From: Isosphaeraceae bacterium | Lineage (GTDB): Bacteria > Planctomycetota > Planctomycetia > Isosphaerales > Isosphaeraceae | Length of the DNA stretch: 35,196 nucleotides | Direction: 5' to 3' | NCBI GenBank assembly: GCA_025356475.1 | Contig: JANXSX010000108.1 | Location: 1-35,196, forward strand | Translations under genes and position numbers: made by a program | Part shown: piece by piece, positions 1 to 35,196 of the stretch | Position numbering within the stretch: position 1 is the stretch's first letter | Layout: each line of letters begins with the position of its first letter | Notes under the pieces: generated by a model | What the model saw: the letters and a program-made list of their open reading frames with translations, nothing else | What the model was told of the DNA's origin: nothing | The model's database searches: none

Positions 1-118
1 TGCAAGTCGTTCACGTTCCAGTTTGATGGAGTGATCGACCTGGCGAATCGTGCGCCTGGTGATGTTTGAGGCGGGGATGGCTCCCGCGAGTGTGGCAGTC
101 GTTGAAAGTGACATCGTC

Positions 119-162
119 GTAATCCCGTAAAGAGGGTGCAACATCGCACGTAACGGGATTAC
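119..162. repeat. nested inverted repeat (cruciform-like element)
   Basis: The outer arms GTAATCCCGT (119-128) and ACGGGATTAC (153-162) are perfect 10-bp complements. Inside the 24-nt spacer, GTGC (136-139) pairs with GCAC (146-149). A nested two-stem structure of this kind could be a REP-like element, a small RNA or a protein-binding palindrome. Nothing in the sequence decides between these. Confidence 0.5.
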
Positions 163-310
163 CATCGGTATGCGGGGCTAGAGACTTTGGAGATTCTGGG
201 GGAATCTGCGAAGATTTCTGGATTAAGGGGTGCGGAGGGAGAGTTTGAAGTTTTTTCGTGAGTGATCGCCAGTTCCCTACTTGAATCAGTTCAACGTTTT
301 CGAAACGCAA

Positions 311-337
311 CAAGGGCCGGGTTCGGACCGGCCCTTG
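311..337 (-). terminator. probable intrinsic terminator of the DUF1559 gene
   Basis: The perfect 10-bp stem CAAGGGCCGG (311-320) / CCGGCCCTTG (328-337) has a 7-nt loop. It lies 34 nt past the stop codon of the minus-strand DUF1559 gene. Read on the minus strand it is followed by TTGCGTTTCG, a modest T-rich tail. Confidence 0.6.
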
Positions 338-370
338 TGGGAGGTTAAGCTCGATTTGAGTTTGGGCAGC

Positions 371-1513
371 TCAGTAAGAGTCAGCGCTGATGACTTCTCC
401 GCCGGCTCGGGTGGTGAGAGCCTGGTAAACTCCGACTTGGAGTCCGGGAACCATGCTGTATTGGTAGGTTGATGGGCTGTAGGTTACGCCGACCGGATCG
501 CCGCTCTTGGGATCGAAGGCCCACGAGTTGATCGTATCTTTGAGGAACCGGACCGACCCATCGCAGAAGGTGAAGTTGGCACCACTGGGGTGGTTACTCG
601 ACGAAGACCAGATCCACTGAACGTAGGTTGGGGCTCCAAACACGCCCAAGCCCTGAAGCCCTGGTGTATTGGCCGGAGTGAGCTTCTTCTGGGGGTTGAT
701 CGGCCACATCGAGGTGACTTGGGTGCGGAGGCCGGTGTGCCACCAATCCCAGTTTGTGGAATCGACTATCAATCCACCGGTGCCCGGGATAACAACGTTC
801 TTGAGGATCGAGTTCGAGCGTTCCCCATAGATGATGGTGTTGCTGGTCCCGTCCGTGATCTCGGCCATCCTGTGCGAGCTCTCGATGTGAATCAAGCCCT
901 GCATCGAGTTAACCGCTGCGGCGTAGTAGGGGTTAGTGTAACCGTACTGGGGAAGGTTCGGCGGGTTCGGGCTGGTCATCCATGCACCGGTCATGCCGGC
1001 ATAGCTTGACTTGTAGATGTTGATTGTCTCGGTGCCGCCGTAACTGTAGAACACCGTATTCGCGGCTTTGGGGACCGGAACGCTGATCTCACCGTCGCTC
1101 GGGCACCAGAGGGCGTTCAGGCCGTTGGTCATGGCGGACTTGTTCTGGATATCGAGTGCACAACCCCCGAGATTCAGGGTGTTGGCAATCGCTGACTGTT
1201 CCATGTAAGGAAGGATCGAATAGAACGTGCCGTAACCATTGGAAAGGACCCCTGGGGTGATGCAAGCCCGCCACTGGCCATTCGGGGGGAAAGTCCCCTG
1301 AACGTCATGGTAATTGTTGGCGGCGAGACCCAGTTGTTTCATGTTATTGACGCATTGAATGCGTCGGGCTGCTTCGCGAGCCGCTTGAACTGCAGGGAGG
1401 AGCAAGGCGATCAAGACCGCGATAATCGCGATGACGACCAGAAGCTCGATGAGTGTGAAGCCATTGCGATGCTTGTTTGCGGGAACGATGGATGGGATGA
1501 GCGAGCGATCCAT
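371..1513 (-). CDS. DUF1559 domain protein with prepilin-type N-terminus
   Basis: This 380-residue protein belongs to the DUF1559 family, which is hugely expanded in planctomycetes; the role of its members is unknown. The N-terminus is a class III signal: a short basic leader, then G18/F19 in NGFTLIELLVV with the conserved Glu at position +5, then a hydrophobic helix. Prepilin peptidase would cut after G18, leaving a pilin-like helix with a large globular domain outside the membrane. Near the C-terminus is the family's H...CDGSVRF motif. The reading frame is open further upstream, but the ATG at 1513 is chosen because AGGAG sits 6 nt before it and the signal begins right after. A small lipoprotein gene lies 97 nt upstream on the same strand and may be cotranscribed. 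A strong hairpin follows the stop. Confident in the family; function unknown. Confidence 0.93.
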   Translation of the reverse strand: MDRSLIPSIVPANKHRNGFTLIELLVVIAIIAVLIALLLPAVQAAREAARRIQCVNNMKQLGLAANNYHDVQGTFPPNGQWRACITPGVLSNGYGTFYSILPYMEQSAIANTLNLGGCALDIQNKSAMTNGLNALWCPSDGEISVPVPKAANTVFYSYGGTETINIYKSSYAGMTGAWMTSPNPPNLPQYGYTNPYYAAAVNSMQGLIHIESSHRMAEITDGTSNTIIYGERSNSILKNVVIPGTGGLIVDSTNWDWWHTGLRTQVTSMWPINPQKKLTPANTPGLQGLGVFGAPTYVQWIWSSSSNHPSGANFTFCDGSVRFLKDTINSWAFDPKSGDPVGVTYSPSTYQYSMVPGLQVGVYQALTTRAGGEVISADSY

Positions 1514-1610
1514 GGGAAACTCCTGGAGTTCGAGGCGAGGAGAAAACCAACAGGACGAGCACGCCACCAAGGAGAGCATGGTGGGCGGAAAGCAGGGGCG
1601 TGAAATGCGC

Positions 1611-1793
1611 TTACTGCGAGTCGATCTTTGACTTCGCTTTGGCCTCAGCCTTTTCAAGTGCCGGGGTTGAAACAACCGCAGACGTAGGACCAGCAGTGTC
1701 CGCTTTGGGGGGCGGTGGCGACTCGCCACAGCCAAGTGGAACCATCAACGTGACGGCAAGTCCCATGAACGAGAGCGCCTTGAGAGCTTTCAA
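1611..1793 (-). CDS. small predicted lipoprotein
   Basis: This is a 60-residue protein with a clear lipoprotein signal: a basic start (LKALKAL read from TTG), a hydrophobic stretch, and a lipobox V-P-L-G-C with Cys near residue 22. A short Pro/Ala/Lys-rich, low-complexity tail follows. The TTG at 1793 is preferred as start because GGAGGA lies about 8 nt upstream and the signal peptide then begins properly. A longer frame from another TTG at 1835 would put a charged stretch before the signal. Small lipoproteins of this type often sit next to DUF1559 genes in planctomycetes, and one follows here, 97 nt downstream. It is probably anchored in a membrane; its role is unknown. Confidence 0.75.
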   Translation of the reverse strand: MKALKALSFMGLAVTLMVPLGCGESPPPPKADTAGPTSAVVSTPALEKAEAKAKSKIDSQ

Positions 1794-2323
1794 GTCAAAG
1801 TTCCTCCAACGGAAAAGGGCATGAACAAGCGACAAGCCACGTCCCGATCGACCGGATCCCGAAGCTGAGTGCGCAACACGACCGTTGGCAGAACTCTCGT
1901 TCTGTCCATCTCCGTGTGAGGAGATCTCCTAACGGCGGATTCACCAGCAGCAATAACTTACACAGAACGCGGAGCAAAGACAGCTCAGGAACGGACGTTC
2001 GGGGAACAGAGCACAATGCCTGGCTGACCGAGGGGAGTCGGTCGGGTGGGGTTGTCTTAGGGACACCTAAGCCTAATCAACCAGGCGCTCAATTCCAAGT
2101 CTTTTCCAAGAATTTTTTGTGGAGCAAGTCCGAAAGAATTGGTCGTCACTCCTTGACGTTTTTCCAGATACTCTTCAACCAAGAACGCATTTTAGAGCAT
2201 CCCTGCCCGTGGAAACTCATTTGCAGATCGTCGCAAATGAGTCTATGTGCCAAAGTCTCTGAGTGACACAACGTCAGCGTCTTGTCACGAAACGGACGAC
2301 GATCGTCTTAGGAGTGATTCCGA
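1794..2323. other. intergenic region between kdsB and the lipoprotein gene
   Basis: No convincing gene in 530 nt. Two hairpins stand out: CTTAGG-GACA-CCTAAG at 2056-2071, and a perfect 10-bp stem at 2215-2242 listed separately. The promoter for the minus-strand lipoprotein/DUF1559 pair should lie here, but I see no clear -35/-10 pair. A 116-codon plus-strand frame (1916-2266) has no recognisable features. Confidence 0.45.
2215..2242 (-). terminator. stem-loop after kdsB, possible terminator
   Basis: ACTCATTTGC (2215-2224) and GCAAATGAGT (2233-2242) are perfect complements around an 8-nt loop, about 80 nt past the kdsB stop. Read on the minus strand the stem is followed by only TTTCC, so it may be a weak terminator. 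An operator for the downstream genes is the alternative. Confidence 0.4.
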
Positions 2324-3067
2324 TCAATGGTGACGTTTGTTCCATCGCTCGACGAACCTTCGGTAGTCGTCCGGGGTGTCGATGCCGATCGAAGGTTCAT
2401 CGACGATCCCAACGACGATCGATTCGCCGGCTTCGAGAACTCGAAGTTGTTCAAGCTTCTCGGCACGTTCGAGCGGGGACTGGGGCAACTCTGCGAGGTT
2501 GAGGAGAAAGTCGCGTCTGTAGGCATAAAGGCCAAGGTGGAGATATCCGTATGTCCCTCCCTCCGGCAGGGAGTCGCGGTGGTAGGGGAGTGGGCTTCGT
2601 GAGAAGTAGAGTGCCCTGCCGCCCCTCCCGAGCACAGCCTTCACGCACGATGGGTCACGATAGATCGCCTCGGACCGTATCGGAGTCGCGAGGGTGGCCA
2701 TCATGGCCTTGGGATCGTTCTCGAGAAGTGAGACCACGAGGTCGAGGGCTTCTCCCGAGATCTCAGGCTCGTCACCTTGAAGGTTGACGATGATGGTGGC
2801 GTCGGGGATCGCGGCTGCGACTTCGGCGACTCGATCGGTCCCACTCAGGTGGTCGGCACGAGTCATCATCGCCTCACCACCGAATTTGACGACTGCATCG
2901 AAGATCCGGATATCGTCGGTTGCAACGATCACACGGTCGAGTCGCGTGGCCTTGCGGGCGGCCTCAACGACGTGGACGATCATGGGTCGTCCTGTGTCGG
3001 ACAGGAGAGGTTTGCCGGGCAGACGGGTCGAAGCGAATCGGGCAGGCAACACGGCGATGATTGCCAT
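2324..3067 (-). CDS. kdsB: 3-deoxy-manno-octulosonate cytidylyltransferase (KdsB)
   Basis: A cytosolic enzyme that activates Kdo with CTP to CMP-Kdo, the donor for the inner core of lipopolysaccharide. The 247 residues match the family's usual size (about 250). Visible motifs are the nucleotide-binding loop LPARFASTRLPGKPL (residues 7-21), the ATDD segment (49-52), LSGTDRVAE (74-82) and LQGDEPEI (96-103) with the metal-binding Asp at about 99. The frame extends 96 codons upstream, but the ATG at 3067 is the family-typical start (MAIIAVLPAR). A GGAGG lies rather far upstream of it. Its presence implies a Kdo-containing LPS and so a Gram-negative type outer membrane. No other Kdo gene is in the window. 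It is transcribed away from the protease gene. Confidence 0.95.
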   Translation of the reverse strand: MAIIAVLPARFASTRLPGKPLLSDTGRPMIVHVVEAARKATRLDRVIVATDDIRIFDAVVKFGGEAMMTRADHLSGTDRVAEVAAAIPDATIIVNLQGDEPEISGEALDLVVSLLENDPKAMMATLATPIRSEAIYRDPSCVKAVLGRGGRALYFSRSPLPYHRDSLPEGGTYGYLHLGLYAYRRDFLLNLAELPQSPLERAEKLEQLRVLEAGESIVVGIVDEPSIGIDTPDDYRRFVERWNKRHH

Positions 3068-3523
3068 ATTTGGAGAGGACCTCCACCGGGGGTTGGTTCG
3101 ATATAAGGGTCGTTGAGCGGGAGGGCGACGCCTTCCCAGACCGCCATGATGGCTCAATGTAGGGGCAACTCGCGTTCGATGCAACGCGAAGTCCCTGGCG
3201 GATCGGATCGACGCGAGTCCGCTCGTGTCGGGTTCGGGGCGTTGGTCAAGGATTGACCGCGTTCGACGGGCTGAGCATTGATGTTCGGCCCATGTGCAGG
3301 ATGCAACCCTCGGGTGTCGCAAGACACCCACCGCAATCGGGCTAGACCCGATCACCTATGGCTTACGCTCTGACTGGCGTGTGGTTTCCCAGGAAATCGC
3401 CGTCGCCGCGAGAACATTCGGGTTTCGGCCCGTTTGCGAATTGCGCCATGGAAGGGGGGCGTCTTTGATGGATTTGCGGGACGGATCGTCAATGGCTTGG
3501 CGTCCGTCTAGGGAGCTATCCCC
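3068..3523. other. divergent intergenic region between kdsB and the protease gene
   Basis: This 456-nt stretch should carry the promoters of two divergent genes. I see no convincing protein in it; short frames on both strands lack any family features. Its centre is rich in hairpins (see 3244-3352). AGGGAG lies 8 nt before the protease ATG. A TTGACC occurs at 3253-3258 but has no good -10 partner. Confidence 0.45.
3244..3352 (+). promoter_or_regulatory. cluster of three hairpins, possible structured leader RNA
   Basis: Three perfect stems occur in about 110 nt: GGTCAA-GGA-TTGACC (3244-3258), GGGTGTC-GCAA-GACACCC with a GNRA-type tetraloop (3312-3329), and ATCGGG-CTAGA-CCCGAT (3336-3352). They lie 170-280 nt before the protease start. 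I do not recognise a known riboswitch class. A structured 5' leader or a small RNA is possible, on either strand. Confidence 0.35.
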
Positions 3524-4969
3524 ATGAAGTTGACCCGATCAAACGGACGGAACGTACGATGCCCCAAACTCGAATCGCTCGAAAGTCGGCAACTGCTTTC
3601 GACAGTCCCGAGTCTACCTCAGCCCGCCGGAACAACTTCAACCGCACCACTCGCTGCCTATGACTTGCTCATCGGCGCGAGCTCGACACGGGTTGCCTAT
3701 GGAGTCGACGGTACAGGTCTCACGGTTGCCGTGATCGATACCGGTGTGAACTATAACCATGAAGCGCTTGGTGGCGGGTTCGGTGCCGGCAAGAAAGTGA
3801 TCGCGGGTTACGACTACGCGATGGGGAAGTCGGACCCGTTTGCCACGACCTGGGAACACGGAACAGCAGTCTCAGGGCTGATTGCGTCCAGTGACCCCGC
3901 CCATCTCGGTGTCGCACCAGGGGCGGATATCGTGGCACTCCGGGTCTTCGGGGACGATAATCAGGGCGATTACAATCGGATCGCAGACTCTCTGCAATAT
4001 GTCCTCGACAATCATACAAAATATCATATCTCTGTTGTGAACCTGTCCATTGCCGACGGTAATAATTATACGCAAAACATCTTCGCAGGTGATGGTGGGG
4101 TCGGTCAGCGAATCACCCAGCTCATTTCGAAGTTGAAGGCAATCAATATTCCTGTGGTATCGGCAACCGGCAATAATTTCACTGGCCAGCCGGGGCAAGG
4201 CTTCACGGCGATCGATCCGGACACCATTAGCGTGACCTCGACGGATGGGACGAATGGGCTCGCCGCCAATGCCCAGCGGCTGGGTGGGCCCAATGGAACA
4301 GACATTGCAGCGCCTGGCACTGGCTTGGTGGCTCCGATCCAGAACAATGAGTTCCAGTCGGTCGATGGGACGAGCTTTGCGACTGCGCTGGTTTCTGGCT
4401 CGGTCGTCCTGCTCCAATCGATCTATATGAAGCAATTTGGAGCCTTGCCCACCGTCACTCAGATCGAAGGCTGGTTGCGGAGTGGGGGGACCTCGCTCAC
4501 CGATCCCATCACGAACATCACGCTCGGCCGGCTCGACTTGACCCGTTCGGCGGCGCTGATCCCGACCGCTCCCAAGTTGCCTCCGGTACCCCTAGTGACT
4601 CCAAGCGTACCGGTTGTGAATGCGCCGCCGAGACTCACTCTTCCAACCGTGTCCCCGGCTACGGTGAAGACCGAGACACCCGTCGTCGCGGTCGTGGCGA
4701 AGTCGACTGTCGTGGCAACTTTCGCCCCTGCCTCTAAGCCGAAGTCGACTCAATCGGCAACGATTTGGAACACTTGGGTGACAAACCTTGGCAGTACGTT
4801 CAAGAGCTGGAAAGTCTGGACCGTGGGGGCAAACCTCAAGCCTGGCCCTTCCCAGCCGGCTGGCTCTTTCCCCAAGCCGAACCCCAAGCTGGCAACAGTC
4901 AACCACCCGAAGGCTCCCAAGTTCGCCAAGCGAGGGACTACCACTCCCAGCCCGAGCAAGGTAGCTTGA
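3524..4969 (+). CDS. subtilisin-family (S8) serine protease, secreted, with LEPR-XLL-like N-terminus
   Basis: A 481-residue peptidase of the subtilase family. The N-terminus reads LESLESRQLLS (residues 16-26), which resembles the LEPR-XLL segment found at the start of many exported planctomycete proteins, so export to the surface is likely. The catalytic triad is intact: D72 in VAVIDTGVNY, H112 in EHGTAVSG and S284 in DGTSFATALVSG, with the oxyanion Asn at 217 in SATGNN. The protease domain ends near residue 345. The remaining 135 residues are a Pro/Val/Lys/Ser-rich, probably unstructured tail. The start is supported by AGGGAG 8 nt upstream. The gene stands alone and is followed by a strong terminator. 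No propeptide is obvious between residue 30 and the catalytic domain. The substrate is unknown. Confidence 0.93.
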   Translation: MKLTRSNGRNVRCPKLESLESRQLLSTVPSLPQPAGTTSTAPLAAYDLLIGASSTRVAYGVDGTGLTVAVIDTGVNYNHEALGGGFGAGKKVIAGYDYAMGKSDPFATTWEHGTAVSGLIASSDPAHLGVAPGADIVALRVFGDDNQGDYNRIADSLQYVLDNHTKYHISVVNLSIADGNNYTQNIFAGDGGVGQRITQLISKLKAINIPVVSATGNNFTGQPGQGFTAIDPDTISVTSTDGTNGLAANAQRLGGPNGTDIAAPGTGLVAPIQNNEFQSVDGTSFATALVSGSVVLLQSIYMKQFGALPTVTQIEGWLRSGGTSLTDPITNITLGRLDLTRSAALIPTAPKLPPVPLVTPSVPVVNAPPRLTLPTVSPATVKTETPVVAVVAKSTVVATFAPASKPKSTQSATIWNTWVTNLGSTFKSWKVWTVGANLKPGPSQPAGSFPKPNPKLATVNHPKAPKFAKRGTTTPSPSKVA

Positions 4970-5005
4970 GGAGAGGCGGTGAGTTCGGTCCCTGAAGAAT
5001 CCGTG

Positions 5006-5045
5006 CCCTTCGCTCGACCCGAATCCCGGTTGAGCGAAGGGTTTT
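5006..5045 (+). terminator. intrinsic terminator of the protease gene
   Basis: CCCTTCGCTC (5006-5015) pairs perfectly with GAGCGAAGGG (5032-5041), and the stem extends about 4 more pairs inward. It is followed at once by TTTT (5042-5045). It lies 36 nt past the protease stop and before the SDR gene. Confidence 0.85.
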
Positions 5046-5120
5046 GGCATCCCATGAGACCTTCAACCCGAATCTCACAACCGATCGCAATTTGCTAGAT
5101 ACAGCTATGAGGACGCATCA

Positions 5121-5864
5121 ATGAGCGCAAAGTTTGAAGGCCAGACAGCCCTCGTGACGGGAGCTGGAAGCGGGATTGGCCAAGAGATCGCAATCACCCT
5201 AGCCGAGCTTGGGTTTCGGGTTGCTTTACTGGGTCGGGACTCCGCCAAGCTGGAAGCAACCAGAAAGTTGCTGCCCCCCGCAATCGCTGAGACGACCGTG
5301 GCCATCGCCTGTGATGTCGCCGACCGTGACGGGGTCAATTCGGCAGTCGCGGAAGTCCTGGCTGACTTCGGCCGCCTGGATGTCCTCGTGTGCAACGCGG
5401 GGACCAATGTCCGCAACCGGGCCTTCGATGTCCTCACTCCTGAGGACTGGGACCTAATGATCAACACCAACCTGAACGGCGCATTCAACGTCGTCCATGC
5501 GATCCTACCCACGATGACGAAAGCGAAATCAGGGTTGATCGTCCAGATCTGCTCGATCTCGGGAGTTCGACCTAGCCTACTTGGAGGTACGGGATACTCC
5601 GCCTCGAAGTTCGGCCAGGCTGCGCTGGGACTGACTCTGGCGCGTGAGGTGGGCCCACTCGGCATCCGGTCGACCGTGATCCATCCGGGAGAAGTGAACA
5701 CGCCGATCCTGGAGAACCGACCGGTCAAGGTCGCAGATGCGCGTAGGAAAGAGATCCTTCAGCCCGGGGATGTTGCGGCAGCGGTGCGCTTCCTAGTCGA
5801 GTTGAATCCGCGGGCTCATGTCGTTGAGATGATCATCAAGCCTACGGTTGACGACTTTTCCTAA
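5121..5864 (+). CDS. SDR family NAD(P)-dependent oxidoreductase
   Basis: A 247-residue classical short-chain dehydrogenase/reductase, the usual length for the family. The Rossmann nucleotide-binding motif TGAGSGIG is at residues 13-20, the structural NAG at 92-94, the conserved Asn at about 117, the catalytic Ser at 145 or 147, and the YxxxK pair at Y159/K163. HPGEVNT (188-194) is the usual segment after the active site. The enzyme should be a functional cytosolic oxidoreductase; the substrate cannot be read from the sequence. GAGGAC lies 6 nt before the ATG. It follows the protease terminator, so it has its own promoter somewhere in 5046-5120. The sulfatase gene starts 71 nt after its stop and could be cotranscribed. 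Confidence 0.93.
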   Translation: MSAKFEGQTALVTGAGSGIGQEIAITLAELGFRVALLGRDSAKLEATRKLLPPAIAETTVAIACDVADRDGVNSAVAEVLADFGRLDVLVCNAGTNVRNRAFDVLTPEDWDLMINTNLNGAFNVVHAILPTMTKAKSGLIVQICSISGVRPSLLGGTGYSASKFGQAALGLTLAREVGPLGIRSTVIHPGEVNTPILENRPVKVADARRKEILQPGDVAAAVRFLVELNPRAHVVEMIIKPTVDDFS

Positions 5865-5935
5865 GTGCATGGATCAGACTGATCCCTGAGCCGTTCCGAA
5901 GTCGCAATCCCGCAAGCATTCAACGAGGTGCTCCG

Positions 5936-7558
5936 ATGGTGAAGCCGACACCCGTTCTGCTCCTCTTTTTGTTCGGATGCACTGTCTCGACGAGTCCGCT
6001 CGTTGCCGCCGATCGACCGAACATCGTGGTCGTTCTCGTCGACGACCTGGGCTTCTCCGACATCGGCCCATATGGCAGCGAGATTCCGACGCCGAACCTC
6101 GACAAACTTGCTGCGGGGGGCGTCCGTTTCACACAGGCTTATAACGCCGCGCGATGTAGTCCGACTCGGGCGTCGCTCTTGACCGGACTTTATCCGCACC
6201 AGGCCGGAATGGGGTGGCTCGACAACCGAGTTGAGCCGGGCTCGAACGGAATTCACGGTCGGCTCTTACCTAGGTCGGTGACCATCGCCGAGGTTCTCCG
6301 CGACGCCGGTTACTTCACGGCGATGACCGGTAAGTGGCACCTTGGCCAGCAGCACGGTTGCACTCCCTGGAACCGAGGCTTTCAGCGCTCGCTCAACTCA
6401 CGATACGGCGAGGTCTACTTCCCCAAGGAAATGGACAGGCCGGGCACGGAGAACCTCTACCTCAACGGACGCGAACTTCCAAAGGATTCGCCCATCATCG
6501 GAAAGGACTGGTACTCGACGGACCTCTTCACCGACTGGGGCCTGAAGTTCGTGGACGAGGCCGTCGCGGAGAAGAAACCGTTCTTCCTCTACATTGCTCA
6601 GGGAGCCGTCCATTTTCCACTCCGGGCACCGGCAGAAACCATTGCTAAATACCGAGGCCGATACCTCAAAGGCTGGGACACCCTCCGCGATCAACGATAC
6701 GCGAAACAAATTGCGTTGGGCGTAATCGACCCCCAATGGGCCCTGGCACCCCGCCCCTCGGACGTGCCCTCGTGGGAAACCCGGCCAGTCGACCGACAGC
6801 AGCGGTTTGACGAGATGATGGCGGTCTACGCGGCGATGATCGAACGGATCGATATGGCCATGGGCACCCTCGTCAATGGACTCGAGCGCCGGGGAGTGCT
6901 CGATAACACGTTGATATTGTTCCTGAGCGACAATGGCGGTAATGCGGAAGGGGGACCGCCTGGCGTCACACGAGGCGATGGATCGATCGGCGGCCCGAAC
7001 TCTTATGTACTTCTCGGCATGGATTGGGCGACCCTAGCGAACACCCCGTTCCGCCGCTACAAGCATTTCACGAATGAGGGAGGGATCAGCACCCCACTCA
7101 TTGCTCAATGGCCTGCGGGAATTCCGTCCGCGCGTCGCGGTACTCTGGAAAAACAGCCCGTACACTTGATCGACGTCATGGCGACTGCGGTCGATCTCGC
7201 CGGTGTGTCGTATCCACGCCAGTTAGGCGGACAGGGCATCGAGCCGATGCAAGGCGTGAGTCTTCGACCCGCTTTCGACGGACTACCCCTCGCCCGTAAG
7301 GAGCCTATCTTCTGGGAGCACGAGGGGAACAAGGCGGTCCGTGATGGTAAATGGAAGCTGGTCCTTCGCCACCGAGAGACCTGGCAACTCTTCAACATGG
7401 AGGCCGATCGCACCGAGCTAAATGACCTGATCAAGCAAGAGCCAAAGGTCGCCGCCAAGCTGGAAGCAAGCTGGAACGACTGGGCGCGTCGGACGTTCGT
7501 GGATGAATGGCCCGGCCCCGATCACACCGATTGGGGCGAAGATATCAAACCACGCTGA
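5936..7558 (+). CDS. sulfatase (arylsulfatase family), exported
   Basis: A 540-residue sulfatase that would hydrolyse sulfate esters, probably on polysaccharides or other sulfated organics. An N-terminal signal peptide (about residues 1-25, ending VAA-DRPN) points to export. Metal ligands D36/D37 lie in VLVDDLGF. The formylglycine motif is C74-S-P-T-R78, the cysteine type matured by formylglycine-generating enzyme. TGKWHLG (131-137) supplies the Lys/His pair and LSDNGG the second metal-binding site. The length fits the family. GAGGTG sits 5 nt before the ATG. The maturase is not in this window. Planctomycetes carry many paralogs of this family, so the exact substrate is open. Confidence 0.94.
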   Translation: MVKPTPVLLLFLFGCTVSTSPLVAADRPNIVVVLVDDLGFSDIGPYGSEIPTPNLDKLAAGGVRFTQAYNAARCSPTRASLLTGLYPHQAGMGWLDNRVEPGSNGIHGRLLPRSVTIAEVLRDAGYFTAMTGKWHLGQQHGCTPWNRGFQRSLNSRYGEVYFPKEMDRPGTENLYLNGRELPKDSPIIGKDWYSTDLFTDWGLKFVDEAVAEKKPFFLYIAQGAVHFPLRAPAETIAKYRGRYLKGWDTLRDQRYAKQIALGVIDPQWALAPRPSDVPSWETRPVDRQQRFDEMMAVYAAMIERIDMAMGTLVNGLERRGVLDNTLILFLSDNGGNAEGGPPGVTRGDGSIGGPNSYVLLGMDWATLANTPFRRYKHFTNEGGISTPLIAQWPAGIPSARRGTLEKQPVHLIDVMATAVDLAGVSYPRQLGGQGIEPMQGVSLRPAFDGLPLARKEPIFWEHEGNKAVRDGKWKLVLRHRETWQLFNMEADRTELNDLIKQEPKVAAKLEASWNDWARRTFVDEWPGPDHTDWGEDIKPR

Positions 7559-7782
7559 TGATCTAAACTCACTGAATCACGCGGGTGGGCCGGTTCTGGA
7601 CGATACCTGTCGACCGCGTCGGGTGTCATGGAGACTCGCGATCTCCAAGTGCCCTCGTCTGCCGCCACCTGACCCATCGCGCGACCGTAACAAAGAAGGG
7701 GGAAACCTGAGAAATTCAGGGGGTTCGAGGCCATCACATGCGACTTTCGACCCCCTCTCGATTTGGAGAGAAGTCGGAAGGG

Positions 7783-9771
7783 TTAACCGTTCATCTGTCC
7801 GGCTTCGATCTCGCCGGTCGCAAACTGGTTGAACTCGACATACTGCAAGTGGCGGTAGAGCTTGCTGTCGGTCTGGAGCTGGTGAGGTGGTCCCGCCGAA
7901 TCGACTCGCCCGTTATGGATCACGATCACATGATCACTCGACCGGATCGTCGAAAGCCGATGCGGCAAGAAGATCAAGGTCCGGCCAGGGGTCGCCAGCC
8001 TTGCGATCGTGTCGTCGAGCAGACTCTTGACCCCTTCACTGAGCGATTCGACCGGCTCTTCGATGATCAGGATCGATGGGTCGTGGAGTAATGCTCGCGC
8101 CAGAGCGATCTGAAAACGCTGGTCGGTCGTCAGGTAGGTATCGCCAAGTGGGCCGATCGTGGCATCGTAGCCCAGGGGCAAATCCTGGATGAACTGGTGA
8201 GCATGTGCGAGTTTCGCGGCTTCGATGATCTTGGGGAGGCTGTAACTCGCGTCACCCAGGCCGATGTTGGCCTTGATCGTGTCGGTGAAGAGGAGGTCGG
8301 CCTGCAGAACGGTTGCGACCTGGGCTCGGATCGATTCGAGGGTGACGTCGCGAAGATCGAGGCCGTCGATTCGGACCCGACCGATCTTGGGATCAATGAG
8401 GCGCGGGATCAAGCAGGCCAAGGCCAGCCTGGCATCCTCGTCGAGGCCAAGGATCGAAGTACGAATCCCTGCACGGATCTCCGCCGAGAAACCGTCGAGC
8501 AGCGTACGGCCCGAAACGCTCTCGATCGTGACGTTCTCGAACGTGATTCTCTCGCGCAGCGGGGGCAAGAAATGGGCCCCTCCAGTTTGTTGAAGCTCGG
8601 GCGATCGTGCCAGAAACTCCTCGATCGCTCCAGCCGAGCGGATTGCCCGAATGCTGATCCGCCGAGAGCGGACATACGCACGAGTTGGCTCAATCATGCC
8701 ACCAAGGGCACCTAGAAGAGTGAGCACCGCTGCGTTTGAGATTCGACCTTGGAGCACGCTCCAGCCGACCACCCCCAGGCCAAGCGTCAGTGCGGCACCG
8801 ATCAGAAGGATGTTGGAAGGTCGAAGAGTTGCCTCGGAACGGATTCGGCTCGCTTCCGCAGCCCTGTAGCGGTCGTTATGCTCGTCGAACCGCTCCTTAT
8901 CGATCACTTCCATGCCATAGACTCGCACGGTCCTCAACAAGGAGAGGTCTTCCTGGAGGAGGGAAAGTTGGAGGGCGGCGTCACGAGTTGCCGCCTGGGC
9001 TGCTAGGTCGGACGACTCACGGAGTGAGCGAAGGGCGTACCAGGTCAGGCCGCCGAGTGCGGCCAGGAAAAGGCTAAGCGGCCACGACACCAGGAGCGAG
9101 AATAGGACCCACCCCACCACGAGAACCACGATCCGAGGATGAAAATCGAGGTCGGTGAAGAGCCCTTCGCAAACGTCGTTGACTTCCCGAGTGAAGAGGT
9201 TGACGACGGGTCCCACCCCCTCAGTCGGTAACGACGATTGGCCAAGCCGGTACATCTGGCGGTGGATCAGCTTTCGCAACCCAGCGGCTGCGGTTGTTGA
9301 TGCATCGGCCATCGCTCCACGACGCGCCCTGGCAACCAAGGCCAGTGTCAACGCCAGAACAAGCCCAGTGGCGAGGAGCGTCGTTAAGGCCCCGAGGTTG
9401 TTTCCCAAGGGGAGAATGACCCGACAACCCCACTGGAGGAGCCCACCGAGCATGCGACCGGAAAAGCCCGCCTTTGGGGAGACCGAGAGGACCCACGCCG
9501 GCTTATTGAGACCGCGTCCAATCATCTGATCGAATGAGACCGAGACACCATCTAGAACGTAAAAAGTGGGGTCGCTAATCTGCCTTGGGGGGGCACCAAT
9601 ATCGTCCCAGTCGTTGAGACCGACCACGAGGAGAACGAGGAGCGATCCGACCGCTGCTAACGACAGCACCAGCAGTGAATGGACAACGCCCAAGATCTTG
9701 GATGTCGTAACAGCCCGCGCATCTTCGCCCATCAGGGCTTGGGCGCGGCGAAATGCGGGCGTAGTCGGCAT
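7783..9771 (-). CDS. ABC exporter (TMD-NBD fusion) with degenerate ATPase motifs
   Basis: A 662-residue protein with the layout of an ABC half-exporter: a membrane part of several hydrophobic helices (about residues 25-365) and a C-terminal nucleotide-binding domain (about 408-640). The ATPase motifs are badly eroded. The Walker A position reads G442-LDEDARLA, losing both inner glycines and the K-S/T pair. The signature LSGGQ reads LTTDQ (547-551). Walker B reads IIEEP, with Glu for the Asp. The Q-loop Gln (490), the second Walker B Glu and the H-loop His (604) remain. ATP hydrolysis by this site is therefore doubtful; it may act as a regulatory half of a heterodimer or as a pseudotransporter. 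The ATG at 9771 is preferred (GAGG 8 nt upstream) over a TTG at 9789. An ABC-2 permease gene lies 79 nt upstream. Confidence 0.85.
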   Translation of the reverse strand: MPTTPAFRRAQALMGEDARAVTTSKILGVVHSLLVLSLAAVGSLLVLLVVGLNDWDDIGAPPRQISDPTFYVLDGVSVSFDQMIGRGLNKPAWVLSVSPKAGFSGRMLGGLLQWGCRVILPLGNNLGALTTLLATGLVLALTLALVARARRGAMADASTTAAAGLRKLIHRQMYRLGQSSLPTEGVGPVVNLFTREVNDVCEGLFTDLDFHPRIVVLVVGWVLFSLLVSWPLSLFLAALGGLTWYALRSLRESSDLAAQAATRDAALQLSLLQEDLSLLRTVRVYGMEVIDKERFDEHNDRYRAAEASRIRSEATLRPSNILLIGAALTLGLGVVGWSVLQGRISNAAVLTLLGALGGMIEPTRAYVRSRRISIRAIRSAGAIEEFLARSPELQQTGGAHFLPPLRERITFENVTIESVSGRTLLDGFSAEIRAGIRTSILGLDEDARLALACLIPRLIDPKIGRVRIDGLDLRDVTLESIRAQVATVLQADLLFTDTIKANIGLGDASYSLPKIIEAAKLAHAHQFIQDLPLGYDATIGPLGDTYLTTDQRFQIALARALLHDPSILIIEEPVESLSEGVKSLLDDTIARLATPGRTLIFLPHRLSTIRSSDHVIVIHNGRVDSAGPPHQLQTDSKLYRHLQYVEFNQFATGEIEAGQMNG

Positions 9772-9850
9772 GCGTAAGGCCTCAATCAAGACGGTTTAAC
9801 GCCCTGAGAGGCCTCTCCTCGATCCAACGTGGTGGCACCGTTGGGCGAGA

Positions 9851-10672
9851 TCAGGCCAAGTCGCGATCCTCGAACAGAAGGAACGCGAACATCAGGGCTG
9901 CTCCACTGTACAATACACAATAACCGAATGCCGGTAAAACGTAGGTAATCCAGGGAATCTGGGCACCTGTGGCGATCGATGGGCCCGCGTTGAAGAATTC
10001 AAGCCCTGGCAGAGCCCAAGCGAAAAGCTGGGCCATGAAGCTCACCAACTCATTCGCCTGACCTTGCTTGGTCACTTCAACGAGGACTGGGCTGAGGTGG
10101 CCCAAGAAGAAGATCGCGATACAAACCACGAGATTCACGAGCATCGGCACACGCGTCGAGATCGCCACGCTGATCGCCGTGAGGACGGTAACCTCGAAAA
10201 AGCTGAGAACCAATCCTGGAAGAACCTGCGTGACTTGTGCGAGACGCTTGGCCGGTTCGACGACTCCGCCAGCAGCTTCGCGGAGGTCATACGCATACTT
10301 CATCCAGACTCCGCCGCAAAAGATGGAGCCAAGCAAGATAAACATTGCCAGCACGCCAAATTCAATCCCCAGGAACTTACCAACGATGAATTGACGACGA
10401 TTGATCGGCTTCGAGAGCAGGGTTATCGCCGTTTTCCCCTCAATCTCTTCCGCGACGGTCGAGCTCGAAGTCAGCAGGGCGAGTAGCAAGCAGATGAAGC
10501 CGATCGTCGAGAGGCCCGTGTCCTTGTACATCTTGATGTCTTCACCGAACGTGAAGTACGGGATGAAGACGGAAAAGAACAAGTAGGCACCCGCGATGAA
10601 GGCGAGCACGAAAAAAGCAGGCTGACGAACCGCCTCGCGAGCGGTGGCCATGGCGATAGTGAGCGATTTCAT
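9851..10672 (-). CDS. ABC-2 type transporter permease
   Basis: A 273-residue membrane protein with about six hydrophobic segments: an early one near residue 20-40, a pair around 55-70 and 105-130, two in 160-205, and a last one near 245-268. The segment TVAEEIEGKTAITLLSKPI (about residues 73-91) is the cytoplasmic coupling region typical of ABC-2 permeases that move drugs, polysaccharides or unknown cargo. These permeases need a separate ATPase. None with intact motifs is adjacent; the only ABC ATPase nearby is the degenerate exporter 79 nt downstream. The ATG at 10672 gives a family-like N-terminus, but no Shine-Dalgarno sequence is visible before it. It may form an operon with the acylphosphatase 59 nt upstream. 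Confidence 0.85.
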   Translation of the reverse strand: MKSLTIAMATAREAVRQPAFFVLAFIAGAYLFFSVFIPYFTFGEDIKMYKDTGLSTIGFICLLLALLTSSSTVAEEIEGKTAITLLSKPINRRQFIVGKFLGIEFGVLAMFILLGSIFCGGVWMKYAYDLREAAGGVVEPAKRLAQVTQVLPGLVLSFFEVTVLTAISVAISTRVPMLVNLVVCIAIFFLGHLSPVLVEVTKQGQANELVSFMAQLFAWALPGLEFFNAGPSIATGAQIPWITYVLPAFGYCVLYSGAALMFAFLLFEDRDLA

Positions 10673-10731
10673 GGGCGAGGAGGCTCGGGGGATAATGATG
10701 AGGCGAGAGAGAATGTCAAAACAACGGGGGA

Positions 10732-11007
10732 TCAGTACGAAATCACAAAACTATTGAGAGGCGAGTCCGTGATCGTTTCTTGGGTGCTGGAGACGCCGCC
10801 GATATACCTGCCGAGTTCGGGGGAGACTGCATCCAGAAATCGGCAGATTTCATTCTGGGAGCCTTCCACAAGCAGTTCGACGGTGCCGTGAGGTGTGTTT
10901 CGGACGTGGCCGGCAACTGAGAACCGCGACGCAATCATCTGGCTTCGAGCTCGAAATCCCACGCCTTGAACGTGCCCTGAATAGATGATCCGGCGACGTT
11001 CCAGCAA
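10732..11007 (-). CDS. acyP: acylphosphatase
   Basis: A 91-residue protein of the usual acylphosphatase size. It would hydrolyse acyl phosphates such as acetyl phosphate or 1,3-bisphosphoglycerate in the cytosol. The phosphate-binding loop GHVQGVGFR (residues 11-19) carries the catalytic Arg19, and Asn37 in HVRNTPHG is the second catalytic residue. The start is a TTG at 11007, supported by GGAGA 7 nt upstream; no ATG lies in frame before the catalytic loop. It may be the first gene of a run with the ABC-2 permease and the degenerate ABC exporter, but no functional link is obvious. Confidence 0.93.
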   Translation of the reverse strand: MLERRRIIYSGHVQGVGFRARSQMIASRFSVAGHVRNTPHGTVELLVEGSQNEICRFLDAVSPELGRYIGGVSSTQETITDSPLNSFVISY

Positions 11008-11638
11008 TCGTCTTCTCCGTCACTACGAGCTAGCCGTGAAAAGGTTCGCTCTTTCACCACCTTAGTTTAACCGAATCTCGGAACGACGACGATGGTCCTA
11101 TGCAGAAATTGCCCATTACCCATCACGGAGGATGTTGAAGAGTAGTTCAGACCTTGCGAGCTCCGACGTGCGGAACCGATACCAGCTTTTCCGACGAGTG
11201 CGCAGCTCGGTTCCGATGCCCCACCTCTCGGCCCATCCCATTCCTACTAGGGAGTGTGACGAGAGGAGCCCCGTGCTGAAGTTCCAGATTTGTTGGGATC
11301 GCGTAATGAGCTTGGCTCTATGTTCTATTGATAATTGGTGGTCGAGAACGGGCAATCGGACGTAACGTGCTTTCCCTATGGGCTTTGTCGCTGTATAAGG
11401 GCGGCCACAGACCAGCCCGAGGGATGGTGCAGGTATCGTCGGGTTTCTCTTGGGACACGGTCGTCTTCCCTGCGCTGGAATGTCGTGCCCCTTGAGGGCA
11501 AAAGCCGCTAAATTATCGACAATCAGGAAGAGGATTGCAGTTGGATACGCTGTTCCACCCTGTTGTTGAGCACTAACAGGCAGACACCGCACAAATTCCT
11601 GACACCTTGTTCAAGGATTCCATGATTTTTGTTAGAAG
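11008..11638. other. long intergenic region, no convincing gene
   Basis: This 631-nt stretch separates the acylphosphatase from the ferritin-like gene. A minus-strand frame of 158 codons (11116-11592) is open but has no recognisable domain and no clear ribosome binding site. Parts of it, such as ALKGHDIPAQG, remind me of translated intergenic repeats seen in planctomycete genomes, so a dispersed repeat remnant is more likely than a gene. The right edge carries the sigma-54-type promoter listed next. Confidence 0.4.
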
Positions 11639-11654
11639 TGGCACGGCATGTGCT
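11639..11654 (+). promoter_or_regulatory. sigma-54-type promoter of the ferritin-like gene
   Basis: TGGCACG-GCAT-GTGCT matches the -24/-12 consensus TGGCACG-N4-TTGCW at all but one position. The invariant GG (11640-11641) and GC (11652-11653) have the required 12-nt spacing. Transcription would start near 11665, giving a leader of about 135 nt before the ATG at 11800. Sigma-54 promoters need an enhancer-binding activator; none is encoded in this window. Confidence 0.6.
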
Positions 11655-11799
11655 AGGCTCCACAACGTCTACGATTGGGCGATTTGGAGAAGAAGAGGAA
11701 TTCGGAAAGATCGGACTCCTTGAGAGCGAACTAGATCCCGATCGTCGACGTAAGATGCGAGGTTTCTCATTTTTTTCTTCACCTGCCGAGGACTACACC

Positions 11800-12543
11800 A
11801 TGAAGATGCTGCACGATTCTGAAGGCCATGGCTCGACCGAAACCGATCCTCAGGTTAACGATGCGAGCCGTCGATCGTTCCTGAAACGGTCAGCCCTGGG
11901 GACTGTACCTGCTTTGCTCGGCGTTGCAGGACTTGCACAGGCTGGGGAGAAAAAGAAGCCAATCGCTACCGGTGGACCATCCTTGGTGATGACCGATGCT
12001 GTAAGGGCCTCTATCCCGAGTCTCTACCCCGGCTGGAATGCCAGGAATTTCCGTGAGATTCAGGCCGACGAGAATTCACACGCCGCTGAACTCCTCACCG
12101 TCCTTGGCACTGATGCTCGGCCCAAGCCGACATTTCAAGGGCTTGTGTCTTCAAACATTCAGCAGTTCGTTGCGATGTCGCAGATGTTTGAAAATACCGG
12201 TGTCGGCGCTTACCTTCAGGCCGGATACTTCATCAAGGACAAGACCTACGGCTTCGTAGCGAACCAGATCGCATTGGTTGAAGCGTATCACTCGGGCTAT
12301 CTCAACACCCTGGCGAACTCCCCGATCGTTCCGAACGGCAATCACTACGCAAACGGTCTCTCGGTCGCCCAGATCGTTGCAGCCGTTGGCCCCCTGATCG
12401 TCAGTCTCAATGGTGGTCCTCCTGCGGGCTACCAGGATGTTCAGTCGGACGCAAACGACATTAACATCCTCAACTTCGCCCTCCTCCTCGAATTCCTGGA
12501 ACAAGAGTTCTACAACATCAACGTCCCACGGTTCTTCGGTTGA
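11800..12543 (+). CDS. Tat-exported ferritin-like domain protein, apparently circularly permuted
   Basis: A 247-residue protein. The N-terminus has a twin-arginine signal, RRSFLKRSALG (about residues 24-34), then a hydrophobic stretch ending AQA-GEK, so it should be exported folded. The body carries the hallmarks of the Ferritin_2 family: an EIQADENSH segment with an ExxH, FENTGVGAY, VEAYHSGYL with a second ExxH, and ILNFALLLEFLEQEFYN. In ordinary Ferritin_2 proteins that last helix comes first; here it is at the C-terminus, so the four-helix bundle looks circularly permuted. Metal-binding Glu/His residues appear present, so a di-metal site is plausible; the reaction is unknown. The ATG at 11800 has GAGGAC 6 nt upstream; the frame is open further up, but that part holds the promoter. 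The gene is followed by a strong terminator. Confidence 0.85.
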   Translation: MKMLHDSEGHGSTETDPQVNDASRRSFLKRSALGTVPALLGVAGLAQAGEKKKPIATGGPSLVMTDAVRASIPSLYPGWNARNFREIQADENSHAAELLTVLGTDARPKPTFQGLVSSNIQQFVAMSQMFENTGVGAYLQAGYFIKDKTYGFVANQIALVEAYHSGYLNTLANSPIVPNGNHYANGLSVAQIVAAVGPLIVSLNGGPPAGYQDVQSDANDINILNFALLLEFLEQEFYNINVPRFFG

Positions 12544-12566
12544 TCTTGATCGGTAAGCTGTCAACA

Positions 12567-12602
12567 AAATCGGCCCTCGCGAAGCATCGCGAGGGCCGAT
12601 TT
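12567..12602. terminator. bidirectional terminator between convergent genes
   Basis: AAATCGGCCCTCGCG (12567-12581) and its perfect complement (12588-12602) form a 15-bp stem with a 6-nt loop. The A-run on one side and T-run on the other make it usable in both directions. It lies 24 nt past the ferritin-like stop and 33 nt past the stop of the minus-strand gene ending at 12635. Confidence 0.9.
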
Positions 12603-12634
12603 CATTGATCATTCAAGGCAAAGGCGAATGAAAC

Positions 12635-13960
12635 TCAGAGTCCATTGAGCTCAACTCGATCAACGACCGCATCCGAAGCGGCGATCGGTGTTGAGAGGCT
12701 GGAACGACCCGGCCCGACAGCGAGACCGGCCAACTCGTGACGGGACGCACCCGTGGAGTCGCCCGACTTGACGATCACCTTGAAGACGGTGAACGGCAGG
12801 CGGTTCTCGACCTTATAGGCGACTGCCCCCGAAGCCTTCTTGGCCGGCTTGACCCGAACGAATGCCGAAGCGACCGTCCGATCGAGCGTGGCAGCGAGGT
12901 CAGTGCCCGAGAGATTCGCGAGCGATTCAACGCGACTGAAGGGCAGGGCACCCAGCATCGTCCATTCGCCAGCGCTAGCTGAGCGGACGAGAATCTTGCC
13001 CTGGCTCTTGCCGTCATTTGCATTGAACACGACCGAGAGGTGCAGAGCAGGCCCATCGGTGGTTGGAGTGTCAGTCGATGCGAGAACCTTAACGGGCAAA
13101 CCGAGGACGTGAAGCCCTTCGAGTTCGCTCAGAAGTCTGCGTGAAGCATCGCTTTGGCCTTCGACTGTAACAAAGACACGCCCACTTTGAATGGTGGCCG
13201 GATCGACGAGGTCGCTCGTTGCAGAGCCATCGATCGCTTCAACGAATCGTGAGGCGAGCCCGATCTCGTGCAGGTTCATCACTCCATCGCCCTTCGATGA
13301 GGTGCCGACCTTTTCGGCCATCATGTCGAACGAGAGTCCGTTGGCGATGTTCCAGATCGCAGCTTGGGCAACGCCAAATGACGTCCCGTAGGTTGCGAGA
13401 CTGCGGAGTCCCTTACGGACGCGAGGATCGCGGGTGTAATCCTCGACATCGACCAGCTCAAGTTTGTCTTTGGCAGTCGGGGTCTTGAGGCCGTAGTTGA
13501 GACACACAGCGGAGAGTGTTAGGTCAACCGTCTGACCGGCGGGAACCGTGACGCTGGGTCCGCTCGCAGCCGAGACACCGACCGACCTGAAACCAGCTTG
13601 AGGAGCCGGGGCCTGGAAGCCTCCGAAACCTCCTGCGGGAGTTCCGATGGGTCCGAGACCAACGCTCTGGCCGCCTCGACCTTGTGCGGTGGCGTTGGCC
13701 CCGACGAGACCGGGAGGAATGACGATGTTCAGGAGCCTGGTTGAGGTGTTGGTGAGGCTCATTAGGGCTTTGCCCTGACCACCACCCCGCAGGTCGACTT
13801 TGAGTTCGCCCGACTTGCGAGCATCGAGAATCTTGACGGTGTCAGTCGAGGAATCGGCGGTTTGTCCGAGATCGGCAGCGTGGGACGCACCCACGAACAC
13901 ACCGCTCAACAGGCTCGCGGCCGAAAAGGCCCGGACCAGACTCAGGCGTCGCCACAGCAT
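12635..13960 (-). CDS. secreted protein of unknown function
   Basis: A 441-residue protein I cannot assign to a family. Residues 1-29 form a signal peptide (basic start, hydrophobic core, cleavage after SHA-AD), so it is exported. Around residues 95-130 is a Gly/Pro/Ala/Gln-rich stretch (GGFGGFQAPAPQ), probably a flexible linker. Before it lies a beta-rich segment (LTNTSTRLLNIVIPPG, about 68-83) like the intracellular-proteinase-inhibitor or 'conserved motif' domains of secreted planctomycete proteins. AAAGG lies about 7 nt before the ATG. It converges on the ferritin-like gene through a shared terminator, and lies downstream of another exported protein on the same strand, 221 nt away. A structural or surface role is a guess only. 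Confidence 0.8.
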   Translation of the reverse strand: MLWRRLSLVRAFSAASLLSGVFVGASHAADLGQTADSSTDTVKILDARKSGELKVDLRGGGQGKALMSLTNTSTRLLNIVIPPGLVGANATAQGRGGQSVGLGPIGTPAGGFGGFQAPAPQAGFRSVGVSAASGPSVTVPAGQTVDLTLSAVCLNYGLKTPTAKDKLELVDVEDYTRDPRVRKGLRSLATYGTSFGVAQAAIWNIANGLSFDMMAEKVGTSSKGDGVMNLHEIGLASRFVEAIDGSATSDLVDPATIQSGRVFVTVEGQSDASRRLLSELEGLHVLGLPVKVLASTDTPTTDGPALHLSVVFNANDGKSQGKILVRSASAGEWTMLGALPFSRVESLANLSGTDLAATLDRTVASAFVRVKPAKKASGAVAYKVENRLPFTVFKVIVKSGDSTGASRHELAGLAVGPGRSSLSTPIAASDAVVDRVELNGL

Positions 13961-14046
13961 CGCGTTGACCTTTCTGGACGGGGCCGCGCGGACGCGCTAA
14001 TTGCCCCGATGGTGCCACCACGGCTCCCGTCGGAGGGAGAAATCCG

Positions 14047-14067
14047 GGCGAGCCGCCAAGGCTCGCC
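14047..14067 (-). terminator. possible terminator of the PPC-domain gene
   Basis: GGCGAGCC (14047-14054) and GGCTCGCC (14060-14067) form a perfect 8-bp stem with a 5-nt loop, about 115 nt past the stop of the minus-strand gene at 14182. Read on the minus strand it is followed by CGGATTTCTCCC, a short T run. Confidence 0.4.
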
Positions 14068-14181
14068 TCTGCGATCGATCGTTCCAACCAAACGCGTTGT
14101 CAGGGTCGGGTTCAGCTAGGCTCAACCTGCCTAGATTCACCCGTTAACCCAGTCGACGTCGCGCACTCGGAAACTATTCAA

Positions 14182-16707
14182 TCAAGGCTCATCCTTATGG
14201 TCGGTGTCTGGACCAGTGATCTTCAGTGGAATTGAGATCTTCGTCTCCACAATCCCCTCGGCGAGTGTCGCAACCGCGACGACCCGCACGGTATCCGTCC
14301 GGCCGACAACCTTGGTCTCTTTGGGAACGGTAAACTCCAAGAATCCGAACGTTGTGCCCTTCGCGACATCAAGCTTGTTCGCAAGCTGAATCCCTGCGGG
14401 TAGTTCTGGAGTCTTGAACTCGATCGGACCGTCGTAATTGGAGGATCGTTCGATCGCCAGCGGGATCCGGACAGTCTGGCCCGGCGCAAGTTCCAGATCG
14501 TTCCGAGTCGCTCGAATTGTAAACAATGGCCGGACGATCACAGAAACGAGGTATGTTTGAGGGTCGTACTCGCCGACTTTGCACGTCAATTTGATATCCC
14601 GGACGCCGGGAATCGCCGCAACCCCAGCCGAAACCTGGACTTGGAGCTTTCGGCCTTGTGGTTCCCCGGTGCTCGCAGGGGATGCAGGAAGGGTCTTCAC
14701 GGATAGGTGGGTCTCTTCAGCACTGGCCGTCACTTCAATCGATGAGCTAGGATCGAGCTTGGGCTCAAACTCAAGGTTGAGATTCAACTGGCCCCCAGGC
14801 GTGAGCACGCCGGGAATCACCACTGAGTTCAGACGATACGGGAAGACCGGTCCCACCAGCCGGACGATCTTTGTGCCAGTGATTTTGACCAAGAAGCTTG
14901 AGAAGGTACGTGAGGGCGTGCGTGTACCTGCCGAGCCCGGTTGTGTATTCACGGCGATTGTCGCCGAGCCGTGCCGTTGGAACGGGACCTCGTGCTTGAG
15001 CGTGGTCGCCACGATTCGGAACTCACCTACGAGTCCGGGCTCGGCTTGCGGATCGACCTTAAGCACAATCGCTCCACCTAATGATTGAACCTGAGCAGGC
15101 CGAGCCGCCCCGACCTTGGGCGGTTGGGTCGTTGTAATTGGCCCATCGAGTTTAATCTCAACACCCTGAGCGGTGATTCCGGGGGGCAACCCTTCGATCT
15201 CAACACGAACGGCTCCAGGCCGGCCCTGGCCATTGATCAGGAAGTTGATCGGAGTTGACGAGCCCGGCTTCAGGTTGTAAACCCCGGAGGCACCTGGGCC
15301 AACAACCGGTCGGACGGCTCCTTGGCCCGCTGCGACGTTGGCTCCAATCAGCAGATTTACGTCGAAGTCCGGCTTGGCGGCAATCGCCGAGAGTCGATAG
15401 ACAAACTCGGGGCCGCCGTCGCCATATCGATCGGTCACGTCAACGAGGAGGGCTCCATCCTCCTTCGCCTCGTAATCGAGCACACTATCCGGTGAGTCTG
15501 TATTCAGGCCGAAGAAGGTCCCGTTACCACGGTTGGCGTTGGTGGTCGGCTCGTCATTCTCGGCAAGGATCGTCCCCTTTTCATCGACGATCGCCAGGAC
15601 CGAGTCGAGCCACGATCCGAGATCCGCAGCGCGGATTTTGAGCCGAAGCTGATCCCCTTTCTTGACTGGGATCGTGTAGCGATCGACCTCGCCAGGTCGG
15701 GAAATCCGCCCATTGGCGGTCGCGGTTTGCGGAAGAGGAGTCGGACCTCCCTCAATCTCGATCACTTCCTGGCCATCGTTCACGACAATCTTGCCAGGGA
15801 CGACGATCGGACCACCTGGGCCGTCGAACGCCCCAACATCAATGAGCATACCCGCAACGTTGGGGAGCTGGATGGTCTTAGATCGAGCGCCCTGCATACT
15901 TCCGCCACTGGCGTTCAAGGTCAGAGCTTGGCCCGGGGTCCCCCCTAAAGGAAAGACCGTGGTCGCATAGGGAAGGGCCTCGATCCGAAGTCGATAGGTC
16001 GCCGAATCACTGCCTGAGTAGATATTGTCGCGAACCTGGACAATATAAGTGGCATCGTCAGGCGCAAGAAAGCTCACGCGACTATCCCGCTCCGTGCCGC
16101 GTGACTCGCGAGCCTGGACCAGCGATGCACCATTCTCCGCCATCACACTCACCACGGGAGAGATGGCGGTCCCAAGTCGTTGCGCTTCCACCTCGATCGT
16201 GAGCCGGTCACCCCGTTTCGCCTTGAGCCGAACGTGGTCAACGTCTCGAGCTGGAAGGACGCCGATTACAGCAACACCCGGTTCAACCTCAAGTGCCTTG
16301 GCCGGGTCATCGTTCGGCTCTCGCTCATCGACTTGTTTGAGCGTATCGACCCGGATCGTCCGCAAGTTCGAGATCCCATCGGCCCCAACCATGCGGAGAT
16401 CTTGAAAGCCGGGCTGAGCCAGTGGACTGGCTCGCACGGTAATCGCCACACTCGTCTCATCCTTGGGCTTGATCTCAACGACCTCGAGCCCTTGTCCGCT
16501 AAAGAGAACCGAGTCGCATTTCGCCAGACCTTGGCCTGTCACCGTCCAGACCGTCTCCTCACCCAAGGTAATTCCTGAGGGCCGCACCGATTGGATCACC
16601 GGTGCGGTTGCAGGAGCCGGGGTGGGAACTTTCGGAGTTTGAGCTGAGGTCTGCGAGTTGACGGCGAAAATTGCGAGTAGGCAGAGAAGGAGGTGTCGAG
16701 GCGTCAT
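14182..16707 (-). CDS. large secreted protein with PPC-like domains
   Basis: An 841-residue exported protein. A signal peptide covers residues 1-22 (cleavage near TSA-QT). Next comes an IPT/TIG-like immunoglobulin fold (about 37-120), then two segments resembling bacterial pre-peptidase C-terminal (PPC) domains: about 129-243, opening with the typical EPNDDPAKA, and about 329-441, with GEVDRYTIPVKKGDQL. The rest is beta-rich, ending in a region like the NEW3/alpha-galactosidase-associated Ig domains (FTIRATRNDLELAPGQ). No catalytic domain is visible, so binding, adhesion or a cell-envelope role is more likely than enzymatic activity. The frame is open 29 codons upstream, but the ATG at 16707 starts the signal peptide; its ribosome site (GGGGGAAA) is weak. 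Proteins like this are common in planctomycetes. Confidence 0.85.
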   Translation of the reverse strand: MTPRHLLLCLLAIFAVNSQTSAQTPKVPTPAPATAPVIQSVRPSGITLGEETVWTVTGQGLAKCDSVLFSGQGLEVVEIKPKDETSVAITVRASPLAQPGFQDLRMVGADGISNLRTIRVDTLKQVDEREPNDDPAKALEVEPGVAVIGVLPARDVDHVRLKAKRGDRLTIEVEAQRLGTAISPVVSVMAENGASLVQARESRGTERDSRVSFLAPDDATYIVQVRDNIYSGSDSATYRLRIEALPYATTVFPLGGTPGQALTLNASGGSMQGARSKTIQLPNVAGMLIDVGAFDGPGGPIVVPGKIVVNDGQEVIEIEGGPTPLPQTATANGRISRPGEVDRYTIPVKKGDQLRLKIRAADLGSWLDSVLAIVDEKGTILAENDEPTTNANRGNGTFFGLNTDSPDSVLDYEAKEDGALLVDVTDRYGDGGPEFVYRLSAIAAKPDFDVNLLIGANVAAGQGAVRPVVGPGASGVYNLKPGSSTPINFLINGQGRPGAVRVEIEGLPPGITAQGVEIKLDGPITTTQPPKVGAARPAQVQSLGGAIVLKVDPQAEPGLVGEFRIVATTLKHEVPFQRHGSATIAVNTQPGSAGTRTPSRTFSSFLVKITGTKIVRLVGPVFPYRLNSVVIPGVLTPGGQLNLNLEFEPKLDPSSSIEVTASAEETHLSVKTLPASPASTGEPQGRKLQVQVSAGVAAIPGVRDIKLTCKVGEYDPQTYLVSVIVRPLFTIRATRNDLELAPGQTVRIPLAIERSSNYDGPIEFKTPELPAGIQLANKLDVAKGTTFGFLEFTVPKETKVVGRTDTVRVVAVATLAEGIVETKISIPLKITGPDTDHKDEP

Positions 16708-16864
16708 GGGCGTTTCCCCCGTCGGCCAGCTTGATTTCTGCGTGCGTTGGTCTAGCGTACCCTCTCGAGGAACCTTTGCGAAAGGGGCTACCACGACTCT
16801 TGTCCGACCTGCGTTTGACTAGAATGATACCAGCGAAACCGGCAGTTGTTAGGAGGGTGGATTG

Positions 16865-17683
16865 GTGACAACAGTTTCAACGTCGCGTCGAGTTCTGGTC
16901 ACGGGTGGGGGAAGGGGACTCGGGAGGGCAATTGCATTAGAGTTGGCCCGAAATGGTCATCGGGTGGGGGTTCTGGCCCGGACCGAGTCAGAGGTCCTCG
17001 AAACGGCACGAATCATTAAGGAAGAAGGGGGCAGGGGACTAGGCCTGGTCGCCGATGTCCTCAATCGTCGCCAACTGGAGGATGCCACGCGTCGTTTCCA
17101 GATCTGGGCTGGAGGATGTGACGATTTGATTTGCTCCGCTGGCTGTTTCCGAGGGATTGGGCCGGTTGAGCAAGTGGACCCTGACCTCTGGTGGCGCGAT
17201 ATAGAGACAGCCTTGCGGGGAGCCCACGAAGCGATCCGGGCGACCCTCCCCTCGATTCGAGAAGGGGGCCATGGCACCATCCAGCTCCTCATTGGTCCGG
17301 GGTTTAATGGAGAGCTTGCCCAGGCGAGCGGTTATGGGTGTGCGCAAGCCGCCTTGGTCCGCCTGGCGGAGACGCTCGGCAAGGAACTCGCACCGCATGT
17401 CCATGTGTACGCCGTTAATCCAGGGCTTGTACCGACTGAGATGACCAACTACCTCGTCGAAAGTGTCGAGGGCCGGCGATGGTTGCCCCGCTTTACTGAG
17501 GCGTTCGGGGAAGGCAAAGAGACCGATGCTGAGGTTGTGGCGGTAATGTCGGCGTGGTTGGTTGCCGAGCGACCTCTAGAACTGAGTGGTCGGGTTGTGG
17601 CGGCGTTGGCGACCCCTGAGATCCTCGCGACCCGATTGGCGCGGATCAAACGTGAAAATGTACACCTACTGCGATTGAGTTAG
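16865..17683 (+). CDS. SDR-fold protein with a degenerate active site
   Basis: A 272-residue short-chain dehydrogenase/reductase homolog. The nucleotide-binding motif TGGGRGLG (residues 13-20) is intact and CSAG (90-93) stands in for NAG. The catalytic residues are not normal: the usual Ser region reads LLIGPGFNG with no Ser, and YxxxK is Y157-GCA-Q161, with Gln for the catalytic Lys. It may bind NAD(P) without classical reductase activity, or use a different chemistry. AGGAGG lies 8 nt before a GTG at 16865, which I prefer over the TTG at 16862. VNPGLVPTEM after the active site is conserved. The divergent minus-strand PPC gene begins 157 nt away. Confidence 0.88.
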   Translation: MTTVSTSRRVLVTGGGRGLGRAIALELARNGHRVGVLARTESEVLETARIIKEEGGRGLGLVADVLNRRQLEDATRRFQIWAGGCDDLICSAGCFRGIGPVEQVDPDLWWRDIETALRGAHEAIRATLPSIREGGHGTIQLLIGPGFNGELAQASGYGCAQAALVRLAETLGKELAPHVHVYAVNPGLVPTEMTNYLVESVEGRRWLPRFTEAFGEGKETDAEVVAVMSAWLVAERPLELSGRVVAALATPEILATRLARIKRENVHLLRLS

Positions 17684-17704
17684 CTTTCAATCGGCTCTGG
17701 ACCA

Positions 17705-17733
17705 TTGACCAGACAATCCTTGGCCACTACGAT
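17705..17733 (+). promoter_or_regulatory. sigma-70-like promoter before the ACT gene
   Basis: TTGACC (17705-17710) and TACGAT (17728-17733) are separated by 17 nt, the optimal spacing. Five of six and four of six bases match the -35 and -10 consensus. Transcription would start near 17740, about 70 nt before the ATG at 17809. Confidence 0.45.
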
Positions 17734-17808
17734 CAGAATAAGAGTATTGACGCGGGCTGCGAATCGCCTGAAGTGCAATCTACCCGCGAACCGGACGCGA
17801 GGAACGCG

Positions 17809-18300
17809 ATGAGTTTCGGCGAGGGTGCAGGAAGTGTTGTGGACTTCGAGGTGATGCATGGCCGGAACTGGCCTTCAATCACTCAGTTCTCCGTCTTTCT
17901 CGAAAACAAAGTCGGTCAGCTCCTTGAACTTGTCCGGCTCTTCCAGGGCTCGAAAGTCAAGATCGTAGGGCTCTCCATCAGCGATTCGGCAGACTGCTGC
18001 ATTGTTCGCGTGATCCTGAGCCATCCCGAGCAAGGGCGTGAGATCCTGCTTAGGGCCGAACTCCCATTCGCAGAGAACGAGCTGACCGTCGTCGAGCTGC
18101 CCGGCGGTCCCCAGGGCTTGGTTGATCTCTGTATGGCCCTGATCCAGGCTGAGATCAACATTCACTATGCGTATCCGCTAATCGTCCACCCACATGGCCT
18201 AGCGGCAGTCGCCTTGCACGTCGATAACAACGAGTCGGCGGCAACGACACTCCATGCCACGGGCCTCGAAATCCTCTCAGAGGCGGATTTAGGCGGTTGA
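17809..18300 (+). CDS. double ACT domain protein
   Basis: A 163-residue protein made of two ACT-like domains: one from about residue 24 (ITQFSVFLENKVGQLLEL, the typical beta-loop-helix start with a Gly at the ligand-binding turn) and one from about 97 (LTVVELPGGPQGLVDL). ACT domains bind small ligands, usually amino acids, and regulate enzymes or transcription. There is no catalytic or DNA-binding domain, so this is probably a stand-alone sensor or regulatory partner; the ligand is unknown. The ATG at 17809 is chosen (AGGA 5 nt upstream); a GTG at 17773 in the same frame lacks a good site. It follows the degenerate SDR gene by 125 nt with its own likely promoter between. Confidence 0.85.
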   Translation: MSFGEGAGSVVDFEVMHGRNWPSITQFSVFLENKVGQLLELVRLFQGSKVKIVGLSISDSADCCIVRVILSHPEQGREILLRAELPFAENELTVVELPGGPQGLVDLCMALIQAEINIHYAYPLIVHPHGLAAVALHVDNNESAATTLHATGLEILSEADLGG

Positions 18301-18572
18301 TGACGGAATTCGAGGCAAATGGGAGTGCCGCCAATAACTCGATTGCGACTGCCCACAGGTTCGCTTCGGCGCTTTACCTTGCTCTAAGCGACCTGGGTCT
18401 ATCGGGATCTCACCGATCTTAGCACTTACTGAATTGGCAGACGCTCCCTTTTTCAGTTGACCCCTTGAGTGGGCGGGAGCAAACTCCAACAGGGGCAGGC
18501 ATCGCGACCAGGACTTTTGTCCGAGAGTCCGTCGTCTCTTGATCTGCCGGTTCGTAGAAAAAGGAGCCATCC

Positions 18573-19460
18573 ATGCAAGCCGAGTTACGTCGAGGTATCG
18601 TACTGATCGAACTGATCACGATCGTTGCAGTCGTCTTTCTTCTCATCGCGTTGCAGATTCCCGCGATTCTAGCCGCGCGAGAAAATGCGAGAAGAGCCCA
18701 GTGTACTAACAACCTCAAACAGCTCTTCGTGGGTACTCACAACTATCACAGTACCTTTGGCACTTTTCCCATGAGTGCTGTCGCTGGAAAAGGGCGAGGT
18801 CTGGGTGGAGGTTGTTTTGTGTCGATCTTGCCTTTCATTGAGCAAGTGGCACTCTTCAACACCTACAATTTTGACTTGGAAGATTGGTCTTCGCAGAACG
18901 CTACCTCGATGAATGTTAAGGTGATGACCTATATCTGCCCGTCGAACAAGAACATCGAAATGACGCTGGGCTCGGAGGTCCGTGACCATCACGGAAAGGG
19001 CAGAGAGACGACCGTGAAGTACGGCCCGCTTCACTACGGGGCAAATTGGGGAGGCGTGCGTGAGGCTTCCGGTGCAGATGTCATGAAAGCCTATCCCGGC
19101 TCACATCTCGGGGTAATGCTCACGGTGGTCGATCCGGACGCCAAGAGTCCCACCAAAAACATCAGTGTTGCTGACATCACCGACGGGACAAGTTATACGA
19201 TCGCGTTCGCGGAACGCAAAGCTAGCTATGGATTCGGGGTCGGCGGTTGGTCGGGCTCGGAGTTCGACGTCTATACTTCGCCACATTACACCGGTGAAGA
19301 CCCCAAACTGATGCGAGCCTTCACAGGTTCATTCCACCCCGAGGTGATCAACGTCGCGTACGCTGACGGCTCCGTCAAACAGCTCAAACCCAACGTTGAT
19401 CAGAAGATTTGGTACGCCTTGACAACTCGCGCTATGGGCGAGAAGGTCGTTGTCCCCTGA
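18573..19460 (+). CDS. DUF1559 domain protein, divergent prepilin-type N-terminus
   Basis: A 295-residue DUF1559 family member, shorter than the one at 371-1513. The N-terminal signal is unusual: RRGIVLIELITIVAVV has Ile in place of the common Phe at +1 but keeps the Gly before the cut and the Glu at +5. The next segment, ARENARRAQCTNNLKQL (about 35-51), is strongly family-like. SVADITDGTSYTIAFAER is the internal family motif and VAYADGSVKQL the C-terminal DG motif. AAGGAG lies 6 nt before the ATG. It would be processed by prepilin peptidase and displayed from the membrane. It stands alone, 272 nt after the ACT gene. Function unknown. Confidence 0.92.
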   Translation: MQAELRRGIVLIELITIVAVVFLLIALQIPAILAARENARRAQCTNNLKQLFVGTHNYHSTFGTFPMSAVAGKGRGLGGGCFVSILPFIEQVALFNTYNFDLEDWSSQNATSMNVKVMTYICPSNKNIEMTLGSEVRDHHGKGRETTVKYGPLHYGANWGGVREASGADVMKAYPGSHLGVMLTVVDPDAKSPTKNISVADITDGTSYTIAFAERKASYGFGVGGWSGSEFDVYTSPHYTGEDPKLMRAFTGSFHPEVINVAYADGSVKQLKPNVDQKIWYALTTRAMGEKVVVP

Positions 19461-19599
19461 TAGCGGTCGCTTGGCTCGACTCCAAGAGCCGCCGAACGTC
19501 CCGAATCATGGGGGCTCTCGGAGCATCGGGGTTGCTGTTGGGCAATCCCCGATGATTTCGCATCCCTACATCAACGTCATGTCGCACGACAGAATTGTT

Positions 19600-20050
19600 T
19601 CAAGTGTTGAACATGGCGTTCATCCTAAGTTGCATTTCTTCGGGCGAAACAACCTCGATCGGCGTGCCGACAATCCATTGGTGCCCATATGGGTCCGCGA
19701 CTCGCCCCGACCGTTCGCCATAGAACTGGTCGGCCACTGGCATTACCCGCTTCCACGGCCCTGGCGACAAAAGTATCGACATCATCGACCGTGATCGCCA
19801 GCTTGACCGAGGTTCCTCCGAGGGTCAGCGGGCTTGGGGCCGCGTATTGCAGAGATTCCTCGCCGATCATCAGAATCGAATCCCCGATCATCATTTCTGC
19901 GTGAACGACCCGACCTTGAGGATCGGTCAGACAGATCGGCCGAGCCACCGCACCAAACGCCCGCTTGTAGAATTCCAGTGCCTTGTCAGCCCCTTTGATC
20001 GCTAGATAAGGCGTCACGCTTCGGTAGTCCGTCTTAATCCGGTTCGACAT
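19600..20050 (-). pseudogene. VOC / glyoxalase-like protein, frameshifted
   Basis: The first part, from the ATG at 20050 (GGAG 7 nt upstream), encodes a vicinal-oxygen-chelate fold: VTPYLAIKGADKALEFYKRAFGA, then HAEMMIGDSILMIGEE and KLAITVDDVDTFVARAVEAG. After EAG the frame continues as unrelated sequence to a stop at 19625. The expected ending, VMPVADQFYGERSGRVADPYGHQW and SPEEM, is found in a second frame that stops at 19600. The junction is near 19744-19750. Against the family pattern (EAGAKVVMPV) about 8-11 nt appear to be missing. The read-through product keeps the N-terminal half but loses the conserved C-terminal motifs, so it is probably inactive. A sequencing error is less likely for a deletion of this size. 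VOC proteins of this type (PhnB/YdfO-like) have varied functions. Confidence 0.8.
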
Positions 20051-20271
20051 TGGTCGGCTCCAATGAAATGAAAGAATTACTTCTCCAGAAAGAGGATACG
20101 TGTTCCTGATTCAATGATCGCTGAGAAGTTAGTCCGCAGACGGCGAGGGAAATACAAAGCTTGATGAGCTAACCGTTAAAAGCCCGTCGGGGTTCTTCAA
20201 GAAGCTTAATGAGCTTTTTTCGACCTGATGCAAATGGTGTTCAATCATCAACTCGAATACTTTCACAGGTG

Positions 20272-20586
20272 TCATATATATTTCGTGAAAGCTGAGTAGC
20301 CACTACCCATATATCGAGCGATCATGGATGTAGCGGCGAGAGGTCTATAATGTTGATAAATATTGCTATATCGATGAGATCTCTTGAGGTAGTTTTCACG
20401 GTCGAAGTGATCTGTCCCGTGCTTAGAAGGATTTTCGCTCGCAAACACCGCCTCTACGACATGTAGCGATTTATAAAATGCGATCGTCGCTACCCAGTCT
20501 GGAAAACGGTGGATCTGTGGGAGAAGTTCTGCCAATAGATCGTGATTATGATTGGCAAGCGACAGATGATCCATCTCGGTGGGCAT
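20272..20586 (-). CDS. HEPN-like helical protein, probably frameshifted near its C-terminus
   Basis: A 104-residue helical protein. FYKSLHVVEAVFA, then HGTDHF..R.., then IYQHYRPLAATSMIARYM follow a pattern I associate with small HEPN-like proteins (helix with F-Y-x-x-L-H, then Y-x-x-L and ARY). A segment RYSNIYQH fits R-x6-H, but whether it is a HEPN RNase motif is uncertain. The frame stops right after TKYI at 20272. Removing one AT unit from the (AT)4 run there opens a frame reading YMTPVKVFELMIEHHL and on to a stop at 20129, matching the expected last helix. The start is unsure: the ATG at 20586 is used, overlapping the upstream gene by 41 nt, and its ribosome site is poor. The region is AT-rich. 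It forms a two-gene cassette with 20546-21040. Confidence 0.6.
   Translation of the reverse strand: MPTEMDHLSLANHNHDLLAELLPQIHRFPDWVATIAFYKSLHVVEAVFASENPSKHGTDHFDRENYLKRSHRYSNIYQHYRPLAATSMIARYMGSGYSAFTKYI
20274..20281. repeat. (AT)4 dinucleotide run at the end of the HEPN-like gene
   Basis: ATATATAT sits at the point where the HEPN-like frame ends. Losing or gaining one unit moves translation into the frame that carries a plausible C-terminal helix. Four units is short for a classic phase-variable repeat, so a fixed mutation or a sequencing artefact are alternatives. Confidence 0.6.
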
Positions 20587-21040
20587 CGTCGTCCGCCATT
20601 GATCCCTGTGATGGTAAGAAAGTCCGGATCGTTTCATCCGAAGAATTCGGAATTGACAAGACACTGAGATTCACAAGCTGGTACTCTTGATTCTGAGCAA
20701 TCAAGATATCCAACTCGGTGAGCGCATCTTCGAGCTCGTGGTTATACTCGGACTCTTTTTGGACGACCAAAAACAAAAAGCCCGTACCTCTCGAGGCTAG
20801 AAATGCCTTGGAGATATTGTGTCGATGGTCGGATACCCAAGCTTTAAGAACCTCCCAGACTTCAAGGATCTGTGAGTCAAGTTCCTCAAGCCGACTGCCA
20901 AGCTGGCATGCGCGAATCGCCATCGCCTTGGTCATTGCAAGCAGATCACCGTTCGGAGGCGTGATCGTGACCCCAATCGTGGCAGGGTCGTTGCAATCAA
21001 GCTGGATCCAAGGTCTGCCTTTTTGGTTTCTCTCACTCAT
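20546..21040 (-). CDS. conserved-type hypothetical protein, partner of the HEPN-like gene
   Basis: A 164-residue soluble protein with no signal peptide or membrane segment. The centre, FLFLVVQKESEYNHELEDALTELDILIA (about residues 89-116) with NLSVLSIPNSSDETIRTFL after it, looks like a compact alpha/beta domain; I think I have seen the pattern in small proteins encoded beside HEPN-like genes, but I cannot name the family. The C-terminus (last 20 residues) overlaps the start of the HEPN-like gene and looks unconserved. GGTGG lies 4 nt before the ATG at 21040. The tight overlap implies translation coupling and joint function, as in toxin-antitoxin or defence modules. That role is inferred from arrangement only. 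Confidence 0.65.
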   Translation of the reverse strand: MSERNQKGRPWIQLDCNDPATIGVTITPPNGDLLAMTKAMAIRACQLGSRLEELDSQILEVWEVLKAWVSDHRHNISKAFLASRGTGFLFLVVQKESEYNHELEDALTELDILIAQNQEYQLVNLSVLSIPNSSDETIRTFLPSQGSMADDDAHRDGSSVACQS

Positions 21041-21276
21041 TGTTCCACCACCCTGCTAGATGCTTGATCCACCCCTCATCGCGATTCACAGTGCCATCGT
21101 TGCTGGTGCGGCTGCTTCAGATTTATGTTGACAACAAGTGAGTATTCACGGACGAATCTCTGAAGTCAATTCGAGGCCCACAGTTTGACTTAAACCGTCT
21201 TCAGTCAGTCACTCACTCGATCTATCTTGCGAGAAATCACTAGGTCAGAAAATAGCAATTGCCATAGATCCTTAAA

Positions 21277-21301
21277 TTCAGAAATTTCTGAACGTACAGA
21301 A
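21277..21301. promoter_or_regulatory. tandem palindromes, candidate operator
   Basis: TTCAGAAATTTCTGAA (21277-21292) is a perfect 16-bp palindrome. Its right half, TTCTG (21286-21290), pairs again with CAGAA (21297-21301) across 6 nt. Three CAGAA-type half-sites in 25 nt suggest a regulator binding site, placed between divergent genes about 240 nt from each. The regulator is unknown. Confidence 0.45.
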
Positions 21302-21413
21302 ATGCTCTGAGGGCTAGCCGGAAGTCGTGTAGGATTCGTCATGCAAGTAGTGTCCAAAAGCTCAGATGTAAGTCTCGAAAAGTCAAACTGATAAACCACC
21401 CGTTTTGGCTTCC

Positions 21414-21442
21414 TTGACGCCCGGTTGGTGGGCGGATAATCT
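21414..21442 (+). promoter_or_regulatory. sigma-70-like promoter of ppdK
   Basis: TTGACG (21414-21419) is followed after 17 nt by TAATCT (21437-21442); GATAAT (21435-21440) is an alternative -10 at 15 nt. Either would start transcription near 21450, about 90 nt before the ppdK ATG. Confidence 0.5.
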
Positions 21443-21541
21443 GTGTGCTTCCCATTCAAGGGTGCGAGTGGAGATTCTGCGCCGTCTGAACGGACGACCG
21501 GACGACCTCGCCCCAACCTGATTTTGGAGCTGGAACGACCG

Positions 21542-24223
21542 ATGACGGACGCGCCCAAGTACGTGTACTCGTTTGGTGGCGGCAAGGCCGAGGGCAAGGC
21601 CGACATGAAGACCTTGCTGGGTGGTAAGGGGGCTAACCTCGCCGAAATGAGCGTCATCGGCATTCCCGTCCCACCGGGCTTCACGATCACGACCGAAGTC
21701 TGCGCTCAGTATTATGAAGATGGGCAGAAAATGCCCGAGGCCGCCAAACCTCAGATCGCCGCAGCGATCACCCAGATGGAGCAGACATTCGGATCGAAGC
21801 TCGGTGATCCATCTAACCCGCTCCTAGTCTCGGTTCGCTCCGGTGCCGCGCTCTCGATGCCCGGCATGATGAATACGATTCTCAACCTTGGCCTGACCGA
21901 CGCCGCAGTCGAAGGCATCGCCAAGAAAACTGGTAATCTGCGATTTGCCTACGATGGCTATCGCCGCCTGATCGACATGTTCGGCTCCGTCGTCATGGGC
22001 GTCGAACACGAGGCGTTCGAGCACGAACTTCAGCATCTCAAGGACTTACGCGGCGTCAAGCTCGATACCGAACTCTCGGGAGAGGACCTCAAGGTTCTCG
22101 TCGACAAGTATAAGGCCATCTACAAGGCCCACACCAAGCACGACTTCCCCCAAGATCCCAAGGTTCAGCTCGATGCGGCCGTCGAAGCCGTTTTCCGGAG
22201 CTGGAACGGTAAGAAGGCCATTGAGTACCGCCGAATCGAGCGGATCACCGGACTCAAGGGCACAGCCGTTAACGTCCAGGCGATGGTCTTCGGCAACATG
22301 GGTGAGACCTCGGGGACTGGTGTGGCCTTCACTCGCGACCCGAACACCGGCGAAGACGTCTTCTACGGCGATTACCTGATCAATGCCCAAGGAGAGGACG
22401 TCGTCGCGGGTATCCGGACTCCTGAGCCAATCAGCCGCCTCGAAGATGACATGCCCAAGGTTTACGCGCAATTGATGGGTATCCGTCAGAAGCTCGAAAC
22501 CCACTATAAGGAAATGCAGGACATCGAGTTCACGGTGCAGGAGGGCGTGCTCTACATGCTCCAAACCCGCAGCGGAAAGCGAACCGGGACCGCTGCCGTG
22601 CGGATCGCCGTTGAGTTCGCTAATACCGGCGTGATCGATCGGGCGACGGCTGTCAAGCGAGTCAGCCCAGACAGCCTGAACCACCTGCTCCTTCCTCAGC
22701 TCGATCCCAAAAGCAAGACGGCTGTGGTTGCCGTCGGAATCGCAGCCAGTCCAGGAGCTGCCAGCGGTAAGGTGATTCTGTCGGCGGAAGCCGCCGTTGA
22801 GTTCGCCAAGGAACACCCGACCGAGCCGATCCTGCTCGTTCGTAAAGAGACCAGCCCTGAAGATGTGGCCGGTATGGCACTTGCCCAGGGAATTCTGACG
22901 GCAACAGGTGGGAAAGCCAGCCATGCTGCTGTTGTCGCTCGCGGCTGGGGCAAGCCCTGTGTCGTCGGTTGCGACGCGATCAAGATCGACGAGGCCAAGG
23001 GGATCGTCACAATCGCCGGCATCGTGGTGAAGTCGGGTGATTTTATCACCATCAACGGCACGACCGGCGATGTCATGATCGGCAAAGCCGCCACTGTGGC
23101 ACCGACGATGACCGGCGACTTCTCGACCTTGATGGGGTGGGCCGACGAATACCGGACCATGAAAGTTCGGACCAACGCCGACTCGCCCAAGGATGCACTC
23201 AAAGCCCGTGAGTTTGGCGCTGAAGGCATTGGTCTTTGTCGCACCGAGCACATGTTCTTCGAAGGCCAGCGCATCGTCGACATGCGGAAGATGATCCTCG
23301 CCGACGACGAGGCAGGTCGGAAGTCCGCCCTGGAGGCTCTCGAACCGTACCAACGTGACGACTTCATCGGGATCTTTGAGGCGATGGCCGGTTACCCGGT
23401 CACCATCCGTCTTCTTGACCCGCCGCTTCACGAGTTTCTTCCCCAGCATGACAACATCGCTGGTCAGGAAGAGGTCGCCAAGCAGCTCGGGATCTCTTTG
23501 GACAAGGTCAAGCACCGGGTTGAGGAGCTTCACGAGTCCAACCCGATGCTCGGCCTGCGCGGCTGCCGGCTGGCGATCCTCTACCCTGAGATCGGCGACA
23601 TGCAGATCCGGGCCATCATCGACGCGGCCATCGCTGTCAAGAAGAAGGGGATCGACGTCCTACCCGAGATCATGATCCCGCTCGTCGGGACTGTTGAAGA
23701 GCTGGTCTTCTTGAAGACCCGGGCGGTGGCCATCGCTGATAAATTGATTGCCGCGAGTGGCGTCAAGGTCGAGTACCTGGTTGGTACCATGATCGAGGTA
23801 CCGCGTGCCGCCCTGACTGCGGACCTGATCGCGGAGGAGGCCCAGTTCTTCTCGTTCGGGACCAACGACCTGACCCAGATGACGTTCGGTTTCAGCCGTG
23901 ACGACATCAAGTCATTCATGGGTGCGTACATCGACGGCAAGATCCTCAAGGTCGACCCCTTCCAGACTCTTGACGCGTCCGGAGTTGGCCAGCTTGTGGA
24001 GATGGGCGTGGCCAAGGGCCGGGCCGCTCGGAAGGCCAAGCACAACGAGCACCTCAAGGTCGGGATCTGCGGCGAACACGGTGGAGACCCGGAAAGCGTT
24101 AACTTCTGCCATCGCACGGGGCTCGACTATGTCTCGTGCTCGCCTTATCGGGTCCCGATCGCCCGTCTTGCTGCGGCCCAAGCTGCCCTCGAAGGGGGTA
24201 AGTCGATCAGTCGCGATCGCTGA
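21542..24223 (+). CDS. ppdK: pyruvate, phosphate dikinase
   Basis: An 893-residue cytosolic enzyme that interconverts pyruvate, ATP and phosphate with PEP, AMP and pyrophosphate, linking glycolysis and gluconeogenesis. The N-terminal ATP-grasp part has LLGGKGANLAEM (about residues 25-36) and SVRSGAALSMPGMM. The swivelling phosphohistidine domain has TGGKASHAAVVAR with catalytic H461. The C-terminal PEP/pyruvate barrel has GLCRTEHMF, GTNDLTQMTFG and C843 in GICGEHGGDP as the general acid. The length matches the bacterial enzyme (about 875-900). The frame is open 33 codons upstream, but MTDAPKYVYSFGGG is the family-typical start; its ribosome site is weak. It has its own sigma-70-like promoter and no obvious operon partner. 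A 495-codon antisense frame over it is a coding-bias shadow. Confidence 0.97.
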   Translation: MTDAPKYVYSFGGGKAEGKADMKTLLGGKGANLAEMSVIGIPVPPGFTITTEVCAQYYEDGQKMPEAAKPQIAAAITQMEQTFGSKLGDPSNPLLVSVRSGAALSMPGMMNTILNLGLTDAAVEGIAKKTGNLRFAYDGYRRLIDMFGSVVMGVEHEAFEHELQHLKDLRGVKLDTELSGEDLKVLVDKYKAIYKAHTKHDFPQDPKVQLDAAVEAVFRSWNGKKAIEYRRIERITGLKGTAVNVQAMVFGNMGETSGTGVAFTRDPNTGEDVFYGDYLINAQGEDVVAGIRTPEPISRLEDDMPKVYAQLMGIRQKLETHYKEMQDIEFTVQEGVLYMLQTRSGKRTGTAAVRIAVEFANTGVIDRATAVKRVSPDSLNHLLLPQLDPKSKTAVVAVGIAASPGAASGKVILSAEAAVEFAKEHPTEPILLVRKETSPEDVAGMALAQGILTATGGKASHAAVVARGWGKPCVVGCDAIKIDEAKGIVTIAGIVVKSGDFITINGTTGDVMIGKAATVAPTMTGDFSTLMGWADEYRTMKVRTNADSPKDALKAREFGAEGIGLCRTEHMFFEGQRIVDMRKMILADDEAGRKSALEALEPYQRDDFIGIFEAMAGYPVTIRLLDPPLHEFLPQHDNIAGQEEVAKQLGISLDKVKHRVEELHESNPMLGLRGCRLAILYPEIGDMQIRAIIDAAIAVKKKGIDVLPEIMIPLVGTVEELVFLKTRAVAIADKLIAASGVKVEYLVGTMIEVPRAALTADLIAEEAQFFSFGTNDLTQMTFGFSRDDIKSFMGAYIDGKILKVDPFQTLDASGVGQLVEMGVAKGRAARKAKHNEHLKVGICGEHGGDPESVNFCHRTGLDYVSCSPYRVPIARLAAAQAALEGGKSISRDR

Positions 24224-24612
24224 TCACCCGGAATTTGGTGGTTCCGGATAACGTCACAAGCGTCGCGGGGCACCGTCTTCTCGGAAGGTGCTCCGTTGGC
24301 GTTTGAGCAGGCGAGGATCGATTTCGACTCCGAGTCCGCAGGATCCCGACGACTGACTCAGCAATTCCGCGTGATTGCTTGTTCGGAGGGTTCCGCTGTG
24401 GTAGCCTCAACTTATCATCCATCCGGTCATCTCTCAGGCCGAGTCGGTGCCGACCGCTCCGTGGCGTATCGATAGATTCCCGTCGTGCTTGCGTATTCAC
24501 CGTCTCGTTTTGTCTTTGTCCATCACAATCCGTTGATTGAACCGCGAACCAAGGGCGGGCGCGGTCGCGCCCGCAGTGTTTCAACACGGCCCCGAACCCG
24601 GAGCCTTCTCCC
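24224..24612. other. intergenic region before the pilus locus, with a GC-rich hairpin
   Basis: No gene seen in 389 nt. GCGGGCGC-GGTC-GCGCCCGC (24555-24574) is a very stable 8-bp stem 38 nt before the first ATPase gene, so it would lie in its leader and may affect translation or RNA stability. A weaker imperfect stem near 24269-24297 follows ppdK. No clear -35/-10 pair was found. Confidence 0.45.
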
Positions 24613-26385
24613 ATGGCCAAACAGAGCCGTGACTGGACGGAAATCCTGATCCGGCGCGGGGTCATCGGCCCCGACCAGCTCCAGGAAGCCCAACGGATGG
24701 GCGGATCGTCCGCCGAGGAGGCACTTGCCAAGCTTGGCTATGCCGATGCCGACGATATCATGAAAGCGAAGGCCGAGCAGTACAACTACAAGTACGTCGA
24801 CCTCCGCGAAGTCACCATCCCCGAAAATGTCATCGCTCAACTCCCCGAGAGCCTGGCACGCGAAAACTCGGTCATGCCACTCGCTCTTGAAGGTGGTGTC
24901 ATGCACGTCATCGTGCATGATCCCCTCGATTTCGAGACCATCGACAAGCTCCGGTTCGTCCTGAATAAGGAGATCGAGGTTGCGCTTGCTCCCAAGCAGG
25001 CCATTGTCGAGGCGATCAACAAATACTACGGCGGATCGTCCGGCGAGACCGAGTCGGTCGACTCGATGCTTCAGGAGTTCTCCGACACTGCGATCGACTT
25101 CTCAGATGACGGGCCAGGAGGAGGCAGCAAGGGTTCGGGTGCAAATACGCTCGAAGAGGGGGACGCCCCGGTCATCCGCCTCGTCCACTTGATTATCCAA
25201 GAAGCGGTGACCAGCCGGGCCTCGGACATTCACATTGAGCCGTTCGCGGACCGGGTGCGAATTCGGTATCGGATCGACGGCGTGTTGATGGAGCGAGACT
25301 CTGCCCCACGACGCCTCCTGGGTTCGATCGTCAGTCGTATTAAGATCATGGGCTCGATCGACATCGCCGAGAAACGTCGTCCTCAGGACGGGCGTGTGAA
25401 GATCAACGTAGCCGGGAAGGATATTGACCTTCGTGTCAGTATCCTGCCCACCAGCCACGGCCAATCGGTGGTCATGCGTATCCTGGACCGAGATAACATC
25501 AAGGTCGGGCTTCGCGACCTGGGGTTCAGCGACGACGACTGGAAACGCTTCTCGGTTCTGATCAAGCGACCGAATGGTATCTTGCTCGTCACGGGGCCGA
25601 CCGGGTCGGGCAAGACGACAACCCTCTACGCAGCGCTGAACGAACTCAACCGACCCGACACCAAGATCATTACAGCGGAGGATCCTGTCGAGTATTACTT
25701 GCCAGGTGTCAACCAATGTGAGGTCAAAGCGAAGATCGGTATGACGTTCGCTCGGATCATTCGGGCCATGCTCCGGCAGAATCCGAACATCCTTCTGGTC
25801 GGTGAAATTCGGGACGAAGAGACGGCCAATACCGCCATCCAGGCCTCGCTCACCGGACACTTGGTTTTCAGTACACTCCATACGAACGATGCACCGAGCG
25901 CTGTAACGAGACTGGTCGATATCGGCGTTCAGCCGTTTCTCGTCGCTAGCTCGGTCATGGCCATCATGGCGCAACGGCTCGTACGGAAGACCTGCCCCAA
26001 GTGTCGGGCTCGTTACGAGCCGCCAGCGCACGTTTTGATCGGCCTCGGCCTCAAACCTGAACTGGCCAAGAAGGCCAATTTCATGAGAGGTAAGGGTTGC
26101 CAGAACTGCGGTAAGAAGGGGTATCGAGGTCGAATGGGCATCTACGAACTGATGTCGATGACCAACGCCATCCGTGAGATGACATTCAAAGGCGAACCAA
26201 CGCAAAATCTCCGTAAAGTGGCTCGCAAAGAGGGGATGCGAACACTCTTCGAAGACGGGATGATCAAAGCCCTCAAGGGGCTGACCACTATCGACGAGGT
26301 CGTTCGCATCACCAAACAGGATCAAGTGGCCGACGCACCACCGCCTCCGCCCGCCGCGGCTGCTGCCCAGCCGGCAAAGGCCTAA
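24613..26385 (+). CDS. GspE/PilB-family secretion or pilus assembly ATPase
   Basis: A 590-residue hexameric ATPase that would power pilin or pseudopilin assembly at the inner membrane. The N-terminal MshEN-type domain covers about residues 8-140. After a Gly/Ser-rich acidic linker (about 140-178) comes the ATPase core: Walker A GPTGSGKT (328-335), the Asp box ITAEDPVEY, Walker B ILLVGEIRDEET, and the His box STLHTNDAPSAVTRL. A tetracysteine zinc site follows (C461/C464 and C496/C499), typical of PilB/GspE and absent from PilT. The tail ends in a Pro/Ala-rich stretch. GGAG lies 9 nt before the ATG. It is the first gene of the locus and is closed off by a strong terminator, so it may be expressed apart from the genes after it. 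Its motifs fall at the same residue numbers as in the paralog at 28006. Confidence 0.95.
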   Translation: MAKQSRDWTEILIRRGVIGPDQLQEAQRMGGSSAEEALAKLGYADADDIMKAKAEQYNYKYVDLREVTIPENVIAQLPESLARENSVMPLALEGGVMHVIVHDPLDFETIDKLRFVLNKEIEVALAPKQAIVEAINKYYGGSSGETESVDSMLQEFSDTAIDFSDDGPGGGSKGSGANTLEEGDAPVIRLVHLIIQEAVTSRASDIHIEPFADRVRIRYRIDGVLMERDSAPRRLLGSIVSRIKIMGSIDIAEKRRPQDGRVKINVAGKDIDLRVSILPTSHGQSVVMRILDRDNIKVGLRDLGFSDDDWKRFSVLIKRPNGILLVTGPTGSGKTTTLYAALNELNRPDTKIITAEDPVEYYLPGVNQCEVKAKIGMTFARIIRAMLRQNPNILLVGEIRDEETANTAIQASLTGHLVFSTLHTNDAPSAVTRLVDIGVQPFLVASSVMAIMAQRLVRKTCPKCRARYEPPAHVLIGLGLKPELAKKANFMRGKGCQNCGKKGYRGRMGIYELMSMTNAIREMTFKGEPTQNLRKVARKEGMRTLFEDGMIKALKGLTTIDEVVRITKQDQVADAPPPPPAAAAAQPAKA

Positions 26386-26399
26386 GCCCACCACACCTT

Positions 26400-26436
26400 G
26401 ACCCCGGTCCGATTTGCGTCGGGCCGGGGTCTTTTT
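26400..26436 (+). terminator. intrinsic terminator after the first ATPase gene
   Basis: GACCCCGG (26400-26407) pairs with CCGGGGTC (26424-26431); the stem extends inward to 13 pairs with one G-T and a 6-nt loop. TTTTT (26432-26436) follows directly. It lies 14 nt past the stop. Confidence 0.9.
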
Positions 26437-26650
26437 CACGCTAGTCCGCTCCACAAATCAGACGAGAGTCCAATGACCCGTCCCTGCCCAAAGGGATCGG
26501 GCCCATGCAAACCCGCCCCGCCGTTTGACCCGGTTGGGCTTGATCGGGATAATGTCCTTGTGAGCCGGGTTTCGCCTCCTCTTGGCGTAAGTCATTTCGC
26601 CCGTTCTCCATTCCCTTGGACACCTGGTCGGCGAGACAAAGTCAAGTACC

Positions 26651-26670
26651 CCCAGGGTGTTCGCCCTGGG
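26651..26670 (+). promoter_or_regulatory. stem-loop in the pilT leader
   Basis: CCCAGGG (26651-26657) and CCCTGGG (26664-26670) pair around TGTTCG, 58 nt before the pilT ATG. No T run follows, so it is not a terminator; a leader structure is more likely. The rest of the 343-nt gap (26386-26728) holds the terminator above and presumably the pilT promoter, which I cannot place. Confidence 0.4.
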
Positions 26671-26728
26671 AGTGTTCCAGTGGAAGTTGGGGGTCGTCAA
26701 CGAAGACCTCGCCGGAGGATGTGACCGA

Positions 26729-27865
26729 ATGGGTACTCTGCTCATCGACAAGCTGCTGACAACCGTTTGCACCCAGCGTGCAAGCGACTTGCACCTCACT
26801 GTCGGCAGTCCGCCGATGCTTCGGTTGCATGGTCACATGCGACCACTCGCGACTAAGGTGCTCGAGTCGGCCGACACAAGTGCATTAATGAAGAGCATCA
26901 CCCCTGAACGCTGCCAGCAGGAGCTTCAGGAAGTCGGAGGTTGCGACTTCGGATTTGCGTTCGGGGACATGGCTCGGTTCCGCGTTGCGATCTTTAAGCA
27001 GCGTGGTTTTGTTGGGCTGGTCTTGCGACGAATCCCCAACGAATTCCTCACCTTCGAGCAGCTCGGTCTGCCCAAGATTATTGAGGAATTGATCACCCGC
27101 CCCCGTGGTCTGATTCTGGTCACCGGGCCGACCGGATCGGGCAAGACAACCAGTTTGGCGAGCATGCTGAACTGGATCAATCACAACATGGATCGGCACA
27201 TCATCACGATCGAAGATCCCATCGAGTACTTCCACAAGCACGAGAAGTCGTTGGTCAATCAGCGTGAGATCGGGATCGATGTCCCCGACTTCCCTGAAGC
27301 CATTCGTCGCGCTCTGCGAATGGACCCCGACATCATCCTCGTCGGTGAGATGCGAGACTTGGCCACAATCCAGGCTGCGATCACGGCGGCGGAAACGGGA
27401 CACATCGTCTTCGGGACGCTTCACACCAACTCGGCGGAAGGAACAGTCAACCGAATCATCGACGTGTTCCCACAGGAACAACAAGATCAGATTCGGACGC
27501 AACTCTCGGTCGCCATCATTGGGATCCTGGCTCAAGCCCTTCTCCCTCGCAAGCCCAAGGGGTTGGTGGCTGCCTACGAAATGCTCGTGGTGACACCTGC
27601 GATCTCGAACTTGATTCGTGAAAACAAGACCTACCGAATTGATTCGTCGATCCAGACCGGGCGAAAGCACGGGATGATTCTGCTCGACGATAGCCTCTTC
27701 AACCTCTGGAAACAGGGGCTGGTCGAAGAGGAAGAAGTTCTCTTCAAAGCGCGAAAGCGGAATGAGCTGCGAGACCGAATCGAGCTCGCCAAGAAGGGTA
27801 TCTTCGAAGATGAGCCCGATGAGGAGGAAGAAGTGGCCGAGCCGTCCAAGAAAAAGAAAGACTAA
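26729..27865 (+). CDS. pilT: PilT-family twitching motility / pilus retraction ATPase
   Basis: A 378-residue hexameric ATPase that would depolymerise type IV pili at the inner membrane. It opens with the PilT-type N-terminal domain (ASDLHLTVGSPPMLR, about residues 18-32). Walker A is GPTGSGKT (133-140), the Asp box is TIEDPIEY, Walker B is IILVGEMRD, and the His box is GTLHTNSAEGTVNRI. AISNLIRE near residue 291 is the PilT-specific AIRNLIRE retraction motif with one change. There is no tetracysteine site, as expected for PilT. The C-terminal 25 residues are an unusual acidic-then-basic tail (EDEPDEEEE...KKKK). The frame is open upstream, but the ATG at 26729 gives the family N-terminus with GGAGG 10 nt before it. 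It sits between two PilB-type ATPases. Confidence 0.93.
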   Translation: MGTLLIDKLLTTVCTQRASDLHLTVGSPPMLRLHGHMRPLATKVLESADTSALMKSITPERCQQELQEVGGCDFGFAFGDMARFRVAIFKQRGFVGLVLRRIPNEFLTFEQLGLPKIIEELITRPRGLILVTGPTGSGKTTSLASMLNWINHNMDRHIITIEDPIEYFHKHEKSLVNQREIGIDVPDFPEAIRRALRMDPDIILVGEMRDLATIQAAITAAETGHIVFGTLHTNSAEGTVNRIIDVFPQEQQDQIRTQLSVAIIGILAQALLPRKPKGLVAAYEMLVVTPAISNLIRENKTYRIDSSIQTGRKHGMILLDDSLFNLWKQGLVEEEEVLFKARKRNELRDRIELAKKGIFEDEPDEEEEVAEPSKKKKD

Positions 27866-27878
27866 GTCCGGAATCGTC

Positions 27879-27904
27879 GAGGTTGACGGATCTCCGTCAA
27901 CCTC
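27879..27904. repeat. 12-bp perfect inverted repeat between pilT and pilB
   Basis: GAGGTTGACGGA (27879-27890) and its exact complement (27893-27904) are separated by 2 nt, 14 nt after the pilT stop. As RNA this is a strong stem-loop without a T run, so it may protect the upstream 3' end or tune read-through into pilB; as DNA it could bind a dimeric regulator. Confidence 0.6.
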
Positions 27905-28005
27905 AACGCCCGGCCAACATTTCAACCCTTGGGTGGCCCGATTGGGTCCCTCTGAGTCTTCTCGAATCGGTCGCGCTCGTCCCTGGAAGCGAAGGAACTA
28001 TTCTT

Positions 28006-29724
28006 ATGGCACGCCGGCTTGGCACCGTATTGGTCGACTTGGGCTACCTCGATGAGGAACAGCTCTGGAAGGTCATTGAAGAACAAAAGAAGAATCCCGG
28101 AGAGTTGATTGGCAAGGTCGCCACCCGGCTCGGGTTGGTGAGCGAAGATCGCGTGATGAAGGCGCTCGGCGAGCAGCTTGGCATGAAGGTTGTTCGCCTT
28201 GCGGATATGGCGATACCCTCAGAGCTGACCGAGATCGTCAACGAAACCATGGCCACTGCCTTCAAGGTGGTGCCGATCTCGATGAATAAGAAGGATAAAT
28301 CGATCAAGGTGGCGATGGCCGAACCCCAGAACCTGGGGACACTCGATAGCCTCCGTCAATTTGTGACAGTCCCTCTTGAAGCAGTGATCGCGACCGAGGA
28401 CGAAGTGAAGGCTGCGATCGAACGCCTCTATGCCGGGAAGCAGCAGTCGATTGCCGACGTTGTCAAAGAAATCGAAAACGACAAGGTTCTCACCGCGCAT
28501 CGGAACCGAAACGAGAATACGGTCGACCTGGAAGCGATCGAGGAAATGGCCGAAGCGGCCCCAGTTCGTAAACTTGTCAATATGATCTTGCTCTTGTCGA
28601 TCCGCGACAAGGCGAGCGATATCCACTTTGAACCTTTCGAAGAAGAATACAAGATTCGCTACCGGGTGGATGGTGTCCTCTACGAACTCGTCCCCCCTCC
28701 CAAGCATCTTTCACCAGCGATCGCCAGCCGTCTCAAGGTCATGTCGAACCTGGATATTGCCGAGCGTCGCCTGCCTCAGGACGGACGTATCGAGTTGAAT
28801 CTCGGCGGCAGCCAAGTCGATATTCGAGTCTCCACGTTGCCGACATTGTTCGGTGAGAGCGTGGTCCTCCGGATCTTGGACCGAACTGTCGTCCAGCTCG
28901 ACTTGAACAAGATCGGCATGCCCACCGACACACTCGCCGTCTGGCGCACCTTGATCGAGAAACCGAACGGGATCATCCTCGTTACTGGCCCGACCTCGTC
29001 GGGTAAGACGACGACCTTGTATGCGACGCTCAACGAGTTGAACAAGGTTGAGGACAAGATTATCACGACCGAGGAGCCTGTCGAGTACGACATTGATGGG
29101 CTCGTCCAGGTGCCGATCAATCCAGAGATCGGGGTCACATTCGCCGCCGCTCTTCGGGCAATCCTGCGCCAGGATCCCGACAAGATTTTGGTGGGAGAGA
29201 CCCGCGACCTGGAAACTGCGGAAATCTCGATTCAAGCCTCGTTGACCGGCCACATTGTATTCACAACTCTGCATACGAACGATGCCCCTTCCGCGATCAC
29301 TCGGCTGCGCGACATGGGTGTGCCGACGTTCTTGATCACAGCGACCATCGAAGGGGTGCTGGCACAGCGGCTGGTCCGCAAGATTTGCAACTTCTGTCGT
29401 ACGGAATTCACGCCGAGTGTTGAGGTCGGCATGGAGATCGGGATGACAATGGAGCAAATGCTCCAGAAGAAGTTTTACTACGGCAAGGGTTGCGAGAAGT
29501 GCAACAACACCGGTTACAAAGGCCGAATGGGAATTTATGAGCTTTTGCTCATGAACGACACGTTGCGTGAAATGGTCGTGAATGAGTCTTCGCTCGACGA
29601 TTTCCGGTCGGCCTGTCGCCGTTTCGGTATGCGAACCTTGCGTGAGACCGGCCTTACTCAAATCCACCAAGGGCTGACCTCGATCGAAGAGATCGTCCGC
29701 GAAACAATCCTCGACGACATTTGA
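28006..29724 (+). CDS. pilB: PilB/GspE-family pilus assembly ATPase
   Basis: A 572-residue paralog of the ATPase at 24613. The N-terminal MshEN-type domain (about residues 1-145) has GTVLVDLGYLDEEQL. The core has Walker A GPTSSGKT (328-335), Asp box TTEEPVEY, Walker B ILVGETRDLETAE and His box TTLHTNDAPSAITRL. The zinc tetracysteine is C461/C464 and C496/C499. It would assemble pilin subunits with the PilC platform encoded 54 nt downstream. The frame is open from 27883, but the ATG at 28006 gives the MARRLGTVLVDLG start with AAGGAA 8 nt upstream. The Asp box uses Glu-Glu in place of Glu-Asp. Placement next to pilC and pilT argues for a type IV pilus role over type II secretion, but the two systems cannot be separated by sequence alone. 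Confidence 0.95.
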   Translation: MARRLGTVLVDLGYLDEEQLWKVIEEQKKNPGELIGKVATRLGLVSEDRVMKALGEQLGMKVVRLADMAIPSELTEIVNETMATAFKVVPISMNKKDKSIKVAMAEPQNLGTLDSLRQFVTVPLEAVIATEDEVKAAIERLYAGKQQSIADVVKEIENDKVLTAHRNRNENTVDLEAIEEMAEAAPVRKLVNMILLLSIRDKASDIHFEPFEEEYKIRYRVDGVLYELVPPPKHLSPAIASRLKVMSNLDIAERRLPQDGRIELNLGGSQVDIRVSTLPTLFGESVVLRILDRTVVQLDLNKIGMPTDTLAVWRTLIEKPNGIILVTGPTSSGKTTTLYATLNELNKVEDKIITTEEPVEYDIDGLVQVPINPEIGVTFAAALRAILRQDPDKILVGETRDLETAEISIQASLTGHIVFTTLHTNDAPSAITRLRDMGVPTFLITATIEGVLAQRLVRKICNFCRTEFTPSVEVGMEIGMTMEQMLQKKFYYGKGCEKCNNTGYKGRMGIYELLLMNDTLREMVVNESSLDDFRSACRRFGMRTLRETGLTQIHQGLTSIEEIVRETILDDI

Positions 29725-29778
29725 TTCACCCCAGCGCCCCACCTCCGAGGTGTCAGCTAGCCAAGGGAGAGACGAGCC

Positions 29779-31026
29779 ATGCCGACGTTCTCTTATGAAG
29801 CGATGGACCATACAGGGCGTGAGGTGAAAGACACCATCGACGCCAACACGCAAGAAGAAGCCCAGCAACTGATCCGCCAGAAGGGGTTCTTCGTCACCAA
29901 GATCAGCGAGCGCGCCAAGGGGGGCGGCAAGAAAAAGGCGACCGCCAAGAAGGGGGGTCGTAAGAAAAAGAAGACGTTCACATTCGGTAAGATCTCGACC
30001 AAACAACTCTGTACGTTTACCCGTCAGCTCTCGACCTTGCAAGACGCAGGTCTGCCCATCTTGCGAAGCCTCCGAATTCTTGAAGGTCAGTGCAAGCCAG
30101 GCGTTCTCAAGAATGCACTCAGCGAAGTGGTCGATGATATCGAGAGCGGCTCGACTCTCTCCGAAGCGTTCCAGAAACACCCCAAGGCGTTCGACCGGCT
30201 CTACTGCAACATGATCAAGGCTGGCGAAGCGGGCGGTGCCCTCGAAGCCATTCTCCAGCGGTTGGCTGACTTCAAAGAAAAGTCGCAGACCCTGAAGCGA
30301 CGCATCAAGTCGGCAATGGTCTACCCGATGGTCGTGATCACCGTCGCCACCGCGATTGTGGGGTTCATTCTCTACTTCATCATTCCCAAGTTCGAGGCGA
30401 TTTTCAAAGACTTCGGTGTGGATCTACCGAAGATGACGATCTATTTGATCAAAGCCTCCAACTTCGTTGTCAAATATTATTACATTTGCTTGTTGGCACC
30501 ATTCTTTTTCTGGATCATTCTGAAGTTGATCCGGCGTCTTGAGACCGGCAGATATGTGACCGACCGAATTTTGCTCATGATTCCGGTCATGGGCCAAATC
30601 GCCGAAAAATCGACCGTCGCCCGCACCATGCGTACCCTCGGTACTTTGGTCCAGTCCGGCGTGCCCATCTTGGAAGCGCTTCACATCGTCCGCGACACGG
30701 CGGGCAACGCTGTTTTCGAGCGAGCTTTCTCACGAATTTATGAGAGCATTCGTGAAGGTGAAACGATCGCTCAACCGTTGAAAGAGTCACGAATCGTTGA
30801 CGACATCGTTGTTAATATGATCGATGTTGGTGAGGAGACCGGCGACCTTGACACGATGCTCAACAAGATCGCTGACAACTACGATGAAGAAGTGGAAACA
30901 CTGGTCGAGAGCTTGGTGAGCTTGCTCGAACCGATCATGATCGTGGTCCTCGGCGGGATCATCGGCTTCATCGTCATTGCCCTCTTCTTGCCGCTGATTC
31001 AGTTGATCAGCAAGCTGTCGGGTTAA
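29779..31026 (+). CDS. pilC: PilC/GspF-family inner-membrane platform protein
   Basis: A 415-residue polytopic membrane protein that forms the platform on which the assembly ATPase acts. The N-terminus FSYEAMDHTGREVKDTIDA and TKQLCTFTRQLSTLQDAGLPILRSL are typical of the family. There are two homologous cytoplasmic T2SSF domains (about 75-200 and 275-400), with membrane helices near 180-200, 230-250 and 378-405. Between the N-terminal strand region and the first domain is a very Lys-rich stretch (about residues 46-66, with KKKATAKK and RKKKK), longer than usual. GGGAGA lies before the ATG. It is 54 nt after pilB, with a small CACCTC/GAGGTG hairpin (29740-29752) in the gap, so the two are probably cotranscribed. 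Confidence 0.95.
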   Translation: MPTFSYEAMDHTGREVKDTIDANTQEEAQQLIRQKGFFVTKISERAKGGGKKKATAKKGGRKKKKTFTFGKISTKQLCTFTRQLSTLQDAGLPILRSLRILEGQCKPGVLKNALSEVVDDIESGSTLSEAFQKHPKAFDRLYCNMIKAGEAGGALEAILQRLADFKEKSQTLKRRIKSAMVYPMVVITVATAIVGFILYFIIPKFEAIFKDFGVDLPKMTIYLIKASNFVVKYYYICLLAPFFFWIILKLIRRLETGRYVTDRILLMIPVMGQIAEKSTVARTMRTLGTLVQSGVPILEALHIVRDTAGNAVFERAFSRIYESIREGETIAQPLKESRIVDDIVVNMIDVGEETGDLDTMLNKIADNYDEEVETLVESLVSLLEPIMIVVLGGIIGFIVIALFLPLIQLISKLSG

Positions 31027-31052
31027 AATCTCGGATGTAGTTCGGTGTGGTA

Positions 31053-31094
31053 CTCCCCTCCCAGCCCGTGCACACGGGCTGGAATGAGGAGGGG
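31053..31094 (+). terminator. strong stem-loop between pilC and the first pseudopilin
   Basis: CCAGCCCGTG (31061-31070) and CACGGGCTGG (31073-31082) are perfect complements with a 2-nt loop. CTCCCC (31053-31058) and GAGGGG-like bases (31088-31094) can extend the base of the stem. No clear T run follows on the plus strand, so it may be an attenuator or a 3'-end stabiliser more than a full stop. Confidence 0.5.
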
Positions 31095-31185
31095 TTGGCC
31101 GGACCACCACTGATATTTTGAGTGAACACGTCCAATTTGGTCACTTTGACACTCTCACGACTGGTCCGCCCCGGAGAATCGACCG

Positions 31186-32346
31186 ATGAACCGCACAACT
31201 GGCCGCAACCGGCCTGGCTTTACCTTGATCGAGCTTCTTGTCGTTGTCTTGATCATCGGTATCTTGATTGCCCTGCTCTTACCGGCGATCAATGGTGCTG
31301 TTCAAAGCGCCCGGAACGCCGCCGTGTCTGCGGAGATCGTCCAGCTCGCGACCGCACTCGAAGACTTCAAGAGTAAGTACGGGGAGTACCCGCCCAGCCG
31401 GATTATTCTCAATGAGGATGGTCACTACAACACATCAAGCAGCACGACTCTGCTCGCGGCCAGCGGCGGGTTTTTTGGTGGTGGTGACAAAGATTCCAAC
31501 ATTTACGATCCCCATGACCTCACATATGGTCAACTCTGCGATCGTTCACTTCGGTTCCTCCGCAAGTTCGCTCCCAAGGCTCCGTTCGTGGTTGGGGCTT
31601 CGACTGGAGTCAAGATTCACGACTTCACGGGAACCGGGATTTCAGCAGGGTCCTCAGCCCAGTCGATTCTCTTGCAGGGGAACGAGTGCCTGGTTTTCTT
31701 CCTCGGTGGGATACCCATCCATGACGCGACGGGTGCCACGATCGGTGTCTCCGGCTTTAGTAAGAGCCCGACGACCCCGTTCACGACCGCAAGTTCCGGG
31801 ACAAATCGTAGTGCTCCTATGATGGAATTTGTGGTCAGCCGACTGATCGATGACGACGGTGATGGCATGCCGGGTTACGTGGATCCCCGCTCCTCCGGCG
31901 GAAACCCTCGTTTCTACGCCTATTTCAGCTCGTACGGCAACGGCGGCTACGACCCCAACGACAATAATTATGCAGGCACTGGAGCCCTTGACCCGAGCGA
32001 GTACGGCGGCCCTGCAACGTTTGCACATAAGATGCGAGTGAACTTCTCAAATGCCAGTGTCGCCCCGTTCTATGTGCAATCACCTGCCCCGAACCCCTAC
32101 ACCAGTAACGCGGCTTACAATGCCTCGGCAGCCCCGGTCTACCTGAAACCACAGTCGTTCCAGATCATCTCGGCAGGGCGTGACGGCTTGTATGGACTTG
32201 GTGGCGAGTACGCCGGCAGCAACACAGGGAGTCGCCTTCCTGTCGGCCCTGCTCCCTTCCCGGAGTGGGTGGCCGCTGATCCTGCAGGGGCACGGCTCGG
32301 TGAACGCGACAATATCACCAACTTCGCCACCGGTGTGCTTGAATAA
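31186..32346 (+). CDS. large pseudopilin (prepilin-type N-terminus, GspG-like)
   Basis: A 386-residue protein with a class III signal: a 10-residue basic leader, then G11/F12 in RPGFTLIELLVVVLIIG with the Glu at +5, and a 20-residue hydrophobic helix. SAEIVQLATALEDFKSKYGEYPPS (about residues 48-71) is the GspG/pseudopilin pattern. It is far longer than a normal pseudopilin (about 140). The insert includes an acidic loop, D222-DDGDG, which resembles a calcium-binding loop, and a Gly/Tyr/Asn-rich stretch (about 245-260). Near the C-terminus is a GRDGLYG motif common in planctomycete relatives. CGGAGA lies 8 nt before the ATG. It would be cleaved by prepilin peptidase and assembled by the ATPases and PilC upstream. 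Confidence 0.9.
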   Translation: MNRTTGRNRPGFTLIELLVVVLIIGILIALLLPAINGAVQSARNAAVSAEIVQLATALEDFKSKYGEYPPSRIILNEDGHYNTSSSTTLLAASGGFFGGGDKDSNIYDPHDLTYGQLCDRSLRFLRKFAPKAPFVVGASTGVKIHDFTGTGISAGSSAQSILLQGNECLVFFLGGIPIHDATGATIGVSGFSKSPTTPFTTASSGTNRSAPMMEFVVSRLIDDDGDGMPGYVDPRSSGGNPRFYAYFSSYGNGGYDPNDNNYAGTGALDPSEYGGPATFAHKMRVNFSNASVAPFYVQSPAPNPYTSNAAYNASAAPVYLKPQSFQIISAGRDGLYGLGGEYAGSNTGSRLPVGPAPFPEWVAADPAGARLGERDNITNFATGVLE

Positions 32347-32446
32347 TGCGTGCATGCTGTCACGGGATTTATCGTCGATCCGTAGAAGAGTGTTGGTTTG
32401 TCTGTCGGTTGGATTTCCGTTTGTGGTCTAGAAAGGGGGTGATGTG

Positions 32447-34075
32447 ATGCGAATTCAGACGCGAGATCGAAGCGGTTTTACACTGCTCGAATTGTTGGTG
32501 GTCGTGGCGATCATCGGCATCATCGTCGCGTTCATCACGGCCGCCGCCGCCGATGGAATCCGACGCGCCGAGGAACGACAGACTCAAGCCTTAATCGTCA
32601 AGCTTGAGACAGCCGTGGCCGACCGCATGGACGCGTTGATGCTGATACCCGCACCCGTGAACCGCGCACATAAGTGGTTGGCGGCAATTCATAGCACGGT
32701 GGTCAAGCAAAACGACAGCTTGAACCCATTCGGTGTAATCCCCAGTCAAGAACGAGCTCAGATCATTGCACGGATTGATATGATCCGGGCCGAGATGCCC
32801 GAGACTTGGTTCCCACTCGGCACCCCTCTTACTGCGAGTGGTGCGACCTATCTCGTTAGCTACGGAGGGAACGCTTACCCCTCTAATAGCGCTGGCTCGC
32901 TCGACGCCTACACTTTACCGATGGGGGCACGAGTTCTGGATACGAGCGGGGGCGCTTACTCATCCGGTACGATTACAACCTCGGTCCTCAAGATCGATGG
33001 CCAAAGTGGGTATCCGTTCGACCCAACCTATGACCTTGATGGAAGCGGAATTCTAGGAGCTTCCTATGGGGCTGCGGCTGGAATTGCTAAGGGGCTTGGG
33101 GCCAAACCGCAAGGTCACGACGGCGTCGATAATGACGGCAACGGTTATACAGATGATTATGCCGAGTGGATCTTTGGTGAAGCCGTCGGTGGGCCGACTG
33201 ACACGCTGATTCGAGCCCACCTGGCGTCCCACGACCCGAAGACTGCCCGCGCAGAAATGCTCTACGCCGTCTTGGTAGAGGGGCAGGGGGCGCTCGGTAG
33301 TGTCTTCTCTTCGGACTCATTCACAGATCGAGAAGTTCGAGATACGGATGGGGATGGACTCCCCGAGTTCGTGGATGCCTGGGGCGAGCCGATCCAGTTC
33401 TTCCGCTGGCCAACCTACTACATCGATAGCGATCTGGGCGTAACCCAGCCGACGCCTGGGGTTCCTTCAGGGAACAATGCCTCGCTCTTTCAGAGAGGCT
33501 ACTTGCCTTACAACTCGACGTTAGACCTCAGGCAGCAGTGTATTCTCGACCCAGCCCAAACTCTGGTGGCTCCCGCCTGGTGGGGCACTGCGGTCAACGA
33601 CTTGGCAATCTATGCCTCACCTTCCGGCCTGCCGAGCCCACCCGCTACGATCAGTACCTCTGCACTGGAATTTCAGCGCCAGTTTTTCAGCCTCCTCGAC
33701 CCCGATTTCGCAGGCGGAGGGGGGACGAAATGGGACAGGTCGGGGCAGTCGCTCCGCCGTGCCTACTTCTGTAAACATCTAGTCATCTCCTCCGGACCTG
33801 ATAAGACGCTGGGGATCGGATTGATTACCGATCCGACCGCGATTTCGCCCCTGACATTGATCTTGATTGAGAACCAAGCGGCTCAAGCGTCTCTCGTAAG
33901 CGATGGTGGCGGAGCGAATCGTTCGGGAGTGCTTTACCAGGGTATCGCGAGCGTCGCCCAGCCCTTTACACCTGCCTTGTCCTTGAGTTCGCTTCCCAGC
34001 TATACGATTTATCACGGGTCGATGGACGATATCTCGAACCAAAATCTCTCTGGCCCGGGAACGGGGGTGCGCTGA
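32447..34075 (+). CDS. large pseudopilin with acidic metal-binding-like loops
   Basis: A 542-residue protein with a class III signal: leader MRIQTRDRSG, then FTLLELLVVVAIIGIIV with Glu at +5. The rest is a large external domain without a recognised fold. Two Asp-rich loops stand out: D225-GVDNDGNGYTDD and D299-TDGDGLPEF, both like EF-hand or thrombospondin type 3 calcium loops. AGGGGG sits 7 nt before the ATG at 32447; a GTG just before it at 32444 is less likely. The gene begins 100 nt after the first pseudopilin and its stop codon overlaps the next start (TGATG), so translation is probably coupled. It may be a minor or tip pseudopilin of the same fibre. Confidence 0.85.
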   Translation: MRIQTRDRSGFTLLELLVVVAIIGIIVAFITAAAADGIRRAEERQTQALIVKLETAVADRMDALMLIPAPVNRAHKWLAAIHSTVVKQNDSLNPFGVIPSQERAQIIARIDMIRAEMPETWFPLGTPLTASGATYLVSYGGNAYPSNSAGSLDAYTLPMGARVLDTSGGAYSSGTITTSVLKIDGQSGYPFDPTYDLDGSGILGASYGAAAGIAKGLGAKPQGHDGVDNDGNGYTDDYAEWIFGEAVGGPTDTLIRAHLASHDPKTARAEMLYAVLVEGQGALGSVFSSDSFTDREVRDTDGDGLPEFVDAWGEPIQFFRWPTYYIDSDLGVTQPTPGVPSGNNASLFQRGYLPYNSTLDLRQQCILDPAQTLVAPAWWGTAVNDLAIYASPSGLPSPPATISTSALEFQRQFFSLLDPDFAGGGGTKWDRSGQSLRRAYFCKHLVISSGPDKTLGIGLITDPTAISPLTLILIENQAAQASLVSDGGGANRSGVLYQGIASVAQPFTPALSLSSLPSYTIYHGSMDDISNQNLSGPGTGVR

Positions 34076-35196
34076 TGCGTGACAAGCAACGTCCGAGGAG
34101 CCAGCGTGGCTTTACGCTGATTGAGTTGCTGGTGGTCATCCTGATCATCCTACTGGTCAGCGTCGTGACCCTTCCCACAATCATTCCAGCCTACAATCAT
34201 CGCCAGATTGGCGAGAGTGCACGGATCTTACAGGCGGCATTAGTCGGTGCTCGTGACGCAGCGATTCGAGCCAATGCCCCCCGAGGCATCAGGCTCCTCC
34301 CCGACCCCGTGTTCAATAGCGGCATTACCACACTGGCCTCAAACCGGTGGATCGCAATTGAACCCGCTCCTGATTACTCCGAAGGTCGCATTCTGACATA
34401 TAAGGCTATTCCTGATCCCGTCAGCCCCACGCTCTTCCTATACGATCCTAATCTCCCCGCAGTCAACCCGAATGTCCAGCTCGGTCAGCGCGGGGTGGGA
34501 TCACGACTTGTTGTCATCGAAGCGAAGTTGAATGTCGTGAATCGTCTCACAGGTGTCTCCACTGTTAATACAGATTATGCTCCGACGTCGTGGTATTGGA
34601 ACATTCGGCAAGGGGACAAGATCCGGTTCGGCGACTCGGGGAATACTTACACAGTCGCCGGACCCCTTCTTATTGGCGGTGCCGACAATCCCGAGCGTTA
34701 CATCAATTTCGGACCTCCCAGCAACCTCTCGAGCCCAGTCACCAACGCGACGACCCCCTTCACGGAATTTCTCTACCTCCTGAACGGCCAAGACGACAAC
34801 AACAACGGCTACATCGACGAAGCCTGCGACGGCTTGGATAACGATGGGGATGGTGTGGTCGACCCGGGCTTCAACGGAATCGATGACGATGGCGTCAACG
34901 GGGTGGATGACTTCCAGGAGATGTTCTGGAACGCCACGACCGCCGACTACACGGGCCAAGAATATGAGCTTGAAAGCTTTGTGGGGGCTCAGGCCAGGGC
35001 TGGCCAAGGGCAGACCTACACCTATTCGATTTCACGGCGTCCTGTGATCACACCGGGCGCTCGTGAAGTTGCACTTCCGAGCGACGTTGTGATTGATCTG
35101 ACGACCTGGAATGCTCCTGCGGCGGGGGCGGGGGGACTTCTTGGAAGTCGCAACGCACGCCCAACCTCTCCCGAGCGTTCTCGGCTCCCTCTCGAC
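34075..35196 (+). CDS. pseudopilin, partial (runs past the window end)
   Basis: The frame is open from the ATG at 34075 to the last base, 374 codons, with no stop. The ATG shares its A with the TGA of the preceding gene. The N-terminus is a class III signal: a basic leader, then G12/F13 in QRGFTLIELLVVILIILLV with Glu at +5. The next part (RQIGESARILQAALVGARDAAIRANAP, about residues 45-71) resembles minor pseudopilins of the GspH/FimT type. Residues 240-280 are an acidic, Asn/Asp/Gly-rich stretch with several calcium-loop-like repeats (DDNNNGYID, DNDGDGVVD, DDDGVNGVDD). The C-terminus is not visible, so the full length and any later domains are unknown. It belongs to the same transcription unit as the two pseudopilins before it. 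Confidence 0.88.
   Translation, partial: MRDKQRPRSQRGFTLIELLVVILIILLVSVVTLPTIIPAYNHRQIGESARILQAALVGARDAAIRANAPRGIRLLPDPVFNSGITTLASNRWIAIEPAPDYSEGRILTYKAIPDPVSPTLFLYDPNLPAVNPNVQLGQRGVGSRLVVIEAKLNVVNRLTGVSTVNTDYAPTSWYWNIRQGDKIRFGDSGNTYTVAGPLLIGGADNPERYINFGPPSNLSSPVTNATTPFTEFLYLLNGQDDNNNGYIDEACDGLDNDGDGVVDPGFNGIDDDGVNGVDDFQEMFWNATTADYTGQEYELESFVGAQARAGQGQTYTYSISRRPVITPGAREVALPSDVVIDLTTWNAPAAGAGGLLGSRNARPTSPERSRLPLD

What the first reader, a model, noticed from the sequence alone, without database searches (positions are those of the whole stretch)
11800..12543. Ferritin-like protein with circularly permuted helix order and a Tat signal
Seen: the order of motifs is EIQADENSH, FENTGVGAY, VEAYHSGYL, then ILNFALLLEFLEQEFYN at the C-terminus. 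Known: in the Ferritin_2 (PF13668) family the ILNFAL-LEYLEAEFY helix is the first helix. Inference: the first helix has moved to the end, giving a circularly permuted four-helix bundle that could still form the di-metal site. It is exported by Tat, which moves folded, often cofactor-loaded proteins.
Basis: partly seen in the sequence, partly recalled or inferred. Interest (0 to 1): 0.7.

Follow-up and report, generated by a model that had tools for sequence, protein, structure and literature searches.

The report
Ferritin-like protein with rotated helix order
A secreted bacterial metal-binding protein of the ferritin-like kind has its first helix moved to the end of the chain, yet keeps its metal-binding residues; dozens of relatives share this rotated order, and the literature searches made here showed no account of it.

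Summary
The 247-aa protein at 11800-12543 (+) has a twin-arginine signal, then Ferritin_2 (PF13668) helices in the order h2-h3-h4-tail-h1. Pfam gives 89.7 bits (cut-off 24.7), with profile 35-137 first and 1-24 after it. Profiles built only from canonical proteins find h1 once, at residues 219-239. Of 79 loci kept by a capped genome-contig scan, 48 carry the permuted order and 30 the canonical one, one of them both. One tree branch separates the two (100/97). Permuted genes occur in Planctomycetota and Ktedonobacteria, rarely in Acidobacteriota. The metal positions are invariant in 46 of 46 permuted rows. AlphaFold2 gives a confident helix bundle: h2 to tail match the tardigrade phosphatase RvFeMP-1, and the whole length matches up-up-down-down cytokine bundles, as a rotated ferritin should, though with middling scores. 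No coordinates were available, so helix 1's slot was not superposed directly. Likely role: an exported di-metal enzyme, perhaps a stress-related metabolite phosphatase like DRB0118 of Deinococcus. New variant of a known kind.

The parts
11800..12543 (+). gene for the permuted Ferritin_2 protein, 247 aa (P0001), stop included
   Evidence: aligned end to end with 28 relatives in A1
11800..11943 (+). twin-arginine (Tat) signal region, residues 1-48, RR at 24-25 (11869-11874), likely cleavage after AQA
   Evidence: cleavage point by eye
12034..12114 (+). helix h2 (residues 79-105) with predicted ligands E91 and H94
   Evidence: model; invariant; canonical h2 profile
12157..12225 (+). helix h3 (residues 120-142) with predicted ligand E131 and invariant G134
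12241..12312 (+). helix h4 (residues 148-171) with E161 and H164
12364..12447 (+). short tail helix (alpha-5 equivalent, residues 189-199) and the stretch 200-216 that leads to the moved helix
12448..12537 (+). moved helix h1 (residues 217-246) with E231 and E234; N-terminal in canonical Ferritin_2
12561..12608 (.). inverted repeat (22-nt arms, 91% complementary, 4-nt loop) between this gene and the convergent gene 12635-13960; perhaps a two-way terminator
   Evidence: the terminator scan reported none

Best explanation
The gene encodes a Tat-exported, naturally circularly permuted Ferritin_2 (PF13668) domain. The chain runs h2-h3-h4-tail-h1 instead of h1-h2-h3-h4-tail. The cut lies in the h1-h2 loop; the new join runs from the tail helix through 17 residues into h1, so the 45 residues between h4 and h1 can cross the length of the bundle. 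The fold is inferred to be the same closed bundle, with connectivity changed from up-down-down-up to up-up-down-down. The metal positions are kept: E231 and E234 (h1), E91 and H94 (h2), E131 (h3), E161 and H164 (h4). The set resembles DRB0118 of Deinococcus radiodurans, in which the paper says an extra helix-1 Glu may stand in for the Asp135 of RvFeMP-1. The most likely activity (about 0.45) is hydrolysis of phosphorylated or damaged metabolites at a di-metal centre in the exported compartment; otherwise a redox di-metal enzyme. The order probably arose once, by fusion and trimming of tandem canonical genes. Shown here: order, conservation, a single separating branch, predicted helices. Inferred: helix 1's slot in space, metal binding, activity, origin. 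The confidence given is for the permuted di-metal bundle, not for the activity.
For: Pfam pieces in swapped order; canonical-only helix profiles in rotated order; rotation test 329 against 251 and lower; 48 of 79 fetched loci permuted (49 frames) and 30 canonical (52 frames), one locus with both; over all loci then held (107 permuted and 54 canonical frames, some genes counted more than once) core scores do not overlap, 98-148 against 39-85 bits; ligand positions invariant in 46 of 46 permuted rows and, but for one row in one column, in 45 canonical rows; one branch between the orders, 100/97, and 100/99 with h1 added and the seven long-branched rows dropped; AF2 model mean pLDDT 82.1 with the last helix at 95-99; VIA match to RvFeMP-1 on h2-tail only (Z 14.5, 142 residues, 2.6 A) and over the whole length to G-CSF and IL-11 (Z 11.7 and 11.2), whereas a canonical relative matches RvFeMP-1 on all helices (Z 21.6, 154 residues, 1.8 A). 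In the literature RvFeMP-1 and DRB0118 are di-metal phosphatases (PMC11616004, sections read).
Against: No coordinates were available, so helix 1's slot was not measured. Foldseek found no PDB match at E 0.001 or better for the permuted model (best 0.021, RvY_06210). Z values of 9-12 with cytokines lie below the 13 that the tool asks for in helical bundles. The C-terminal helix alone reaches only 10 bits against RvFeMP-1 (E about 4 on its own). The catalytic Asp135 of RvFeMP-1 is an invariant Gly here, as in DRB0118, so the phosphatase reading rests on one tested protein with that site. No five-helix intermediate was seen among the frames. Curated Tat models are under their cut-offs.
Confidence: 0.82

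Rival explanations
1. Domain swap rather than an intramolecular permutation: the C-terminal helix completes the bundle of a partner subunit, so the di-metal site is shared between two chains.
For: The solved relative is a dimer (PMC11616004, section read), and a long linker precedes the last helix.
Against: The single-chain model is confident to the end (pLDDT 95-99) and matches four-helix cytokines over its whole length. The dimer of the solved relative uses alpha-4, not alpha-1. Only a monomer was modelled, so this is not excluded.
Confidence: 0.12
2. A redox or metal-handling role within the same permuted fold: the classic E, ExxH, E, ExxH set binds iron or manganese and the protein works as an exported peroxidase, catalase-like enzyme or ferroxidase, not as a phosphatase.
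For: h4 carries a full ExxH (E161, H164), invariant in 46 of 46 rows, closer to classic di-iron sites (recalled) than the Asp162 site of RvFeMP-1. Asp135, essential in RvFeMP-1, is Gly.
Against: DRB0118, which the paper says has the same Gly and an extra Glu, was a phosphatase. None of the three neighbouring genes scanned is a known redox partner.
Confidence: 0.4
3. The C-terminal LNFALLLEFLEQEFY helix is an unrelated or convergent helix, and the real helix 1 has been lost.
For: Short helices can look alike; the helix alone is a weak match to RvFeMP-1.
Against: 33.6 bits from a profile built only on canonical proteins, against 4.3 for the best of 2000 shuffles; the rotation test; E231, E234 and Y238 invariant in 46 of 46 rows.
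Confidence: 0.02

Closest known systems
RvFeMP-1 (RvY_06210, PDB 8KCE/8WAI/8W9K), ferritin-like metabolite phosphatase of the tardigrade Ramazzottius varieornatus
   Same: Same Pfam family; h2-h3-h4-alpha5 superpose (Z 14.5, 142 residues); ligands Glu51, Glu90, His93, Glu132, Asp162 correspond to E231, E91, H94, E131, E161 (numbers from PMC11616004; mapped by eye on the alignments).
   Different: Canonical helix order and an extra IgG-like domain; Asp135 is Gly134 here.
[quoted passage not shown]
   Same: As described in PMC11616004: Ferritin_2 without IgG domain, Gly at the Asp135 position, an extra helix-1 Glu, phosphatase activity, needed for desiccation survival.
   Different: Treated in the paper with helix 1 first; its sequence was not fetched here.
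Canonical bacterial Ferritin_2 proteins (Solirubrobacterales, Acidobacteriota, Bacteroidota and others)
   Same: Same helices and the same conserved residues.
   Different: h1 comes first; often in tandem gene pairs or triplets (18 of 32 loci).
Long-chain four-helix cytokines (G-CSF, IL-11)
   Same: The model aligns over its whole length, consistent with up-up-down-down connectivity (Z up to 11.7).
   Different: No metal site of this kind (recalled); similarity of arrangement only, no sign of common descent.

Membership tests
Ferritin_2 (PF13668) | Score above the curated gathering cut-off | tested here: met
   89.7 bits against 24.7
Ferritin_2 (PF13668) | Helices in the order h1-h2-h3-h4 of the profile | tested here: not met
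   Profile 35-137 then 1-24; rotated order by canonical-only profiles. It is therefore filed as a permuted sister subfamily, homologous to Ferritin_2 but not a standard member.
Ferritin_2 (PF13668) | Conserved LExLE, ExxH, ENxG, ExxH residues | tested here: met
   46 of 46 permuted rows
Ferritin-like superfamily fold | Closed four-helix bundle with ligands from all four helices | tested here: inconclusive
   Confident model with four long helices and VIA matches, but Foldseek best E 0.021, and the ligand geometry could not be measured without coordinates
Ferritin-like superfamily fold | Up-down-down-up connectivity with one crossover (recalled) | tested here: not met
   The sequence order is rotated; only h2-tail aligns in order with RvFeMP-1, and the whole-length matches are to up-up-down-down bundles
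Ferritin-like metabolite phosphatase (FeMP) | M1 ligands Glu51, Glu90, His93 (conserved among the family per the paper) | tested here: met
   E231, E91, H94 by alignment, invariant
Ferritin-like metabolite phosphatase (FeMP) | Phosphatase activity | not testable with these tools
   needs protein
Tat substrate | Twin-arginine motif, hydrophobic stretch, AxA-like cleavage site | tested here: met
   SRRSFLK...AQA by eye; RR invariant; TatC in the genome E 2e-58
Tat substrate | Score above curated Tat model cut-offs | tested here: not met
   TIGR01409 15.6 against 16.7 bits; PF10518 12 against 22.7; export route therefore not certain

The most novel reading that the evidence does not exclude
This is a natural circular permutation in the ferritin-like superfamily that, as far as the searches here show, has not been described: one event, probably from tandem Ferritin_2 genes, turned the ferritin bundle into one with cytokine-like up-up-down-down connectivity while keeping a working di-metal site, and the result then spread through Planctomycetota and Ktedonobacteria as an exported stress enzyme.
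Probability: 0.65. Interest if true: 0.7.

Novelty: new variant of a known kind. Interest (0 to 1): 0.62.

Why it matters
The ferritin-like bundle is one of the most used metal scaffolds in biology. A natural permutant with its metal positions kept would show that the site depends on the packed bundle and not on the order of the chain, would link two bundle topologies that are classed apart, and gives a large natural data set (both orders, sometimes in one genome) for testing how permutation affects folding, export and catalysis. It also warns that Pfam-type matches show the rearrangement only as two partial hits.

Tried and rejected
A recalled lead that RvY_06210 is a tardigrade Mn-dependent peroxidase was wrong: that protein (g12777) is a beta-sandwich (passages of PMC9145152), and RvY_06210 is a metabolite phosphatase.

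A phmmer search of the PDB with the single sequence gave only noise; profiles were needed. Foldseek alone gave no PDB match at E 0.001 or better for the permuted model, against six for the canonical one. The plasmid tblastn search found 7 records, none covering 80% of the query; the best, in Aquisphaera giovannonii, covers 70%.

Sequences running on past the stop in some PF13668 rows (for example profile 1-57 in G020, 1-70 in G188) were considered as relics of a duplication; the frames after the stop of L035 (G188), L047, L054, L055, L057 and L060 show nothing recognisable by eye. The one from G020 was not translated.

A conserved operon was looked for in 49 loci, the window included. Recurrent neighbours exist in some lineages; the widest cluster covered 14 loci, and no member lay next to the window's gene.

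The phylum draw gave PF13668 matches in 31 of 294 genomes. Besides the window's own genome none showed the core followed by a start-of-profile piece: 25 of the other 30 matched from near the start of the profile, and 5 only its later part with no separate h1 match, all at 20-37 bits. My profiles found nothing above 11 bits in the 14 of these that came as loci, so they are distant relatives of neither form; the rest were not looked at.

Literature: no paper naming a natural permutant of this fold was seen in the listings (PMC open-licence library only). One listed paper, PMC2894822, was opened for passages: it is a method for internal symmetry and counts Ferritin-like (a.25) among symmetric folds, 34 of 43 domains at Z 8 or more; it names no permutant of it in those passages. 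By that pseudo-symmetry a shift of two helices would restore the usual connectivity, a shift of one does not (inference). The other listed papers, apart from PMC11616004 and PMC9145152, were not opened. 'permut' does not occur in PMC11616004.

Rows set aside: L029 (fragment with an in-frame stop) and the second G028 match (no locus given) were left out of A1, so 29 of the 31 rows were aligned. A2 holds the window protein and 45 of the 49 permuted frames of L062-L140 (near copies left out). A3 holds 45 of 52 canonical frames (near copies left out, and also the two-domain L120 and L130, whose frame runs off the locus). L131 (two-domain) was in neither set. L108 has its h1 in another frame and was not counted as permuted.

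Full report
What is there. The frame 11800-12543 (+) codes for 247 residues. The window is contig 111 of a 5.9-Mb genome; the nearest named row in the tree is an Isosphaeraceae record, the next ones Planctomycetota. It is the only PF13668 gene found in its own genome.

Is the order really rotated? Pfam places profile 35-137 at residues 74-173, and the genome search places profile 1-24 after it. As an independent test, helix profiles were built only from canonical-order relatives. They land on the window protein in the order h2, h3, h4, tail, h1, each above the best of 2000 shuffles, the tail least clearly (9.3 against 6.6 bits). There is one h1 match and no second copy. With whole profiles, moving h1 to the front raises the hhalign score from 251 to 329 and makes one alignment of 156 columns; six other arrangements score 186-304, the highest being the neighbouring rotation with the tail in front.

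How widespread? In the order, 27 of 45 genomes match the protein, one of them only by a fragment with an in-frame stop. In 248 genomes of the class, PF13668 matches 35. By my reading of that table, 29 of these show the core followed by a piece from the start of the profile; three more (G009, G010, G038) show the C-terminal helix in the alignment; one is the fragment (G026); two have only canonical-order matches (G040, and weakly G006); and two permuted genomes (G011, G014) also have a canonical-order match. The genome-contig scan found 115 relatives and kept the best 80, in 79 loci. Of these, 48 hold permuted frames: by record title 31 planctomycete, 14 Ktedonobacteria, 2 'Acidobacteria', 1 'Proteobacteria'. 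Thirty hold canonical frames, one of them (L067) together with a permuted gene; L131 is a two-domain fusion; and L108 has its h1 in another frame. The 'Proteobacteria' record falls in the same class as Thermogemmatispora in the genome set (G526), so its title is probably wrong. In that class PF13668 matches 30 of 47 genomes, and 17 show the permuted pattern by my reading, one (G538) with its two pieces in different frames; canonical-order genes are common there too. In the class of the 'Acidobacteria' genome G525, 10 of 149 genomes match the permuted profile: 2 over its whole length, 7 with the h1 piece upstream of the core as in canonical genes, 1 on the core only. Core scores do not overlap over the frames then held, 98-148 bits for 107 permuted and 39-85 for 54 canonical frames, some genes being counted more than once; the core profile was built from permuted sequences, which favours that gap.

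One origin? A tree of h2-h4 (95 rows, 108 columns) puts all 46 permuted rows on one side of one branch, support 100/97. With h1 added and the seven long-branched rows dropped, the branch has 100/99. The root is not fixed, so one origin is not excluded rather than proven. The relatives outside this group have h1 first, as in ferritins (recalled), so the permuted order is taken as derived. Canonical genes often lie in tandem: 18 of 32 canonical loci hold two or three on one strand, some only a few bases apart with starts as picked by my script. Two haloarchaeal genes are two-domain fusions (L120, L131). Fusion of such a pair followed by trimming is the usual textbook route to a permutation (recalled); no intermediate was found.

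Structure. The AF2 model (46-row alignment) has helices 79-105, 120-142, 148-171, 189-199 and 217-246; ten-residue means of pLDDT from residue 71 on are 87-99, and 95-99 in the last helix. A canonical relative from Solirubrobacterales has 71-95, 102-129, 145-169, 173-197 and 216-226. Foldseek ranks RvY_06210 first for both, at E 0.021 for the permuted model and 3e-5 for the canonical one. VIA aligns the canonical model with RvY_06210 over residues 70-231 (Z 21.6, 154 residues, 1.8 A) but the permuted one only over 63-210 (Z 14.5, 142 residues, 2.6 A), starting at chain residue 44, so alpha-1 is left out or nearly so. The permuted model's next matches are long-chain cytokines over nearly its whole folded length (G-CSF Z 11.7, 136 residues, 2.8 A, model 67-247; IL-11 Z 11.2); bacterioferritin and Dps rows in that list cover only about 64-178, that is h2-h4, at Z 7.6-9.2. 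The 50 rows shown for the canonical model hold no cytokine. Ferritin bundles run up-down-down-up; rotating h1 to the end gives up-up-down-down, the cytokine arrangement (topology recalled). The tool warns that Z under about 13 is common for helical bundles. The models' coordinates are not released, so the slot of helix 1 was inferred, not measured.

Metal site and function. PMC11616004 (abstract, passages, and sections 6 and 8-12, read) describes RvY_06210 as RvFeMP-1, a di-metal metabolite phosphatase with ligands Glu51, Glu90, His93, Glu132, Asp135 and Asp162. It reports that D135A/N abolish activity, that DRB0118 of Deinococcus has Gly at 135 with an extra helix-1 Glu that may compensate, and that DRB0118 is also a phosphatase whose loss lowers desiccation survival. 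By alignment the window protein has E231, E91, H94, E131, G134 and E161 at those positions. With E234 and H164 these are invariant in 46 of 46 rows. So the site looks like that of DRB0118. The paper reports activities 1-2 orders of magnitude below those of known metabolite phosphatases, so the physiological role is open even for the tested proteins. Phosphatase is the best single guess for activity (about 0.45); a redox di-metal role is close behind (0.40).

Export. The signal SRRSFLKRSALGTVPALLGVAGLAQA and its conserved twin arginine, with TatC in the genome, point to Tat. Curated Tat models fall short of their cut-offs.

Surroundings. The gene stands alone on its strand: an acylphosphatase gene lies upstream on the other strand, and a gene without Pfam match, secreted by the look of its start, converges on it downstream. 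An inverted repeat lies between the convergent genes. In eight related loci an ECF-type sigma factor gene lies upstream on the same strand, in seven of them as the nearest predicted frame (one of them tested against Pfam), a hint of stress regulation that the window itself does not share; three of the eight are close relatives of one another.

Verdict. A real, conserved circular permutation of a Ferritin_2 domain, filed as a permuted sister subfamily. The function is inferred.

Noticed in passing
L065, L066, L070, L073, L094, L098, L100, L106 (about 1.3 kb to 0.2 kb upstream of the permuted gene): An ECF-type sigma-70 factor gene lies upstream on the same strand in eight relatives (L070's confirmed by Pfam; in L100 a 108-aa predicted frame lies between); in L110 it is on the other strand; absent at the window's gene.
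   Followed up: partly
L064, L077, L089, L103 (upstream), L093 (downstream): A secreted-looking DUF4394 protein gene neighbours the permuted gene in Gemmataceae and Pirellulaceae records (L077 has DUF4394, Calx-beta and FG-GAP; the others by BLAST similarity).
   Followed up: partly
L120:4653-5987 and L131:4506-5837: Haloarchaeal genes with two complete canonical Ferritin_2 domains in one chain, possible models of the duplication stage before a permutation.
   Followed up: partly
L116, L117, L122, L124: Three canonical Ferritin_2 genes in a row on one strand; the middle one of each forms a separate, divergent branch in the tree.
   Followed up: no
window 24613-34075: A run of type II secretion or type IV pilus-like ATPase, inner-membrane and pseudopilin-like genes (by eye).
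   Followed up: no
window 3524-4969: A subtilisin-like protease gene with an LESRQLLS-type motif near its start (by eye), as often seen in planctomycete surface proteins (recalled).
   Followed up: no
L109: A record titled Proteobacteria whose genome groups in the class of Thermogemmatispora in the genome set; the title is probably wrong.
   Followed up: partly
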